Made by a program: the position numbers and the translations under genes. Below the pieces are notes generated by a model that searched no databases, was not told where the DNA came from, and saw only the letters and a list, made by a program, of their open reading frames with translations. From Flavobacteriales bacterium (GTDB lineage: Bacteria; Bacteroidota; Bacteroidia; Flavobacteriales_D; Parvicellaceae), in contig JAQXDK010000020.1 of the NCBI GenBank assembly GCA_029251405.1, positions 1 to 64,000 on the forward strand: DNA of 64,000 nucleotides. Direction: 5' to 3'. Shown here one piece after another: positions 1-64,000 of the stretch (within the stretch, counting starts at the first letter, position 1; each line of letters starts with the position of its first letter).

Positions 1-3
1 TCT

Positions 4-123
4 CTAAAATTTATTCTTTCTTTTTAGATCAAATACTTTAGTGAAGGTGTTGTTTTCACAACTTGCAATAATTAGGACAATAAAAACAGTCTTTAAACTT
101 TCTATTATTTCTTTAAATTTCAT
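4..123 (-). CDS. Possible 39-residue mini-lipoprotein
   Basis: An ATG-initiated frame of 39 codons reads as a compact lipoprotein precursor. It has a basic/polar start (MKFKEIIESLK), a hydrophobic core (TVFIVLIIA) and a lipobox-like ASC with the cysteine at residue 22, followed by 17 polar residues ending in a lysine-rich tail. I recognise no family. It could be a real small lipoprotein, like the entericidin class in size only, or the remaining 5' part of a longer lipoprotein gene. The next gene is divergent, beyond 343. What speaks for it is the well-ordered signal sequence. What speaks against it is the length, and that AT-rich DNA often encodes hydrophobic stretches. Confidence 0.35.
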   Translation of the reverse strand: MKFKEIIESLKTVFIVLIIASCENNTFTKVFDLKRKNKF

Positions 124-342
124 AAAGTTTAAAATTATCGAAATAATTTTTTTGATTGACACTTTAAAAGTACTCAAAAAAAAACATTGTTAAAATCCCT
201 TGATATTTAAATGAGAATGTAAATAGTTATGTTTTTAGAAAGCTAATAATTGATAGATGTTTTATCTTTTAATCATAATAATTAATTATAATTGTGGTAG
301 ATTTTAAAAAATCTAAAAAATAAATACCACTTATAAATCCTC
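124..342. other. AT-rich intergenic region with a structured leader
   Basis: No credible coding frame was found here. The region is very AT-rich and separates the divergent mini-lipoprotein frame from the 211-residue gene. The only clear structure is the inverted repeat at 286-336, listed separately. No convincing TAnnTTTG promoter element was found. Confidence 0.5.
286..336 (+). promoter_or_regulatory. Nested inverted repeat just before the 211-residue gene
   Basis: Three complementary pairs nest around one centre: TTATAA (286-291) with TTATAA (331-336), GTGGTA (294-299) with TACCAC (325-330), and GATTT (300-304) with AAATC (309-313). A 2-nt bulge lies on the left and an A-rich bulge on the right. 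The structure ends six bases before the ATG at 343. It could be an RNA leader hairpin controlling translation, or a protein-binding operator. No U-tract follows on the + strand, so it is not a standard terminator. Confidence 0.4.
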
Positions 343-978
343 ATGTCATCAGTACTTAAATACCGCAGCCAATCTGAAATTTTTTTTCTTGATTATTTAC
401 CCGATGAATTTTTCATGAATTTGTCCGAAAAAGAAAGAATAAATTTTAGAGAACTCAGAGAGAATCATATGTTGATTGAAAAAAGTAAAGATCGTATCGC
501 GTCTTTAAAAAATGAAATTAAATTTAAGGTTGAACAGATAAAAAAAATTGAACAACAAATTGGGTCTCCCAATAAGCATTCATCTTATGAAGGTAAGCTT
601 TCAAAAGCAAAGTTTTTTCTCAAGGAATTAATTCAAACTCATCATTTTTCTATTTCTGTAGGATTGAGATATCATAACATAAAAACAAAAAATAAACCAA
701 AATTTTATTTAAGAGTTAAAGCTTATGATGGTACTTACAAAAATATTTATGTTGGAGGTGAAAATGATATTAAAAAAATATTGTTTAGTATTTATAATTC
801 TTCTTTTACTGATGTAAATATAAATGATCTTAAAGAAGAACTTAAAATACTCTATACGGTATATGTTAGATATTTTGTTTGGAAGAATAATTGGGATACG
901 TTCTTTTCTACTAAGCATACTTTAAAAAAAGTAGCATTATGGTCCGATCAAATAGGCACAGAAAAGTTTAGATGGTAA
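343..978 (+). CDS. Hypothetical protein with N-terminal coiled coil
   Basis: A soluble protein of 211 residues with no signal peptide or membrane span. Residues about 25-95 are charged and helical with heptad-like spacing, suggesting a coiled coil. Residues about 100-145 look like a compact beta-rich module: alternating aromatic and basic residues around GLRYHNIK, FYLRVKAYDGTYKNIYVGG. The remainder is helical and rich in aromatics. The beta module reminds me of small DNA-binding folds such as integrase arm-binding domains, but this is only a resemblance. The gene is followed after 4 nt by another small gene, so the two are probably co-transcribed, and it is preceded by a structured leader. 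Function unknown. Confidence 0.6.
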   Translation: MSSVLKYRSQSEIFFLDYLPDEFFMNLSEKERINFRELRENHMLIEKSKDRIASLKNEIKFKVEQIKKIEQQIGSPNKHSSYEGKLSKAKFFLKELIQTHHFSISVGLRYHNIKTKNKPKFYLRVKAYDGTYKNIYVGGENDIKKILFSIYNSSFTDVNINDLKEELKILYTVYVRYFVWKNNWDTFFSTKHTLKKVALWSDQIGTEKFRW

Positions 979-982
979 TAAT

Positions 983-1213
983 ATGAAGCAAATAAAATTA
1001 ATTTGGGATTTTAGAGGTGTATCAGCTTTTGAGACAGCCAAACATTTTGAAATTCATTTAAAGGAATTTCTTAATAAAGAAAAAATAACTGTTTTCGATT
1101 CGGAAACATTACAGGAATCCGACTTTTATTCTACAGTCTGTTTAATAATCGAAGAAAGTTATGTAAATACGGTCAAAATTGCATTAAAACCTGTCAGGGC
1201 TTTTTTAGTCTAG
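983..1213 (+). CDS. Small conserved-type hypothetical protein (76 residues)
   Basis: A 76-residue soluble protein opening MKQIKLIWDFRG, with HFEIHLKEF near residues 22-30 and ending in LKPVRAFLV. I recall short Bacteroidota proteins of about 80 residues with the same opening and a His-rich second segment, all uncharacterised. The pattern of a beta strand, a helix, and a C-terminal strand suggests a small alpha/beta fold. It begins 5 nt after the stop of the 211-residue gene and probably shares its transcript. No function can be assigned. Confidence 0.6.
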   Translation: MKQIKLIWDFRGVSAFETAKHFEIHLKEFLNKEKITVFDSETLQESDFYSTVCLIIEESYVNTVKIALKPVRAFLV

Positions 1214-1317
1214 TCTTTTCTATTGTTCATCATTATTTCAGATAATTACGTCAATTTACTATTGTTACTTATTTTATTTAATTGTAGTTTTTATATTTAA
1301 TTAAGTAAGCTATAATT

Positions 1318-2550
1318 ATGAGAAGTACTTCGTTTATTCAAACAGCTATTTTAATATCATTTTTACTTTTATTTAAGACTTCTAAAGCTCAATTACCTCC
1401 AATTATTGACACCTCATTCATTATTAATGAATGCTCAAAATTAGTTCCAGATCCTGATGTTTTAAGATTAAAAGAACATTTTTTTGACAGCTTTATTTTA
1501 GTTAACGATACCATTGGATATTTGAATCCAAATGGAACCCTACACCTTTTCGAAATTAATTTCTCTGATTCAACAACTGTTAAAAAATTAAGTATTAGTA
1601 AATACCATGGTTCCAATTTTAATAGACATTTATTTTATTACAATAATCAAATCTATAGTTTTGGTGGTTCTGGTTTGTTTAATTCTTTTGGTAAATTAAT
1701 TGAATTTGACTTTAATTCTGGAGAATGGTTTTTAAAAGAAATTACCAATCTTCCATTAAACTCTAAAGGGGTTATTTCTTCCTGGTTGTATGGTGATTAT
1801 ATTAAAGTACTCTTTTACGTAAATAATGAAAAGAATAATTTTTCTTTTGGAACTTTAGATTTGAAGAATTTTATTTATGAAGAGGAATTATCTTTCTATT
1901 CAGATAAAAATAATAGTCTGTATGCTCCAAGAGGTTTACTTAGTTATTGTAACTCCAGATATTCTGTTATGCAGTTTTATTACAGAAGATCTAAGAAAGC
2001 CGTTATTAAAGTTTTCGATAATAAAACAGGTGTGATTTCTGAAAATACTTTTTACAAGGATAGATTAAGTATAGATGGTATTTCTTATGCATATATTGTA
2101 GATAGCACCCTCTTTTACAGATCTGCAAATCTTACAATTGACTCTTTGAATTTATCACAAACTAGAAATTTTTCCAGTTTAAGTTATCCAAAATTATATG
2201 CTAATAAATATGAAGATAGTATGAGCAACAAAAGAGTTAATTATTTATTAGTAGGAGTAATAATAATATTGATCATGTCTTATTTTACATTTATTACTGT
2301 TAAAAAATCAAAACCTAATGGCTTGATAAATGGAACATTAGCAATAGAAAATAAATTAATTTTAAAAAAAGGTTTAAAGCTAAATAGAGAAGAATTAGAC
2401 CATTTATTAGAAATTACACATCTTAATCAAGATTCTTCTAAAACAATAAGAAGTAGACTTATTAATGAAATTAACGAAAATGGAAAAATCGAAATTTTAA
2501 GAGAAAGAAATCCAACAGATAAGAGGTTTTTTGATTATAAAATAACTTAG
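1318..2550 (+). CDS. Signal-peptide protein with propeller-like ectodomain, one membrane span and cytoplasmic tail
   Basis: 410 residues. An N-terminal signal peptide (about 1-24, ending FKTSKAQ) precedes about 280 beta-rich residues with repeated aromatic and glycine strands (YSFGGSGLFNSFGKL, YLNPNGTLHLFEI), consistent with a Kelch-like or other beta-propeller domain. A single membrane helix spans about 309-328 and is followed by basic residues (KKSK). This places the last 80 residues in the cytoplasm. That tail contains helices (REELDHLLEI, SSKTIRSRLINEIN) followed by a basic hairpin-like strand pair (KIEILRERNPTDKRFFDYKI), which resembles a winged helix. The domain order suggests a membrane-bound sensor with a cytoplasmic DNA-binding end; this is inference. 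It is followed 33 nt later by the CotH gene, so the two may be functionally linked. Confidence 0.6.
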   Translation: MRSTSFIQTAILISFLLLFKTSKAQLPPIIDTSFIINECSKLVPDPDVLRLKEHFFDSFILVNDTIGYLNPNGTLHLFEINFSDSTTVKKLSISKYHGSNFNRHLFYYNNQIYSFGGSGLFNSFGKLIEFDFNSGEWFLKEITNLPLNSKGVISSWLYGDYIKVLFYVNNEKNNFSFGTLDLKNFIYEEELSFYSDKNNSLYAPRGLLSYCNSRYSVMQFYYRRSKKAVIKVFDNKTGVISENTFYKDRLSIDGISYAYIVDSTLFYRSANLTIDSLNLSQTRNFSSLSYPKLYANKYEDSMSNKRVNYLLVGVIIILIMSYFTFITVKKSKPNGLINGTLAIENKLILKKGLKLNREELDHLLEITHLNQDSSKTIRSRLINEINENGKIEILRERNPTDKRFFDYKIT

Positions 2551-2583
2551 TTTTATGGCCTAATATTAAAATGATCTTAACCT

Positions 2584-4788
2584 ATGAAAGTATATAAGAT
2601 CCTATTAAGTACTTTAATAATATTAATAATCTTTTTTACCCCATCATGCAATAACACAAGTTGCGATGATACTATTAATAAAGGAGTATTTATAAATGAA
2701 ATTTTAATTAATAATTCATGCATTTCCTTTGACTCAGACTACGGGAAATTTTCAGACTGGATTGAAGTTTACAATGGAAATCCTGAAAAGATTAATATTT
2801 CTGGTTGGGAGCTTCATGCGGTTAGTTCTAAAAAAAAAATCTCCTGGATTATTCCTTCAGAGACCGTTATTCAAGCGAAAGATTATCTCATAATTAGGGC
2901 AGATAAAAGAGATACTTTAAATCATGCTAGTTTTAAACTTAACAAGTCTACAAGAATTTTAAAGTTAGTGAATAAGGGTAGGACAGAAGATTCTCTAATA
3001 ATTCCAAAACAACAGTTCATCAATATTTCATATGGTAGGGAAAATAATGGAGGAAATAAATGGGGTTATTTCTACACCCCAAGTCCTGAAAAATGTAATT
3101 CTAGTCAACTAGCTGTAACTAATTTTAAAAGAAATGAAGAACCTGTATTTAGTTTAAATGCAGGTATTTATAAAAACACTATATCATTAGAAATCTCATC
3201 AAAGAATAGCAATGAAATTAGATATACAATCGACGGAAGTAGACCAAATAATTCCTCCATTAAGTATGAGCATCCGATTGTAATTAATGAAATGACCAGC
3301 GTAAGAGCAATTGTTATTAACGATTATAATTTACCAAGTAAAATTGTCTCTAATTCCTATTTTATAAATCCAATTGGAGATTTGCCTATAGTATCTCTTA
3401 CAACCGATAAAAGCTCCTTATGGGATGCAGAATACGGCATTTATGAAAACTCATTAATTAAAGAAAAAAGACTTGCGAATTTTGAATACTTTGAAAAAGG
3501 GAAGAGAGTCCTAAATCAGGAAATTGATTTAAGTATACATGGAAACGTAGCCAAAAATCATCCTCAAAAAGCCTTTAAAATCTCCACTAATAAAAATTAC
3601 GATGAGGATTTTTTTAACCACCAATTTTTTAACAATAAAAATGCAGATGCATTTAAATCTTTACTGCTTAGAGCTGGCGGACATGCAGATCATTTTTACA
3701 CACAATTTAGAGACGAACTTGGACAACACTTACATGTTGGATTTACCAAATTGGATTTTCAAGGAAGTAGACCAATAGTATTGTATCTAAATGGAAATTT
3801 CTGGGGTATCTATAATTTAAAAGAAAAGTTAAACGCTGATTATATTACATCGAATTATGACCTAAAAAAAGATGAATTTAGTATGCTCGAACAAGCATGG
3901 CAAGAAATTAAAACAGGCAAAAGAAAGGATTATATTGAGATGTTAAATTTCATTGATTCTTGTGAGAAAATAGATGAAAATTATAAAAAAGTAGAAACTT
4001 TAATGGACGTATATAATTTTATGGATTATAATATTTTACAAATTTATGTAGCTAATATAGATTGGCCTAACTGGAATATTAAATATTGGAAAGAAGACAG
4101 TGAATATGGAAAATGGAAATGGATAATTACTGATTTAGATTTTGGATTCGATGAAGGTGCTAGAGTGACCAAAAATATGATAGAATATGCTACATCTCCC
4201 ACACAAACAAGATCAACCAATCCTCCTGCTTCTACTCTTTTACTTCGAAAACTTTTTGAATTTGAGGATTTTAAAGATGAATTTATTCAGAGAATGGCAG
4301 TTTCTTTAAATGTAATTTATAATTCTGACAGAGTTGTTAATCGAATTGAGGAAGAAAAATCTTGGAGAAAAGAAATAATGCCGGAAGAAATTAAAAAATG
4401 GGGTGGAAAAGTATTTAAAAGTAAATGGGGAGATTTTGCAGTTGTTAAATCAATTAAGGAATGGGAAAAACACATTGAAAGAGTTAGAATTTTTGCTAGA
4501 AAAAGACCAGAAATAATTTTTAAAAATTTCAAAATACATTTTAATTTAAATTCTGAAATTACAGTATCAACTGAATCGAATGACGGGTTTGTATTTATTA
4601 ACTCCATTAAGATTCCAAAAGTTAATAATTCTGGAAAGTATTTTTCAGGAATTCCTTTAAGATTGGGTATCAAGGAAAAATTGGGCAAGAAATTTTCTCA
4701 CTGGAATGTCAATGGTGAGATTTTCAAAGAGAGAAATTTAATTGTAAATCTAGAATCAAATTCAACAATTATTGCAGTTTGTAATTAA
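2584..4788 (+). CDS. CotH kinase family lipoprotein with lamin-tail domain
   Basis: 734 residues, probably secreted and lipid-anchored: the signal peptide ends in a lipobox (TPSC, cysteine near residue 22). Domains in order: a lamin-tail domain at about 33-150 (FINEILINNS, DWIEVYN, ISGWEL); a chitobiase/hexosaminidase C-terminal-like module at about 190-260 (IRYTIDGSRPNNSS); and a CotH kinase domain at about 270-620. The CotH domain shows NLKEKLNADYI, WPNWNIKYWK and the DLDFGF motif typical of the family's metal-binding residues. The family comprises atypical protein kinases related to spore-coat CotH; in Bacteroidota most are uncharacterised envelope proteins. The start ATG at 2584 gives a complete lipoprotein signal. 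It lies just downstream of the membrane-anchored propeller gene. Confidence 0.85.
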   Translation: MKVYKILLSTLIILIIFFTPSCNNTSCDDTINKGVFINEILINNSCISFDSDYGKFSDWIEVYNGNPEKINISGWELHAVSSKKKISWIIPSETVIQAKDYLIIRADKRDTLNHASFKLNKSTRILKLVNKGRTEDSLIIPKQQFINISYGRENNGGNKWGYFYTPSPEKCNSSQLAVTNFKRNEEPVFSLNAGIYKNTISLEISSKNSNEIRYTIDGSRPNNSSIKYEHPIVINEMTSVRAIVINDYNLPSKIVSNSYFINPIGDLPIVSLTTDKSSLWDAEYGIYENSLIKEKRLANFEYFEKGKRVLNQEIDLSIHGNVAKNHPQKAFKISTNKNYDEDFFNHQFFNNKNADAFKSLLLRAGGHADHFYTQFRDELGQHLHVGFTKLDFQGSRPIVLYLNGNFWGIYNLKEKLNADYITSNYDLKKDEFSMLEQAWQEIKTGKRKDYIEMLNFIDSCEKIDENYKKVETLMDVYNFMDYNILQIYVANIDWPNWNIKYWKEDSEYGKWKWIITDLDFGFDEGARVTKNMIEYATSPTQTRSTNPPASTLLLRKLFEFEDFKDEFIQRMAVSLNVIYNSDRVVNRIEEEKSWRKEIMPEEIKKWGGKVFKSKWGDFAVVKSIKEWEKHIERVRIFARKRPEIIFKNFKIHFNLNSEITVSTESNDGFVFINSIKIPKVNNSGKYFSGIPLRLGIKEKLGKKFSHWNVNGEIFKERNLIVNLESNSTIIAVCN

Positions 4789-4912
4789 AAAATAATCTTA
4801 TTAATATTTTTCAATCAACCTCATGTTAACCCCGTAATTTTCGTGGGTGAATACATTATTTTTAAATTTTTATGATTTGAAATCTGCTAGTTAAATAATC
4901 TTTACAATTTAG

Positions 4913-4920
4913 TATTTTTG
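4913..4920 (+). promoter_or_regulatory. Putative Bacteroidota -7 element (TATTTTTG)
   Basis: TATTTTTG matches the TAnnTTTG -7 consensus of Bacteroidota sigma factor. It ends 4 nt before the ATG at 4925, so transcription would begin about at the start codon and give a nearly leaderless mRNA. No TTG box is seen at the usual 17-23 nt upstream spacing, so the call is weak. Confidence 0.3.
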
Positions 4921-4924
4921 AAAT

Positions 4925-5158
4925 ATGAGCATGATATCACCATTAAGTGTTCTAGAAATAAAGTCATATACCACTTTAAAACAAAAGAAGAAATTTTTAA
5001 ATGATGTTGTAAAAAAGGTTGAAATTCATTGGGACAATATTACAAATACACACACAATTAAAATATTCTTCCACTTAAACATAGTTAAAGATCGTGGTAG
5101 TAAAGTCGATGACTATGTTTATAAGATAATTAAGGGTAAAAGTTTAACTGAAACCTAA
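4925..5158 (+). CDS. Small ORF resembling the C-terminal tail of a serine recombinase
   Basis: 77 residues. The segment LKQKKKFLNDVVKKVEIHWDNITNTHTIKIFFHLNIV resembles the part after the recombinase domain of large serine recombinases in Bacteroidota, where a helix ending in F(I/L)..(V/I)(I/V)KK(I/V)(E/D)(V/I) is followed by two beta strands. The catalytic resolvase domain and zinc ribbon are absent, and nothing upstream encodes them: the preceding 135 bases are non-coding. It may be a remnant of an integrated element, or a free-standing small protein. It lies 66 bases from the 3' end of glmS, a well-known insertion site for Tn7-like elements. The recombinase link rests on recalled family pattern, not on an alignment. 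Confidence 0.4.
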   Translation: MSMISPLSVLEIKSYTTLKQKKKFLNDVVKKVEIHWDNITNTHTIKIFFHLNIVKDRGSKVDDYVYKIIKGKSLTET

Positions 5159-5224
5159 TATAAATTCAAATAGATTAGGAAGGAAGTTGAAGAAAATGAA
5201 TGAAAATATTACTTCATTTAATAA

Positions 5225-7066
5225 TCATTCAACAGTAACGGACTTTGCTAAATTTCTTGGCTGGTCTACATTACACTCTCTAAGAAGCGCTATATGATAG
5301 CTTAATAATTGTAGTGGAACAGTTGCAAGTAATGGAACTAGTAACTCATCACATTTTGGTATTTCTATAAAATGGTCTGCTATCTTCTTTACTTCTTTGT
5401 CTCCCTGTGTAACAATGGCAATTATTTTACCCTTTCTAGCTTTTACTTCTTGAATATTGGAAACAATTTTCTCATAACTTGAATCCTTAGTAGCAATAAC
5501 AAATACCGGCATTTCTTCGTCGATAAGAGCAATAGGTCCGTGCTTCATTTCAGCAGCTGGATAACCTTCAGCATGTATATAAGAAATTTCTTTCAGCTTT
5601 AAAGCACCTTCTAAAGCTAATGGAAAATTAATTCCCCTTCCTAAGTAAAGTGCATTGGGGGATTCATAATAAATTTTAGCAATTTTTTCGATTAAATCAT
5701 TTTCTTTTAATACTGTTTTTAACTTATCTGGAATGGCCTTTAGTTCTATAAGTAATCTGTTAAATCGCTCGTTAGTTATTGTTCCTTTCCTCTTGCCAAT
5801 CATCATCGCCATTAGAGTTAAGATAGTAACTTGGGCGGTAAATGCCTTTGTAGAAGCAACGCCTATTTCAGGACCAGCATGCGTATACGATCCACAATCT
5901 GTTTCCCTAGAAATAGAACTGCCAACTACATTGCAAATTCCCATAAGTGTAGCTCCTCTTTCTTTAGCAAGTTTTAAAGCTGCTAAGGTATCTGCTGTTT
6001 CTCCAGATTGAGATATGGCAATGACAAAGTCATCTTCATTAATTATAGGGTTTCGATATCTGAATTCAGATGCATATTCAACTTCTACAGGAATTCTAGC
6101 CATTTCCTCAATTAAATATTCCCCAACTAAACCGGCATGCCAAGAGGTTCCACAAGCAACAAAAATTAATCTTTTAGCGTTGATTAACTTTTCTTCAAAG
6201 TCTAATATTCCCCCCAAAGCGACTTTACTTTTAGAGACACTTATCCTTCCCCTCATGGAATCTAGAATAGACTGAGGTTGCTCGTAAATTTCTTTTAGCA
6301 TGAAGTGGTCGTAACCACCTTTTTCAAGAGCCTCTAAGTGTAATTCCAGTTCTTGTATATAAGGCGTTATTTCTTGATTAGCTATAGTTTTTAGTTTCAA
6401 CCCATTTCTGAGACTTATTTGAGCAATTTCCCCATCTTCTAAATAAACTACGTTTTTTGTGTATTCGATAATAGGGGTAGCGTCTGAAGCGCAAAAATAT
6501 TCTCCTTCACCAATACCTACTACTAAAGGACTTGATTTTCTAGCAGCAATTAATTCATCTGGGTTTTCGCTATCAATAACTACTATTGCATAGGCACCAA
6601 TAACTTCATTTAAGGCCAATCGCACAGCGTTAAATAAGTCATTTTTACTATTAGTATGAATTTCTTCAATTAAATGAACTAATACTTCAGTATCAGTTTC
6701 ACTTTTAAATTGATGACCTCTTTTTTCTAACTCTTCTCTTAAAACAGCATAGTTTTCTATAATTCCATTGTGAACTAAACTTATCTTCCCGTTTCCTGAT
6801 TGGTGAGGATGTGCATTGGTGTCATTTGGCAAACCGTGGGTAGCCCACCTTGTATGACCAATTGCAATTTTACCTTTAGTATCTTTTTCTGAAGCAAAAT
6901 CAATTAGATCTTGAACTTTACCCTTTTGTTTGTAAACATTAACGACTTTGTTATTATGAATGGCAATCCCTGAACTGTCATATCCTCTATACTCTAACCT
7001 TTGAAGACCTTTGATAACAATTTCGTAAGCATTTCTAGGGCCAATGTAAGCAACTATACCACACAT
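5225..7066 (-). CDS. glmS: Glutamine-fructose-6-phosphate aminotransferase (isomerising)
   Basis: 613 residues, the normal family length. The protein makes glucosamine-6-phosphate from fructose-6-phosphate and glutamine, the entry step to UDP-GlcNAc for peptidoglycan and lipid A. Residues 1-220 are the class II glutaminase domain with the catalytic Cys2 right after the initiator (MCGIVAYIG), plus GHTRWATHG and HNGIIENY. Two SIS sugar-isomerase domains follow (ACGTSWHAG, SQSGETADT; later LGRGINFPLALEGALKLKE, EMKHGPIALID). It ends in the invariant AKSVTVE. The ATG at 7066 is fixed by Cys2. It lies 5 nt downstream of the DUF4270 gene, so it is probably co-transcribed with it. Confidence 0.97.
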   Translation of the reverse strand: MCGIVAYIGPRNAYEIVIKGLQRLEYRGYDSSGIAIHNNKVVNVYKQKGKVQDLIDFASEKDTKGKIAIGHTRWATHGLPNDTNAHPHQSGNGKISLVHNGIIENYAVLREELEKRGHQFKSETDTEVLVHLIEEIHTNSKNDLFNAVRLALNEVIGAYAIVVIDSENPDELIAARKSSPLVVGIGEGEYFCASDATPIIEYTKNVVYLEDGEIAQISLRNGLKLKTIANQEITPYIQELELHLEALEKGGYDHFMLKEIYEQPQSILDSMRGRISVSKSKVALGGILDFEEKLINAKRLIFVACGTSWHAGLVGEYLIEEMARIPVEVEYASEFRYRNPIINEDDFVIAISQSGETADTLAALKLAKERGATLMGICNVVGSSISRETDCGSYTHAGPEIGVASTKAFTAQVTILTLMAMMIGKRKGTITNERFNRLLIELKAIPDKLKTVLKENDLIEKIAKIYYESPNALYLGRGINFPLALEGALKLKEISYIHAEGYPAAEMKHGPIALIDEEMPVFVIATKDSSYEKIVSNIQEVKARKGKIIAIVTQGDKEVKKIADHFIEIPKCDELLVPLLATVPLQLLSYHIALLRECNVDQPRNLAKSVTVE

Positions 7067-7071
7067 AAATT

Positions 7072-8454
7072 TTAATATTTAGAATATGAAATTATAATTT
7101 TCGCTTTGTCTTTTTTGGTGGAGTTCCTACCGTTTAAAACAACTCTGCTAGCAGTTACACCATTTCCATTAGGGAAAATTTTAATGGTGTCATTTAGAGT
7201 TTTTTCAGCTAAAATCTCATTAACATGTCTAGTGATATTAAACTTGTAATTTTTATTTACTATATCATAGTTACCTCCTTGACTTCCTTCATATAAATCA
7301 GGTAAAAACTCATAATTACCATCACTATTTTTTCTGGATATAAATAAACTAGAAGGTGGGGTATATTCATCATATAAATAATCTTCAAAAGGCAGAACAA
7401 CTTCTGCTTTATTTAAAATAATATTTTTATTTATTAATGAATCTAAACCAGGAATGGTAAGTCTTCCATTTACTCCACCTAAAGTTTGAATATAAAATTG
7501 GTTAGTACCAAGCCCAGGTTGATTAACGGTATTTTCTACATCTGTATTAGAATAATTATGAATTACTTCATGAAAATATGCGCAATTAGAATTTATATTA
7601 AAATCAAAGTCTAAAGTGTCATGTTCAGAGGGAAGACCACTTGTGTCTCTGTAAAACAACCTAACTCTAGAAAATGAATTTAACAAATTCACATAATATA
7701 AACCACCATTAATTCCGTTGACACTTGAAATTTTCAAGCCTTTAAAGAAAGATAAAAATTCATCATCTCCATCGTTACCATTTAATGTTGGGTTTCCAGA
7801 TTCTTCAACAATTGGCTGAGCAAATTCACTGACGTCTAAAGTAATTCTCAAGAGAGCTTGGCCTACATAAGAACCGGCAAATAATCCCGGGAAAAGAGGG
7901 TCTGTTTTTATGCTTCCAGAAGTGGAAATGTTAATTCCTTTAGTTGCAAGATTTTGATTGTTGTAGTAGGAAGAATCTTTGTAGAAATCTTCATCTAAAA
8001 TTTCCACAGTAAAATTTTGTTCATTTAGTTCCCCGTAAGAACCATCAACAGCTAGATACAAAACAGCAGAATCTACCACTATATCATTTATAGTTCCGTT
8101 TAGAGGAATGAAATCGTAGGCTTGCTCTAACCTTATCTGGGTATAAATAGATGAATTCACTTCTCCAAACACAGGGTCAATGTAATTTCCTAAAGGACTA
8201 CCACTTCCATTTGTGAATTGACTAGAACCAACCAATTCATCGGTTTTAACACTATCTGAATAAACAGAAAAAGTATGAAGTTCAAAAGTGTCAGAAAAAA
8301 GTGCTTCTAAATTATTGGAATCAGGGTTAATTTCTAATCCGAATTCTTTATTCTTGTCACAAGAAAACAAACCTATTGCTATAACGAACAGTAATCGGGA
8401 CAGAAAAGAAACTTTTCGAGAAAGTCCAGAAAAAAGCTTAGGCAAGAACTCCAT
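7072..8454 (-). CDS. DUF4270 family lipoprotein
   Basis: 460 residues from the ATG at 8454. I chose it over the upstream ATG at 8475 because it gives a tighter signal sequence and less overlap with the preceding gene. The N-terminus carries a hydrophobic signal and lipobox (GLFSC, cysteine about residue 32), then EFGLEINPDSNNLEALFSDT, typical of DUF4270 proteins. The body is beta-rich with repeated descriptions of strand-loop motifs (VDSAVLYLAVDGSYG, LNKAEVVLPFEDYLYDEYTPP). The family occurs widely in Bacteroidota between the glycogen-synthase-like gene and glmS, as here; function is unknown, the location presumably the outer membrane. It overlaps the upstream gene by 17 nt. Confidence 0.85.
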   Translation of the reverse strand: MEFLPKLFSGLSRKVSFLSRLLFVIAIGLFSCDKNKEFGLEINPDSNNLEALFSDTFELHTFSVYSDSVKTDELVGSSQFTNGSGSPLGNYIDPVFGEVNSSIYTQIRLEQAYDFIPLNGTINDIVVDSAVLYLAVDGSYGELNEQNFTVEILDEDFYKDSSYYNNQNLATKGINISTSGSIKTDPLFPGLFAGSYVGQALLRITLDVSEFAQPIVEESGNPTLNGNDGDDEFLSFFKGLKISSVNGINGGLYYVNLLNSFSRVRLFYRDTSGLPSEHDTLDFDFNINSNCAYFHEVIHNYSNTDVENTVNQPGLGTNQFYIQTLGGVNGRLTIPGLDSLINKNIILNKAEVVLPFEDYLYDEYTPPSSLFISRKNSDGNYEFLPDLYEGSQGGNYDIVNKNYKFNITRHVNEILAEKTLNDTIKIFPNGNGVTASRVVLNGRNSTKKDKAKIIISYSKY

Positions 8455-9262
8455 TTTCACTAAGAACTTTATCATAAAACTTTTGATGGGCTTCTACCGT
8501 TTGTTCTTCGTCGTGATATTCAAGTACTGATTTTTTTGACTTTTCAGTAAGTTCTAAAAGGGATTTTTCAATCTCAGGACTACCAACAGAAATAGCGTCG
8601 CTCCAAGAACAACCAATTTCATGTAATTTATTAACATCTGCTGTACCTTTAAGATTTAAATCTTTAACTGGTAGCTCGTCAAAATCTAATTTAGCTTCGA
8701 AATCTTTTGAAAGCTTCAGCTTTTGATCTTGATTGTAAAGTGTATATATGACTTTGGCATTTGAGAAATGAGGATCTTCCTTATAGACAGATTTTAAATA
8801 AACTGGCATTAAAGCAGTCATCCACCCATGGCAATGTACTATATCCGGCATCCAACCTAATTTTTTAACCGTCTCTAAGACACCTCTGCAGAAAAACATA
8901 GATCTTTCATCATTGTCTTTGATATACTTAGAATCTGCCCCTTTGAAAATAAATTTCTTTTTGAAGTATTCTTCGTTATCTATGAAATATACTTGGATTC
9001 TTATTTGAGGTATGGAAGCTACTTTTATAATTAGAGGATGATCGTAATCATTAATGATTAAATTCATTCCAGAGAGTCTTATAACTTCGTGAAGTTGGTG
9101 TCTTCTTTCATTAATAACACCAAACCTCGGCATAAAGATTCTAATTTCTTTATCAGACTCGTGAACACCTTGAGCTATTGTTCTTACGAAGTTGGATATT
9201 TCTGACTCAATTAAAAATGGGTTGATTTCTTGGGTAACGTAAAGTATTTTGCTTTTTTCCAT
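8438..9262 (-). CDS. Short glycogen/starch synthase catalytic-region protein (GT5 N-terminal type)
   Basis: 274 residues from the ATG at 9262, chosen because AAGGAG lies 10 nt upstream and because homologues begin with a short lead into ILYVTQEINPF. The sequence matches the N-terminal Rossmann half of GT5 glycogen synthases: EINPF near the start, IRIFMPRFGVINERRHQLHEV, and DIVHCHGWMTALMPVYLK. The C-terminal nucleotide-sugar-binding half of a normal synthase (about 470 residues) is missing. This short form is usual in Flavobacteriia at this locus (next to panC and DUF4270), so it is probably not a recent truncation. Its real activity is unknown. It is divergent from panC. Confidence 0.85.
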   Translation of the reverse strand: MEKSKILYVTQEINPFLIESEISNFVRTIAQGVHESDKEIRIFMPRFGVINERRHQLHEVIRLSGMNLIINDYDHPLIIKVASIPQIRIQVYFIDNEEYFKKKFIFKGADSKYIKDNDERSMFFCRGVLETVKKLGWMPDIVHCHGWMTALMPVYLKSVYKEDPHFSNAKVIYTLYNQDQKLKLSKDFEAKLDFDELPVKDLNLKGTADVNKLHEIGCSWSDAISVGSPEIEKSLLELTEKSKKSVLEYHDEEQTVEAHQKFYDKVLSENGVLA

Positions 9263-9272
9263 AACTACTAAT

Positions 9273-9278
9273 CTCCTT
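9273..9278 (-). promoter_or_regulatory. Shine-Dalgarno-like AAGGAG deciding the start at 9262
   Basis: On the minus strand AAGGAG is followed by 10 nt and then the ATG at 9262. Such motifs are scarce elsewhere in the window. It supports 9262 over the longer frame that opens at 9331, whose extra 23 residues look like a chance hydrophobic stretch. Confidence 0.6.
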
Positions 9279-9362
9279 CTTAAACCTTTTGAGCCACAAA
9301 AATATAAAAAAAAAACACATAAACCCAACATTTACAGTAGCTTTAACGCACTTTTATCTCTA

Positions 9363-10187
9363 ATGCAAGTAGTAAAGAATCTTCAAGATTTAAATAAAGT
9401 ACTTAAGATTGTATCGAATAAATCTATTGGTTTTGTTCCAACAATGGGTTCGTTACATAGAGGTCATCTTAGTTTGGTCAGGGCTTCCAAAAAAAAGACG
9501 GATTACACCGTTGTTTCGATCTTTGTGAATCCTACTCAATTTGATAATCAAAATGATTATAATAATTATCCAATTAATTTACAAAACGACATTTCTTTGC
9601 TTAATAATGAAGAGGTTGATTTATTATTTATTCCAGACTATGAAGAATTGTATAGTTCTGAAAAATTAATTAAAATAGATTTACACAATTTAGATAAAGT
9701 TTTAGAAGGGAAGCACAGAAAAGGTCATTTTGACGGTGTTGTAAGAGTTGTAAGTATATTTTTTAATCTTATTAAACCCCAATATGCTTTTTTAGGAGAG
9801 AAAGATTATCAGCAATATCTTATTATTAGCTTACTAGCAAAGGAGTTATTTGAAAAAGTTAAAATAATTCTTTGTCCAACTTTTAGAGAAGAGTCAGGAT
9901 TAGCTATGAGTTCAAGAAATTTAAGATTGGAGGCAAAATATTCTAAGGAAACTAAGAAATTATTTGAATTGCTAACTTATTGCAAAAAGAATTTCGACGT
10001 TGAAAATAGAAAAAAATTAGAGCAAATATGTTTTGAAAAATTATCTCAATTTTCTTCTCCAGAATATTTTGAAATTAGGCAAAGCGTCGATCTCACAAAC
10101 GAGGGTGAACTTTCTGACAAATGGAGAGCTTTTACTGCTACAAAATTCGGTGATATTAGGTTAATTGATAATATTGCGCTTAATTAA
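9363..10187 (+). CDS. panC: Pantothenate synthetase
   Basis: 274 residues from the ATG at 9363. The frame is open further upstream, but that part would overlap the divergent gene and is unlike the family. The enzyme condenses pantoate with beta-alanine at the cost of ATP, the last step of vitamin B5 synthesis. Visible signatures: VPTMGSLHRGHLSLVR (HIGH-like nucleotide-binding motif), SIFVNPTQFD, HFDGVVRVVSIFFNLIKPQYAFLGEKDYQQ, and the serine loop LAMSSRNLRL. Length agrees with the usual 280 residues. The next gene starts 10 nt later, where many relatives carry panD first; panD is absent here. Confidence 0.96.
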   Translation: MQVVKNLQDLNKVLKIVSNKSIGFVPTMGSLHRGHLSLVRASKKKTDYTVVSIFVNPTQFDNQNDYNNYPINLQNDISLLNNEEVDLLFIPDYEELYSSEKLIKIDLHNLDKVLEGKHRKGHFDGVVRVVSIFFNLIKPQYAFLGEKDYQQYLIISLLAKELFEKVKIILCPTFREESGLAMSSRNLRLEAKYSKETKKLFELLTYCKKNFDVENRKKLEQICFEKLSQFSSPEYFEIRQSVDLTNEGELSDKWRAFTATKFGDIRLIDNIALN

Positions 10188-10197
10188 TCTACATTCG

Positions 10198-11154
10198 ATG
10201 AAAGCTAAGCTGATTAATTTCTTAAAAATCTCTTTACCAGTAGCAATTGGACTTTACCTAACTTGGTACTTTGTTTCCAATTCTACTGAATCCGAAAAAG
10301 AATATTTTTTAAAGTCATTGTCGGAAGCCAACTATGGATGGATATTTGTTGCTTTAATTATTGCATTTTTAAGTCATTTATCTAGATCATACAGATGGAA
10401 ATACTTGTTAGAAACAATGGATGTTCAACCAAAGTTAAGTTTAATGTATCACAGCGTTATGATTGGTTATATAATAAATTTGACCATTCCAAGATCCGGT
10501 GAATTAGCAAGAGCTGGATATTTTAGTAGATATCAAAAAACTTCTTCTGATAAAGTATTTGGGACTATTGTAGTTGAAAGAGTAGTAGACTTAATAATGT
10601 TTGCTTTGGTATTTTTAACAGCCTTTATTTTGCAATCGGATCAGGACGCATTTCAAGAATTAAGACAAATGGGAAGCAGTGAATCGAATTCATTTTTTTT
10701 ACCAATTTTTTTAGTCCTTGCCGTCCTTTCAATTTTTCTTTTGTTCATTTTTGAAAAGTTAAGATTAAAGGTTTGGAATTTTTTAAAAGGAATATATCAA
10801 GGATGCCTCACCATTTTTAAACTTAAAAATAAAGCTGCATATATTTTGCACACCTTTTTTATTTGGGTTTGCTACATCGCCATGTTATGGATTACAGCTT
10901 TAGCACTACCGGACTTGGAGAATATAAATGTAAATGCTGTTTTTGCTTGCTTTATAGCAGGAACAATTGCGATTGGAGCAACCCCAGGAGGAATTGGTCT
11001 TTATCCCATAATGGTAGCAACAGTATTAACAGATTTATATGGTTTCGAAGGACAAATAGCAAAATCGTTTGGAATGTTGATGTGGTCTTCTCAAACATTT
11101 TTCATGATTCTATTAGGTATAGTTTCCCTAGTAGCTATTAAAAAACAAAGCTAG
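10198..11154 (+). CDS. Lysylphosphatidylglycerol-synthase-type membrane protein (flippase-like, UPF0104)
   Basis: 318 residues from the ATG at 10198; the frame opens earlier but those codons overlap panC and precede the natural basic start [10 protein letters not shown]. About eight hydrophobic helices are seen ([50 protein letters not shown], and more toward the C-terminus). Family signatures include the R-S-YRWKYLL stretch after the second helix, [16 protein letters not shown], and [11 protein letters not shown] near the end. The family comprises the transmembrane part of MprF and related putative lipid flippases; the substrate is unknown. It is co-directional with panC. Its stop codon overlaps that of aspS through the palindrome CTAG. 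Confidence 0.85.
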
Positions 11155-12908
11155 TCTTCTATTTTTGGTAAATTTATTCCAAGCTCATTTAGTTGCGATA
11201 AATCTATCTTAGAAGGTGCGTCAATCATCACATCTTTTCCCTGGTTATTTTTTGGAAAGGCAATAAACTCACGTATGTTTTCTTTGCCTCCAAATAGTGT
11301 GCAGAGTCTGTCGAATCCAAATGCAATTCCACCGTGAGGTGGTGCTCCATATTCAAAAGCTTTCATTAAAAATCCAAATTGAAGCTCTGCTTCATCTTTA
11401 GTGAAGCCAAGTATTTGAAACATTTTTTCTTGAATTTGTCTGTCGTGGATTCTTATAGATCCACCACCTACCTCTACGCCATTTATTGCTAAATCATAGG
11501 CATTAGCTCTTACTTTAGAAGGGTTGGAGGTTAATAAATTTTGATCTTCATCTTTAGGAGATGTAAATGGGTGATGCATAGCATGATATTCATTGGTTTG
11601 CTCGTCTTTTTCTAAAAGTGGGAAGTCAATAACCCAAACTGGTTTAAAATCATTAGGATTTCTTAAACCAAGCCTTTCTCCCATTAAAAGTCTAAGCTCG
11701 TTCATTTGTTTTTGAACTTTTAATTTATCACCACTTAATATTAATATTAGATCTCCTGGATTTGAATTGCATTTTGAAGCCCATTTTTTTAAAGTTTCAG
11801 TATTATAAAACTTATCAATAGAGGACTTGAAACTCCCATCAGTATTGTATTTAACATATGCCAATCCTTTCGCACCTATTTGTGGTCTTTTTACCCAGCT
11901 GGTGAGTTCGTCAATTTTTTTTCTCGAGTAATCAGCGCAATTAGGAACATTAATTCCAACTACAGCTTCAGCTTCATCAAATACTTTAAATCCACTACCT
12001 TTAGCTAAAAGATCCAAATAATTTAGTTTCATATCGAACCTTAAATCTGGCTTGTCGGATCCGTATTTTTCTATTGCATTGTCATAAGTAATTACAGGAA
12101 ATGGCATTTTGAAATCTATTTGTAATAAGTTTTTAAAAAGATGCTTTACTAACCCTTCAAACGTATCTATTACTTGTTGTTGATCTACAAAAGCCATTTC
12201 ACAATCAATTTGTGTAAATTCAGGTTGCCTATCTGACCTTAAGTCCTCATCTCTAAAACATTTTACAATCTGAAAATAACGATCGTATCCACTAACCATA
12301 AGTAGCTGTTTAAATGTCTGAGGCGACTGTGGAAGTGCATAAAATTGTTGTTTGTTCATTCTACTTGGAACAATAAAATCTCTTGCTCCCTCTGGAGTTG
12401 ACTTAATTAGGTAAGGGGTTTCAATTTCTAAAAAATTATGCTCTTGAAAAAAATTCCTTACTTCCATCCCCATCTTACTTCTTAAGATCATATTCTTTTG
12501 AAGTGGTTTTCTTCTTAAATCTAAAAATCTATATTTCATTCTTAGTTCTTCACCACCGTCTGTCTCGTCTTCAATAGTGAATGGAGGTGTTTTAGATTTA
12601 TTTAAAACTTTTAAAGAACCAACTTCAATTTCAATCTCTCCGGTTTGCATCTTTAAATTTTTACTACTTCGTTCCTTGACAACTCCGTCAATTTCTATCA
12701 CCCATTCTCTATTAATTAATCTCGCATCTTGACAAAGAGTACTGTTCACTGTCTCGTTAAAAGTTAATTGTGTTATTCCAAACCTATCTCTTAAATCTAT
12801 AAATGTCATGCCTCCTAAGTCACGAGACCTTTGAACCCATCCACATAATTTCACTTGCAGATCTACATCTTTTATTCTTAATTCTCCATTGTTATGTGTT
12901 CTATACAT
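11151..12908 (-). CDS. aspS: Aspartyl-tRNA synthetase
   Basis: 585 residues, full bacterial length. It charges tRNA-Asp with aspartate. An N-terminal OB-fold anticodon-binding domain (about 1-110: [21 protein letters not shown]) is followed by the class II catalytic core: motif 1 region [25 protein letters not shown], motif 2 [18 protein letters not shown], and motif 3 [15 protein letters not shown]. The bacterial GAD insertion lies in between (about 290-430). It begins 18 nt after the S41 protease gene and is probably transcribed with it and the dCMP deaminase gene. Whether it is discriminating or not for tRNA-Asn cannot be told from the sequence alone. Confidence 0.97.
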
Positions 12909-12926
12909 TTTTTTAATATTTAAGAA

Positions 12927-14489
12927 TTAATTACTCAACGCTTTTAAAGCTTTTTCAACGTCATTATCTTTGTAGGTACTCAAAATATATCGAGCTTGAT
13001 CTGAAAAATAATAACTGCTTAATTCAATTTTAAGACTCCATTTTAAATCCTCAATAGTTGATTTGTCATATGTTTTAGTTTCAGAATAATTGTTTTTGAG
13101 AAAATCCTCCAATTCCTTATTCTTGATTTTAAAACCTCTGTAAAACTTGTGGATATCACTATGTTTTGTAAAAGGATAACGTTCGTAATAATTGAAACAG
13201 AAATTCCTCCATTTTCTATCGTAAATTATTCGATTGACTTGGTCGTTGTAATTTAAGGTGTCAATAGGGGAATATAAGTCTGGTATAATTCCTCCTTTAA
13301 ACTTGCTTTTTTCAAATAGAGAATCGTGATTCGTTAATTCTCCACTTTCTATTCTATCGAAAAGATCATTTTCATAGTTTATACTGTCTCCGTAAGGTTT
13401 CTGAATACATTTTCCAGATGGAGTGTAATATCTCGAAATAGTTATTCTTAATTCAGAAGAATCAGGTAATACTAATGGCTGTTGTACTAAACCTTTTCCA
13501 AATGTTCTTCTCCCCAGTATCTTTCCTCTACCATTATCTTGAATGGCTCCACTGACTATTTCACTAGCTGAGGCGGTAGAACTGTTTACCAAAATTATCA
13601 GTTTTCCATCTTCGAAAAGTCCATTGGATTTCGAGTAAAAAGATCTTCTCTCAGAATGAGCTCCTTCTGTATACACTATTAATCGGTTCTCTTTTAAAAA
13701 TTCATCAGCAATATTTATGGCTTGGTGTAAATATCCACCACCATTGAATCTTAAGTCTAAAACTAAACTTTTAGCATTTTTTAGAAGTAGACTTTTCAAG
13801 GCGTTTCTAAATTCAATGTCTGTTGAGTTTGAAAAAGAGCTAATTTTAATGTAACCTGTCTCTCTATTTAACATACTGTAAGCTGGAACAGATTTCAAGG
13901 GAATAGTTCCTCTGATTATATCCTTTACTTGAATATTTTTATTGGGTTTAAGAATTGATAATTTAACAGTTGATCCAACAGTTCCTTTTAACTTTTTAAG
14001 AACATCTTCATTTTTCAGATTTACACCCGCTACATTTTCCCCATCAATATTTATTATTCTATCTCTTTTTTCAATATTTGCTGATTCAGATGGTCCATCA
14101 GCAATTACATCAACCACCGTAAGCGTATCATTGTAAATCATAAACCTTATCCCAATTCCTCCAAAATGCCCAACTAAAGATTCGTTGAGTCTTTGCCTTT
14201 TTCTTGCAGGTATATAAGAGGAGTGTGGATCTAAGTTTTTGAGGATAGTATTTATGGAGTTTTCAGATAATTTTATTTTCTCAAGGGTGTCTACATAATT
14301 GTTTAAAAGATGTTCTAAGATAATATCTATATTACTCGATTTGTTGTTGTGAGTATTTGGAGATAAATTCTTTCCTTGATGTATTCCTATCCAATAGGTT
14401 GCTGCAGAAAAAAATCCGGAAAACAACAATAAACCAAGAATTACACTTCTAGAATTATTTTTCAAAATCTTCAAAATTAATTTGCTCAA
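12927..14489 (-). CDS. S41 family C-terminal processing peptidase
   Basis: About 520 residues. One N-terminal membrane anchor (SVILGLLLFSGFFSAATYW) places the protease domain in the periplasm. A PDZ domain follows at about 110-195 (GHFGGIGIRF, VIADGPSESANIEKRDRIINIDG). The tail-specific protease fold shows the catalytic serine in STASASEIVSGA and the lysine in RRTFGKGLVQ. The C-terminal 130 residues are helical and typical of the Bacteroidota branch. No ATG is available near the start: the frame offers TTG at 14489 and at two later codons, down to about 14465. The true start is probably one of these, overlapping or coupled to the dCMP deaminase stop (14455). Confidence 0.92.
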   Translation of the reverse strand: MSKLILKILKNNSRSVILGLLLFSGFFSAATYWIGIHQGKNLSPNTHNNKSSNIDIILEHLLNNYVDTLEKIKLSENSINTILKNLDPHSSYIPARKRQRLNESLVGHFGGIGIRFMIYNDTLTVVDVIADGPSESANIEKRDRIINIDGENVAGVNLKNEDVLKKLKGTVGSTVKLSILKPNKNIQVKDIIRGTIPLKSVPAYSMLNRETGYIKISSFSNSTDIEFRNALKSLLLKNAKSLVLDLRFNGGGYLHQAINIADEFLKENRLIVYTEGAHSERRSFYSKSNGLFEDGKLIILVNSSTASASEIVSGAIQDNGRGKILGRRTFGKGLVQQPLVLPDSSELRITISRYYTPSGKCIQKPYGDSINYENDLFDRIESGELTNHDSLFEKSKFKGGIIPDLYSPIDTLNYNDQVNRIIYDRKWRNFCFNYYERYPFTKHSDIHKFYRGFKIKNKELEDFLKNNYSETKTYDKSTIEDLKWSLKIELSSYYFSDQARYILSTYKDNDVEKALKALSN

Positions 14490-14847
14490 TAATTACCCCA
14501 GCTTTTATAAGGAAATTTAGACCAGTAGTATCTTTATATTTTTTTAAATAAACCAATCTTTTAATTCCCGACTGATGAATTAATTTTGCACACTCTTTAC
14601 AAGGAGACAACGTTAAATATAGAGTAGCTTGATCACAACTGTTGGTACTTTTTGCAACTTTTAGAATTGCGTTTGCTTCTGCATGTAATACAAACCAATT
14701 AGTTTCTCCTTTTTCATCTTCACAATCATTATTGAAACCTGTTGGAGCTCCGTTAAAACCATCGGAAATAATCATTCTATTTTTAACAATTATTGCTCCT
14801 ACTTTTTTTCTAGTACAATGCGAAAGCTTTCCCCATTCAAGAGCCAT
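14455..14847 (-). CDS. dCMP deaminase (ComE operon protein 2 type)
   Basis: 130 residues from the first ATG. It deaminates dCMP to dUMP for thymidylate synthesis. Zinc-binding and catalytic motifs are intact: HAEANAI and SPCKECA, plus VGAIIVKNRMIISDGFNGAP. However, the frame continues upstream of this ATG with KQLRYDLAYLK, which matches the conserved N-terminus of the family, up to a stop at 14899-14901, and no ATG, GTG or TTG lies in that stretch. The enzyme may use a rare start (two ATC codons at 14884-14889 are candidates), may be shortened, or the sequence may carry an error. It lies just downstream of tRNA-Leu and upstream of the S41 protease. Confidence 0.92.
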   Translation of the reverse strand: MALEWGKLSHCTRKKVGAIIVKNRMIISDGFNGAPTGFNNDCEDEKGETNWFVLHAEANAILKVAKSTNSCDQATLYLTLSPCKECAKLIHQSGIKRLVYLKKYKDTTGLNFLIKAGVIIEQINFEDFEK

Positions 14848-14905
14848 TTTTAAGTAGGCTAGGTCATATCTGAGTTGCTTGTCGATGATTTCTGTATGTT
14901 ATTAG

Positions 14906-14987
14906 TACCGAAGGTGGGAATCGAACCCACACGCCCTAAGGCACACGAGTTTGAGTCGTGCGCGTCTACCAGTTCCGCCACTTCGGC
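14906..14987 (-). tRNA. tRNA-Leu, anticodon CAA
   Basis: An 82-nt class II tRNA. Acceptor stem GCCGAAG pairs with CTTCGGT, and the discriminator is A. The D-arm holds GGTAGAC. The anticodon stem CACGA/TCGTG carries the loop CTCAAAC, giving anticodon CAA, which reads UUG. A long variable arm and the T-arm GTGGG-TTCGAAT-CCCAC follow. The 3' CCA is not encoded. The 3' end lies 8 nt before the open frame that leads into the dCMP deaminase, so the tRNA and that operon may share a transcript. Confidence 0.96.
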
Positions 14988-15055
14988 AAGTGCGATGCGA
15001 ATTTAGTTTATGTTTTTATACTAGCAAAATAATTTATTATTTATCGGAAATCGTT

Positions 15056-15063
15056 TACATTTG
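15056..15063 (+). promoter_or_regulatory. Putative -7 element for prs (TACATTTG)
   Basis: TACATTTG is a full match to TAnnTTTG and ends 8 nt before the prs ATG. A short AT-rich stretch lies upstream, but no clear TTG -33 box is seen. Transcription would start within a few bases of the ATG. Confidence 0.5.
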
Positions 15064-15071
15064 CAACCCCA

Positions 15072-16010
15072 ATGTCACATAGAGTAAAAATATTAGCCTG
15101 TTCGGCATCTAAAAAACTAGCTTCTCAAATTGCTAGTAGTTATGGTCAATCCCTTGGGGATGTTGAGTTGCAGAAATTTAGCGACGGAGAATTTGGTGTT
15201 TCAATAAAAGAAACCGTAAGAGGTTGTGATGTTTTTATAATTCAAAGCACAGTTCCACCACAAGAAAATTTGATGGAAATGCTTCTTATGATTGATGCTG
15301 CTAAAAGAGCATCTGCCCATAAAATAGTAGCTGTATTACCTTACTTTGGTTGGGCAAGACAAGATCGTAAAGACCAGCCTAGGGTAGCCATTGGTGCTAA
15401 ATTAGTAGCCAATATGTTAGTGACTGCTGGAGTAGATAGGGTGATGACTATGGATTTACACGCAGATCAAATTCAAGGGTTTTTTGAAGTTCCTGTTGAC
15501 CACCTATTTGCGTCGACACTTTTTGCTCCCTATTTAAAATCAAAGAACTTAAAAAATTTAATTATTGCAGCTCCTGACGCTGGAGGGTCTAAAAGAGCAA
15601 ATGCTTATGCTAAGTTCTTAAATGTAGATTTGGCTCTTTGTTATAAGCAGAGAAAAAAAGCGAATGAAATTTCTGATATGACTATAATTGGAGATGTAAA
15701 AGGGAAAGATGTTGTTATCATTGACGACATGATAGATACCGCAGGGACGCTTACAAAATCAGCACAACTTTTCATCGATTATGGTGCCCAGTCAGTTTCT
15801 GCATGTTGTACTCATCCAATTTTATCTGGACCTGCTCACGACAGAATTGAAAATAGTGCCCTTACAGAATTAATAGTTACAAATACTATTGAAATAAAAA
15901 GAGAGAATTCTAAAATAAAAATTCTTTCAGTTGCTGATTTATTTTCGGAAGTTATGAAACAGCATATTAATTTTAACTCTATTAGCAAACACTTTTTGTT
16001 TGGTAATTAA
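15072..16010 (+). CDS. prs: Ribose-phosphate pyrophosphokinase (PRPP synthetase)
   Basis: 312 residues, full length. It transfers pyrophosphate from ATP to ribose-5-phosphate, giving PRPP for nucleotide, histidine and tryptophan synthesis. Seen: the N-terminal ELQKFSDGEFGVSIKETVRG, QSTVPPQENLMEMLLMIDAAKRASA, the ATP site YFGWARQDRKDQPR, DLHADQIQGFF, and the PRPP loop VVIIDDMIDTAGT. The following gene is rplY 24 nt later, then pth, the common order prs-rplY-pth in Bacteroidota. Confidence 0.97.
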   Translation: MSHRVKILACSASKKLASQIASSYGQSLGDVELQKFSDGEFGVSIKETVRGCDVFIIQSTVPPQENLMEMLLMIDAAKRASAHKIVAVLPYFGWARQDRKDQPRVAIGAKLVANMLVTAGVDRVMTMDLHADQIQGFFEVPVDHLFASTLFAPYLKSKNLKNLIIAAPDAGGSKRANAYAKFLNVDLALCYKQRKKANEISDMTIIGDVKGKDVVIIDDMIDTAGTLTKSAQLFIDYGAQSVSACCTHPILSGPAHDRIENSALTELIVTNTIEIKRENSKIKILSVADLFSEVMKQHINFNSISKHFLFGN

Positions 16011-16034
16011 AACAATAAATAAAAAAACACAATT

Positions 16035-16685
16035 ATGAAAACAGTATCATTGAGCGGTTCACCAAGGGTGAACGTAGGGAAAAAAGGTGCTGCTAACCTT
16101 AGAAAAAACGGAAGTGTTCCTTCTGTTGTTTATGGTGGCAAAGAGCAAATTCATTTTTCCATTTTAGAAAACGAAGCAAAAAAAATAGTTTTTACACCAA
16201 ATGTCTATCTAATAGAATTGGACGTGGATGGAAAAAAATTAAATGTCATTTTGCAAGAAACACAAATACATCCTGTTACAGATAGAATTCTTCATTTAGA
16301 TTTTCTAGAAGTTTCTGAAGAAACACCATTTAAAACAAGTTTACCTGTTAAATTGGAAGGTTTTTCAAGAGGAGTTAGAAATGGAGGAAAACTAACACAA
16401 AACTTTAGAAAATTAAGAGTTTTTGGGTTGGCTAAAGACATGCCAGACGCTATATCTATCGACATATCTCCAATTAAAATCGGTGAAAAAATTAGAGTTA
16501 CTGATCTTAACGTTTCAAGTCTAAGTTTTTTAGATCCGGAAAATGCAGTTGTTGTTGGTGTACAAACAGCAAGAGCAGTAATTGAGGACGAAGAAGAAGA
16601 CGAAGCTTCAGAAGTTGCTGAAGGAGAAGCAGGGGATGCATCTTCAGAAGCTAAAAAGGATGAAGAAGCTAAAAAAGATGAATAA
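16035..16685 (+). CDS. rplY: 50S ribosomal protein L25 (CTC/TL5 family)
   Basis: 216 residues, the long CTC form. It binds 5S rRNA. Residues 1-95 form the L25 domain (KNGSVPSVVYGGKE, LQETQIHPVTDRILHLDFLEV). Residues about 100-185 are the TL5-type beta domain (LPVKLEGFSRGVRNGGKL, DISPIKIGEKIRVTDL). The last 35 residues are an acidic Glu/Ala tail (DEEEDEASEVAEGEA, KKDEEAKKDE), common in Bacteroidota. It lies between prs and pth, and pth begins 15 nt downstream. Confidence 0.96.
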   Translation: MKTVSLSGSPRVNVGKKGAANLRKNGSVPSVVYGGKEQIHFSILENEAKKIVFTPNVYLIELDVDGKKLNVILQETQIHPVTDRILHLDFLEVSEETPFKTSLPVKLEGFSRGVRNGGKLTQNFRKLRVFGLAKDMPDAISIDISPIKIGEKIRVTDLNVSSLSFLDPENAVVVGVQTARAVIEDEEEDEASEVAEGEAGDASSEAKKDEEAKKDE

Positions 16686-16700
16686 ATTATCCAACCAATT

Positions 16701-17264
16701 TTGAAATTCCTCATTGTTGGACTTGGTAATCCTGGTGAACAATATTTAAACACCAGACATAATATAGGATTTAAGGCATTAGACCATGTTGGAAAACAGG
16801 CTAATGCCTTTTTTGTTTCTGATAAATACGGTTCTATATGTAATTTTAAATACAAGGGAAAGCAGGTTTATTTATTAAAACCAAACACCTTCATGAATTT
16901 GTCTGGGACAGCTGTTAGATATTGGATGGATAAAGAAAAAATTGTTAAAGACAATATTTTAGTAGTTACTGATGATTTGAATTTACCTTTAGCAACTCTT
17001 AGATTAAAGAAAAAAGGATCCGATGGTGGACATAATGGTTTAAAAAATATTCAGGAGAAACTTAATTCTAATGTTTACCCCAGATTAAGAATTGGAGTAG
17101 GTAATGACTTTTCTAAAGGGAAACAGATAGATTATGTTTTGGGAGATTGGTCTGCCGAAGAACTGGTAATTGTTGAAGATAAAATTGAAACTATAAAAGA
17201 GATGATACTTGGTTTTTGTTTTAATGGACTAAATAATACAATGAATACCTACAACAATAAATAG
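16701..17264 (+). CDS. pth: Peptidyl-tRNA hydrolase
   Basis: 187 residues from a TTG start at 16701, the only start that keeps the invariant opening FLIVGLGNPG. It releases peptides from tRNA after premature drop-off. Active-site elements are present: NPGEQYLNTRHNIGF (with the catalytic His), KPNTFMNLSGTAV, DDLNLPLATLRLKKKGSDGGHNGLKN and RLRIGVGND. It is the third gene of the prs-rplY-pth group. The deoxynucleoside kinase gene converges from the other side with a 25-nt gap. Confidence 0.96.
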   Translation: MKFLIVGLGNPGEQYLNTRHNIGFKALDHVGKQANAFFVSDKYGSICNFKYKGKQVYLLKPNTFMNLSGTAVRYWMDKEKIVKDNILVVTDDLNLPLATLRLKKKGSDGGHNGLKNIQEKLNSNVYPRLRIGVGNDFSKGKQIDYVLGDWSAEELVIVEDKIETIKEMILGFCFNGLNNTMNTYNNK

Positions 17265-17289
17265 GGGTTATTGAACAATACCAATTTGA

Positions 17290-17904
17290 CTAGAAAAGAC
17301 CGTGTAATTCCCCATCTACTTTGGATATAATTTTTCCTAAGTCTTCCTGATTTTCATTAAAATGATTGTTATCTACATCAATAATTAGCAGTTTGCCTTT
17401 GTCATAAGTAGAGATCCAAGCTTCATACCTTTCATTTAATCTTTTTAAATAATCTAGTCTTATGCTTTCTTCATATTCTCTTCCTCTATTCTGAATGTTA
17501 TTTACCAGTTTTGAGACAGAAGCTCTTAGGTAAATCAATAAATCTGGTGCGGACACAAAGGATTCTATTAAGTTAAAAAGACTGAAGTAGTTTTCAAAAT
17601 CTCTTGTAGTCATTAAACCCATTGAGTGTAAATTTGGAGCAAAGATGTAGGCATCTTCGTAAATAGTTCTGTCTTGAATAACTGTCTTAGAACTATTTCG
17701 AATTTCTTGTGTTTGTGTAAATCTACTGTTTAGATAATAAATCTGAAGATTGAAAGACCATCTCTGCATCTCATCATAAAAGTCTAATAAATAAGGATTG
17801 TCATCAACATCTTCAAAATGAGTGTCCCAATTATAATGTTTAGCAAGTAACCCAGTTAAGGTAGTTTTTCCTGCTCCAATATTCCCAGCAATAGCTATAT
17901 GCAT
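17290..17904 (-). CDS. Deoxynucleoside kinase (dNK family), first copy
   Basis: 204 residues. It is a P-loop kinase of the deoxyadenosine/deoxyguanosine kinase family, which salvages deoxynucleosides. Seen: Walker A GNIGAGKTT at residues 7-15, FEDVDDNPYLLDFYDEMQRWSFNLQIYYLNSRF (substrate-binding region), the DRTIYED motif (the DRS-like base), LIYLRAS, and the lid RGREYEESIRLDYLKRL. The ATG start is clear. A second, more diverged family member lies at 22907. It is downstream of the GH3 and propeller-like genes with a 76-nt gap. Confidence 0.93.
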   Translation of the reverse strand: MHIAIAGNIGAGKTTLTGLLAKHYNWDTHFEDVDDNPYLLDFYDEMQRWSFNLQIYYLNSRFTQTQEIRNSSKTVIQDRTIYEDAYIFAPNLHSMGLMTTRDFENYFSLFNLIESFVSAPDLLIYLRASVSKLVNNIQNRGREYEESIRLDYLKRLNERYEAWISTYDKGKLLIIDVDNNHFNENQEDLGKIISKVDGELHGLF

Positions 17905-17980
17905 TCTCTTAAATTTTGTAACTCTAAATTAGAAAAATAGGACTAAATAATAGGGGAATGTTAATAACTTTTGCCAATAA

Positions 17981-18796
17981 TTATTCGGTTAAGTTTAAGA
18001 ATCTTGCCTTTGATTGATCTCGAGATATTCCAATAATTTTATTTTGAAATCCCAAAATCTTAAAATAATCATTGGTATTCACTAAAGTGTCTAGTTTGTA
18101 GTCCAAGAAGTTGTACTTGTAAATATATTGCCCATCGTATGAAATTAAATCATCTTCTTTTATAATTAACCCCTTTTTAGCAGATAAGTTAACTGTCTTT
18201 AAAAGAGATCCAAACTGATCAATTATTAATAACTTTGATGGAGTTACTACAAATAAATTTCTATTTTTTTCTTTAAGACTAATTACCTGAAAATCTGTTT
18301 CAGGAACTAAAACAGACAAATTCCCACTTTTGTATATTATTTTAGAATTTTGGTTAATTTTTATTATTTCATTGACATCTAAGTCATACAACCAGATACC
18401 ATTATCAAAATTGCTATTTGCGATACAATTAGTTTGGTAGAGTCCCATCTCATTTAATGAAATCTGATTTTCTTGTTGCGACAAGGTGTTGTCTAGTACT
18501 ATTATAACACCTTGATCTTTGTAAAATAACAAAGGACGAAGAGGGTTACTAACATCTAAATGATCTATGTTACCTAATAACTTGTTGCTGTATCTGTAAA
18601 GTATAGTTCCGTTAATGTCACTTTTTGTTAAATCATCTTTATTGATGAGATAGAAGTTGCCATATTGGTCAATTTCTAATTTATTTTTTGATTGAAAAAA
18701 ATTTAATTCCTGACTTTTTGATTTTTGAGAAATATATTTGTTGCAAAAGAACAACCCCAAAATAATTTTAAGTATTATTAATTTGTAAGATTTCAT
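17981..18796 (-). CDS. Hypothetical exported protein, propeller-like
   Basis: 271 residues. An N-terminal hydrophobic stretch (LIILKIILGLFFCNKYIS) is a signal peptide, perhaps with cleavage after about residue 24. The rest is a chain of short beta strands with turn motifs (LEIDQYGNFYLINKDDL, LLIIDQFGSLLKTVNL, LISYDGQYIYKYNF), consistent with a beta-propeller or quinoprotein-like fold. No catalytic motif is visible. Its start overlaps the 3' end of the GH3 gene by 29 nt, so the two are translationally coupled. A similar exported protein is, as I recall, a frequent neighbour of GH3-family genes in Flavobacteriia. Function unknown. Confidence 0.75.
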   Translation of the reverse strand: MKSYKLIILKIILGLFFCNKYISQKSKSQELNFFQSKNKLEIDQYGNFYLINKDDLTKSDINGTILYRYSNKLLGNIDHLDVSNPLRPLLFYKDQGVIIVLDNTLSQQENQISLNEMGLYQTNCIANSNFDNGIWLYDLDVNEIIKINQNSKIIYKSGNLSVLVPETDFQVISLKEKNRNLFVVTPSKLLIIDQFGSLLKTVNLSAKKGLIIKEDDLISYDGQYIYKYNFLDYKLDTLVNTNDYFKILGFQNKIIGISRDQSKARFLNLTE

Positions 18797-20300
18797 CTAC
18801 ATAATTTAGATTATTATTAATTCTAGGAATTTTGCTTTGTCCACTAAGTTTGTCATGACTTTTTAACCATTTATAAAAAGTTTGTTTTTTTAATTTTTTA
18901 ATTTTTAGATTTTTTAATGGAGAGTTATTATTTCTTTTTGACCTATAATCTACATTAATTTTTTGTAGTTCAAGGTCTAGAATTGTCGAAAAGTCAATGA
19001 TGCAAACAGGTTTTTTTAAGAATTCAATCAACCAAAGATGATACCCGATGGAATTATTATTTTTTTCAAAAACAGCAGAAACAGTAAATTCAGCAACTTG
19101 ACAATTGCATTTTTTTGTAGCGACCTTCAAAGCTTTTTCAATATGTCCAATCATGACCTCTTCACCAGCTATATTGATAAATTGCTGTGTCCTACCTACT
19201 ACTTTTATTTTAAAAGGATTTATGGATGTAAATTGGATGGTGTCTTCTAATCTGTACCTCCAAAGTCCTCCGTTAGTTGTTATCACTACTTCGTACGGCT
19301 TAAAAGCCTCTACTTCTTCAAGGTTTAATGTTTTGGGTTGTTCTTCAAACCAATTTTCTTGCTTAATAAATTCATAGTAGATTCCATAATCTAGCATTAA
19401 TAACATGTCTTCATCATTATTTTTTTCTTGAAGACCAAAAAAACCTTCTGTAGCATTATAATTTTGATAAAAATTTATTTCTCTATGACAAATGGATTTA
19501 AAACTGTTTTTATAAGGTTCAAAATTTAAACCTCCGTGTAGATACAGTTCTAAATTGGGCCAAATTTCATGAATAGAATCAATTTTTTTTTCTTTCAAAA
19601 TCTGATTTATTATCACCAGTACCCATGAGGGTGTTCCGGCTAAAATATGGACATCATCTTTGGAAGATTCCTCTACTATATATCTTATTTTATCTTCCCA
19701 CTTCTTACTAATAAGGTTTTTAACTTTTTTGGGAGACCTTCGCCATTCGCACCACCAAGGTAAATTTTCCATGATGATTGCTGATAAGTCACCAATAACG
19801 GGAAGAGATTTATTAGATAAGCTAGTAGAGCTCCCTCCAATTATTAAATGTTTTCCATTAAATAGTTTGGTATTAGGATTGTTATGGTAGTACAATGAAA
19901 GTAAATCTTTACCTCCTTTATAATGACATTGTTTTAAGGCTTCAAGTGTTATAGGAATATGCTTTACAACACCACAGCTAGTACCAGATGACTGGGCAAA
20001 CCACTTTACTTGACCTGGCCATAAAATATTTGCTTCTCCCTTCTTTTGTTTTTCAATGTAAGGGATAATATCAGTATACTTATTTAATGGAACTTGATTT
20101 TTAAAGTCAATTTCTGAAATAATTGTAGAAAACTTATGCTCTCTTCCAAAAACAGTTTTTTTACCAATTGTAACGAGGTCTAAAAGGGTATCTTTCTGAG
20201 AAAGTATGGGAAATTGAATGAACTTATTTATTTCTCTTATTCTTTTTTTAATGTACCAGGAAAAAAAAGTATTGAGAGGTTTTCCAATTGAATTAATCAT
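18768..20300 (-). CDS. GH3 auxin-responsive promoter family protein
   Basis: 510 residues, the usual length for bacterial GH3-like proteins, which belong to the acyl-adenylate-forming superfamily. Plant GH3 enzymes join amino acids to hormones; the substrate of the bacterial proteins is not known. Seen: an ATP-binding loop AQSSGTS near residue 105, a second site YNATEGFFGLQ, and GGLWRYRLEDTIQFT with the adenylate-binding region, then the C-terminal lobe with VVGRTQQFINIAGE. It lies 12 nt downstream of the micro-ORF at 20313 and overlaps the next gene by 29 nt, so the set sppA, micro-ORF, GH3 and propeller-like gene looks like one transcript. Confidence 0.92.
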   Translation of the reverse strand: MINSIGKPLNTFFSWYIKKRIREINKFIQFPILSQKDTLLDLVTIGKKTVFGREHKFSTIISEIDFKNQVPLNKYTDIIPYIEKQKKGEANILWPGQVKWFAQSSGTSCGVVKHIPITLEALKQCHYKGGKDLLSLYYHNNPNTKLFNGKHLIIGGSSTSLSNKSLPVIGDLSAIIMENLPWWCEWRRSPKKVKNLISKKWEDKIRYIVEESSKDDVHILAGTPSWVLVIINQILKEKKIDSIHEIWPNLELYLHGGLNFEPYKNSFKSICHREINFYQNYNATEGFFGLQEKNNDEDMLLMLDYGIYYEFIKQENWFEEQPKTLNLEEVEAFKPYEVVITTNGGLWRYRLEDTIQFTSINPFKIKVVGRTQQFINIAGEEVMIGHIEKALKVATKKCNCQVAEFTVSAVFEKNNNSIGYHLWLIEFLKKPVCIIDFSTILDLELQKINVDYRSKRNNNSPLKNLKIKKLKKQTFYKWLKSHDKLSGQSKIPRINNNLNYVDEILQINNT

Positions 20301-20312
20301 TGGAAAAGATAG

Positions 20313-20414
20313 TTATCCAAAAAATATAAGACCAGCAATAATAATTAAAGCAATTGATACATATATATAACCAATTATTCCTGTACTACCGTGAAAATTT
20401 TTATCTGAAGACAT
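20313..20414 (-). CDS. 33-residue single-span membrane protein (micro-ORF)
   Basis: ATG to TAA, 33 codons: a polar start (MSSDKNFHGSTG) followed by one hydrophobic helix (IIGYIYVSIALIIIAGLIFF). It fills most of the gap between sppA (stop at 20443) and the GH3 gene (start at 20300), leaving 28 and 12 nt, and runs in the same direction. The fit into the operon and the clean membrane helix make it likely to be translated. No family recognised; it could be a small subunit or regulator of a membrane protein. Confidence 0.5.
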   Translation of the reverse strand: MSSDKNFHGSTGIIGYIYVSIALIIIAGLIFFG

Positions 20415-20442
20415 AATTTTTTTTTACAAATATATAATCATA

Positions 20443-22236
20443 TTAGAAAATTCTTAATTCAAATGGAAATATAGTTTGAAATTTATCTTTCCCATATTTT
20501 GAATTAAGAGAAGTCGAAAAGTTTTTATTAATATTTTTAATGAGTTCGTTAATTTCATTTTTTGACTGAGATTGAAAATCAAGATTTGAAAGTAGCTCGA
20601 GCAATTCATCATTCTTAATTTTTGGATATTGCTTAATCTTGATATTTTCTGCAGTAATACCACCTTCTTTAGCAGCATAATTAATAGCTGCCTCCAAGTT
20701 TCCAATTTCGTCAATTAATTGAATTTTAAGCGCTTCTTTACCTGACCAAACTCTACCCTTCGCAATTTCGTGAACATCACTTTTTTTCAATCCATCTCTT
20801 CCATTTGCAACCTTAGATACGAACGTATCATATATTTCATCAACACCTTTTTGAAAAGTAGATAATTCTTTTTTGTCTAATGCTCCAAACATGGTGAATG
20901 CAGCATGTTCGTTTGTTTCTACTCTATCGAAGGTGACTCCAATTTTATTTTCCATCATTTTTTCAAGATTTGGAATCATACCAAAAACTCCAATTGATCC
21001 AGTAATGGTGTTATTTTCTGCAAAAATCCTATCTGCTCCACATGAAATGTAATAGCCTCCAGAAGCAGCTAGATCTCCCATCGATACTATAACTGGTTTT
21101 AATTCTTTAGTTTTCTCAATGGATCTCCAAATCACATCGGAGGCTAATGCGCTACCACCTGGAGAATTTACTCTTAAAACCACCGCCTTTATAGTAGAAT
21201 CATCTTTTGCGCTATTTATAGCTTTAACAATAGTAGCCGAGCCCATACTTCCATCGACACTTTCACCACTAATAATATCTCCAACTGCATAAACTACTGC
21301 GATATTACCTTTATTAAGATTTAATTTGGATGTAAGATTATTGCTGTTTTTCTTTAAATAATCCTTAAAAGATATTTTATGAAGTTGATCTTCAATTTCT
21401 AGAGTCATATTTTTTCTAATAATGGAATCCAGTTGATCTTCGTAAACAAGTCCATCTACAAGATTATTTTCTAGACACCCTTTAGCATTGTAGCTGTAAA
21501 TTGAGTCAGCAATTTCATTCAACTCTTCTAAAGAAATATTTCTAGAATTTTTAATATTTAATGTCATATTACCCCAAATGTCGTCTAATAATTTCTTTAT
21601 TTGAAGTCTATTTTCAGGACTCATTTGGTCATACATAAATGGCTCAACAGCACCTTTAAATTCATTGCCTTTTCCTCTAATAACCTGTATATCTACGTCA
21701 AGTTTGTCCAATGCATTTTTAAAAAACATAAGTTCTGAACCAAGTCCCCTAAAGTCGATCATCCCCTCTGGATACAAATAAAAATTATCCGCTACACTAC
21801 TTAAATAATAAGCCCCAAGAGAAAGATTTTCCTCATAAGCTAAAATAAATTTTCCTGACTGCTTAAAATCGGATAAAGATTTCCTCAAATTATCAATAGT
21901 TGACATGCCCATGTCAACATTTGATATTTTCAAGAGAATTCCTTTAATTTTTTCGTCTTTTTCAGCTTTTTTTAGAACAGAAATCACGTCATTTACTCCA
22001 AAACTTTTGGAGATTGGGTTGTTAATATCATTAGTTGTTTCTATTCCTCCTCTTTCTTTTATGTTAAAATTTAAATCCATTTCTAGATAGGAATTTTCTG
22101 AAATTTTAAATTCTTCACTGCTCATAAATGAACCAGCAACTGTAAATACGACGATATTAATTATTAGTATAATAAACGCAGATAAAACTACATAGGCAAA
22201 AATAGATGCCCAAAAGGATCTCCAAAATGGTCTCAT
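20443..22236 (-). CDS. sppA: Signal peptide peptidase SppA, 67K type
   Basis: 597 residues, the long form with two tandem ClpP-like S49 domains. It degrades leftover signal peptides in the inner membrane. One N-terminal membrane helix (ASIFAYVVLSAFIILIINIVVFTVAG). The general-base lysine lies in GKGNEFKGAVEPF of the first domain, and the nucleophilic serine in SMGDLAASGGYYISCGADRIFA of the second, followed by TGSIGVFGMIPNLEKMM. The start is the ATG at 22236. It is divergent from folK with a 183-nt gap that holds no gene. Confidence 0.95.
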   Translation of the reverse strand: MRPFWRSFWASIFAYVVLSAFIILIINIVVFTVAGSFMSSEEFKISENSYLEMDLNFNIKERGGIETTNDINNPISKSFGVNDVISVLKKAEKDEKIKGILLKISNVDMGMSTIDNLRKSLSDFKQSGKFILAYEENLSLGAYYLSSVADNFYLYPEGMIDFRGLGSELMFFKNALDKLDVDIQVIRGKGNEFKGAVEPFMYDQMSPENRLQIKKLLDDIWGNMTLNIKNSRNISLEELNEIADSIYSYNAKGCLENNLVDGLVYEDQLDSIIRKNMTLEIEDQLHKISFKDYLKKNSNNLTSKLNLNKGNIAVVYAVGDIISGESVDGSMGSATIVKAINSAKDDSTIKAVVLRVNSPGGSALASDVIWRSIEKTKELKPVIVSMGDLAASGGYYISCGADRIFAENNTITGSIGVFGMIPNLEKMMENKIGVTFDRVETNEHAAFTMFGALDKKELSTFQKGVDEIYDTFVSKVANGRDGLKKSDVHEIAKGRVWSGKEALKIQLIDEIGNLEAAINYAAKEGGITAENIKIKQYPKIKNDELLELLSNLDFQSQSKNEINELIKNINKNFSTSLNSKYGKDKFQTIFPFELRIF

Positions 22237-22419
22237 AATTAAAGGGTTTTAATTTTTTTATAAAAATAGGAATAATAAATTTTTATTTATCGATAAAACA
22301 GGTGATTATTTTCTGTTTGGATGGTAAAATGGATAAACTTTACTTAAAGTTGGTAATTTATTTTCATTCTATGTTGCTTAAATCTAGAATTTTTTAATCT
22401 TTTATTATAATTTCATCCA

Positions 22420-22920
22420 ATGACTTATAATGATGTTGTAATATCAATTGGAACTAACTTAGGAAATAAAATTGATAATGTACGCATTGCTTTAGAGCAA
22501 ATAACCAAGTTATCTGATATTGAGTTCAAGTCTAAAATTTATCTTTCTGAGCCTTGGGGGTTTGAATCAAAAAATTCTTTTTTAAATATGGCTGTATTGG
22601 TTAAAACTAGTCTACAACCAAAAGAACTTTTAATGGAATTAAAAAAAATTGAAAACGAAATGGGTCGTCTAAAAAAAGTAAAGAATGAATATGAAGACAG
22701 AATTATTGATTTAGATATTTTAATTTTTGATCAAAAAAAAATTAATTCAAACGAACTTATTGTCCCTCACCCAAGAATAAGAACCCGGAAATTTTCAATT
22801 CTGGTTCTTAAAGATCTTTTTCATAATCAACGTATTCCAGTCCTTAATAATACTGCAGACGAAATGTTGCAAAAAGTTAACGATCATTCAAAAATAGAAG
22901 TTCAACATGTTGAATTATAA
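22420..22920 (+). CDS. folK: 6-Hydroxymethyl-7,8-dihydropterin pyrophosphokinase
   Basis: 166 residues, normal length. It activates the pterin in folate synthesis. Family motifs: SIGTNLGNKIDNVRIALEQI at the start, YLSEPWGFESKNSFLNMAVLVKT, and the ATP/Mg site DRIIDLDILIFDQKKI with VPHPRIRTRKFSI following. The stop overlaps the start of the next gene (deoxynucleoside kinase) by 14 nt. Confidence 0.95.
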   Translation: MTYNDVVISIGTNLGNKIDNVRIALEQITKLSDIEFKSKIYLSEPWGFESKNSFLNMAVLVKTSLQPKELLMELKKIENEMGRLKKVKNEYEDRIIDLDILIFDQKKINSNELIVPHPRIRTRKFSILVLKDLFHNQRIPVLNNTADEMLQKVNDHSKIEVQHVEL

Positions 22921-23494
22921 ATACATCGCAATTGAAGGAAATATTGGTGTTGGAAAAACAACTTTTGTCAGATCTTTACAAAAAATTTTTTCAGGTTCAA
23001 TTTTTTTAGAAGAATTTCAAGAGAATAAATTTCTAAAAGAATTTTATAATTCTGGAGAATATTCCTTTGAAACAGAAATGCAATTTTTGTTAGATAGGAG
23101 TTTGCAAGTAAATAAATTTTTCAAAGATGAGCACTCACTTATATTTTCAGATTTCCATATAAATAAAAGTTTAATTTTTTCAAAAATGAATTTGAATGAT
23201 GAAGATTTTAATTTTATTAAAAAAATACATTTTAAATTATTCAATCATTTGCCAAGGCCAGATGTTATTATTTTTTTAGATGGTGACATTGAAACTATTA
23301 CAACAAATATTAAAAACAGAAACAGAGAGTACGAAACTAATTTTAGTATAGAATATTTAAAAAAACTTTCGGAGAATTACAAGCGATGGCTAAGTCAACA
23401 AAAAACACCAATTTTTAAAATTAATTCTTCCAAATTAATGTTCAAAAATGAGGAAGAACTAAAGAATATTTTTTTAAATATTTTTAAAACATAG
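22907..23494 (+). CDS. Deoxynucleoside kinase family protein, second copy
   Basis: 195 residues. The P-loop GNIGVGKTT is at residues 10-18, then FLEEFQENKFLKEFY (substrate-binding EEF.EN), FLLDRSLQVNKF, FSDFHINKSLIFSK in place of the usual DRS-like motif, and the lid NRNREYETNFSIEYLKKL. It is more diverged from the 17290 copy than a recent duplicate would be, with a shorter C-terminus. It is coupled to folK by a 14-nt overlap, an arrangement common in Bacteroidota. Probable purine or pyrimidine deoxynucleoside salvage; the substrate cannot be told. Confidence 0.88.
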   Translation: MLNYKYIAIEGNIGVGKTTFVRSLQKIFSGSIFLEEFQENKFLKEFYNSGEYSFETEMQFLLDRSLQVNKFFKDEHSLIFSDFHINKSLIFSKMNLNDEDFNFIKKIHFKLFNHLPRPDVIIFLDGDIETITTNIKNRNREYETNFSIEYLKKLSENYKRWLSQQKTPIFKINSSKLMFKNEEELKNIFLNIFKT

Positions 23495-23584
23495 GTAGTA
23501 ATGTTTAGGATAACCTGCACTTGTCAACAATTTAGCGTTCTTATTTTTACTTAAAAGGGTTTTTTATATATTAAATAAAGTCCT

Positions 23585-23592
23585 TATACTTG
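23585..23592 (+). promoter_or_regulatory. Weak -7-like element (TATACTTG)
   Basis: TATACTTG differs from TAnnTTTG at one position and lies 32 nt before the ATG at 23625. No TTG box at the expected spacing. Confidence 0.25.
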
Positions 23593-23624
23593 CATCAAAG
23601 TTAAAGCGAACAAAAAAAAACCCA

Positions 23625-25334
23625 ATGAAAATCAATAAATTCAACCTTAAGAAAGTAACAATTTTCACCTTGTTATTGTCTGTAATTTTTAGCTGTTCAA
23701 CTATAAAAGATTTAGAATATACAGTCACTCAAAACCCTCTTCATATGAAAGGTGGAGATGTGACGTTACAAATAAATGGAAAATTTGTTGAGAGTGGATT
23801 AAATCCTAAAGGGATTGCAGAGATTACTCCAATTTTCTTTTGTGCCGATGGGAATGAAATTCCATTTGTTACTGAAATTTATCAAGGACCAAAAGCTGCT
23901 GGTAACGGTAAAATTGTCCCTAAAGAAGGTCTAAAGTTTTCATACACAAGCACAATACCATATCAAAAAAGCATGGCTGAAGGGGAAGTGAAAGTTAGAA
24001 TTTTATTTAAAATGGGATCTAAAGAACCACAAGAAATAATGAGTCCTAAAATTGCAGATGGAACTGTTATTACATCACTTTTGGTTGACTTAGATAATCA
24101 AGTTATTATGACTGATGAATGTAATTTTAAGAGAACTAACTCGTTCACTAAAACTGCTACCATTAATTTTTCAAAAGGAAAACACAATATTTCTTCAAAA
24201 GAAATGAGAGACGGAGATATAAAAGATTTATTAAATTTTGTAAAATCTTCAATGGATGAAAATTCTCGTACAGCAGTTAAATCAATCCAAATTAACTCAT
24301 TTGCATCTCCAGAAGGTGAAGTTGATTTAAATAACAATTTAGCACAAGATAGAGGCAACAGCGCCAAGAAATTTTTAGATTCTAAATTCAAAAGAATGAA
24401 GTTTAATGCAGCCAAAGAAGAATCTTTTTATAGCGTTGCATCAAAAGGTGAAGATTGGAATGGTTTTAAAGCTGAGGTATCCAAAACTGACCATGAAGAC
24501 AAAGAATTAATTTTAAGAGTCCTTCAAATGACCTCAGACTTAAATAAAAGAGAGAAAGAAATTAGAAATATGGCAAAGACATATTCTTTCCTTGAGAAAA
24601 AAGTTCTTCCACAGTTAAGAAGAGCTACGATAACTGTGAACTACGATGAGATTGGTTACAGTGATGACGAATTAAAAGAGCTAGTAGCAACTAATCCTGA
24701 TACTTTAAGTTTAGAAGAAATAATTCAAGCCTCTTTAAACGAAGATGATATGAATACCAAACTTAAGAACTTTAATAGTGCTCAAAATCTTTTTCCTAAT
24801 GATTGGAGAATACGAAACAATATTGGTTATTTGCTTTACAACATGGGTGATATTGATGGCGCTGAACAGTCTTTTGAAAAAGCACTATCAATTACTGACA
24901 ACGGTATTGTAAGTAATAACGTCGGTGCTGTCAAACATGTTAAAGCAAAAAAATCTTCTGATGATATTAAAGCATTATTTGAATCTTCAAACACTAATGA
25001 ATCTAAATACAATATTGGTTTAATTCAAATTGAAGAAGGTAAATATGAAGAATCAATAACATCAATGGGAGACAACAAGTCTTACAACTACGCATTAGTA
25101 AACATATTGGCAGAGCATTATGATGCTGCAAGTGATGCATTAGATAACATAACTAACGATGGAAAGTCCTATTATTTAAAGGCAATTATCGGTGCTAGAA
25201 CATCTAATACTGAAATGGTTATGGAGAATTTAAAAGCTGCTTTTGAGAACGACGCTTCATTAAAAGGTTATGCTAAAAAAGATAGAGAGTTTATTTCTTT
25301 CTTTGAAAATTCTGACTTCCTTTCAATATTTTAA
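23625..25334 (+). CDS. OmpA-like/TPR lipoprotein
   Basis: 569 residues. A lipoprotein signal (LLLSVIFSC, cysteine about residue 24) is followed by an N-terminal beta-rich region (about 40-190). About 190-290 resembles an OmpA C-terminal peptidoglycan-binding fold: ATINFSKGKHNISS then SIQINSFASPEGEVDLNNNLAQDRGNSAKKFL. The C-terminal part (about 370-560) is helical with TPR repeats (FPNDWRIRNNIGYLLYNMGDIDGAEQSFEKALSI). This OmpA-plus-TPR layout is common in Flavobacteriia outer-membrane lipoproteins; the exact role is unknown. It is followed by a strong hairpin terminator at 25356. Confidence 0.8.
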   Translation: MKINKFNLKKVTIFTLLLSVIFSCSTIKDLEYTVTQNPLHMKGGDVTLQINGKFVESGLNPKGIAEITPIFFCADGNEIPFVTEIYQGPKAAGNGKIVPKEGLKFSYTSTIPYQKSMAEGEVKVRILFKMGSKEPQEIMSPKIADGTVITSLLVDLDNQVIMTDECNFKRTNSFTKTATINFSKGKHNISSKEMRDGDIKDLLNFVKSSMDENSRTAVKSIQINSFASPEGEVDLNNNLAQDRGNSAKKFLDSKFKRMKFNAAKEESFYSVASKGEDWNGFKAEVSKTDHEDKELILRVLQMTSDLNKREKEIRNMAKTYSFLEKKVLPQLRRATITVNYDEIGYSDDELKELVATNPDTLSLEEIIQASLNEDDMNTKLKNFNSAQNLFPNDWRIRNNIGYLLYNMGDIDGAEQSFEKALSITDNGIVSNNVGAVKHVKAKKSSDDIKALFESSNTNESKYNIGLIQIEEGKYEESITSMGDNKSYNYALVNILAEHYDAASDALDNITNDGKSYYLKAIIGARTSNTEMVMENLKAAFENDASLKGYAKKDREFISFFENSDFLSIF

Positions 25335-25355
25335 ACCTATTTAGAATATGTTTTG

Positions 25356-25388
25356 AATAGAGGATTAATTTAATCCTCTATTTTTTTT
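25356..25388 (+). terminator. Rho-independent terminator
   Basis: A perfect inverted repeat: AATAGAGGATTAA (25356-25368), one central base, then TTAATCCTCTATT (25370-25382), continuing into a run of eight T residues at 25381-25388. In practice this gives a stem of about 11 bp with a small loop. The TAG stop codon of the convergent SPOR-like gene (25378-25380) lies inside the right arm, so the hairpin may also help end that transcript, although no T-tract follows it on the minus strand. Confidence 0.85.
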
Positions 25389-25908
25389 CTATTTTGTATG
25401 GGAATTGTTTTCGCACTATGAGGGTATTTTTAAAAACTTCCTCAAGTTCTTTTTTAAATAATTCTGCATTGTTATAATCTTGAAATTTCCCAGCGTAGAG
25501 AAATATATTGGGAGCAGTATATTCATCGAACAGTGTTTGTTCAGGAAAGTTTATCATAAAGTCTTTTCGAACTCTTCTAATTTTTAATGTTTCTTGACTT
25601 ACATAAATTTGGACGGTATAGCCATTATAGCTTCCGGAATTCGATAAAAAACTATTAATTGAGTCAAATGCAAAATATTTGTTTTCTATTAAGCTCCCTT
25701 TTTTAGAGATATAGTTGTTGATATTTAATTTTGATGAGTCAGTGTGGTTATTTGATTCTTCTATTGTTGTTTGCTCTTCAATTTCTTGTCCTGCACTTTT
25801 TATTTCTAAACTATCAATATTATTTTTTTCTGGGTAAGTCATCCAATTTTCCTGTGAGAAAAAAGCGGTGCTTAAAAAAACGATTATAATGAGATAAAAT
25901 ATTTTCAT
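25378..25908 (-). CDS. SPOR-domain-like exported protein
   Basis: 176 residues. A signal peptide (about 1-18, ending FFS) and a polar linker rich in Glu/Ser/Thr (about 35-75) lead to a C-terminal module at about 85-170: YNGYTVQIYVSQETLKIRRVRKDFM, then APNIFLYAGKFQDYNNAELFKKEL. This is the pattern of a SPOR peptidoglycan-binding domain (about 75 residues, with the (F/Y).V..G.F....A sequence). A SPOR protein divergent from the actA gene is usual in Flavobacteriia. It is encoded opposite to the respiratory operon with a 207-nt gap between the starts. Confidence 0.72.
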   Translation of the reverse strand: MKIFYLIIIVFLSTAFFSQENWMTYPEKNNIDSLEIKSAGQEIEEQTTIEESNNHTDSSKLNINNYISKKGSLIENKYFAFDSINSFLSNSGSYNGYTVQIYVSQETLKIRRVRKDFMINFPEQTLFDEYTAPNIFLYAGKFQDYNNAELFKKELEEVFKNTLIVRKQFPYKIEKK

Positions 25909-25914
25909 TTGCTA

Positions 25915-25922
25915 CAAATTTA
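25915..25922 (-). promoter_or_regulatory. Putative -7 element for the SPOR-like gene (TAAATTTG)
   Basis: On the minus strand TAAATTTG is a full match to TAnnTTTG, and its last base lies 6 nt before the ATG at 25908. No clear -33 box. The mRNA would have an extremely short leader. Confidence 0.45.
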
Positions 25923-26072
25923 GTAAAAGAATATTTATGATATACATACATTTTTAGCATTATTGTTTAGTGTTTTTAACAGAAGATAAAACAAATTATT
26001 TAGAAACATTCTAAATTAAGATATTTTGATGACAATTGTTACAACAATGTGTTCAAAATAATAATGACATAT

Positions 26073-26080
26073 TACATTTG
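26073..26080 (+). promoter_or_regulatory. Putative -7 element for the actA-F/coxBA operon (TACATTTG)
   Basis: TACATTTG is a full match to TAnnTTTG, placed 35 nt before the actA ATG at 26116. It is the only good candidate in the 207-nt gap on this strand. A TTG box at standard spacing is not evident. Confidence 0.5.
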
Positions 26081-26115
26081 TCCTGCTATTAAATGCAATA
26101 TTTAAGTAAAATTAA

Positions 26116-27471
26116 ATGACAGATAATTACTACAAAGTATTGGGAAAGATAATTACAACGTTAGCCCTTACATTTTCTTTATTTCACTTCATTGCACAAG
26201 ATGGAGAAAAATTATTTAAAGCAAATTGTGCTTCATGTCACAATCCTATCAAAAATGCTACTGGACCGAAAATGCAGGGGGTTCTTCAAAAGTGGCAAGA
26301 TGCTGGTGAAGGGGATTTAATATATGAATGGGTTCAAAATCCTTCAAAACTTTACAACAGCGGAAAGTCTAAAATGGCCAAAGCTATTTGGGATTGGTCT
26401 CCTACTGCGATGACACCACAAGGTCATTTATCTAAAGAAGAAGTGGGGTCTATTTTTACTTATGTAGATGGATATGCTCCTCCAGTAGCTGCTGTTGTTG
26501 GTGGTGCTGATTCTGGTTCTGCAAGTGGTGCCCCTGATGACTCTTCTGATTACTGGTGGTGGGTAATTTCATTTATTTTAATATTTGTGCTTTTTGCAAT
26601 TTTTGGTGTTCGTAGAGAATTATCTGCTGCAATCGCAGTAAAAGAAGGAAAAGAAATAGATCCCAAGAGAACCTTTGCAACAAGCGCAAGAGAATGGTTT
26701 TTAAGAAACTGGTTTGTAACCATGTTGCTTATTGTTGGTATAGCTTTATTTTCTGGAGTTGAATTATTTGGTAGGTTATATCAACTAGGAGTTTATCAAG
26801 ATTACATGCCTTCACAACCAGTAGCTTACTCACATAAATTACATGCAGGTAAAATGGCTATTGAATGTAAATATTGCCATCACTCAGCAGAAAAATCTAA
26901 ACATGCAGGAATACCTTCTGTCAATGTTTGTATGAATTGTCATGCCATGGTTCATGAAGGCCCACAGTATGGTACTGAAGAGATAGGAAAGCTTCACAAG
27001 GCAGCCGGATATAACAAGAACAAACAGGCTTATAATTTAGATGAATTTGGAAAAAGAATTGAAGAGCCTATTGTTTGGAATAAAGCTCATAATCTCCCTG
27101 ATCATGTTTTCTTTAGTCACGCTCAACACGTTCATCCTAACACTGCAAATATTGATTGTAGACAATGTCATGGACCAGTACAAACTTATACTCTTGGTAG
27201 AGTCTCTACCATAGACGAAGTTAATGCCTATGCTAAGACTGATGAGGGAATGGAAAAAGGTCTCATCCAGCTTACTAAGCCTTTATTGACCATGGGTTGG
27301 TGTATTGAGTGTCATAACAAAAAGGAAATTGATTTAACAAGTTCAGGTTACTATGAGGAAATACATAATAGACTAAAATTAAGAGCTGATGTTAACAATA
27401 ATATTTTCGAAGATGATAAAGTCACGGTTAAAGAATTGGGTGGTTGGGAATGTGCTAAATGTCATTACTAA
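26116..27471 (+). CDS. actA: Alternative complex III subunit A, multiheme cytochrome c
   Basis: 451 residues. Six heme-binding CxxCH motifs: CASCH (38-42) in an N-terminal monoheme cytochrome c domain, and CKYCH (251), CMNCH (272), CRQCH (348), CIECH (396) and CAKCH (446) in the C-terminal cytochrome c3-like domain. A signal peptide is at the start, and hydrophobic helices at about 146-165 and 195-215 lie between the two parts. ActA is the pentaheme electron-output subunit of alternative complex III; the extra monoheme domain gives a sixth heme. First gene of the eight-gene respiratory operon. The motif count is directly visible; the role follows from the family. Confidence 0.95.
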   Translation: MTDNYYKVLGKIITTLALTFSLFHFIAQDGEKLFKANCASCHNPIKNATGPKMQGVLQKWQDAGEGDLIYEWVQNPSKLYNSGKSKMAKAIWDWSPTAMTPQGHLSKEEVGSIFTYVDGYAPPVAAVVGGADSGSASGAPDDSSDYWWWVISFILIFVLFAIFGVRRELSAAIAVKEGKEIDPKRTFATSAREWFLRNWFVTMLLIVGIALFSGVELFGRLYQLGVYQDYMPSQPVAYSHKLHAGKMAIECKYCHHSAEKSKHAGIPSVNVCMNCHAMVHEGPQYGTEEIGKLHKAAGYNKNKQAYNLDEFGKRIEEPIVWNKAHNLPDHVFFSHAQHVHPNTANIDCRQCHGPVQTYTLGRVSTIDEVNAYAKTDEGMEKGLIQLTKPLLTMGWCIECHNKKEIDLTSSGYYEEIHNRLKLRADVNNNIFEDDKVTVKELGGWECAKCHY

Positions 27472-27487
27472 TAGATATTAAAAGTTT

Positions 27488-30400
27488 ATGAGCAATAAAA
27501 AGACATATTGGAAAGGTTACGACGAAAAACATCAAACACCAGAGTTTGTTGTGTCAGCTGAAAATGAATTTAAGAAAGACGTTCCTGTAGATGAATTTTT
27601 AGGTTCTCAAGATATAAATGATCTTAAATCAGGTCGAAGAGATTTTCTTAAATACATGGGATTTAGTGTAGCTGCTGCAACTTTAGCCTCGTGTGAATCT
27701 CCTGTAATCAAGTCCATACCCTACGTTAACAAACCTGAAGAAATTACTCCTGGCGTTGCTAATTGGTATTCTACTTCTTATTACGATGGTAATGATTTTG
27801 CTAATGTTTTGGTTAAATCAAGAGAAGGAAGACCTATTTGGCTTAAAGGAAAATCTGACGGTTTTACTTCAGGTGGTTTAATTCCAAGAATTTCTACTTC
27901 AGTTTTAAATTTATACAATTCTGCAAGACTAGAAGGTCCTATTAAAGATTCAAATCCAACCAGTTGGAGTACATTAGACTTGGATATTGCTAACAGACTT
28001 AAGAAAATTGCCGATAAAGGTGGAAACATCAGAATACTTAGCAATACTATTATTTCACCATCTACCAAATCTGTAATTAAAGATTTTTCAAATTCATTTA
28101 CAAAAACAAATGAAGATGAAACTGTAACTAACACAGTAAAACATGTTCAATACGATGCAGTTTCTTATTTTGGTTTGAGGAAAGCAAATGAATTAACCTT
28201 TGGAGAGTCATTTATACCAAGTTACGCTTTTGATAAATCTAAAGTTGTTGTTTCAGTTGGTGCAGATTTTATAGCTAATTGGTTGTTGCCTACTAAGTTT
28301 AGTACTGACTTTTCAAAAACAAGAAAACCTGAGAATCAGTGGATGTCTAAACATTACCAGTTAGAATCTGTTATGTCGTTATCTGGTGCAAATGCTGATG
28401 TGAGAGGTCAGATTAAACCATCTCAAAAAGGTTTGATCGTTAAATCACTTTTAGGTGCAATTTCCTCAAAATATGAAAAAGTATCTGTAAATGATAAAAT
28501 TGATAATTTAATTGCAAATATTGCTAAGGATTTATTAGCAAATACAGGTGAATCTATTGTTATTTGTGATTCAAATGATGCTAACACTCAAGTACTTGTT
28601 AATGCAATCAATCAAGAATTAGGAAACTATAACAAAACAATAAATATTGACCAAAAGATAAATCTTTTTCAAGCAAAAGACGATCAGGTCATGGATTTAG
28701 TTGACGAAATCAAGAACGGTTCAGTAGATGCCTTAATAGTTTACGGATCTAATCCAATTTATTCACTTCCTAATGTTTCAGAATTATCTGAAGCATTAAA
28801 AAATATTCCGTTATCAATTTCTTTTTCTGAGTTTAATGATGAAACTGCTTCGTGTTGTGAATATGTTTGTCCAGATCACAACTACCTTGAATCTTGGTGT
28901 GACTTAGAACCTGTTTCAGGACATTATTCTTTACAACAACCTTTAATTAAACCCCTTTACAATACAAGGCAAGCTCAAGAGTCTTTATTGGTTTGGTCCG
29001 GAAATGCAACTAGAACAAATTCAGAAAGTGAAGTTTTTCACGATTACATTCAAAATAATTGGATAAGTAAAAGTTATGGTAATCAATCGGACTATTTAAC
29101 TTTTGGTGAATTTTGGAACTGGTCAGTTCATAATGGTTTTACTAATTCAAAATCACCTAAATCTGAATTTGTATTTACAGAAGATGTCTCAAAATATGTT
29201 AATGCTGTTCAAACACAATCAGAAAACTCAGGCTTTGAATTATTAGTTTATCAAAAAGAATTAGGTATTGGTAATCACGCAGCAAATCCATGGTTACAAG
29301 AATTGCCAGATGCTGTAGCTAAAGTCGTTTGGGATAATTTTATAACAATGGCTCCTTCAGATTGTTTTAAGACCTTCAACATTGACAATAACAACCCTAA
29401 GGCTGCTTGGGATGGAATCCATCTAGGTCAGGAAGAGCCTGCCTTTGTTGCTTTAGTGAAAACAAATGAAAGTGAGTTGAAACTACCGGTATATCCTATG
29501 CCTGGACAAACTCCGGGAACTATTGGTATTTCAGCAGGATATGGTAGAGCAAAAAATGGTGAAGTTATTGGTAAACCTGCTTTTCAATGTGATGAATTTG
29601 GAAATCATCTAGAAGATGAAAATGGTAACTTAATTCCAGTCGGTGGTAACGCGTTCAATTTTGTAACTTATTCTAATAAATCTTTTAAATATTCCAATAA
29701 TGTAGAAGTTGTTCCAACTGATGAAAAGTATGCATTAGCGTGTACTCAAACCCATCATACCATAATGGGTAGAACTTCGATTGTTAAAGAAACAACATAT
29801 GATTTTTGGAAAGATAATCACGAATCTAACCAAGAAGCATATAATCCAAAAATAAAGCTACACAGCCACGCTGAAGGTGGACATTCAGAAGTCAATGCTA
29901 CTGAGTATTCTTTGTGGGACGAACATCCAGTTGAAAAAGTAGGTCACCGATGGGGAATGTCTATTGATCTTTCATCTTGTAATGGATGTGGTGTATGTAT
30001 AACTGCCTGTCATTCTGAAAACAATGTTCCTGTTGTAGGAAAAGATGAAGTTAGAAGATCAAGAGACATGCATTGGTTAAGAATGGATAGGTACTTTTCT
30101 TCGATAGAAGATGATAATAGAAAAGAGTGGGAGAGCTCTAAAAAAGTTGAAGGTGATTTTGATTATGGAAAACTAGAAGTTCCAGAAGAAAATCCTTCAG
30201 TTGTTTTCATGCCAATGTTATGTCAGCATTGTAATCATGCTCCTTGTGAGACAGTTTGTCCTGTTGCAGCAACAACTCACAGTAACGAAGGCCTAAATAT
30301 GATGACTTACAACCGATGTATTGGTACTAGATATTGTGCAAATAACTGTCCTTATAAAGTGAGAAGATTTAATTGGTTTAATTACAGAGATTACAGAAAA

Positions 30401-30796
30401 TTCAAGAATTTCAATCCAACCCAAGATCAAATGGCAAGAATGGTTTTAAATCCTGATGTTGTTGTAAGGTCAAGAGGTGTTATGGAGAAGTGTAGTTTTT
30501 GTGTTCAAAGAATTCAAGCTGGGAAGTTAACCGCTAAAAAAGAATCTAGACCTGTTATTGATGGAGACGTAACCACTGCATGTTCCGATGCTTGTCCAAA
30601 TGACTGCATAACATTTGGAGACTGGAACGATAACGAATCTAAAATAAGAGAAGTATCTAAGTCGGATAGATCTTACCAAGCTTTAGAAGAAGTTGGAGTT
30701 AAACCTAATATTTGGTATCAGTTAAAAGTTCGTAATATAGATGAGGAAGTAGCAGTAAATACGGTCTCTGAAGAATCACATTCTGAACACCATTAA
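27488..30796 (+). CDS. actB: Alternative complex III subunit B, molybdopterin-like and iron-sulfur protein
   Basis: 1102 residues, the fusion form. An internal Tat-type signal (GRRDFLKYMGFSVAAATLAS) is followed by CESP, which may act as a lipobox. Residues about 60-760 form a molybdopterin-oxidoreductase-like domain that in this family binds no molybdenum. Residues about 800-1050 carry ferredoxin-type clusters, with cysteine groups in SSCNGCGVCITACHSENN, LCQHCNHAPCETVCPV, YCANNCPYKVRRFN and MEKCSFCVQRI. It passes electrons from the quinol site to ActA and faces the periplasm. It begins 17 nt after actA. Confidence 0.95.
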   Translation: MSNKKTYWKGYDEKHQTPEFVVSAENEFKKDVPVDEFLGSQDINDLKSGRRDFLKYMGFSVAAATLASCESPVIKSIPYVNKPEEITPGVANWYSTSYYDGNDFANVLVKSREGRPIWLKGKSDGFTSGGLIPRISTSVLNLYNSARLEGPIKDSNPTSWSTLDLDIANRLKKIADKGGNIRILSNTIISPSTKSVIKDFSNSFTKTNEDETVTNTVKHVQYDAVSYFGLRKANELTFGESFIPSYAFDKSKVVVSVGADFIANWLLPTKFSTDFSKTRKPENQWMSKHYQLESVMSLSGANADVRGQIKPSQKGLIVKSLLGAISSKYEKVSVNDKIDNLIANIAKDLLANTGESIVICDSNDANTQVLVNAINQELGNYNKTINIDQKINLFQAKDDQVMDLVDEIKNGSVDALIVYGSNPIYSLPNVSELSEALKNIPLSISFSEFNDETASCCEYVCPDHNYLESWCDLEPVSGHYSLQQPLIKPLYNTRQAQESLLVWSGNATRTNSESEVFHDYIQNNWISKSYGNQSDYLTFGEFWNWSVHNGFTNSKSPKSEFVFTEDVSKYVNAVQTQSENSGFELLVYQKELGIGNHAANPWLQELPDAVAKVVWDNFITMAPSDCFKTFNIDNNNPKAAWDGIHLGQEEPAFVALVKTNESELKLPVYPMPGQTPGTIGISAGYGRAKNGEVIGKPAFQCDEFGNHLEDENGNLIPVGGNAFNFVTYSNKSFKYSNNVEVVPTDEKYALACTQTHHTIMGRTSIVKETTYDFWKDNHESNQEAYNPKIKLHSHAEGGHSEVNATEYSLWDEHPVEKVGHRWGMSIDLSSCNGCGVCITACHSENNVPVVGKDEVRRSRDMHWLRMDRYFSSIEDDNRKEWESSKKVEGDFDYGKLEVPEENPSVVFMPMLCQHCNHAPCETVCPVAATTHSNEGLNMMTYNRCIGTRYCANNCPYKVRRFNWFNYRDYRKFKNFNPTQDQMARMVLNPDVVVRSRGVMEKCSFCVQRIQAGKLTAKKESRPVIDGDVTTACSDACPNDCITFGDWNDNESKIREVSKSDRSYQALEEVGVKPNIWYQLKVRNIDEEVAVNTVSEESHSEHH

Positions 30797-30807
30797 ATAA
30801 AATTAAA

Positions 30808-32217
30808 ATGCATAAAGAGTCAGATATACGATTACCATTAATATTAGGAGATAAGTCTTACAAGGACATCACTGACGATGTTATTAGACCAATAGAAGCT
30901 AATCCACCAAAAACTTGGTATTTATTATTAATGATTTCTGTTGTTATTGCATTGTGGGGTATAGGATGTATCGTTTATTTGCTTGGAACAGGTGTTGGTG
31001 TTTGGGGGTTAAATAAAACTGTTGGATGGGCATGGGATATTACTAATTTCGTTTGGTGGGTTGGAATCGGTCATGCTGGAACTCTTATTTCAGCTGTTTT
31101 ACTTTTATTCAGACAAAAATGGAGATTTGCAATTAATAGAGCTGCTGAAGCTATGACAATTTTTGCTGTAATGATGGCGGGTCTTTTCCCTCTAATTCAT
31201 ATGGGTAGATTATGGCTTGGTTATTGGGTTTTTCCTTTACCAAATCAATTCGGTTCCTTGTGGGTTAATTTTAATTCGCCGTTGTTATGGGATGTTTTCG
31301 CTATTTCAACTTATTTTTCGGTTTCATTGGTGTTTTGGTACATCGGTTTAATACCTGATTTTGCAACAATTAGAGACAGAGTAACCAAACCTATATTTAA
31401 AAAAGTTTATAGAGTTTTAAGTTTTGGTTGGACTGGAGATGCAAAAGCTTGGAACAGATTTGAACAAGTATCATTAGTATTAGCTGGACTTGCTACACCA
31501 CTTGTATTTTCTGTGCATTCAATTGTCTCCTTTGATTTTGCTACTTCTGTAATACCGGGATGGCATACTACGATTTTTCCACCTTATTTTGTGTCCGGTG
31601 CTGTTTTTTCAGGTTTTGCCATGGTTCAGACACTTATGTTGATTTTAAGAAAAGCATATAAACTAGAAGCTTATTTACATGTTAAGCATATAGAATATAT
31701 GAATATTGTAATTATTGTAACAGGCTCTATTGTAGGTGTCGCTTATATAACAGAATTATTTGTTTCTTGGTATTCAGGTGTAGAATATGAGTCTTATGCA
31801 TTCCTAAATAGAGCAACTGGACCTTATTGGTGGTCTTATTGGGCAATGATGACATGTAATGTTATTTCTCCACAATTATTTTGGTTTAAAAAATTAAGAA
31901 CCAGTTTAATGTTTTCCTTTTTTATGTCAATCATCATAAACATAGGTATGTGGTTCGAACGATTTGTAATTATAGTCACATCTCTTCATAGAGACTATGT
32001 TCCTTCTTCTTGGACTTATTTCCATCCAACGTGGGTAGATATTGGTGTTTATATGGGAACATTAGGTATATTCTTTGTTTTATATCTATTGTTTTCAAGA
32101 TATTTCCCAGTACTTCCAATTGCGGAATTAAAAACAATATTAAAATCTTCAGGTAAAAATTACAAAGAAGATTACGGAAAAGGAAAAGGCTACTGGGATA
32201 AACATTCAGCTCATTAA
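30808..32217 (+). CDS. actC: Alternative complex III subunit C, NrfD-type membrane protein
   Basis: 469 residues with about ten membrane helices, the NrfD/PsrC fold that carries the quinol site. The first helix (WYLLLMISVVIALWGIGCIVYLL) follows a polar N-terminus. Conserved elements include the FVWWVGIGHAGTLISAVLLL stretch with its histidine, HMGRLWLGYWVFP, and HSIVSFDFATSVIPGWHTTIFPPYF. It begins 12 nt after actB and ends 10 nt before actD. Confidence 0.95.
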   Translation: MHKESDIRLPLILGDKSYKDITDDVIRPIEANPPKTWYLLLMISVVIALWGIGCIVYLLGTGVGVWGLNKTVGWAWDITNFVWWVGIGHAGTLISAVLLLFRQKWRFAINRAAEAMTIFAVMMAGLFPLIHMGRLWLGYWVFPLPNQFGSLWVNFNSPLLWDVFAISTYFSVSLVFWYIGLIPDFATIRDRVTKPIFKKVYRVLSFGWTGDAKAWNRFEQVSLVLAGLATPLVFSVHSIVSFDFATSVIPGWHTTIFPPYFVSGAVFSGFAMVQTLMLILRKAYKLEAYLHVKHIEYMNIVIIVTGSIVGVAYITELFVSWYSGVEYESYAFLNRATGPYWWSYWAMMTCNVISPQLFWFKKLRTSLMFSFFMSIIINIGMWFERFVIIVTSLHRDYVPSSWTYFHPTWVDIGVYMGTLGIFFVLYLLFSRYFPVLPIAELKTILKSSGKNYKEDYGKGKGYWDKHSAH

Positions 32218-32226
32218 AAAAAGATT

Positions 32227-32763
32227 ATGGCAGATAAGGTAATATTCGCGATGTATGATGATGATGACAAGCTAATGGATGGTGCTAAGCATCTAGTCGC
32301 TAACAAGGTTAAAGTTTCAGACGTTTATTCTCCGATGCCGTTACACGGAATAGACTCAATAATTGGAGTTGAACCAACTAGACTTGCAATTACAGCATTC
32401 ATGTATGGTTTAACAGGAACTATGCTTGCGATTATAGGAATTAGATACATGATGATTATTGATTGGCCTATGAATATTGGTGGTAAACCAAATTTTAGTT
32501 TAAAGGAAAACATGTTATCATTCGTACCTATATTTTTTGAGTTCACTGTTTTATGTGCTGCTCACGGAATGGCAATTACTTATTTAATTAGAAATAAAAC
32601 ATTGCCAGGAATGCCACCAAGAAATCCTGATCCAAGAACTACTGACGACAAATTCGTAATGGAGATAAAAACTTCTGATAACGCACATGTTTCTGAAAAA
32701 GATTTATCTAAGTTGATAAAAGATACAGGTTTTATTGAGATTGAAGAAAAAAGCATATTATGA
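32227..32763 (+). CDS. actD: Alternative complex III subunit D (DUF3341)
   Basis: 178 residues. It matches DUF3341 proteins with a soluble N-terminus (VIFAMYDDDDKLMDGAKHL, VSDVYSPMPLHGID) and two membrane helices (about 55-80 and 95-120: FVPIFFEFTVLCAAHGMAITYL). ActD is a structural membrane subunit of alternative complex III. Its stop overlaps the actE start by 4 nt (ATGA), implying coupled translation. Confidence 0.94.
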   Translation: MADKVIFAMYDDDDKLMDGAKHLVANKVKVSDVYSPMPLHGIDSIIGVEPTRLAITAFMYGLTGTMLAIIGIRYMMIIDWPMNIGGKPNFSLKENMLSFVPIFFEFTVLCAAHGMAITYLIRNKTLPGMPPRNPDPRTTDDKFVMEIKTSDNAHVSEKDLSKLIKDTGFIEIEEKSIL

Positions 32764-33437
32764 GTAAGACGAATTTTTCAATAGTTAAGTATTTATTTAC
32801 TGCAATAATTTTGCTAGTAATGGTATCCTGTGTTAAGCATCCTGACTCACCAGGTTTCGAATATGTAGATGATATGTTCAGATCTCAAGCTATAGAAGCC
32901 TATATTGACTATGGCTTAGTAGGAGATAAGACTAATGATTCTTTAAAAAATTCACTTTCTGCAAGAAAACCTGTTTCAGGTACAATCGCTTATAACGTTA
33001 ATAAAAAAATATCTCAAACAAATATGCCTTTTAATTATGGTTCTTCTGAAAATGAGAGAATAAGAGCGGGCGAGGAAGTATTATTACCTAGTCATTATTT
33101 TTCTTCATCAGAACTACAAAAAGAAAATATTGCAGAAGGAAAAAGACTCTACGGTCTATTTTGCGCTCATTGTCATGGCGACAAAGGTAATGGCGATGGA
33201 AAAGTTATTACAGTTGGTGGCTATCCTGCTGCACCTCCTGCTTATAATACTTTAAAAGATAGAAAGCCAGGTTCTGTATTTCATACCATCACTCATGGAA
33301 AAAATGCAATGGGTCCTCATGCATCACAGTTAAACAAAGATGAAAGATGGAAAGTTGCAATGTATGTAAGAACCATGCAGTTTGATGGAGATTTGAATTT
33401 AGAAGAATTAATTTCTGGAAATTTAGAAGAAAAATAA
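32760..33437 (+). CDS. actE: Alternative complex III subunit E, monoheme cytochrome c lipoprotein
   Basis: 225 residues. The N-terminus has a lipobox (LVMVSC, cysteine about residue 22). One heme motif, CAHCH, is at residues 135-139 within AEGKRLYGLFCAHCHGDKGNGDG. A methionine ligand is likely in GKNAMGPHASQL. The subunit is a periplasmic, membrane-tethered cytochrome handling electron output. Overlaps actD by 4 nt; actF follows 10 nt later. Confidence 0.94.
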   Translation: MSKTNFSIVKYLFTAIILLVMVSCVKHPDSPGFEYVDDMFRSQAIEAYIDYGLVGDKTNDSLKNSLSARKPVSGTIAYNVNKKISQTNMPFNYGSSENERIRAGEEVLLPSHYFSSSELQKENIAEGKRLYGLFCAHCHGDKGNGDGKVITVGGYPAAPPAYNTLKDRKPGSVFHTITHGKNAMGPHASQLNKDERWKVAMYVRTMQFDGDLNLEELISGNLEEK

Positions 33438-33447
33438 ATTATATAAA

Positions 33448-34959
33448 ATGAACTATAAAATTTCAGATAAAGCAAAAAAAGTTACTCTTGGAGTTGCAAT
33501 TGTTGGTTTAGTTTTATTAGTTATTGGATTCTTTCAACAAAAAGAGTTTGTTTATGCCAATAAAATAGACGATCACTCTGTTGAAATTAAATACAATGGT
33601 CATGCTGATCAAGACGCCCAAAATGCTCTTAAAGAATCCATCACTTCAAAATTAACTGGTTATGACATCGAAATTCATGATGCTAATCATGGCCATAACG
33701 AGCATGCAACCAATGATGATTCTCATGGACATCACGGACCTACTTTCTTATGGAACATACACTTTAAACACGCTGAAAATCATTCATCTCTAATTGGAAG
33801 TCATGAAAGTGGGGCAGATATTTTAATTGATAAAGTAAATAACGGTGAAATATCTTTTTTTGATAATGGTTTTAGAAGATTTTGGTCCAATCTTCTTGTT
33901 AATGGTTTTTTCTTTTTTGGTATTGCCCTTGGAGCATTATTTTATTTGGCATTACATTATGCAACTGAATCAGGTTGGGGTGTTGTGTTGCTAAGAATTT
34001 TTGAAGGAATTATGTCTGCAATGCCAATTGGTATTGGTGTTTTACTTGTAGTTTTTTTAGCAGGTTCTTTTGGTGCCCACCACATATATCCATGGATGGA
34101 TTCAGATCTTTTAGATCCAAATTCATCTCATTTTGATCCTATTATTTATGGAAAAAAGGCTTATTTAAATCTACCATTCTTTTGGATAAGAGTCGTAGCA
34201 TATTTCACCACTTTTTATCTTTTCTTAAAATGGTTTAAGAAAAAATCGAAAGAACAAGATGAAATTGGTGGTACCGAGAGTCATTTTAAAATGTACAGAA
34301 GAGGAGCTTTGTTTTTAGTCTTTTTTGCTGTTTTTTCTTCAACCATGTCTTGGGATTTTATAATGTCGATTGACACCCATTGGTTTAGTACTTTATTTGG
34401 TTGGTATGTTTTTTCCGGTATTTGGTTAAGTGGTATGATTATGGTAATGATGATTACACTTTACCTTAGAAAAGGTGGTTTTCTCCCTAATGTTAATGAG
34501 AGTCATATACACGATGTCGGTAAATGGATGTTTGCCCTAAGTTTCTTATGGAGTTACTTATGGTTTTCACAATTCATGCTAATTTGGTATTCGAATATCC
34601 CGGAAGAAGTTATTTATTTTACAGAAAGAATTGAAAATTATAAACTTTTATTCTTCGGAACTTTTATTGTTAATTTTTTCTTTCCTATGGTCTTCTTTAT
34701 GTCCAGAGATACCAAAAGATCTGCAGGATTTTTAATTGTAATAGGTCTGATAATTTTTATAGGTCATTGGTTTGATGTTTTCAATATGGTTATGCCAGGA
34801 ACACTATTTGACCAATGGGAAATAGGTTTATTAGAAATAGGAATGTTTTTAATGTTCTTAGGGGTCTTTGTTTACACTGTTCTGAATGCCATTTCAAAAT
34901 CACCGTTACTCCAAAAAAATCATCCATTTTTGGAAGAAAGTAAACACCATGAATATTAA
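33448..34959 (+). CDS. actF: Alternative complex III subunit F, NrfD-like membrane protein
   Basis: 503 residues with about ten membrane helices, a second NrfD-like subunit without quinol-site function in solved relatives. The N-terminal helix (VTLGVAIVGLVLLVIGFFQ) is followed by a polar insertion rich in histidine (about 72-110, with DANHGHNEHATNDDSHGHHG). The helices include GFFFFGIALGALFYLALHY and FLWSYLWFSQFMLIWYSNIPEE. Co-transcribed with actE (10-nt gap) and coxB (13-nt gap). Confidence 0.93.
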   Translation: MNYKISDKAKKVTLGVAIVGLVLLVIGFFQQKEFVYANKIDDHSVEIKYNGHADQDAQNALKESITSKLTGYDIEIHDANHGHNEHATNDDSHGHHGPTFLWNIHFKHAENHSSLIGSHESGADILIDKVNNGEISFFDNGFRRFWSNLLVNGFFFFGIALGALFYLALHYATESGWGVVLLRIFEGIMSAMPIGIGVLLVVFLAGSFGAHHIYPWMDSDLLDPNSSHFDPIIYGKKAYLNLPFFWIRVVAYFTTFYLFLKWFKKKSKEQDEIGGTESHFKMYRRGALFLVFFAVFSSTMSWDFIMSIDTHWFSTLFGWYVFSGIWLSGMIMVMMITLYLRKGGFLPNVNESHIHDVGKWMFALSFLWSYLWFSQFMLIWYSNIPEEVIYFTERIENYKLLFFGTFIVNFFFPMVFFMSRDTKRSAGFLIVIGLIIFIGHWFDVFNMVMPGTLFDQWEIGLLEIGMFLMFLGVFVYTVLNAISKSPLLQKNHPFLEESKHHEY

Positions 34960-34972
34960 TTTTTAAAAGATT

Positions 34973-36274
34973 ATGGAAATAAAGTTTATAATTATTATTA
35001 CAGTAGCACTCTTTTTCATTGCCTTGGTGCAATTAATGAAGATATATGATCTTGCAGCTAAAGTAAGAGGTGAAAAGTCTCAAGAGAAGGTCTCTAGAAG
35101 CGAAAACATGTTGATGGCTAATTTAATGTTGGTCTTTATGGTTGTTTTCTTTGGTTTTGTAATTTGGTTGATCTCTAAATATGGTTCAAACTCTGGACTG
35201 TATACTTCTGCCACAATTCACGGAAGAGATATAGATGAATTATTGATGTTCAATTGGTGGATTATTCTTCCAGTTTTTTTTATAACGAATACGCTGTTAT
35301 TTGGTTTCTCATGGAAATATTATCACAGAGAAGAAAGAACAGCCTTATATTATCCACACAACAACAAACTTGAGGCTGTATGGACGATTGTCCCAGCAAT
35401 TGTTTTAGCGTTCATCGTTATTTATGGTTTAATGACTTGGAATAAAATTATGTATAACCAAGAAAAAGGAGAAATAGTTGAGGTATATGGATATCAATTT
35501 GGTTGGATTGTAAGGTATTCAGGTGTAGACAATACACTTGGAAAAGCAGATTATAAAATGGTTTCTGCTACAAACCCACTTGGAGTTATTACAGAAAGTA
35601 CAATTAAAGATACATATCTTGAAATTGATCAAAGAGTAAATGATATAGATTCTATATTGTCTAATAATATTAATGGTGATGGTGAATACTTATTGCCTGA
35701 ATCTAAAGTTGATAAGCTTCAAGAAGAATTAGATAGACATAAAAGAAGGAAATATAGAATCGAAGCATCTATCGACAGAAAAGAAAATAATGTTAATGTA
35801 TATGAATCCAGCAACGATGATATAATTGTACAAGAAATACACTTAGTAAAAGATCAACCTTATACATTTAAATTTAGATCAAAAGACGTTATTCATTGCC
35901 CTTGGTTTCCTCATTTCAGAGCACAAATAAATGCTGTACCAGGAATGGAAACCAGTTTTGCACTTACTCCTACTATTACCACTGCTGAAATGAGAGCAGA
36001 TCCAGACGTTCAAAAGCATTGGGAAAACATCAATGTTATCCATAACGAAAGAAAAAGAAGAATTGGTGAAGAAGAAGAAAGAGTTCTGTTTGATTATGTT
36101 CTTATGTGTAATAAAATTTGTGGGGCAGGTCATTCTAATATGCAATTAAAAGTAATTGTTGAAACACAAGAAGAATTTAACAACTGGATTGAGAATAATG
36201 GAGATAATAAACGTTTAACCTTTTCTGGCCAAGAAGTTAGTTGGAGTAAGACAAAAGAACAAGCATCTCTTTGA
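34973..36274 (+). CDS. coxB: Cytochrome c oxidase subunit II
   Basis: 433 residues, longer than usual. Four membrane helices in the first 170 residues, two more than the classic pair. The CuA domain follows: histidine H308 in DVIHCPWFPHFR, then C379-N-K-I-C383-x3-H387-x2-M390. The standard Glu between the two cysteines is Lys here, as I recall from other Bacteroidota. Two charged insertions interrupt the domain: about 195-285 (predicted helices around KVDKLQEELDRHKRRKYRIEASI) and about 343-373 (KHWENINVIHNERKRRIGEEEER). It receives electrons from cytochrome c; the act genes upstream fit a supercomplex with alternative complex III. Confidence 0.94.
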   Translation: MEIKFIIIITVALFFIALVQLMKIYDLAAKVRGEKSQEKVSRSENMLMANLMLVFMVVFFGFVIWLISKYGSNSGLYTSATIHGRDIDELLMFNWWIILPVFFITNTLLFGFSWKYYHREERTALYYPHNNKLEAVWTIVPAIVLAFIVIYGLMTWNKIMYNQEKGEIVEVYGYQFGWIVRYSGVDNTLGKADYKMVSATNPLGVITESTIKDTYLEIDQRVNDIDSILSNNINGDGEYLLPESKVDKLQEELDRHKRRKYRIEASIDRKENNVNVYESSNDDIIVQEIHLVKDQPYTFKFRSKDVIHCPWFPHFRAQINAVPGMETSFALTPTITTAEMRADPDVQKHWENINVIHNERKRRIGEEEERVLFDYVLMCNKICGAGHSNMQLKVIVETQEEFNNWIENNGDNKRLTFSGQEVSWSKTKEQASL

Positions 36275-36302
36275 TTTTTAAATTTGTAATAAATAATTTG
36301 AA

Positions 36303-38063
36303 ATGGCGCACGACACACATCATCACAAGGAAAGTTTTATAACAAAATATTTATTTAGCCAAGATCATAAAATGATTGCTAAGCAGTATTTGCTAACAGC
36401 AATTTTTATGGGAGCTATAGGTATAACCCTTTCCGCTTTATTTAGAATGAAATTAGGCTGGCCTGATGAAAGATTCCCTCTTTTAGAATCTATTCTAGGT
36501 TCTGATGCAGCTCCTGATGGATTATTAGACAGTAATTGGTATCTCGGTTTAGTAACTCTACATGGAACAATAATGGTATTTTTTGTATTAACTGGAGGCC
36601 TTTCAGGAACCTTTTCTAATTTGTTAATTCCACTTCAAGTTGGAGCTAGAGATATGGCTTCTGGATTATTAAATATGATTGCTTATTGGTTGTTTTTTCT
36701 TTCAAGTGTTCTAATGGCAGCTTCCCTTTTTATCGAAACAGGACCTGCAATGGCGGGTTGGACGGTATACCCTCCATTAAGTGTTTTAGCAGAATTTCAA
36801 CCAGGCTCAGGATTAGGTATGACTCTATGGTTATTGTCGATGACTGTATTTATTGCCTCATCATTGATAGGTGGTATTAATTATATTGTAACCATACTAA
36901 ACCTTCGAACTAAAGGGATGACAATGACAAGATTACCTTTAACAATCTGGGCGTTTTTTATAACCGCTATTTTAGGTGTCCTATCATTTCCAGTATTGCT
37001 ATCTGCTGCTGTTTTATTACTAATGGATAGAGGATTTGGAACTAGTTTTTACATGAGCGATATTGTGACATCGTCTGGAGCGTTAGATGCTACTGGTGGA
37101 AGTCCAATTCTCTATGAACATTTATTTTGGTTCTTAGGACACCCTGAGGTTTATATTATCCTCTTACCTGCTTTAGGTATGACTTCTGAAATTATATCTA
37201 CTTGTTCTAGAAAACCAATATTCGGATATCGAGCTATGATTGGTTCAATGCTTGCTATAGGTTTCCTTTCATTTATTGTTTGGGGGCATCATATGTTTTT
37301 AACTGGCATGAATCCTTTTCTTGGAGGCGTTTTCACTTTTACAACATTATTGATTGCAATTCCTTCAGCAGTAAAAGCCTTTAACTACATAACAACTATC
37401 TGGAAAGGTAACGTTATTATGACACCCGCTATGTTATTTTGTATAGGATCTGTTTCTACTTTTATTTCGGGTGGTTTAACTGGTATTATTTTAGCAGATT
37501 CAGCTCTAGATATATCTCAGCACGATACTTATTTTGTTGTTGGGCACTTTCATATTGTTATGGGAATGACAGCGATACTCGGAATGTTTGCAGGGATCTA
37601 CCACTGGTTCCCTAAAATGTATGGTAAGTCGATGAATAAAAGAATGGGAATGGTTCATTTTTGGATTACAATAGTTTGTGGTTACGGTGTATTCTTACCA
37701 ATGCACTTTTTAGGAGAAGGTGGTTTGCCAAGAAGGTATTATGAAAATACTAATTTCCCAATGTTTGATCATTTTCTTGATTTAAACATTATGATATCAA
37801 TTTTTGCTAGTGTTGGAGTAATAGCTCAAGTTATTTTCTTTTTTAATTTTTTCTACAGCATTTTTAGAGGACCAAAATCTTCACAAAATCCATGGAATGC
37901 AAATTCGCTAGAATGGACAACTCCTGTAGAGCACGTTCACGGTAATTGGATTGGTGAAATCCCAACAGTTCACAGATGGCCATACGACTATAGTAAGCCT
38001 GGGAAGGATACAGATTTTGTGCCACAGCACATTCCTTTAGATGATAACGAAGAAGAACACTAA
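36303..38063 (+). CDS. coxA: Cytochrome c oxidase subunit I
   Basis: 586 residues with twelve or more membrane helices, the aa3-type catalytic subunit that reduces oxygen to water and pumps protons. Seen: the low-spin heme His in LVTLHGTIMVFFVLT, the CuB centre and cross-linked Tyr in FWFLGHPEVYIILLP, the double histidine VWGHHMFLTGM, and the heme ligands in DTYFVVGHFHIVMG. It is the last gene of the operon that begins with actA. No subunit III gene follows; coxA is followed by a terminator. Confidence 0.97.
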   Translation: MAHDTHHHKESFITKYLFSQDHKMIAKQYLLTAIFMGAIGITLSALFRMKLGWPDERFPLLESILGSDAAPDGLLDSNWYLGLVTLHGTIMVFFVLTGGLSGTFSNLLIPLQVGARDMASGLLNMIAYWLFFLSSVLMAASLFIETGPAMAGWTVYPPLSVLAEFQPGSGLGMTLWLLSMTVFIASSLIGGINYIVTILNLRTKGMTMTRLPLTIWAFFITAILGVLSFPVLLSAAVLLLMDRGFGTSFYMSDIVTSSGALDATGGSPILYEHLFWFLGHPEVYIILLPALGMTSEIISTCSRKPIFGYRAMIGSMLAIGFLSFIVWGHHMFLTGMNPFLGGVFTFTTLLIAIPSAVKAFNYITTIWKGNVIMTPAMLFCIGSVSTFISGGLTGIILADSALDISQHDTYFVVGHFHIVMGMTAILGMFAGIYHWFPKMYGKSMNKRMGMVHFWITIVCGYGVFLPMHFLGEGGLPRRYYENTNFPMFDHFLDLNIMISIFASVGVIAQVIFFFNFFYSIFRGPKSSQNPWNANSLEWTTPVEHVHGNWIGEIPTVHRWPYDYSKPGKDTDFVPQHIPLDDNEEEH

Positions 38064-38083
38064 TATCTATACGTAACTTTTTT

Positions 38084-38120
38084 AAAATCCGTAGCTTTAC
38101 TGTATGCGGATTTTTTTTTT
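38084..38120 (+). terminator. Rho-independent terminator overlapping the next start codon
   Basis: The left arm AAAATCCGTA (38084-38093) pairs with the right arm TGCGGATTTT (38105-38114), a 10-bp stem including one G-U pair, with an 11-nt loop and a run of ten T (38111-38120). It ends the respiratory operon 21 nt after the coxA stop. The ATG of the following gene (38104-38106) sits at the loop/right-arm junction, and the T-run codes for the first residues of its signal peptide. Confidence 0.8.
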
Positions 38121-38709
38121 ATTTCTTTTTTTATTTTTAGAACACAATTCTTTTTCGCAAAAAAAGTTAGATAACATTATTACTAATAATAGTTATGGTC
38201 TTAGGTTAGAGGTGAAGAATTTCTTTGTCTCAAATGACCGGTATAAAATTCAGGAGATGAAACCATTCTATAACATAAATGACAAATTTAAAGTGGGTTT
38301 TGGATTCTGTTTTTTAAGAGAAAAGAGTTTTAATACTCATGATTTCGATTTAAATATTAATGCATGTAATTTTTTCATTTCTCACTCAAGTCAACTATCT
38401 AATATATTTTCTGCCGAGGCAACCATTGATTTTGGAATGGGTAGATTAAAGACAATATCATTTCAAAATGAAATCAACAAGTGTCCTTATTCATTTTTTG
38501 AACCAGCATTAATTTTAAATTATGATGGATTTAATCTTTTTAGTTTAGGTCTTGGAAGTGGTTTCAGAATAACAAAAAAAAGCGATTTCATTATTAAGGA
38601 AAATTTGACTTTACCAACCATCATATTAAGATTTTCCTTAAAGTTTACAGAAATATATAATCACTTTTTAGATCGTTCAAATACATCATTATATTTGAAT
38701 AATGATTGA
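38104..38709 (+). CDS. Exported barrel-like protein of unknown function
   Basis: 201 residues from the ATG at 38104. The signal peptide ([18 protein letters not shown]) is unusually simple in composition because it is encoded by the T-tract of a terminator. The mature part is beta-rich with alternating aromatic strands ([47 protein letters not shown]), suggesting a small outer-membrane barrel. No family recognised. Its 3' end overlaps ruvB by 8 nt, so translation is probably coupled to ruvB. There is no other good ATG near the start; a later start would lose the signal peptide. Confidence 0.65.
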
Positions 38710-39727
38710 GGAATATGATTTCAGGTCTAATGAACAAGACCAAACGGATAAGACCTACGAAATTGCTTTAAGACCTAAATATTTAGAAGATTTTGCTGGG
38801 CAACCTCTTGTGGTAGAGAATTTAAGCATTTTTGTTTCAGCTGCTAAGATGAGAGAAGAAAGTTTAGATCATGTTTTATTACACGGACCTCCAGGACTTG
38901 GCAAAACTACTTTAGCTCAAATTATTGCAAATGAAATGCAGGTCGGTATTAAAATATCTTCTGGCCCCGTATTAGATAAACCAGGAGATTTAGCAGGATT
39001 ACTCACTAACTTGGAAAAAGGAGATGTACTATTTATAGATGAGATACATAGGTTAAGCCCTGTAATAGAAGAATATTTATATTCCGCAATGGAAGATTAT
39101 AAAATTGATATTGTCTTGGATACCGGACCTAACGCAAGAACTGTCCAAATAGATCTTAATCCTTTTACATTAATTGGAGCAACTACACGAAGTGGTTTAT
39201 TAACCGCACCTTTAAGAGCTCGATTTGGTATTAATTGCAGACTGCATTATTACGATCAATCTACTTTGAAATCTATTATTAACAGATCTGCTGGGATATT
39301 GGATATTCCTTTAAAAGATAAAGCTGCTATAGAGATATCTGGGAGAAGCAGGGGAACACCTCGAATAGCCAACGCTCTTCTTAGAAGAGTAAGAGACTAC
39401 GCTCAAGTAAAAGGAGATGGAACGATTACTAATGATATTACTCAACTAGCATTAACAGCTTTACAAGTTGACAAGCATGGTTTAGATGAAATGGATAATA
39501 AAATCCTAACAGCTATAATAGATAAATATAAAGGTGGACCTGTTGGAATAAATACTTTGGCTACTGTGGTAGGTGAAGAATCTGGTACTATTGAAGAAGT
39601 TTACGAACCTTTTTTAGTTCAACAAGGGTATATGGTTAGAACTTCAAGAGGAAGAATGGTAACAGACTTGGCCTATCAACATTTAAATAGAGTTAAAAAC
39701 AATCCTGGCCAACAAGAAATATTTTGA
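38702..39727 (+). CDS. ruvB: Holliday junction branch migration DNA helicase RuvB
   Basis: 341 residues, full length. It is the hexameric AAA+ motor of RuvABC. Seen: [18 protein letters not shown], Walker [13 protein letters not shown], Walker [10 protein letters not shown], sensor 1 [20 protein letters not shown] (with arginine finger), and the C-terminal winged helix [25 protein letters not shown]. It overlaps the upstream gene by 8 nt and queG by 4 nt. Its partner ruvA is 15 kb away at 54634. Confidence 0.97.
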
Positions 39728-40650
39728 ATATTTTTCAGAGAACGAAACTTATTAAAGACAAAGCTTTTTATTTAGGATTTTCCCATGTAGGAATTTCCAA
39801 GGCTGGTTTTCTAGAAAAAGAAGCCAGAAATCTAGAAAAATGGCTCAATAAAAATTACCATGGAAAAATGTCTTACATGGAAAACTATTTTGATTTAAGA
39901 ACTGATACAACAAAATTAGTTCCTGATGCAAAGTCCGTCATTACTCTTTTATTTAATTATTACAATCCAAATAAGCAAGGCGATGCTACCGCCCCAAAAA
40001 TCTCAATGTATTCTTATGGTAATGACTATCATAAAGTGATTAAGAAAAAGTTAAGAACTTTACAAAGTTATATAACAGATAATTTTGGAGACATTTCGAT
40101 CAGAGGTTTTGTGGATTCTGCTCCAGTTATGGATAAGGCATGGGCTGAGAAAAGTGGGTTAGGATGGATAGGAAAGCATAGTAACTTAATTAATAAAGAT
40201 AAGGGTTCATATTTTTTTATTGCTGAGTTAATTTTGGATCTAGAATTAGAAACAGATTTACCAATTAAAGATTATTGCGGAACTTGTACAAAATGCATCG
40301 ATGCTTGTCCAACGGATGCAATTATAGAACCATACGTAGTTGATGGCTCCAAATGTATTTCTTATCTAACTATAGAATTAAAAAATGAGATTATTCCTCA
40401 AGAGTTTAAGGGAAAAATGGATAACTGGATGTTTGGTTGTGATGTTTGTCAACAAGTTTGTCCCTGGAATAAATTTTCAACTCCTCATGAAGAACCACTA
40501 TTTAATCCTTCTATAGATTTATTAAATTATACTAAAAAAGATTGGGAAGAAATTAATGAGGAATCCTACAAACAATTATTTAAACATTCAGCAGTGAAAA
40601 GGACTAAATATAAAGGACTTAAAAGAAATATAAATTTTTTAAAATCTTAA
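39724..40650 (+). CDS. queG: Epoxyqueuosine reductase
   Basis: 308 residues from a TTG start overlapping the ruvB stop (TTGA). It performs the last step of queuosine synthesis in tRNA wobble bases, using cobalamin and two [4Fe-4S] clusters. Seen: the first cluster motif [18 protein letters not shown], the second [13 protein letters not shown], the DFA-type active site region [28 protein letters not shown], and the N-terminal HVGISKAG. The 3-nt separation from the COX15/CtaA gene suggests a shared transcript. Confidence 0.95.
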
Positions 40651-40652
40651 CT

Positions 40653-41636
40653 ATGAGATTCCATTGGGCTACATTAATAATGATTTATTTGGTAATAATA
40701 GCAGGTTCTATTGTTAGAATAACAGAGTCAGGAATGGGCTGTCCAGATTGGCCTAAATGTTTTAATCAATATATTCCTCCAACTAGTATATCTGACTTGC
40801 CAGAAAATTATCAGCATTATTATTCAGCTGTTAGAGAAAAAAAAATTAAAAAGTTTACATCTTTTTTAACCAAAGTAGGTTTGCAGGAAAAAGCAAAATT
40901 AATTAATGCTGATAAATCCTTATTGTACGAGCAACCTTTTAATGTATGGAATACTTGGCTGGAATATATTAACAGATTAATAGGTGCTTTAGCCGGATTA
41001 TTCATCCTTGGAGGGTTTATATATGCGTGGAGACAAAAAGAAAAGAAAAGAATTAAAATACTATTAGGTTTAGGACTTATTCTCTTGACTTTTTTTCAAG
41101 CTTGGTGGGGTTCAATGGTAGTTGCAACAAATATAGTTCCTTGGGTTTTGACAATTCACATGGTAATTGCCACCATTATGATAAGTTGGCAGATTTTAAT
41201 TATTTCAACCTGGAGTAATTCTTTAATAACGATATCACGAACTCTAAAAATAATTGCTTTCATAGGACTCATAATTTTTTTATTTCAAATAATTATTGGC
41301 ACACAGGTTCGTCAAATAGTTGACCATTGGTTAGATTCAAGTTCTAGATCAGATTTGGTCTTAGATAAGTTTGATTTATTTTTATCCCACAGAAGTTTGG
41401 CTTTATTTGTAGTCCTATTTAGTTTGTTTTTAGGTATATATTCTTACCTAACTAAACAAAAATTAGTAGAGATTAAAATTTTTATAATATGTGTAATAAT
41501 TGAAGCTTTAGTTGGTAAAATTTTAGCAGATTACAGCCTTCCTTATATTTTACAACCTGTTCATTTATTATTAGCGATGGTATCCTTTGGCTGTATGTCT
41601 AGCATTCTTTTTAATTATAAGCGTATTAAAAATTGA
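40653..41636 (+). CDS. ctaA: Heme A synthase, COX15/CtaA family
   Basis: 327 residues with eight membrane helices. It converts heme O to heme A for the aa3 oxidase encoded just upstream. Conserved residues: IVRITESGMGCPDWPKCF (with the Cys pair), EYINRLIGALAGLF (heme-binding His/Glu region represented by EYINR), WGSMVVATNIVPWVLTIHM, GTQVRQIVD and HRSLALFVVLFS. A loop at about 40-95 of charged residues (REKKIKKFTSFLTKVGLQEKAK) is typical of the Bacteroidota form. The stop overlaps the start of the next gene (TTGA). Confidence 0.93.
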   Translation: MRFHWATLIMIYLVIIAGSIVRITESGMGCPDWPKCFNQYIPPTSISDLPENYQHYYSAVREKKIKKFTSFLTKVGLQEKAKLINADKSLLYEQPFNVWNTWLEYINRLIGALAGLFILGGFIYAWRQKEKKRIKILLGLGLILLTFFQAWWGSMVVATNIVPWVLTIHMVIATIMISWQILIISTWSNSLITISRTLKIIAFIGLIIFLFQIIIGTQVRQIVDHWLDSSSRSDLVLDKFDLFLSHRSLALFVVLFSLFLGIYSYLTKQKLVEIKIFIICVIIEALVGKILADYSLPYILQPVHLLLAMVSFGCMSSILFNYKRIKN

Positions 41637-42187
41637 AATTTTTAAATTTTTTAATAGTAATTATTTTTTTTTCTTCTTCTTGTAAAAGTAATGTTGAAGA
41701 AATTTATTCAAATATAGATGGTTTAGACCATGGAGAAATTTTAAAAGGACCAGAAAGTGTAGAAAAACATTGTTTGAAACTTATTTATAAAATCGATACT
41801 ACTTTTTCCGATAAATACTTTAAAATTCTAGTTGATAAGCTAATTTCGGGTCCTAAAATTTGGCGTCCCTATTATTTTAATACTTTGTCTTTATACTGTG
41901 ATAATGTTAATGATGAAAATAAAAACTTATTGGAGGTTTCTATTTTTAATTATTTCATTCACAATCCGAAAGAATATTTAGAACACATTAAAAAAATGAA
42001 TTTTAAGAATAGTGATTGTATTTTACAAAACATTGCCAATTACATACAACAGTATCTAAAAGAAAGTAATATTACCATAATAAGCATGAAAAATGTTGCA
42101 CGTAAATATTGTGAAAACTGTTCAAATGAAGAAACGGAGACCCTTTATCAATACTTAGATCTTGCAAGCAAGTATCAGTCCGAGTGA
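41633..42187 (+). CDS. Hypothetical lipoprotein
   Basis: 184 residues from a TTG start that overlaps the ctaA stop (TTGA). The signal peptide ends in a lipobox (FFSSSC, cysteine about residue 17). The rest is mostly helical with several cysteines (HCLKLIYKI, LSLYCDNVND, SDCILQNIAN, ARKYCENCSN), reminiscent of repeat-helix proteins but without a recognised family. Co-transcribed with ctaA; whether it has a role in oxidase assembly is open. It converges on porX with one base between the stops. Confidence 0.7.
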   Translation: MKFLNFLIVIIFFSSSCKSNVEEIYSNIDGLDHGEILKGPESVEKHCLKLIYKIDTTFSDKYFKILVDKLISGPKIWRPYYFNTLSLYCDNVNDENKNLLEVSIFNYFIHNPKEYLEHIKKMNFKNSDCILQNIANYIQQYLKESNITIISMKNVARKYCENCSNEETETLYQYLDLASKYQSE

Positions 42188-42188
42188 T

Positions 42189-43721
42189 TTACTTACTATT
42201 TAAGAAAACAAACGGAATTAGCATCTCTTCTAATGAAATCCCGCCATGTTGAAATGTGTCGTTATATAAGTTCGCAAAACGGTGATAATTATTAGGATAA
42301 ACAAAAAAGTTATTTTCTTTGGCAAAGACATATGAACTACTTAATGAATTTTTAGGTAATAAAAACTCTTCTGGATTTAAAGCCTCCATGACCTCTTTCT
42401 TATTATAAGTAAGGTTTTTAGAAACTTTATACCTCATATTGCTATTGATTTGTTTGGGTCCCATTATTTTGGATGCGTTTTTGACTCTTATCGTTCCATG
42501 ATCTGTAGTTAAAAATACCTTACATGATTTCTCACTCATTTTTTTCATCATTTCATATAAAGGAGAATGTTTAAACCAGCTTAAGGTTAATGACCTGTAG
42601 GCTGATTCATCTTCAGCTAATTCTTTTATTACCTCCATGTCTGTTCTTGCATGAGATAAGGTGTCTACAAAATTATACACAATCGTATTCAAATTATTTT
42701 GAAGTAGATTATTGAATTCGTTTAGTAGCTTTTTCCCTTTGTTAAGATTGGTGATTTTATGATAAGAGGATTTTAAATTTAGAGAATTTCTTCTAAGGTT
42801 TTCATTTAACAGGAACTCTTCGTGTAGGTTTTTACCCTCATCAGATTCTTCGTCAACCCATTTTTGACCAAATCTTTTTTTAATTTCTAATGGCATTAGT
42901 CCAGCAAATAATGAATTTCGAGAGTACTGTGTTGTAGTTGGTAAAATACTGCAATAAACATCTTCTTCATTAACAGTAAACAATTCCTCAATAACCGGTT
43001 TGATGATCAACCATTGATCAAGTCTAAGATTGTCAATTACTAAAAGAAAATAATTCTCTTCCTTAAGCTTGGGAAATAATTTTTTTTCTAAAAGATTATT
43101 GCTCAATATTATTTCTTTCTCTTCTAGTAAATCTAAATAATTACGATCTATATATTTACTAAATAATTGGTTTGCTTCTTCTTTTTGCATATTAAATATT
43201 TCAGACATATTTTCATCTGACGTCTCTAATTGTAGTTCCCAATAGTTTAATTTTTTAAATAGCTCTATCCATTCTGTTAAATCCATAGATCTATTTAAAT
43301 CATTACTAATTTCTCTAAAGTTTTGCTGATAGGAAACAGTATTGGTTTCGCTTATAAGTCTTTTACTATCTAGTTGTTTTTTAATCGCCATTAATATTTG
43401 GTTGGGATTCACAGGCTTAATGAGATAGTCAGATATTTGCTTGCCGATGGCTTCTTCCATAATCATTTCCTCCTCACTTTTCGTAATCATTATTATAGGA
43501 ATGGTAGGGTGTATAGTTTTAATTTCTTCTAACGCTTTTAGCCCACTCATTCCAGGCATATTTTCATCTAGAAATACAATGTCAAAAGAATTTTCTTTAA
43601 ATTCTTGAACTGCTTCATTTCCTGAGTTAACAGCAAAAACTTCATGATTTTTCTTTTCTAAGAAAATAATGTGAGGTTTTAAACTGTCTATTTCATCGTC
43701 TGCCCAAAGTATTCTTGCCAC
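42189..43721 (-). CDS. porX: PglZ-domain response regulator (PorX type)
   Basis: 510 residues from a GTG start. A CheY-like receiver domain occupies about 1-120: acidic pocket DDE at 8-10, phosphoacceptor D52 in FLDENMPG, and the KP pair in YLIKPVNP. A linker is followed by a PglZ/alkaline-phosphatase-superfamily domain at about 200-510: NLRLDQW, SHARTDM, TTDHGTIRV and QHGGISLEEMLIP contain the metal-binding Asp, Thr/Ser and His residues. PorX controls the type IX secretion system, normally with the kinase PorY, and has phosphodiesterase-like activity on nucleotides in the family. Divergent from the HD-domain gene. Confidence 0.94.
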   Translation of the reverse strand: MARILWADDEIDSLKPHIIFLEKKNHEVFAVNSGNEAVQEFKENSFDIVFLDENMPGMSGLKALEEIKTIHPTIPIIMITKSEEEMIMEEAIGKQISDYLIKPVNPNQILMAIKKQLDSKRLISETNTVSYQQNFREISNDLNRSMDLTEWIELFKKLNYWELQLETSDENMSEIFNMQKEEANQLFSKYIDRNYLDLLEEKEIILSNNLLEKKLFPKLKEENYFLLVIDNLRLDQWLIIKPVIEELFTVNEEDVYCSILPTTTQYSRNSLFAGLMPLEIKKRFGQKWVDEESDEGKNLHEEFLLNENLRRNSLNLKSSYHKITNLNKGKKLLNEFNNLLQNNLNTIVYNFVDTLSHARTDMEVIKELAEDESAYRSLTLSWFKHSPLYEMMKKMSEKSCKVFLTTDHGTIRVKNASKIMGPKQINSNMRYKVSKNLTYNKKEVMEALNPEEFLLPKNSLSSSYVFAKENNFFVYPNNYHRFANLYNDTFQHGGISLEEMLIPFVFLNSK

Positions 43722-43744
43722 TGTTATTGATTTAATTAGATTTG
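43714..43744 (+). promoter_or_regulatory. Putative promoter of the HD-domain gene
   Basis: CTTG (43714-43717), 19-nt spacer, then TAGATTTG (43737-43744), a full match to TAnnTTTG. The ATG follows 20 nt later. The left box lies inside the first codons of the divergent porX, so transcription from the two directions may interfere. Confidence 0.6.
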
Positions 43745-43764
43745 CTTAAACTTAAAGATTCAAT

Positions 43765-44991
43765 ATGAAAAGAAATTCAATAAGTAAAATATTAAACGAT
43801 CCAGTTTACGGATTTATTACACTAAATAAAGGAATTTTATTGAATATTGTTGATCATCCATTCTTTCAAAGATTATCAAGGATAAAACAACTGGGATTAA
43901 CTTATTTAGTTTATCCGGGTGCTCATCATACTAGATTTCATCATGCAATAGGGGCATCTCACTTAATGAGTCAGGCTATTCAGACATTAAAACAAAACGA
44001 GGTTGCAATTAATAAAGAAGAAGAAGAAGCTGTCATTCTTGCCATATTACTACACGATATTGGACACGGTCCTTTTTCACATGCTTTAGAAAACAGTTTT
44101 ATAAAAGGTGTTTCTCATGAGGATATTTCCATTGAATTCATGAATTCTTTAAATAAAGAGTTTGATGGAGCTCTTGATTTAGCCCTAGAAATTTTTCAGG
44201 ACAAATATTCAAAAGGATTTTTGCATGATTTAGTTTCTTCACAGTTGGATATGGACAGGTTAGACTATCTAAAAAGAGATAGTTTTTTCACCGGTGTTTC
44301 TGAGGGTGTAGTTAGCAATGAAAGAATAATTAAAATGTTTGCTGTAGCAAACGATGAACTTGTTGTTAGAGAGAAAGGAATTTATTCTATTGAGAAATTT
44401 ATTGTTGCTCGAAGACTCATGTATTGGCAAGTTTATTTACATAAAACAGTTTTATCTGCTGAATTTTTATTAGCTAAAATTTTAGAACGAGCTAGGGAGA
44501 TTTATAACGAGGATAAAAAATTATTTATGGTCCCAAATATGTTATATTTTTTAGAAAAAAAAATCACAAAAGAGAATTATCAAGACTTTGATTTCTTAAA
44601 ATATTTTTCAAAATTAGATGATTTTGATGTTTTTACTTGTATTAAAGTATGGGCTGAGAGCAAGGATAAAGTCATTTCAAAGTTAAGTAATATGTTGATT
44701 AATAGAAATCTCTTAAAGGTTCAAATAAGCTCTAAAAAGTTCTCTTCTGAAAAGCTTGAAAAAATTAAATTATCCCACCAAAAAAATCTTGGTATTACTG
44801 CTGAAGAGATAAATTATTTTGTATTTCAAAAAGAAATGACCAATAATGCATACGATCCAAGAAAAGATAAAATTAAAATCCTGTTCAATAATGGACTTAT
44901 AAAAGACATTACTTTGGCTTCTGACAATTTAAATATAAGTGCATTGTCTAAACCTGTTAAAAAATACTATTTATTTGCACCAAACTTCTAA
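43765..44991 (+). CDS. HD-domain phosphohydrolase
   Basis: 408 residues. An N-terminal metal-dependent HD domain: PGAHHTRFHHAIGASHLMSQAI (first His residues), AILLHDIGHGPFSHALE (the HD pair), SQLDMDRLDYLKRDSFFTG (the last Asp), typical of dGTPase/SAMHD-like or YdhJ-like phosphohydrolases. The substrate is unknown; dNTP hydrolysis is the best guess. Residues about 270-400 are a mixed alpha/beta tail. The gene is divergent from porX. Confidence 0.9.
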   Translation: MKRNSISKILNDPVYGFITLNKGILLNIVDHPFFQRLSRIKQLGLTYLVYPGAHHTRFHHAIGASHLMSQAIQTLKQNEVAINKEEEEAVILAILLHDIGHGPFSHALENSFIKGVSHEDISIEFMNSLNKEFDGALDLALEIFQDKYSKGFLHDLVSSQLDMDRLDYLKRDSFFTGVSEGVVSNERIIKMFAVANDELVVREKGIYSIEKFIVARRLMYWQVYLHKTVLSAEFLLAKILERAREIYNEDKKLFMVPNMLYFLEKKITKENYQDFDFLKYFSKLDDFDVFTCIKVWAESKDKVISKLSNMLINRNLLKVQISSKKFSSEKLEKIKLSHQKNLGITAEEINYFVFQKEMTNNAYDPRKDKIKILFNNGLIKDITLASDNLNISALSKPVKKYYLFAPNF

Positions 44992-45032
44992 TTTATAGTA
45001 TCTTTTAATCATATTTCTTATTTTTAATTTTA

Positions 45033-46067
45033 ATGGAATTCACATCTCAGCAAATAGCAGAATTAATTAATGGAAAAGTTGAAGGAGATAATGAAATTTT
45101 AGTAAATAAATTTTCAAAAATTGAAAATGCTGAGTTCCATTCCTTGTCCTTTTTGGCTAATCCCAAATACGAGACTTATATTTATCAAACAAAAGCAAGC
45201 GTTGTTCTTGTTAATAACGATTTTATTCCTTCAAAACCTTTGCCAAAAACACTCACCTTAATCAAAGTAGAAAATGCTTATGAAAGTTTAGCGAAGTTGC
45301 TCAACTTTTATGAAAATATGGGATCAAAGCCTACTGGAATTGAGTCCCCAGTATTTATTCATGATTCTGCAAAAATTGGTAAAGCTGTTTATATTGGAGC
45401 TTTTTCTTACATTTCCGAAGGTGTTGTTATAGGAGATAATGCACAGATTCATTCCCACTGCCACATTGGTAAAGCTTCAACAATTGGTGAAAATTCTGTT
45501 TTGAACCCTGGTGTTAAAATATATCAAAACACCATTTTAGGTGAAAATTGTATAATTCATTCTAATGCAGTTATTGGATCAGATGGATTTGGTTTTGCTC
45601 CAAATACCGAAAATGAATATAAAAAAGTGTCCCAAATTGGTAATGTCATTATAAAAGACCATGTTGAAATTGGTGCTAATACTACTATTGATCGTGCTAC
45701 TATTGGTTCTACCGTTATAAATAAAGGAGTTAAAATTGACAATCTTGTACAAATTGGACATAACGTAGAAGTTGGTGAAAACACAGTAATTGCTGCTCAA
45801 ACTGGGGTTGCAGGGTCTACGAAAATTGATACTGATGTAATGATCGGTGGACAAGTGGGGATTGGTGGTCACTTGAAAATTTCAAAAGGAACTAAAATTG
45901 CGGCTCAAAGTGGTATCTCTAAATCTGTTGTAAAAGAAAATACTGTTTTACAAGGCACTCCAGCTTTTTCTTCTAATCAATTTAAAAGAAGTTTTGTTTT
46001 ATTTAAGAATTTCCCAGGACTAAAGAAAGAAATTGAAGCGATACAGTCAGAACTTAAAAAAAGTTAA
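45033..46067 (+). CDS. lpxD: UDP-3-O-acylglucosamine N-acyltransferase
   Basis: 344 residues. It adds the N-linked acyl chain in lipid A synthesis. An N-terminal uridine-binding domain (about 1-100: [40 protein letters not shown]) is followed by a left-handed beta-helix of hexapeptide repeats ([31 protein letters not shown]), the catalytic-His region in [22 protein letters not shown], and a C-terminal helix. First gene of the lipid A cluster; lpxC/fabZ follows after 3 nt. Confidence 0.96.
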
Positions 46068-46070
46068 TTA

Positions 46071-47474
46071 ATGAGTAATCAAAAAACATTAAGAAATTCT
46101 ATCGATTTTGAGGGCGTTGGACTTCACACTGGAAATAAAGTTAAAATGACTTTAGAACCGGCGAAAGAAAATTTCGGAATAAAATTTCAACGAATAGACC
46201 TTGAGAACTCGCCAATTATTCCAGCTTCGATTGACTTGGTAAATGAAACTCAAAGAAGTACTACTTTAGAGAAAGATGGAATAAAAATAATTACTGTTGA
46301 ACATATTATGTCTGCTCTTTATGCTATGGGCGTCAATAATGTTTTAGTAAAAATAAATAATCCTGAAATCCCTATTTTAGATGGGAGTTCTCGGTTTTTT
46401 GTGGAAGAAATTCAAAAAGTAGGTTTAAAGAATCAAACGGCACCTCTAAACTATGTTAAGTTAAATAAACCTATCCATTACGTTGACAAGGAAACAGGTT
46501 CTGAAATTTTATTTGTTCCAGCAAATAATTTTATTCTTTCTGTACTTTTAGACTATGAAAATCCAGTTTTAGGGACTCAATATGCTGAAATTAGAAACTT
46601 AGATAATTACTCAAAAGAGATAGCTAATTGTAAAACATTTGTTTTATTAACAGAGTTAGAGAAACTTTCTCAAGCAAATCTTATAAAAGGAGGAGATTTA
46701 CATAATGCAATTGTTTTAGTTGATAGAAGTGATATAAAGGATGAAGAAATTAGAAATTTAGCTCATCTTTTAGGCAAGGATGCTACTGATATTAAAGTAA
46801 ATGGAAATATTTTAAATAATTGTGAACTACAGTTTCATAACGAACCAGCTCGGCATAAATTACTTGATGTAATCGGTGATCTTGCGTTAATTGGAATGCC
46901 TATTGTCGGTCACATAATCACCAAAAAACCAGGACATAAATTAAATACCTCATTTGCTAAAATCTTAAAAAAAGCCATGAAAGAACAAGAAAAGGAACCT
47001 AGATATTTTGACTTAACTAAAAAGCCACTTTATGATATAGTTGATATTGAAAAAATGCTTCCTCACAGATATCCCTTTTTACTGATTGATAAAGTTATGG
47101 AAATCAATGAAAATGGAATAATAGGAGTGAAGAATGTAACGATGAATGAAAATTATTTCATGGGACATTTTCCAAGTAACCCTGTTATGCCAGGTGTTCT
47201 TCAAATTGAAGCAATGGCTCAAGCAGGTGGAATTTTTTCACTAAGTAAGGTAGAAGATCCGCATTTATACTCTACCTATTTTATGAAAATTGACAATGTA
47301 AAATTTAAGAAAAAAGTAATTCCTGGAGACACGTTAGTTTTTGAATTGAATTTAATTACTCCAATAAGAAGAGGTCTTGTTCACATGAGAGGAAAGGGAT
47401 ATGTTAATGGTGAGGTTTGTATTGAAGCTGAAATGCTTGCTTCAGTAGTAAAAGATAGAGAAGAAAAAAAATAA
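46071..47474 (+). CDS. lpxC/fabZ: Bifunctional UDP-3-O-acyl-GlcNAc deacetylase / 3-hydroxyacyl-ACP dehydratase
   Basis: 467 residues, a fusion typical of Bacteroidota. Residues 1-300 are LpxC: FEGVGLHTGNKVKM, EHIMSALYAMGVNNVLV (zinc His), DGSSRFFVEEI, and HKLLDVIGDLALIG with H-x3-D zinc ligands. Residues 315-467 are FabZ: LPHRYPFLLIDKVMEI, GHFPSNPVMPGVLQIEAMAQAGG (catalytic His and Glu), MKIDNVKFKKKVIPGD. It deacetylates the lipid A precursor and dehydrates hydroxyacyl-ACP for fatty acids. It sits between lpxD and lpxA, linking the two pathways. Confidence 0.97.
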   Translation: MSNQKTLRNSIDFEGVGLHTGNKVKMTLEPAKENFGIKFQRIDLENSPIIPASIDLVNETQRSTTLEKDGIKIITVEHIMSALYAMGVNNVLVKINNPEIPILDGSSRFFVEEIQKVGLKNQTAPLNYVKLNKPIHYVDKETGSEILFVPANNFILSVLLDYENPVLGTQYAEIRNLDNYSKEIANCKTFVLLTELEKLSQANLIKGGDLHNAIVLVDRSDIKDEEIRNLAHLLGKDATDIKVNGNILNNCELQFHNEPARHKLLDVIGDLALIGMPIVGHIITKKPGHKLNTSFAKILKKAMKEQEKEPRYFDLTKKPLYDIVDIEKMLPHRYPFLLIDKVMEINENGIIGVKNVTMNENYFMGHFPSNPVMPGVLQIEAMAQAGGIFSLSKVEDPHLYSTYFMKIDNVKFKKKVIPGDTLVFELNLITPIRRGLVHMRGKGYVNGEVCIEAEMLASVVKDREEKK

Positions 47475-47497
47475 TTTTTGGTATTTAAAAAAATAAA

Positions 47498-48274
47498 ATG
47501 AATAATAATCTAACAAACGTTCATCCCAAAGCTAAAATTGGTAAAAACGTCACCATTGAACCTTTTGCTACCATATATGAAGATGTAGTAATTGGTGATA
47601 ATTGCTGGATTGCTTCGAATTCAGTAATTATGAATGGCGCTAGGATAGGGAATAATTGCAAAATCTTTCCTGGAGCTATTATTTCAGCAGAGTCTCAAGA
47701 CTTAAAATATAATGGAGAGTATGCAATTACTGAGATTGGTGACAATACAACTATAAGAGAATACGTTACTATTCACAAAGGTACTTTAGATAAAAAAACT
47801 ACAAAAATTGGTAGCAATTGCTTGCTTATGTCTTATGTTCATGTGGCCCACGACTGTATCATTGGAAACAATGTAGTCATTGCGAATTTAGTACAATTAG
47901 CTGGTCATGTAATAGTTGGGGACTGGGTTATAATTGAAGGTACTGCTGCAATTCAACAGTTTGTACACATTGGCCAACACGCCTTTATTGCTGGGGGATC
48001 GCTGGTTAGAAAGAATGTTCCTCCATACGTTAAGGCAGCAAGAGAACCGCTTTCCTATATTGGTGTAAATACAATTGGGTTAAGACGAAGAGGCTTTAAT
48101 GATCAACAAATTATAAATATTGAAGATATTTATAGAGTTATCTACGTTCAGAATAGTAATATGACTACCGCTTTAAGAGTGGCAGATTTAGAAATTCCAA
48201 TTTCAGATGAAAAAGAAGTGATATTAGAATTTATCAGAAATTCTACTAAAGGAATTATGAGAGGTCTGAGTTAA
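47498..48274 (+). CDS. lpxA: Acyl-ACP-UDP-N-acetylglucosamine O-acyltransferase
   Basis: 258 residues. It starts lipid A synthesis by O-acylating UDP-GlcNAc. Left-handed beta-helix repeats fill 1-190 (VHPKAKIGKNVTIEPFATIYEDVVIGDN), with the catalytic-His region LMSYVHVAHDCIIGNN and GGSLVRKNVPPYVKAAREPLSYIGVN near the end, followed by a helical C-terminal domain (RRRGFNDQQIINIEDIYRVIY). The operon ends here; the next gene converges, starting its stop codon 6 nt away. Confidence 0.96.
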   Translation: MNNNLTNVHPKAKIGKNVTIEPFATIYEDVVIGDNCWIASNSVIMNGARIGNNCKIFPGAIISAESQDLKYNGEYAITEIGDNTTIREYVTIHKGTLDKKTTKIGSNCLLMSYVHVAHDCIIGNNVVIANLVQLAGHVIVGDWVIIEGTAAIQQFVHIGQHAFIAGGSLVRKNVPPYVKAAREPLSYIGVNTIGLRRRGFNDQQIINIEDIYRVIYVQNSNMTTALRVADLEIPISDEKEVILEFIRNSTKGIMRGLS

Positions 48275-48279
48275 ATAAC

Positions 48280-49209
48280 CTATTCAAGTTCTTCTTTAAC
48301 AACTTGCAATATTCTCATATTATCTCTGTTTAGAACATAACCAATTATAGATAAATTCTCTACATTATAGGATAGGTCAATAGCCGGATCAGGTAGTTGA
48401 TATGAAAAATCATTATATATAACGGAGTCTTTTAACACAGATCCATTTATTATTTGTGTTCCCCAAGTTCCATTTATATTGTCTGATAGTATGGCGTGGT
48501 GGTGGTAATTAGTGTCAATTATCCCTTGATCAAATTTTTGAGGTGAAATAACATCATTTCTAATTAAATATAATACTAAATGATAATTTCCTGTTAGATC
48601 ATTCAATACAGAAGTCTCAGTATGTACGTATAAGCCATTTGTTTGCGAAAAATTAAATGATTTGATTTGAATATTAATGTTAAGAGAATCATTGTCATTT
48701 TCATCATTTACTCCACTAACCCATTGAGACTTCAGATACCAAACACTGTTTGATAAACCACCATCATTTCTATTTATTGTTCCCATAGGATTTCCTAAAA
48801 ATCCGTTCATTTCACTACCTCTTACATATTCATTACCTGCTTCAGTCTCATAATTATTGGTGAATAATTCATCTGTTTCCTGAAACCCCCCATCTATACT
48901 CGCATGAATTGAAGCTACTATAACGTTTAGACTGCTATCCTCTTCAATGCTTTTAGCAATTATCCCTGCTTCAGGACAATTTGTACAAAGATGTCCAGTA
49001 TAATCTTCTAACAAAATTCCTTTTTCATTGAGATTCTCTCCCCACTCATTTTGAGGATTAGCGATATCGTAATAGTTTGAAGTATAGTCAGCAGGATCGC
49101 CTGGAAAAAAACTCCAATCAAATTTACCATATTCTTCAGCTACAGGTGATTCGATTTTATCGCAAGCAAATAAAAAGAAGGCTAATAAAGGAATTAATAT
49201 TTTTTTCAT
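48280..49209 (-). CDS. Omp28-related outer membrane lipoprotein
   Basis: 309 residues. Lipobox FLFAC (cysteine about residue 16). It has a thioredoxin-like fold with a vicinal cysteine pair in LLEDYTGHLCTNCPEAG, as in Omp28-type proteins that are paired with thioredoxin-like partners. The C-terminal half is beta-rich (LTGNYHLVLYLIRNDVISPQ). It is the third gene of an operon with a TlpA-like protein and a DUF6029 protein; only one base separates it from the latter. Confidence 0.85.
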   Translation of the reverse strand: MKKILIPLLAFFLFACDKIESPVAEEYGKFDWSFFPGDPADYTSNYYDIANPQNEWGENLNEKGILLEDYTGHLCTNCPEAGIIAKSIEEDSSLNVIVASIHASIDGGFQETDELFTNNYETEAGNEYVRGSEMNGFLGNPMGTINRNDGGLSNSVWYLKSQWVSGVNDENDNDSLNINIQIKSFNFSQTNGLYVHTETSVLNDLTGNYHLVLYLIRNDVISPQKFDQGIIDTNYHHHAILSDNINGTWGTQIINGSVLKDSVIYNDFSYQLPDPAIDLSYNVENLSIIGYVLNRDNMRILQVVKEELE

Positions 49210-49210
49210 T

Positions 49211-50881
49211 TTAAAAACTTGAGGTGAAAGAAAAGGTTAAACCATTTGAAGCAGGAACTGCTCTACATACACCACCTACACAAAAAACACCAGCTCTTTG
49301 CTTCCCATATTGTAATGAAAACCTATGTGATCCGTTTATGAAACCTGCAGAAATTAGTCCGTAATGAATTCTTTTATTTAGGTCACTGTTCCCAGAGTTA
49401 TATTGATCAAGAACAGCGACATACCAATGTGGACTGAAAGTATATTCGACTTGGCCAAATAACCAATCTCCTTTATCATTGTCTGTCCACATTGCTTGAG
49501 TTTCAAATCTTAGAGAATGGTGTCTATTGATTTTATAAGTTAAATCAAGAACTGCAATTTGGGTGTAAATCATTTTATAATAACCAGCTACTTTTACCGC
49601 ATCGTCATTGAAAACGAAGTTGAAATAGTTTAAGTTAACTTTGACTTTCTTATTTATCTTTCTCTTAATTTCTAGATTGAAATCCTGAAACAAAATACTA
49701 TCAGATCTTGAGAATAATGACGTTGTGTAACTGTTTCTATTACTACCCATATCAGAAATAAACTTTCTTTCAGGAACATAAGCTGTTGCGAAATTTAATG
49801 CCACTGAAGTTCCGTACTTCCCGCCTAAAATAGTTTTTTTTGGGATTTTATAAAGAACATCTAATTGGTAAGCAATTTCTCCATAAAAATTTGTAGCATA
49901 TGGGTAAAGTGTTGCTGCTAGATTATAGGTATGTTGTTTAGTTAAAGCTGGTAAGTAGCCTATCAATAAATCAGTTGGCCCTACATTTACATTGGTAGAT
50001 CTCCAGAGCATATTATCCATATGCTTTGCTGAAAAATCTATAGCAAAACCTTTAGTTGAATATCCAAGATTTAATAGTAAACCTTCTCCATTTTTATATA
50101 TGTAATTGAAGTTTTTATCTTGATCAGGGTAAGGATCGTTTATTTTATGCACATATTCTCCACTAAAACGAATCTTTTGATATCTTAAATTCATCCTAAA
50201 ACAGGTTGCACCTACATTTTTAGGCATATTATAAAGAGTTGTGTTGTTATCAGTATTGAATTTACTAACAAAACTTCCACCTAAGGTTGCTTTTAATTTC
50301 CAGGAATTGCTGCTATCCAATAGCTCATTTAAATTTAATTCTCCATCTATAGCTCTAATAATCCCGTTTCCATTTATCAATTTATCATCAAATGAATATC
50401 GTTGCTTCCCAATCATACCTTTAAGGTAGATTCCTTTTGTTGGTTCATAAGTAAGCTTTATTCCATCTAAGGCATTATCAATACCTAATTGTCTTTCTTC
50501 ATAAGCTCTAAAAATCATTCCACTACCAAATTGATCATAAAAGTTTCCAATAGTAACTCCTACACCATCTCCGCTCCAAGACATATACCGGTAGCCTAAA
50601 CCTGTTCCATTAAAAGTGGTTGGATAGCCTTCTAAAGTATTAAGATAACTCTCATATCTAATACCAGATCTAAAATTCCCTTTTTGGTAATTTACATTAG
50701 CAAAACCATTGAAACCATATAAGTGTTCTGGTAATGCAGCATTTATCAAAGTATCTTCTTGATAGTATTGTCCAATTGCCTGAATATTTCCTGAGACAAC
50801 CCCAGTTTGTGAATCCTCTTGACCTTTAATAATTAATGAGCTCCAAATAAATAATAATAATAAATAATGCTTATTTATCAT
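49211..50881 (-). CDS. DUF6029 family outer membrane barrel protein
   Basis: 556 residues. A signal peptide of about 20 residues (LLLLFIWSSLIIKG) precedes a long stretch of amphipathic strands with aromatic girdles (FRSGIRYESYLN, GLGYRYMSWSGDGVGVTIGNFYDQFGSGMIFRAYEERQLG, NLRYQKIRFSGEYVHK), ending in LTFSFTSSF with the C-terminal Phe of outer-membrane barrels. This matches DUF6029 of Bacteroidota. The stop of the preceding TlpA-like gene overlaps this start by 4 nt. Function unknown, perhaps linked to the thioredoxin-like neighbours. Confidence 0.83.
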   Translation of the reverse strand: MINKHYLLLLFIWSSLIIKGQEDSQTGVVSGNIQAIGQYYQEDTLINAALPEHLYGFNGFANVNYQKGNFRSGIRYESYLNTLEGYPTTFNGTGLGYRYMSWSGDGVGVTIGNFYDQFGSGMIFRAYEERQLGIDNALDGIKLTYEPTKGIYLKGMIGKQRYSFDDKLINGNGIIRAIDGELNLNELLDSSNSWKLKATLGGSFVSKFNTDNNTTLYNMPKNVGATCFRMNLRYQKIRFSGEYVHKINDPYPDQDKNFNYIYKNGEGLLLNLGYSTKGFAIDFSAKHMDNMLWRSTNVNVGPTDLLIGYLPALTKQHTYNLAATLYPYATNFYGEIAYQLDVLYKIPKKTILGGKYGTSVALNFATAYVPERKFISDMGSNRNSYTTSLFSRSDSILFQDFNLEIKRKINKKVKVNLNYFNFVFNDDAVKVAGYYKMIYTQIAVLDLTYKINRHHSLRFETQAMWTDNDKGDWLFGQVEYTFSPHWYVAVLDQYNSGNSDLNKRIHYGLISAGFINGSHRFSLQYGKQRAGVFCVGGVCRAVPASNGLTFSFTSSF

Positions 50882-51360
50882 TTAGATATTTTAATTAACT
50901 CTTCATAAAGTTCTTCCTCATCCCCTGGAGAATAATTATTATGATCCCAAACTATTTTACCACTGCCGTTCACCAAGAAAGTATGAGGGACATTGTTCAC
51001 ATTCATAGCTCTCTTGTAATCTCCATTTGGGTCCAGCAATACCATATATTCCCAACCTTGAGCATTTATGTAAGGCTCTACTCTTGTACTTGATCTTGCG
51101 TCATCGATAGAAATGGCAATTAGCTGAACACCTGTTTCGTCAACCCAGTCGTCATATTCTTCAGCTATAGTATTTAATTCTGCCTTACAAGGTTTGCACC
51201 ATGTTGCCCAAAAACTAATAATTACAGGTTTCCCATTATTAGAAAACTTGGATAAATTTTGGGTATTCCCATTGACATCTTTAAGGTTGATATTAGGTAA
51301 TTGTCCGTAGTTAATTATTGAAACAGAACAAAATAAAAAGAAGAAGAAGATTTTTTTCAT
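50878..51360 (-). CDS. TlpA-like thioredoxin family protein
   Basis: 160 residues. A signal peptide (about 1-19, MKKIFFFFLFCSVSIINYG) is followed by a thioredoxin fold with the active site WATWCKPCKAEL, cis-Pro region VNNVPHTFLVNG, and the peroxiredoxin-like beginning LPNINLKDVNGNTQNLSKF. It reduces disulfides in the periplasm, probably serving the Omp28 and DUF6029 neighbours. It is the first gene of that three-gene operon, encoded on the minus strand, and is divergent from the type IX cargo gene. Confidence 0.9.
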   Translation of the reverse strand: MKKIFFFFLFCSVSIINYGQLPNINLKDVNGNTQNLSKFSNNGKPVIISFWATWCKPCKAELNTIAEEYDDWVDETGVQLIAISIDDARSSTRVEPYINAQGWEYMVLLDPNGDYKRAMNVNNVPHTFLVNGSGKIVWDHNNYSPGDEEELYEELIKISK

Positions 51361-51451
51361 GGGAATAATTACAGTTATTTAACTTGTAAAAAGATTAATG
51401 TTTTGTGAATATAACAATAATCTTACAAATATTATTTAAGATGATTGACCA

Positions 51452-51484
51452 TTTGAATTAGGATAATTAAAATAGCTATATTTG
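51452..51484 (+). promoter_or_regulatory. Promoter of the type IX cargo gene
   Basis: TTTG (51452-51455), a 21-nt spacer and TATATTTG (51477-51484): both boxes match the Bacteroidota consensus, the best promoter found in the window. The ATG follows at 51498, 13 nt after the -7 box. Confidence 0.75.
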
Positions 51485-51497
51485 AAAAAATTAAATC

Positions 51498-52199
51498 ATG
51501 AAGCAATTCTTACTATTCTTAGTAGTCACTATCACAGCTCTGACTTCTTTTGGACAAATTGACATTTTATGGGACGATGATCCAGGGGTAAATTATAATG
51601 GACAGACAATTAATATTACAAAAGATTATGCCGGATTTGACGTTTATATGCATTGTCAAAATACTGGTTCTTCAGCCTTAGATGTCAAATTCAGAAGAGT
51701 TGTACTAAGTTCAAATGACACACTTTTTAATGATCAATTTTGTGATAATAATTTATGCTATTCTTGTTTTGGAGATGACTGGACGACTCCTGCTTCAAAT
51801 CCTTTACAGCCAGGTGACTCCTGTTTAATGAAAGGAACTTTTTATTTTTATGATGGTGGTAATGTACTCATTAGATACTACATTGTAGACGTATTTGATA
51901 ATCCTATAGACTCAGTAGATGTAAATATTACGAATACCGTCGGTTTTCAAGATAAATTTGATAACATTTCTATATATCCAAATCCAACCAAGGAGATGAT
52001 CAATATTAATTTTTCTAATAAAAATTATGAAAAATTAAATTATCAGTTATTTGATATGAATGGTAGAGAAATCATTAATGCACTTTTAACGCCAAATCAG
52101 AATCTACTTGATCTTAAGGGATTAAAATCTGGCATTTATACCCTTAAAATTTACAATCAAGAAAATTTACTAAAAAAGAGTAAAATCATAAAAAGATAG
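51498..52199 (+). CDS. Secreted protein with type IX secretion sorting domain
   Basis: 233 residues. A signal peptide (about 1-20, ALTSFGQ) is followed by a beta-sandwich-like N-terminal part (about 20-150) with four cysteines (QFCDNNLCYSCFGDD). The C-terminal 75 residues are a type A sorting domain: ISIYPNPTKEMININF, YQLFDMNGREIINA, LDLKGLKSGIYTLKIYN, and a lysine-rich end (KKSKIIKR). The cargo would be exported by the type IX system whose SprA is encoded 3 kb downstream. Function of the N-terminal part unknown. Confidence 0.9.
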   Translation: MKQFLLFLVVTITALTSFGQIDILWDDDPGVNYNGQTINITKDYAGFDVYMHCQNTGSSALDVKFRRVVLSSNDTLFNDQFCDNNLCYSCFGDDWTTPASNPLQPGDSCLMKGTFYFYDGGNVLIRYYIVDVFDNPIDSVDVNITNTVGFQDKFDNISIYPNPTKEMININFSNKNYEKLNYQLFDMNGREIINALLTPNQNLLDLKGLKSGIYTLKIYNQENLLKKSKIIKR

Positions 52200-52354
52200 T
52201 CTTAGTTAGTAGTAAAATAACCTTAAGAAGGTACTGTACTTTTCTCAGTATTTAAATAAATCACTCCATTAACATTTAGATGTTATAGTTTTTGTGCATT
52301 TAGTAAGTTGTAATCTTATTAGATGTTTAATTTAGCTTATTATACGTTAAATAC

Positions 52355-54628
52355 ATGTCAGAAAAAAAATTTAAAAAAGATGCTCTTGACTACCATAGTT
52401 CTGGAAGAAAAGGTAAAATTGAAGTAATTCCTACCAAGCCTTACACTTCTCAAAGAGACCTTTCTTTAGCTTATTCACCTGGAGTAGCAGAACCTTGTTT
52501 GGCAATTAATAAAAACAACGACAATGTATATAAATACACCGCTAAGGGAAACTTGGTTGCAGTAATTTCTAATGGAACTGCAGTTTTAGGTTTGGGAGAT
52601 ATTGGTCCAGAAGCTTCTAAGCCAGTTATGGAAGGAAAAGGTTTGCTTTTTAAAATCTTTGCCGATATTGATGTTTTTGATATTGAGGTAAATGAAACAG
52701 ATGTTGATAAATTTATTGCTACTGTAAAAGCTATTGCTCCCACTTTTGGAGGAATAAACTTAGAAGACATCAAAGCTCCAGAAGCTTTTATAATTGAAGA
52801 ACGTTTAAAAAAAGAACTTGACATCCCAATTATGCACGACGATCAGCATGGAACAGCTATAATATCCTCTGCTGCCCTGCTAAATGCTCTTGAAATTGCC
52901 AAGAAGAAAATAGAAAAAGTTAAAATAGTTGTAAGTGGAGCAGGTGCTTCTGCACAATCTTGTGTTAAATTGTACATTTCTTTAGGGGTGAAAAAAAGTA
53001 ATATTTTCATGTACGATTCTAAAGGATTAATTCATGAATCCAGAAAAGATCAATTGGATGAAAATAAACAATTTTTCATGCAGCATGGTAAGAATCCAAG
53101 TCTCGAAGAAGCATTTAAAAATGCCGATGTTTTTTTAGGTCTTTCAAAGGGAGGTATTGTTGATGAATCAATGATTAAAAACATGGCTAAAAATCCTATT
53201 GTTTTTGCTTTGGCGAATCCAAACCCGGAAATTGAGTACGATTTAGCAATTAAAACCAGAGACGATCTAATTATGGCCACCGGTAGATCAGATCATCCCA
53301 ATCAGGTAAATAATGTTTTAGGTTTCCCCTATATTTTTAGAGGTGCTTTAGATGTTAGAGCTACTATGATTAATGAGGAAATGAAGTTAGCTGCAGTTAA
53401 GGCCATTGCCCTTTTAGCAAAAGAACAGGTTCCAGACGTAGTTAATGAAGCTTATGACGCAAAAAGTATTTCCTTTGGAAGAACACAAATAATTCCTAAA
53501 CCACTTGATCCAAGATTAATATATTGGGTAGCACCAGCAGTAGCTAAAGCTGCAATGGACTCAGGTGTTGCTAAGAAACCTATAAAAGATTGGAAAAAGT
53601 ATGAGTTAAATTTAATGGAGCGTTTAGGTTTGGGAAATAAGCTTATTAGAAACTTAACAGCTAAAGCAAAACGAAATCCTAAAAAAGTTGTTTTTGCTGA
53701 AGCTGACCACTATAAAATCTTGAAGGCTGCTGAAATGGCTCTGGAAGAAGGCATTGCTATACCTATACTTTTAGGTAAAAGACAGAAGATTCAAAAAATT
53801 ATTGATGAGTACAACTTAGATTTATCTAATTGTGAAATTATAGATCCAAGAAATGAGAGTGAATTAAAACATAGAGAATCATTTGCAGAAATTCTTCATG
53901 AGAAACGAAAGAGAAGAGGTCTTACTTTTTATGAAGCAAAAAAATTAATGAGAGAAAGGAATTATTTTGCAGCTGCTATGGTAGAAACAGGAAGGGCAGA
54001 TGTAATGATTTCTGGACTTACGAGAAGCTATAAAGATTCCATTCGGCCGGCTTTAAGAGTAATTGGTGTAGAAGACGGGATAAACAAAATTGCTGGAATG
54101 TATATTTTGATTAGTAAAGATGGTCCTATGTTTTTTGCTGATACAACAATTAATATTAACCCCACGGTTGAAGAAATTATTGATATTACTTTACTGGTTG
54201 CAAAAACAGTAAAGCAGTATAAAATTGAACCTAAAATTGCACTTTTAAGCTATTCAAACTTTGGTTCAAATGAAGGAGAGGATGCTATAAAAATGAGAGA
54301 AGCCTCTAAAATTCTTCATCAAAAGCATCCAGAATTAATTGTAGATGGTGAATTACAAGCCAATTTTGCTGTAAATAAAGAATTAATTAATGATTTTTTT
54401 CCATTTTCAATGTTGTCTGGAAACAGTGCAAATACTTTAATTTTTCCAAGTTTAAGTTCTGGAAATATAGCTTATAAATTAGTTCAAGAGATGAGTCAAA
54501 ATGAAGCAATTGGTCCAGTTTTATTGGGAATGAAGAAACCAGTTCATGTTTTACAAATTGGATCTTCAGTAAGAGAAATTTTAAATATGATCACACTTGG
54601 TGTGGTTGATGTTCAAAACCGTAAATAA
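52355..54628 (+). CDS. maeB: NADP-dependent malic enzyme with phosphotransacetylase-like domain
   Basis: 757 residues, the long hybrid form. It decarboxylates malate to pyruvate with reduction of NADP. Malic enzyme domain at about 1-420: PYTSQRDLSLAYSPGVAEPC, GLGDIGPEASKPVMEGK, EAFIIEERLKKELDIPIMHDDQHGTAI (catalytic and metal-binding Asp), VVSGAGASAQSCVKLY (dinucleotide loop). The C-terminal about 440-750 is phosphate-acetyltransferase-like (MISGLTRSYKDSIRPALRVIG, LLSYSNFGSNEGEDAIKM), in the family regulatory. ruvA starts 5 nt downstream. Confidence 0.96.
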   Translation: MSEKKFKKDALDYHSSGRKGKIEVIPTKPYTSQRDLSLAYSPGVAEPCLAINKNNDNVYKYTAKGNLVAVISNGTAVLGLGDIGPEASKPVMEGKGLLFKIFADIDVFDIEVNETDVDKFIATVKAIAPTFGGINLEDIKAPEAFIIEERLKKELDIPIMHDDQHGTAIISSAALLNALEIAKKKIEKVKIVVSGAGASAQSCVKLYISLGVKKSNIFMYDSKGLIHESRKDQLDENKQFFMQHGKNPSLEEAFKNADVFLGLSKGGIVDESMIKNMAKNPIVFALANPNPEIEYDLAIKTRDDLIMATGRSDHPNQVNNVLGFPYIFRGALDVRATMINEEMKLAAVKAIALLAKEQVPDVVNEAYDAKSISFGRTQIIPKPLDPRLIYWVAPAVAKAAMDSGVAKKPIKDWKKYELNLMERLGLGNKLIRNLTAKAKRNPKKVVFAEADHYKILKAAEMALEEGIAIPILLGKRQKIQKIIDEYNLDLSNCEIIDPRNESELKHRESFAEILHEKRKRRGLTFYEAKKLMRERNYFAAAMVETGRADVMISGLTRSYKDSIRPALRVIGVEDGINKIAGMYILISKDGPMFFADTTININPTVEEIIDITLLVAKTVKQYKIEPKIALLSYSNFGSNEGEDAIKMREASKILHQKHPELIVDGELQANFAVNKELINDFFPFSMLSGNSANTLIFPSLSSGNIAYKLVQEMSQNEAIGPVLLGMKKPVHVLQIGSSVREILNMITLGVVDVQNRK

Positions 54629-54633
54629 ATATT

Positions 54634-55215
54634 ATGATTGCACATATAGAAGGTATTCTTGAATCTAAAACAACATCTTCTGTTGTTATTGACGTTAATG
54701 GAGTTGGCTACATGCTCAATATCTCTTTGAATACTTTTGAATCTTTACCGTCAAAAGGAAAGCTAAGACTTTACAGCCATTTAACTGTAAGGGAAGATGC
54801 TCACATCTTATTTGGATTTGCTCACGAAGAAGAAAGACTTATGTTCAAAGAACTAATAAATGTTTCTGGTGTCGGTGCTAGTACCGCTTTAATGATATTA
54901 TCATCTATGAAACCTTCTGAAGTTGTTACAGCTGTTGGTCAGAGCGATGTAAATGCGTTTAAAAGTGTGAAAGGAATTGGGTTAAAGTCTGCACAAAGAA
55001 TTATAGTTGATTTAAAAGGAAAACTAGATAAAATAGAAACTAATAATGAATTTTTGTCCTCTGAGGGCAATACCTATAAAAATGAAGCGTTATCAGCATT
55101 AACAGTTTTAGGTATTGATAAAAAGAAAGCTTCAAATACCATAGACGAAATTATGAAAAACAACGAAATTTCATCTGTAGAAGAGCTCATTAAAAAAACT
55201 CTAAAGGCGGTCTAA
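54634..55215 (+). CDS. ruvA: Holliday junction branch migration protein RuvA
   Basis: 193 residues, normal length. It binds four-way junctions and guides RuvB. Domain I is an OB fold (MIAHIEGILESKTTSSVVIDVNGVGYMLNIS), domain II has two helix-hairpin-helix motifs (LINVSGVGASTALMILS, FKSVKGIGLKSAQRIIVDLKGKL), and domain III is a C-terminal three-helix bundle (EALSALTVLGIDKKKASNTID). It lies between maeB and sprA. Confidence 0.96.
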   Translation: MIAHIEGILESKTTSSVVIDVNGVGYMLNISLNTFESLPSKGKLRLYSHLTVREDAHILFGFAHEEERLMFKELINVSGVGASTALMILSSMKPSEVVTAVGQSDVNAFKSVKGIGLKSAQRIIVDLKGKLDKIETNNEFLSSEGNTYKNEALSALTVLGIDKKKASNTIDEIMKNNEISSVEELIKKTLKAV

Positions 55216-55224
55216 AATAACAAA

Positions 55225-58200
55225 TTGCATTATAATTCTATTCTTAGAAAAACATTTTCATTAATTGTTTTAGTTGTCCTTATAGGATACAATACTAAAG
55301 CAAATAATGTTCCTAGTGCACCAATTATAGCGCTTGATTCACCTGATATCGATTTAATTTTCCCGATTAATGATCCTCTAGACCCAACCAATTTTTCTCT
55401 TGGTTTAATTGATTTCAATCTTCCATTAAATATTCAAAATAACATACATTTTGATCCTGTGACAGGTAATTATGTATACAATTCTTTATTGGGAGACAGT
55501 TTAAATTTTAGACCTTCTAGTGAAGTTTCACTATCAGAGTATTTGAAATTACAACATCAGGAATCAATGGATGATTTTTGGAAGAAAAAATTAGATGAAA
55601 TATCTGATTACAAGTACAAAAAAGTGGAAGATGAGATTAAGATAAATGGACCACCAGAAAAGAAAATGTTTGGTAGTGATTTTGTTGAAATTAGACCTCA
55701 AGGATCTGCAGAACTAAGTTTTGGTCTTAATTCTTCAAGAACTGACAACCCTGTACTTCCAGAGAGAAATAGAAGTTTAACAACTTTTGATTTTGACCAA
55801 AAAATTCAGATGAATTTGACTGGGAAAATTGGAGATTTAATGGACTTGGGGTTTAATTATAATACTGAAGCAACTTTTGATTTTGACAATCAGCTTAATC
55901 TTGATTATTCTGGGAAAGAGGATGATATTCTACAAAAATTAGAAGCGGGAAATGTTTCTCTTCCTTTAAACAGTACTTTAATTTCTGGAAGTCAAAGTCT
56001 GTTTGGAATAAAGTCTGAGCTGAAATTTGGAAAACTAACTGCTACAACTGTGCTGTCTCAGCAAAAAGGGCAGAAAAAAGAAATAGAAGTGTCTGGTGGA
56101 GCACAGCTTAATGAGTTTGAAATAAATGCAGATAATTACGAGGAAAATAGACATTTTTTCTTAAGTTTTTTTTTCAGAGATAGTTATAATCAATCTATGA
56201 AAACACTTCCTATGATTACTTCTGGGATTCAGATTCAGAGAATCGAAGTTTGGGTAACAAACAGAAATAATACGATACAAAATACAAGAAACATTCTTTG
56301 TTTTTCTGATTTAGGAGAACCTAAAATTAATCAGCTGGAAAACCCACTATGGATTTCTGGAGGCTATTCAGTACCAGATAATTCACATAATTCGCTCTAC
56401 AATAATATAAATACCAACTCTAATATTAGAAATTATGTAAATGCTAGTAATGAACTCTCTGGATCAAATTATAATATGAATCAAGGAATTGAGTTCGAAA
56501 AAGTGGAAAATGCAAGAATGCTAAGCTCTAACGAATTTTCTTACAACTCAGTTTTAGGTTTTATATCCTTAAATCAGTCATTAAATAACGACCAAGTCCT
56601 TGGGGTTGCTTATCAGTATACCTATGCTGGAAAAACCTATCAAGTCGGAGAGCTCTCTACTGATGGTGTTGCTGGACAAAGTGCGCTCTATTTAAAGTTG
56701 TTAAAATCTACTATTAGAAACCCAAAGAAAAAATTATGGGATTTAATGATGAAAAATGTATATTCTCTTGGGGCTTACCAAGTATCTTCTGACAATTTTA
56801 GACTGGATATTTGGTATAATAACCCTTCAACTTCAATTGATATTAATTACATTCCTAAGCCGGGGGTTGATGATAAATTATTAATTCAGCTTTTAGATCT
56901 TGACAGACTCAATCAGCAACAACAACTTTATCAAGATGGATTATTTGATTTTGTGCCGATTACATCTGCTCAGGGAAAAATCGCAAATGGTGGAACTATA
57001 AATCCTAGAAATGGAAAACTTTATTTTACAACAATTGAGCCTTTCGGTAAAAGTATAGAACAAAAAATGTTGAACGAAGGTATTTCTAGCTCCATAATTG
57101 AAAAAGTAGCTTTCACACAACTTTACGACAGTACCAAGACTGCTGCTCAACAACTTCCTGAGTTAAACAGATTTAAAATAAGAGGAACTTATCAATCCTC
57201 TGTAAGCTCTGAAATTTCTTTAAATGCTATGAATATTCCTCAAGGCTCTGTTGTTGTAACTGCTGGTGGTCAAATTTTAACCGAAGGAGCTCAATATATG
57301 GTTGATTATAATCTGGGAAGAGTTAAAATTTTAGACGATGGTATACTTAGTTCTGGAACTCCAATAAAAATTTCTCTGGAAAGTAATTCTCTTTTTAGTG
57401 TTCAAATGAAAACTTTACTGGGAACACACTTAGATTATAAAATCAATAAAGATGCTAATATTGGAGCTACAATTCTAAAGTTAAAAGAAAGACCTCTTAC
57501 TCCTAAAGTAAATGCAGGAGACGAGCCAATTTCTAACACAATGTTAGGAATTGATGGAGGGTTTAAGAAAGAAGTTCCAATTTTAACGAAATGGGTCGAC
57601 ATGTTACCATTTATTGAAACCAAGAAAAAGTCCATTTTGAATTTTTCGGGCGAGGTTGCAGCATTGATCCCAGGTCACAATAAGGCCATTGATATTACTC
57701 AAGAAAATGGATCTTCTTATATTGACGATTTTGAAGGCAGTCAGAGTGCTATTGACATACGAACTATTAATAATTGGGTTCTGGCCTCAGTTCCTCAAGG
57801 GCAGCCAAACCTTTTCCCAGAAGCTTCTCTTTATAACGACATCAACTACGGAAAGAATCGAGCAAAATTTTCGTGGTATGTGATAGACCCCTTGTTTCAC
57901 AGTAAAACTTCTTCGTTAACACCAGGCCATTTGAAAGGTTCAGCATTTCAAAAAAATCATTTAATGAGACAGGTTTTAGTGGACGAGGTTTTCCCAAATA
58001 AACAACTAGGTACTGGACAGCTGACTAATATTCCCATTTTTGATATTTCTTATTACCCTAAAGAAAGAGGACCTTATAATTTTGATGTTCAACCAGGAAG
58101 TTACAGTGCAGGTTTAAACCAAGTTACAGGTCAGTTAAACAATCCTGAAACAAGGTGGGGAGGGATTATGAGAACATTAACTACCAATGATTTTGAAGCA

Positions 58201-61200
58201 GCAAATATAGAATTCATTCAATTTTGGGTAATGGATCCGTTCAATGAAGATTCAGAAAATAGTTCTGGTGGTGAATTTTATTTTAACCTTGGTAATGTTT
58301 CTGAAGATTTGCTTAGAGATGGTAGAAAATCTTTTGAAAATGGATTACCACCTGACGGTGATTACGACGCTTACTCTAATGAGCTAGAATATACTGCATG
58401 GGGAGTAGTTCCAAATACTCAAGTGATAGTCAATGCATTTAATAATAATTTATCTTCAAGACAATTTCAGGACATTGGTTTTGATGGTTTGTCGGATAGT
58501 CAGGAATTATCCTATTTCGATAATTATGTATCTAAAATTCAAAATCATATTTCAGATCCAAATATCATATCGAAAATCATCAACGATCCATCTGGCGACA
58601 ATTTTAACTACTACAGGGACGACGATTATGATATTCAAGAGCTAAGCATTCGAGACAGATATAAAAACTACAACAACCCCGATGGTAATTCTCCAACTTC
58701 AGAGATGTCAGACACCATGAATGCTGATAAATACCCTACTTCTGCTTCTACCTTACCAAATGTTGAGGATATTAATCTGGACAATAATTTAAGTGAGTCT
58801 GAAAGTTATTTTCAGTACAAAATAGACTTCAAACCAAACAAAATGGAGGTAGGTAAAAATTTCATTACCGATAAAGTACAGCATATTGATCCAGAAACTC
58901 AAAAAGAAGTTTATTGGTATCAATTCAGAGTTCCTGTAACTGCCTACTCTAAAAGGGTGAACGATATTCAAGATTTTAGATCTATTCGTTTTATTAGAAT
59001 GTTTTTACATGGATGGAGTGAAAATGTGACATTAAGATTTGCTAGATTGGAATTAATTAGAGGAGAATGGAGAAGATATTTAGGTAGTTTACTTGCAGAC
59101 GGAGAATATATTCAAAATGAAGAGGCCAATACATTTTTTAATATAAGCGCAGTAAATCTCGAAGATAACGGTACTAGAGATCCTATAAATTATGTTTTAC
59201 CAGAAGGAATTATTAGGGAAACTAATTATCAGACTGCAAACCTTGCTCAACAGAACGAACAGAGTTTGGTTTTAGATGTATGTGGTTTAAAAGACGGAGA
59301 TTCTAGAGCAATCTATAGAAATGTAACCCTTGATATTAGGAATTACAATAAAATTCAAATGTTTGTTCATGGGGAGTCTAACGCAGGTTCAGAACCAATT
59401 AACGATAATGAAGCTACTGTATTTGTAAGATTGGGTACTGACTTTGTGTCCAATTATTATGAATATGAAATGCCTGTTAAAATATCAAGTTGGGGAAATA
59501 ATACTGCTAGTTCTGTTTGGCCCCAAGAAAATAATTTAACTATTAATTTAAATCATCTTAAAGATTTAAAGAAAAATCGAAATGCTACAGATTACAGCAA
59601 TTTTGATAGATTTACAAGAGTAGATCCTGATAACTCCAGTTCTAATATTACTGTGGTGGGGAATCCAAATCTACAAGGTGTTAAGACCATAATGATTGGA
59701 GTAAGAAACCCTAAAAGTAACGATCCAAATAATCAATGGAAACCCGACGATGGTTTAGAAAAATGTTTGGAAGTCTGGGTTAACGAATTAAGACTTAGTG
59801 ACTTTAATGAAAATGGAGGCTGGGCTGCAATAGGAAGAATGACTGCAAATCTTGCAGATTTTGCTGATGTAGCATTGTCAGGTAATTATTCAACACCTGG
59901 GTTTGGAAGTATCGAAAAACGAGTAAGTGAAAGACAACAAGAATTTATTTACGGTTTTGACGCGTCAACAACTGTAAATTTGGATAAGTTTTTCGGAGAT
60001 CAATCGGGTATCAACTTACCAATGTACGTTGGTTATTCAAGAAACATTATTAAACCTTTATATGATCCACTTAGTCCAGATTTGTTATTTGAAAAAGGAA
60101 TTACTGAGCCAGAAAAATTATGGAATGATCGATTTTATAATGGAATTGACTTAACGGAGAGAAAATCCATAAACTTTACAAACATTAAATTTAATACCAA
60201 GAAAAAAAGTAAGTCTCCGAAAAAAAAGATAACTAAAGAAGAAGTTCTTAAGGAAAGTGAAAGTGAAAGTGAAAAAACAACAGAAAAGACAAAACCTAAA
60301 AAGAAGAAAATTAATTCACAGAAAATTGCCCTGCCTTGGGATATTTCAAATTTTAGTTTTAACTATTCATTTACGGAACTTTCTCATAGAGACATCAATA
60401 CGAGACAAGACTTACAGCGAAATTACTTAGGTTCTGTCAATTATCTTTATAACAGTAAGGTTAAAGCCTTTGAGCCATTTAAAAAGAATAAATTTTTAAG
60501 AAAATCAAAATGGCTAAGACTAATAAGAGATTTTAATATTTATCTACTACCCAAACAAATTGCAATTAGATCAAACATGAATAGAACCTATAATGTTTTT
60601 TCTACGAGGTATAATTTTCCTGGTGGAGAAAATTTTGAAGTTCCACAGTACGGAAAACAATTTAATTGGGATAGGAATTACGACTTTAAGTATGATATCA
60701 CGAAAAATTTGAAATTTGATTTACAGGCTACAAATGGTGCTTTTGTTACTGAAACACCAGGAAGAATCGACTACGGTATTTTCGGATACGATAACCAAGA
60801 CGATAAAGATGTTGTAAATAACAGCTTGAAAACATTTGGTGAAAACATGAATTACAATCATGTGGGAAATGTTTCGTTTAAATGGCCTTTGAAAAACTTT
60901 CCTTTAACCGATTGGATTTCTTTAACAACGAGGTATACTGGAAATTTTGATTGGACAAGAGCTCCTTTGGCTCTTGACAATGATACGTTGTCAGTTGGTA
61001 ACATTCTTCAAAATTCAAGAGTTTTAGCATGGTCAGGTAAATTAAATTTTATTACCCTATACAATAAAGTTCCTTATTTAAAAAAAGTAAATAGAAAATA
61101 TGGCAATTCCAGAAACTCAAGATCAAGGAGTAATACAACTAAAGGTGGTAAAAAAGATAAAGTGAATCCAGAAAAATCTGAGGTGGTCAAGAAAAAGAAA

Positions 61201-62634
61201 GAGGCAGAGTCTAATAAATTAATCGATCAATTTGCTAGGTTACTAATGTCTGTAAAAAGTATAAATGCAACATTTAATACTAATGATGGAATCATGCTCC
61301 CAGGATATGCCAACAGAACCAATTTATTAGGAATGGATAATAATTGGTCAGCTCCAGGGATTGATTTTATTTCTGGGGGATACCAAGAAAGAGATTTATT
61401 AGGAAATAAAACTGACTTTATATTCGCTCACTATGCAGCAGGTAACAGTTGGTTGGTAGATACAAATAATTACCAATACATCAGTACTCAATATACGGTA
61501 AACCACACAGAAAACATGACCTTTAAAGCTTCAGTAAAACCTATTAAAAGTCTTAGAATAGATCTTTCGGCCGATCGTAATTTAATGGAAAATAAAACCT
61601 CAAATCTTGGATTAGATGACGATCGTTATTTTGAACTATTAAATAACCAGTTTAACGGATCTTTTAGCACTTCAATAATTTCTTTGAAAACAGCTTTTGG
61701 ACCTGATAAAATGAATGATACAACATTGACCAACCAAATTTGGGAAAACTTACTTTCTTACAGGCAATCGATTTCGAAACTAATGTCTCAATCGAATCCT
61801 AACTCAAATAATAATTTAGAAAATTCCGGTTATTACACCGGTTATGATAGTACACAACAAGATGTAATTATAGGGTCATTTATGTGTGCTTACCTTGGTG
61901 AAACACCTACTTTAAGTAATATTAATCCAATGAGCAGGAAAATACCAGTTCCAAATTGGAGAATTACTTTTGATGGATTAGGAAAGATTAAATCTCTTAG
62001 AAAATATATTAAAAAATTGTCTTTTACTCATGCCTACAGATCTAACTTTTCGGTTGGAAATTATACTACAAATTTAAGTGGCCAGTGGGATGAAAATGGC
62101 AATGCAACTGAGACTGATATTGCTGGAAACTATATTTCTCAAAAACAAATTATGACCTTGAATATTCTTGAACAATTTGCGCCATTATTAGGTGTTGATT
62201 TAACATTGTCAAATAATATGTCTGTAAAGTTTGAGGTTAAAAAAGACAGAAATATTTCTTTAAGTTTAGCGAATAATCAAATAACAGAGATTAAAGGAAG
62301 TGAAATTAAGTTTGGATCTGGGTACACTTGGAGAAAATTATCTCTACCTTTTAAAATTGCTGGTAAAACATTAGATCCTAGTGATTTAAGAATGAGACTG
62401 GATGTTTCAATAAGAGATAATAAAACTATAACCAGGAAAATTGTCGAAAACCAAAATCAAGCAACAGCAGGACAGAGAGCTGTAAGCATTCAATTTTCAG
62501 GAGATTACAATTTGACCAAGCAATTAATGTTGAGAATCTATTTTGACAGAAGAGTAAACACACCTTTTGTTTCGACTTCTTTTCCAACTGCAAATACTAA
62601 TGCTGGTTTTGCAATTAGATTTCAACTTAGATGA
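55225..62634 (+). CDS. sprA: Type IX secretion system outer-membrane translocon SprA (Sov)
   Basis: 2469 residues, the normal giant size. SprA forms a single-chain 36-strand barrel through which type IX cargo leaves the cell. It begins at a TTG (55225), 9 nt after ruvA, with a signal peptide (FSLIVLVVLIGYNTKA). The N-terminal region includes FGSDFVEIRPQGSAELSFGLNSSRTDNP, and the long beta-rich chain ends in AGFAIRFQLR. Two low-complexity, lysine/glutamate-rich stretches interrupt it: about 1650-1700 (KKKSKSPKKK, KTTEKTKPKKKK) and about 1965-2000 (RSRSNTTKGGKKDK). Neighbours ruvA and gcvH are the family's usual ones. Confidence 0.95.
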   Translation: MHYNSILRKTFSLIVLVVLIGYNTKANNVPSAPIIALDSPDIDLIFPINDPLDPTNFSLGLIDFNLPLNIQNNIHFDPVTGNYVYNSLLGDSLNFRPSSEVSLSEYLKLQHQESMDDFWKKKLDEISDYKYKKVEDEIKINGPPEKKMFGSDFVEIRPQGSAELSFGLNSSRTDNPVLPERNRSLTTFDFDQKIQMNLTGKIGDLMDLGFNYNTEATFDFDNQLNLDYSGKEDDILQKLEAGNVSLPLNSTLISGSQSLFGIKSELKFGKLTATTVLSQQKGQKKEIEVSGGAQLNEFEINADNYEENRHFFLSFFFRDSYNQSMKTLPMITSGIQIQRIEVWVTNRNNTIQNTRNILCFSDLGEPKINQLENPLWISGGYSVPDNSHNSLYNNINTNSNIRNYVNASNELSGSNYNMNQGIEFEKVENARMLSSNEFSYNSVLGFISLNQSLNNDQVLGVAYQYTYAGKTYQVGELSTDGVAGQSALYLKLLKSTIRNPKKKLWDLMMKNVYSLGAYQVSSDNFRLDIWYNNPSTSIDINYIPKPGVDDKLLIQLLDLDRLNQQQQLYQDGLFDFVPITSAQGKIANGGTINPRNGKLYFTTIEPFGKSIEQKMLNEGISSSIIEKVAFTQLYDSTKTAAQQLPELNRFKIRGTYQSSVSSEISLNAMNIPQGSVVVTAGGQILTEGAQYMVDYNLGRVKILDDGILSSGTPIKISLESNSLFSVQMKTLLGTHLDYKINKDANIGATILKLKERPLTPKVNAGDEPISNTMLGIDGGFKKEVPILTKWVDMLPFIETKKKSILNFSGEVAALIPGHNKAIDITQENGSSYIDDFEGSQSAIDIRTINNWVLASVPQGQPNLFPEASLYNDINYGKNRAKFSWYVIDPLFHSKTSSLTPGHLKGSAFQKNHLMRQVLVDEVFPNKQLGTGQLTNIPIFDISYYPKERGPYNFDVQPGSYSAGLNQVTGQLNNPETRWGGIMRTLTTNDFEAANIEFIQFWVMDPFNEDSENSSGGEFYFNLGNVSEDLLRDGRKSFENGLPPDGDYDAYSNELEYTAWGVVPNTQVIVNAFNNNLSSRQFQDIGFDGLSDSQELSYFDNYVSKIQNHISDPNIISKIINDPSGDNFNYYRDDDYDIQELSIRDRYKNYNNPDGNSPTSEMSDTMNADKYPTSASTLPNVEDINLDNNLSESESYFQYKIDFKPNKMEVGKNFITDKVQHIDPETQKEVYWYQFRVPVTAYSKRVNDIQDFRSIRFIRMFLHGWSENVTLRFARLELIRGEWRRYLGSLLADGEYIQNEEANTFFNISAVNLEDNGTRDPINYVLPEGIIRETNYQTANLAQQNEQSLVLDVCGLKDGDSRAIYRNVTLDIRNYNKIQMFVHGESNAGSEPINDNEATVFVRLGTDFVSNYYEYEMPVKISSWGNNTASSVWPQENNLTINLNHLKDLKKNRNATDYSNFDRFTRVDPDNSSSNITVVGNPNLQGVKTIMIGVRNPKSNDPNNQWKPDDGLEKCLEVWVNELRLSDFNENGGWAAIGRMTANLADFADVALSGNYSTPGFGSIEKRVSERQQEFIYGFDASTTVNLDKFFGDQSGINLPMYVGYSRNIIKPLYDPLSPDLLFEKGITEPEKLWNDRFYNGIDLTERKSINFTNIKFNTKKKSKSPKKKITKEEVLKESESESEKTTEKTKPKKKKINSQKIALPWDISNFSFNYSFTELSHRDINTRQDLQRNYLGSVNYLYNSKVKAFEPFKKNKFLRKSKWLRLIRDFNIYLLPKQIAIRSNMNRTYNVFSTRYNFPGGENFEVPQYGKQFNWDRNYDFKYDITKNLKFDLQATNGAFVTETPGRIDYGIFGYDNQDDKDVVNNSLKTFGENMNYNHVGNVSFKWPLKNFPLTDWISLTTRYTGNFDWTRAPLALDNDTLSVGNILQNSRVLAWSGKLNFITLYNKVPYLKKVNRKYGNSRNSRSRSNTTKGGKKDKVNPEKSEVVKKKKEAESNKLIDQFARLLMSVKSINATFNTNDGIMLPGYANRTNLLGMDNNWSAPGIDFISGGYQERDLLGNKTDFIFAHYAAGNSWLVDTNNYQYISTQYTVNHTENMTFKASVKPIKSLRIDLSADRNLMENKTSNLGLDDDRYFELLNNQFNGSFSTSIISLKTAFGPDKMNDTTLTNQIWENLLSYRQSISKLMSQSNPNSNNNLENSGYYTGYDSTQQDVIIGSFMCAYLGETPTLSNINPMSRKIPVPNWRITFDGLGKIKSLRKYIKKLSFTHAYRSNFSVGNYTTNLSGQWDENGNATETDIAGNYISQKQIMTLNILEQFAPLLGVDLTLSNNMSVKFEVKKDRNISLSLANNQITEIKGSEIKFGSGYTWRKLSLPFKIAGKTLDPSDLRMRLDVSIRDNKTITRKIVENQNQATAGQRAVSIQFSGDYNLTKQLMLRIYFDRRVNTPFVSTSFPTANTNAGFAIRFQLR

Positions 62635-62668
62635 TTTTTTTTGTTAATTTGCCATAAAATAATTGACT

Positions 62669-63046
62669 ATGAATATTCCTAAAGATTTAAAGTATACTAA
62701 AGATCATGAATGGATTAAAGTAGACGGAGACATTGCAACTATTGGAATTACCGATTTTGCTCAAGGTGAGCTCGGCGATATTGTATATGTAGAAGTAGAT
62801 ACTATAGATGAAACATTGGAAAAAGAAGAAGTTTTTGGAACAGTTGAAGCTGTTAAAACAGTATCTGATTTATTTATGCCTATTTCAGGTGAAATTATAG
62901 AATTTAACGAATCCTTAGAATCCAACCCTGAGAAAGTGAATGAAGACCCTTATAATGAGGGGTGGATGATAAAATTAAAGATGAGTGATTCGTCGGAATT
63001 AGAAGATTTATTATCTCCCGAAGACTATCAAAACACTGTAAGTTAA
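62669..63046 (+). CDS. gcvH: Glycine cleavage system protein H
   Basis: 125 residues from the ATG at 62669; a TTG two codons upstream also opens the frame. H carries the lipoyl group that shuttles methylamine between the P, T and L proteins. Seen: YTKDHEWIKVDGDIATIGITDFAQGELGDIVYVEVD, then the lipoylation site in FGTVEAVKTVSDLFMPISGEI (Lys of AVKTVS), and YNEGWMIKLKMSD near the end. It follows sprA by 34 nt. Confidence 0.96.
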   Translation: MNIPKDLKYTKDHEWIKVDGDIATIGITDFAQGELGDIVYVEVDTIDETLEKEEVFGTVEAVKTVSDLFMPISGEIIEFNESLESNPEKVNEDPYNEGWMIKLKMSDSSELEDLLSPEDYQNTVS

Positions 63047-63064
63047 ATACACTTTGGTATGATT

Positions 63065-63095
63065 TTTGGATATTTATATTTAAATACTAAATTTA
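63065..63095 (+). promoter_or_regulatory. Putative promoter of the tonB-like gene
   Basis: TTTG (63065-63068), a 19-nt spacer and TAAATTTA (63088-63095), which matches TAnnTTTG except the last base. The ATG follows at 63105. Confidence 0.45.
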
Positions 63096-63104
63096 CCATC
63101 TAAT

Positions 63105-63785
63105 ATGAAACCTAAAAAGAATATAGAAGTAGATGCAGAAGATATCAAATCAAGAACAGTTTATGTTCTTTCTGGTTTGGTTCTAGTAACCGCATTTATT
63201 TTATGTCTTGTCGAGTATAAAAAAATTGATTTAGCCGGAGCAAGTATCGAATCTTCACTGACAGCTTTGGAGGACGAAGAGGTTGTGGAAATTAATCCTA
63301 ATACGCCACCACCACCACCACCACCACCACCACCACCAGCTCCACCAGAAGAGGTAGAAGTTTTAGAAGAAGAAGATGAAAGAGAAGAAACGAATGTTAT
63401 AATTATAGATCAAGAGGCTGATATTGATATCGTTATTGAAGTTGAAGAAGAACCAGAACCAGTAGTAGAACAAATTTTTGATGTTGTTGAAGAAAATCCA
63501 GAATTTATTGGTGGAATGGCAAAATTGTATGAATTTTTAGGTAAAAACATACAATATCCTGAAATGGCAAAAGAGAATGGTATTCAAGGAAAAGTTTTTG
63601 TTCAGTTTGTAGTTTGGAAAGATGGAACCATAAAAGATGTTAAGGTCGTTAAGGGCGTACATAAAACATTAGATGGGGAAGCACAAAGAGTTGTAAAATC
63701 TATGCCTAAGTGGACACCAGGTAAACAAAGAGGGACTGCTGTAAATGCAAGATTTACACTTCCGATCAAATTTAGAATTAGTTAA
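63105..63785 (+). CDS. TonB family energy transducer
   Basis: 226 residues. One N-terminal membrane helix (about 19-38, VYVLSGLVLVTAFILCLVEY), a proline tract (11 Pro in a row at about 68-78), an acidic Glu/Val-rich spacer (about 80-130), and a C-terminal TonB domain at about 140-226: ENPEFIGGMAKLYEFLGKNIQYPEMAKENGIQGKVFVQFVV, VKGVHKTLDGEAQRVVKSMPKWTPGKQRG. It passes proton-motive force to outer-membrane transporters. The gene follows gcvH without the VanZ gene that often lies between them. It overlaps the stop of the convergent cysN via TTAA. Confidence 0.93.
   Translation: MKPKKNIEVDAEDIKSRTVYVLSGLVLVTAFILCLVEYKKIDLAGASIESSLTALEDEEVVEINPNTPPPPPPPPPPPAPPEEVEVLEEEDEREETNVIIIDQEADIDIVIEVEEEPEPVVEQIFDVVEENPEFIGGMAKLYEFLGKNIQYPEMAKENGIQGKVFVQFVVWKDGTIKDVKVVKGVHKTLDGEAQRVVKSMPKWTPGKQRGTAVNARFTLPIKFRIS
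63306..63338 (+). repeat. CCA trinucleotide repeat (11 units)
   Basis: Eleven consecutive CCA codons encode the proline tract of the TonB-like protein, followed by GCT and two more CCA. Unit changes by slippage would stay in frame and alter only spacer length. Confidence 0.9.
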
Positions 63786-64000
63786 ATAATCATTCCTGCA
63801 CCAACTGTGCTGTTGGTATTTTCGTCAATTAAAATTAAGCTACCAGTAGATCTATTTTTACTGTACTTGTCTATAAATAGGGGTTGAGTTACTCTAATTG
63901 AAATTCTGGCGATGTCATTACAGTTAATTTCCTTATTCTTTGGATTTCTGTGCAGTGTATTAATGTTAACCTTGTATAGAATTTCTTTAACAATTGCACG
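63782..64000 (-). CDS. cysN: Sulfate adenylyltransferase subunit 1 (CysN), C-terminal end, partial
   Basis: Only the last 72 residues are in the window; the rest lies beyond 64000. They read ILYKVNINTLHRNP, NDIARISIRVTQPLFIDKY and NRSTGSLILIDENTNSTVGAGMII, the conserved C-terminus of CysN (the GTPase subunit of ATP sulfurylase) and of CysNC fusions. The chain ends at this point, so no APS kinase domain follows and it is CysN rather than a CysNC fusion. Its TAA overlaps the stop of the convergent TonB gene within the palindrome TTAA. Confidence 0.9.
   Translation of the reverse strand, partial: RAIVKEILYKVNINTLHRNPKNKEINCNDIARISIRVTQPLFIDKYSKNRSTGSLILIDENTNSTVGAGMII

Follow-up and report, generated by a model that had tools for sequence, protein, structure and literature searches.

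A putative membrane-anchored one-component regulator with a kelch-like propeller and a C-terminal winged helix in the Flavobacteriales

SusR of Bacteroides and the propeller-LuxR proteins of the Bacteroidota are membrane regulators that carry a C-terminal HTH domain. In the account given in PMC5936718, membrane-integrated proteins make up only 3% of the one-component systems, a class that is described there by the ToxR family, in which the DNA-binding domain is N-terminal and the sensor is C-terminal. Most HTCS, as presented in PMC3243724, combine a kinase, a receiver, and an AraC-type HTH with Reg_prop/YYY sensors of 700–900 aa.

The protein analyzed here is encoded in a 64,000-nucleotide stretch of DNA from a Flavobacteriales bacterium (contig JAQXDK010000020.1), hereafter referred to as the window. 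Like ToxR and CadC, it would combine, in one protein with one span, an extracytoplasmic sensor and a cytoplasmic winged helix, with no phosphorelay, whereas the winged helix is predicted at the C-terminus and a kelch-like propeller, preceded by a signal peptide-like start, at the N-terminus. Because the DNA-binding domain of ToxR is N-terminal, the protein is not a member of the ToxR family, although it would work alike. With the HTCS it would share a periplasmic propeller sensor, a membrane-spanning architecture, and a DNA-binding domain among the cytoplasmic domains; in contrast to them, the 410-aa protein has no kinase, receiver, or AraC match in Pfam or NCBIfam. No description of a family with a kelch propeller and a winged-helix tail was found by title or abstract start among the open-access papers searched. 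The features of the locus are listed in Table 1.

Table 1. Features of the regulator locus, in window coordinates
Feature	Position	Strand	Details and basis
211-aa gene, upstream	343..978	+	kept in L065 (57%) and L066 (54%)
Small ORF of ~76 aa, upstream	983..1213	+	stop-to-stop ORF listing; similar ORF in L003
Candidate operator block, window clade	1244..1273	.	ends 44 bp before the start codon; L065 conservation
Regulator gene	1318..2550	+	410 aa; ORF and orthologues
Signal peptide-like N-terminus	1318..1389	+	residues 1-24; cleavage after TSKA by eye; model helix 3-18
Extracytoplasmic kelch-like propeller	1393..2172	+	residues about 26-285; model, Foldseek, VIA, sub-threshold Pfam kelch
Single transmembrane span	2245..2301	+	residues 310-328 within helix 290-331; hydropathy, model
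Winged-helix tail, cytoplasmic	2314..2547	+	residues 333-410; models, fold matches, conserved module
Third tail helix, predicted recognition helix	2437..2481	+	residues 374-388; holds K375 and R378
Wing hairpin	2494..2544	+	residues 393-409; R395, D401, R403, Y407
CotH/LTD lipoprotein gene	2584..4788	+	33 bp 3' of the regulator; Pfam CotH E 2.7e-33

The probability of 413 open codons arising by chance is ~1e-15 under an independent-base model, indicating that the ORF is real. A protein search of 60 relatives identified orthologues in 7 of the 10 same-genus genomes, including an interrupted copy in G010, and, in the rest of the family outside the genus, a single weak partial match (E 0.002). 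The identity of the orthologues ranges from 61% to 32%, with the frame and the sequence kept (alignment A5). A genome scan yielded 15 loci (11 intact, 2 cut by contig ends, and 2 interrupted), in assemblies titled Flavobacteriales or other Bacteroidetes, one of them being labelled Verrucomicrobiales. Both the span and the tail, which the initial annotation expected homologues to keep, are retained in all 11 intact loci. When the match is read in one frame, the interrupted copies at L078:444-1500 and L079:6001-7192 contain 39 and 26 stops, respectively, which suggests that the regulator has been lost in some lineages.

By eye, the protein starts with MRSTSF, followed by a hydrophobic stretch and a putative TSKA/Q cleavage site. 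The AlphaFold model of the full protein, built with 12 sequences (mean pLDDT 79, pTM 0.63), contains, in order, a beta-rich region (59–289), a long helix (290–331) that includes the span, helices at 336–348, 357–363, and 374–388, and strands at 393–397 and 405–409. The span has a mean hydropathy of 2.64 and is directly followed by KKSKP. The anatomy and coordinates read in the initial annotation, namely a signal peptide, a beta-rich region, one helix at about 309–328, and a tail of about 80 residues, were right, and the ORF with this anatomy is confirmed.

In the Foldseek search with the full model, the matches were solved propellers, kelch domains ranking first (best E 1.3e-6); BamB and WD40 propellers also appeared, and the TM-scores by query length were low, 0.22–0.36, among the matches listed. 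The best VIA match of the ectodomain was the LZTR1 kelch domain (Z 10.2, rmsd 6.1, 222 residues), with similar values below it. No Pfam kelch model exceeded its cut-off on the window protein (best, 17.7 bits vs 50), some homologues (L010, L082, and L089) exceed at least one Pfam kelch cut-off, and Reg_prop was absent from the Pfam scan of the window protein. The model and the kelch matches in Foldseek and VIA bear out the earlier proposal of an extracytoplasmic propeller.

For the tail, both predicted models exhibited three helices followed by a beta hairpin, which is the winged-helix order; the tail-only AlphaFold model (11 sequences, pLDDT 82) placed an additional short strand ahead of helix two. 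Transcription regulators, of which 9 have MarR in their titles, filled the top 14 places of the Foldseek search with the tail (best E 0.015, probability 0.99); E was nowhere below 0.001, and the lower-ranking matches included methyltransferases and a mitoribosome chain. In the VIA comparison, in which Z values below 8 can stem from a common arrangement, the tail matched PafBC (Z 6.9, rmsd 3.2, 74 aligned), SlyA with DNA (Z 5.9, rmsd 3.7, 68 aligned), and PhoB (Z 5.6, rmsd 5.0, 72 aligned), the last tied with MarR-type proteins (Z 5.2–5.9), and protein-binding winged helices of the COP9 signalosome (Z 6.7) and Nse1/3/4 (Z 6.7 and 6.4) scored equally high. These results provide good support for a predicted winged helix in the tail, as had been suspected from the order of its helices and hairpin; its closer kinship may lie with MarR-like or with PhoB-like proteins.

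At the sequence level, the tail module is unnamed, with no Pfam or NCBIfam family over the cut-off, and no HTH family of either database matched the window tail. Among 28 tails, weak Pfam matches were found to MarR (3 tails, best E 0.011), HTH_27 (2), and SarA/Rot (2), as well as to the non-HTH family COG5_N (2), with E values better than those of MarR. One profile search against the PDB gave two wing-only MarR-type matches (E 0.22 and 0.95); in one phmmer and two profile searches, no significant kinship to solved structures was obtained. A prolyl hydroxylase (E 0.013), which was among the best profile-search matches of the tail, was taken as chance. An OmpR-type kinship of the f41 and f54 tails, which by eye carry extra strands, was rejected, as neither these tails nor the window protein matched Trans_reg_C. 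With the MarR proteins, its Foldseek neighbours, the tail shares a wing with R...D-x-R and a conserved Arg, whereas the window tail does not match PF01047 (the three MarR matches among the tails are themselves sub-threshold), is membrane-tethered, and ends at the wing. MarR proteins carry flanking dimerization helices, which are absent from the tail.

All 38 aligned tails carry the wing residues D401 and R403, and conservation among them reaches 90% or more at R378 of the third helix, N386, R395, and Y407; K375 and R378 are invariant in all nine sequences of alignment A1. Conserved Arg and wing residues of this kind would be expected of a DNA-binding winged helix, conservation by itself being no proof of function. 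Residues 329–410 contain 17 K+R vs 12 D+E; the tail, which had been described as basic, is therefore moderately, but not strongly, so.

The tail recurs as a module beyond the genus. A profile of eight tails matched 38 of 399 genomes from the order, including 8 from the window's genus, and a profile of 38 tails matched 17 of the 395 genomes sampled phylum-wide, the window's own included. In all 55 proteins compared, the tail follows a hydrophobic stretch at a mean hydropathy of 1.3, and in 53 of them at 1.6; the set consists of 12 genus proteins, 27 of the 49 matches that the eight-tail profile gave outside the genus, and all 16 non-window matches of another tail search. The profile search across the Bacteroidota, which the initial annotation had suggested, thus reveals a conserved module with a preceding span.

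The regions in front of this module vary. The frames of the tail proteins range from ~170 to 1,220 aa, short interrupted or contig-edge copies aside. Kelch similarity, mostly below the cut-offs, was found by Pfam in 12 of 20 family proteins (by set, 3 of 10 at E 0.1 and 9 of 10 at E 0.5), and in the tail proteins of ~210 residues the ectodomain is short. Two tail proteins of ~1,000 residues (L059:709-4041 and L062:5017-7983) have sub-threshold FG-GAP and laminin G matches in their ectodomains. In the f8 genomes (L045:4184-6117, L046, L047, L049, L051, and L052), two tail proteins occur in tandem; the ectodomain of one (~395 aa) has the size of a propeller and that of the other (209–234 aa) is short, and the two may form a pair. 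In addition, the kelch protein at L010:1180-2550 of G043 has a tail that by eye resembles a more diverged winged helix and was not picked up by the tail profiles.

No conserved neighbour was found across the wider family, in which the clustering of flanking ORFs yielded local synteny only. In loci of f9 and f1 (L057, L060, L061, L064 and L068, L072, L076), metG is found adjacent to the tail gene or in its vicinity, a proximity that may be due to chance.

In the genus, a promoter alignment revealed a palindrome of the TAGGT-N4-TTAnGTAA-N4-ACCTA type at -100 to -111 in L068, L070, and L076. A matrix built from the sites of these loci was applied to 11 further genus loci, by comparing the best site within 250 bp before the start with overlapping 250-bp windows. 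In six held-out loci (L072, L067, L071, L069, L075, and L077), the promoter site surpassed all of the other windows (0 of 51 to 249 exceed it), and the sites of L067, L069, and L071 are nearly identical. The other five (the window, L065, L066, L073, and L074) had no standout site of this matrix. In total, 9 of the 14 genus loci carry the palindrome or a close relative in the regulator's own promoter, and the upstream genes differ, the surroundings varying by group (the metG side, a tRNA-like sequence recognized by eye, the 211-aa gene, and others).

The occurrence of the element in whole genomes was counted with the three-site pattern at up to three mismatches. Nine places were found in G001, two in G010, one each, at the regulator, in G003, G007, and G009, and none in G000, while a reversed control pattern gave none in all six genomes; G003, G007, and G009 are source genomes, the sites of which are perfect by construction. 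One of the nine places in G001 and both in G010 precede regulator copies, those in G010 being an interrupted copy (on C14) and a copy cut by the contig end. The matches in 13 further genomes had three mismatches and were about as frequent as those of the control; the exception was G008, in which a perfect site lies next to metG at the end of a contig, at the point where the regulator gene would start. In G005 and G006, two genomes of the genus in which no regulator was detected, only places with two or three mismatches were found. An L067-type pattern matched exactly in 3 of 7 genomes, by construction, and with one mismatch at L075 in G794 (control, 0); its remaining matches, in G794, G795, and G796, had three mismatches, and G797 had none. 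A refined pattern added places with two mismatches in G009 (C18:2587), G007 (C23:454), and G010 (C11:6186), one in each.

Outside the genus, none of 27 genes had a positive score in a scan of 31 genes for the operator, in which some start codons were estimated; the site of L062 ranked top in its own locus, with a score of -4.9. An operator of the same type for f8, f9, and the other homologues was rejected on this basis, and the palindromes in the f8 promoters have nothing in common.

Within the genus, the operator-like element in the gene's own promoter would be an autoregulation site, to which the tail would bind. Together with the winged-helix model, the element in the gene's own promoter lends support to the original proposal of a membrane-anchored regulator with a C-terminal DNA-binding domain.

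For the window and its closest relatives, a different promoter block was observed. The window, L065, and L066 share AATTACGTCAATTTACnnTTGTTACTTATT, which is distinct from the palindrome matrix. Between the window and L065, 28 of the 30 bases of the block are identical, as compared to 66% of the coding DNA, and the maximum in 200 random non-orthologous pairs of 160 bp was 22 of 30. The block occurs once each in its source genomes G000, G002, and G004 and is absent from G001 and G007 within three mismatches; a looser pattern added one three-mismatch match each in G000, inside a coding frame, and G002 (control, 0). Since the promoter conservation spans ~60 bp, part of the block may be core promoter. 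TTAC repeats spaced ~10 bp apart in the block may represent a diverged form of the palindromic operator.

In G001, the refined pattern detected 18 places with up to two mismatches (control, 2), to which the three-site pattern adds one, giving 19 distinct places. The refined pattern was trained on the sites of G001 itself, and therefore the nine places of the three-site pattern, with a control of 0, are the cleaner count. Downstream genes were checked for 17 of the 19 places; the two omitted are second sites in intergenic regions already represented. Of these, 14 are followed within 160 bp by the start of an ORF of 45 aa or more, at 50–108 bp in 13 cases and at 50–55 bp in 8, and no such ORF follows the other three. 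In addition to the regulator, the downstream genes encode three proteins with a T9SS type A sorting domain, two cupredoxins (one of which is among those three), a PA-domain protein, an FG-GAP protein, and an alpha/beta hydrolase. Four of the 10 target proteins scanned had no Pfam match, including a probable lipoprotein and the product of a gene that is Wzz-like by eye, has no NCBIfam name, and precedes a polysaccharide flippase-type gene. Under a crude rule, signal peptide-like starts were found in 11 of 14 G001 targets vs 35 of 68 background ORFs of the same stretches; since this enrichment is weak, the regulon reading rests on the position of the sites and the family content of the targets.

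In G009, sites are found at the regulator, between a divergent pair of glycosyltransferase and Polysacc_synt_2 genes, at distances of 146 and 152 bp, and between the end of a T9SS cargo gene and a short ORF. In both G001 and G009, a repeated intergenic promoter cassette with a copy of the palindrome is found beside T9SS cargo genes (L155:3345, 5483, and 8942; L156:1723; L157:1021 and 2793; L163:1840), and, since several of the G001 sites lie in this cassette, the sites are not all independent. At L119:3640-5627 in G001, downstream of a T9SS cargo gene whose promoter carries the palindrome, collagen-like repeats, GPQGPAGNDGAAG, were seen by eye in a frame that is broken over several ORFs.

We regard it as likely that the protein is a membrane-integrated one-component regulator with a reversed domain order, which autoregulates via the palindrome, with surface genes among its targets in some species, and whose tail would bind DNA. 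The anatomy, the predicted winged-helix fold, the conservation of the module, and the operator-like element at the gene's own promoter are results of the computation; the binding of the element by the tail, the sign of regulation, the dimerization, and the ligand are inferred. The protein would be arranged in the order of signal peptide, periplasmic kelch-like propeller, single span, and cytoplasmic winged helix. The propeller would read a ligand or the state of the envelope, and the span helix would pass the signal, probably as a change in dimerization or spacing, to paired winged helices that start ~8 residues inside the membrane. The tail would bind the palindromic operator in its own promoter, so that the regulator sets its own level, and, in G001 and G009, it would also bind ahead of genes for surface or secreted proteins and polysaccharide clusters. 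Because the tail begins ~8 residues inside the membrane, the bound promoter would be pulled to the membrane; such a drawing of the promoter to the membrane has been proposed for ToxR-type proteins.

Several other explanations have to be weighed against this regulator. The palindrome might belong to another regulator of surface genes, with the kelch-protein gene among its targets and the tail doing something else, as the many sites in G001 that precede T9SS cargo and other surface genes, part of them within the repeated cassette, would allow. This explanation is unlikely, however, because in G003, G007, and G008 the sole place with zero or one mismatch is the regulator promoter, or, in G008, the position where that promoter should be, because the two genomes with no detected regulator have only the two- or three-mismatch places, and because the element varies by regulator subclade, as expected if it follows the protein. 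That the winged helix serves for contacts with a protein, such as RNA polymerase or a soluble partner, and not with DNA, would agree with the protein-binding winged helices of the COP9 signalosome and Nse1/3/4 among the top fold matches and with the mild basicity of the tail, but it is very unlikely in view of the conserved Arg and Lys residues in the third helix and the wing, the 14 transcription regulators at the top of the Foldseek matches, and the operator-like element in the gene's own promoter.

Regulated proteolysis might also free the tail, which would then act on DNA in place of the anchored protein. The single span and the short linker to the tail in the model would suit cleavage and release, whereas for the analogous CadC the full-length protein is described as acting without cleavage (PMC5936718), and we consider release of the tail quite unlikely. 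As to the neighbouring CotH lipoprotein, which the initial annotation had proposed as a possible target to be checked for conservation, its position on the same strand, 33 bp downstream, makes co-transcription in the window species possible, and the autoregulated promoter could drive both genes. Among the loci L001–L096, the flanks of which cover ~1–6 kb and are in some cases cut by contig ends, CotH is nevertheless absent save in the window's own genome, and L066 retains the glmS side without CotH. CotH is therefore not a conserved partner and was rejected as such, and there is little probability that it is the dedicated target of the regulator.

The anchored, DNA-binding regulator may also stand for a wider group. 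With a chance that we put slightly below even, it represents a phylum-wide Bacteroidota family of reversed ToxR-like proteins with kelch or other sensors, which autoregulate and, in some Flavobacteriales, control a surface regulon of T9SS cargo and polysaccharide genes. The operator renders the claim testable by gel shift, and the architecture raises the question of how a DNA-binding domain so near the membrane finds its sites. If the reading is true, the reversed order, the modular sensors, and the readable operator would define a further Bacteroidota class of direct envelope-to-gene switch. The sensor could then be linked to the cargo of type IX secretion and to polysaccharide, and a single protein would act as a switch of the cell surface from the outside to the gene.
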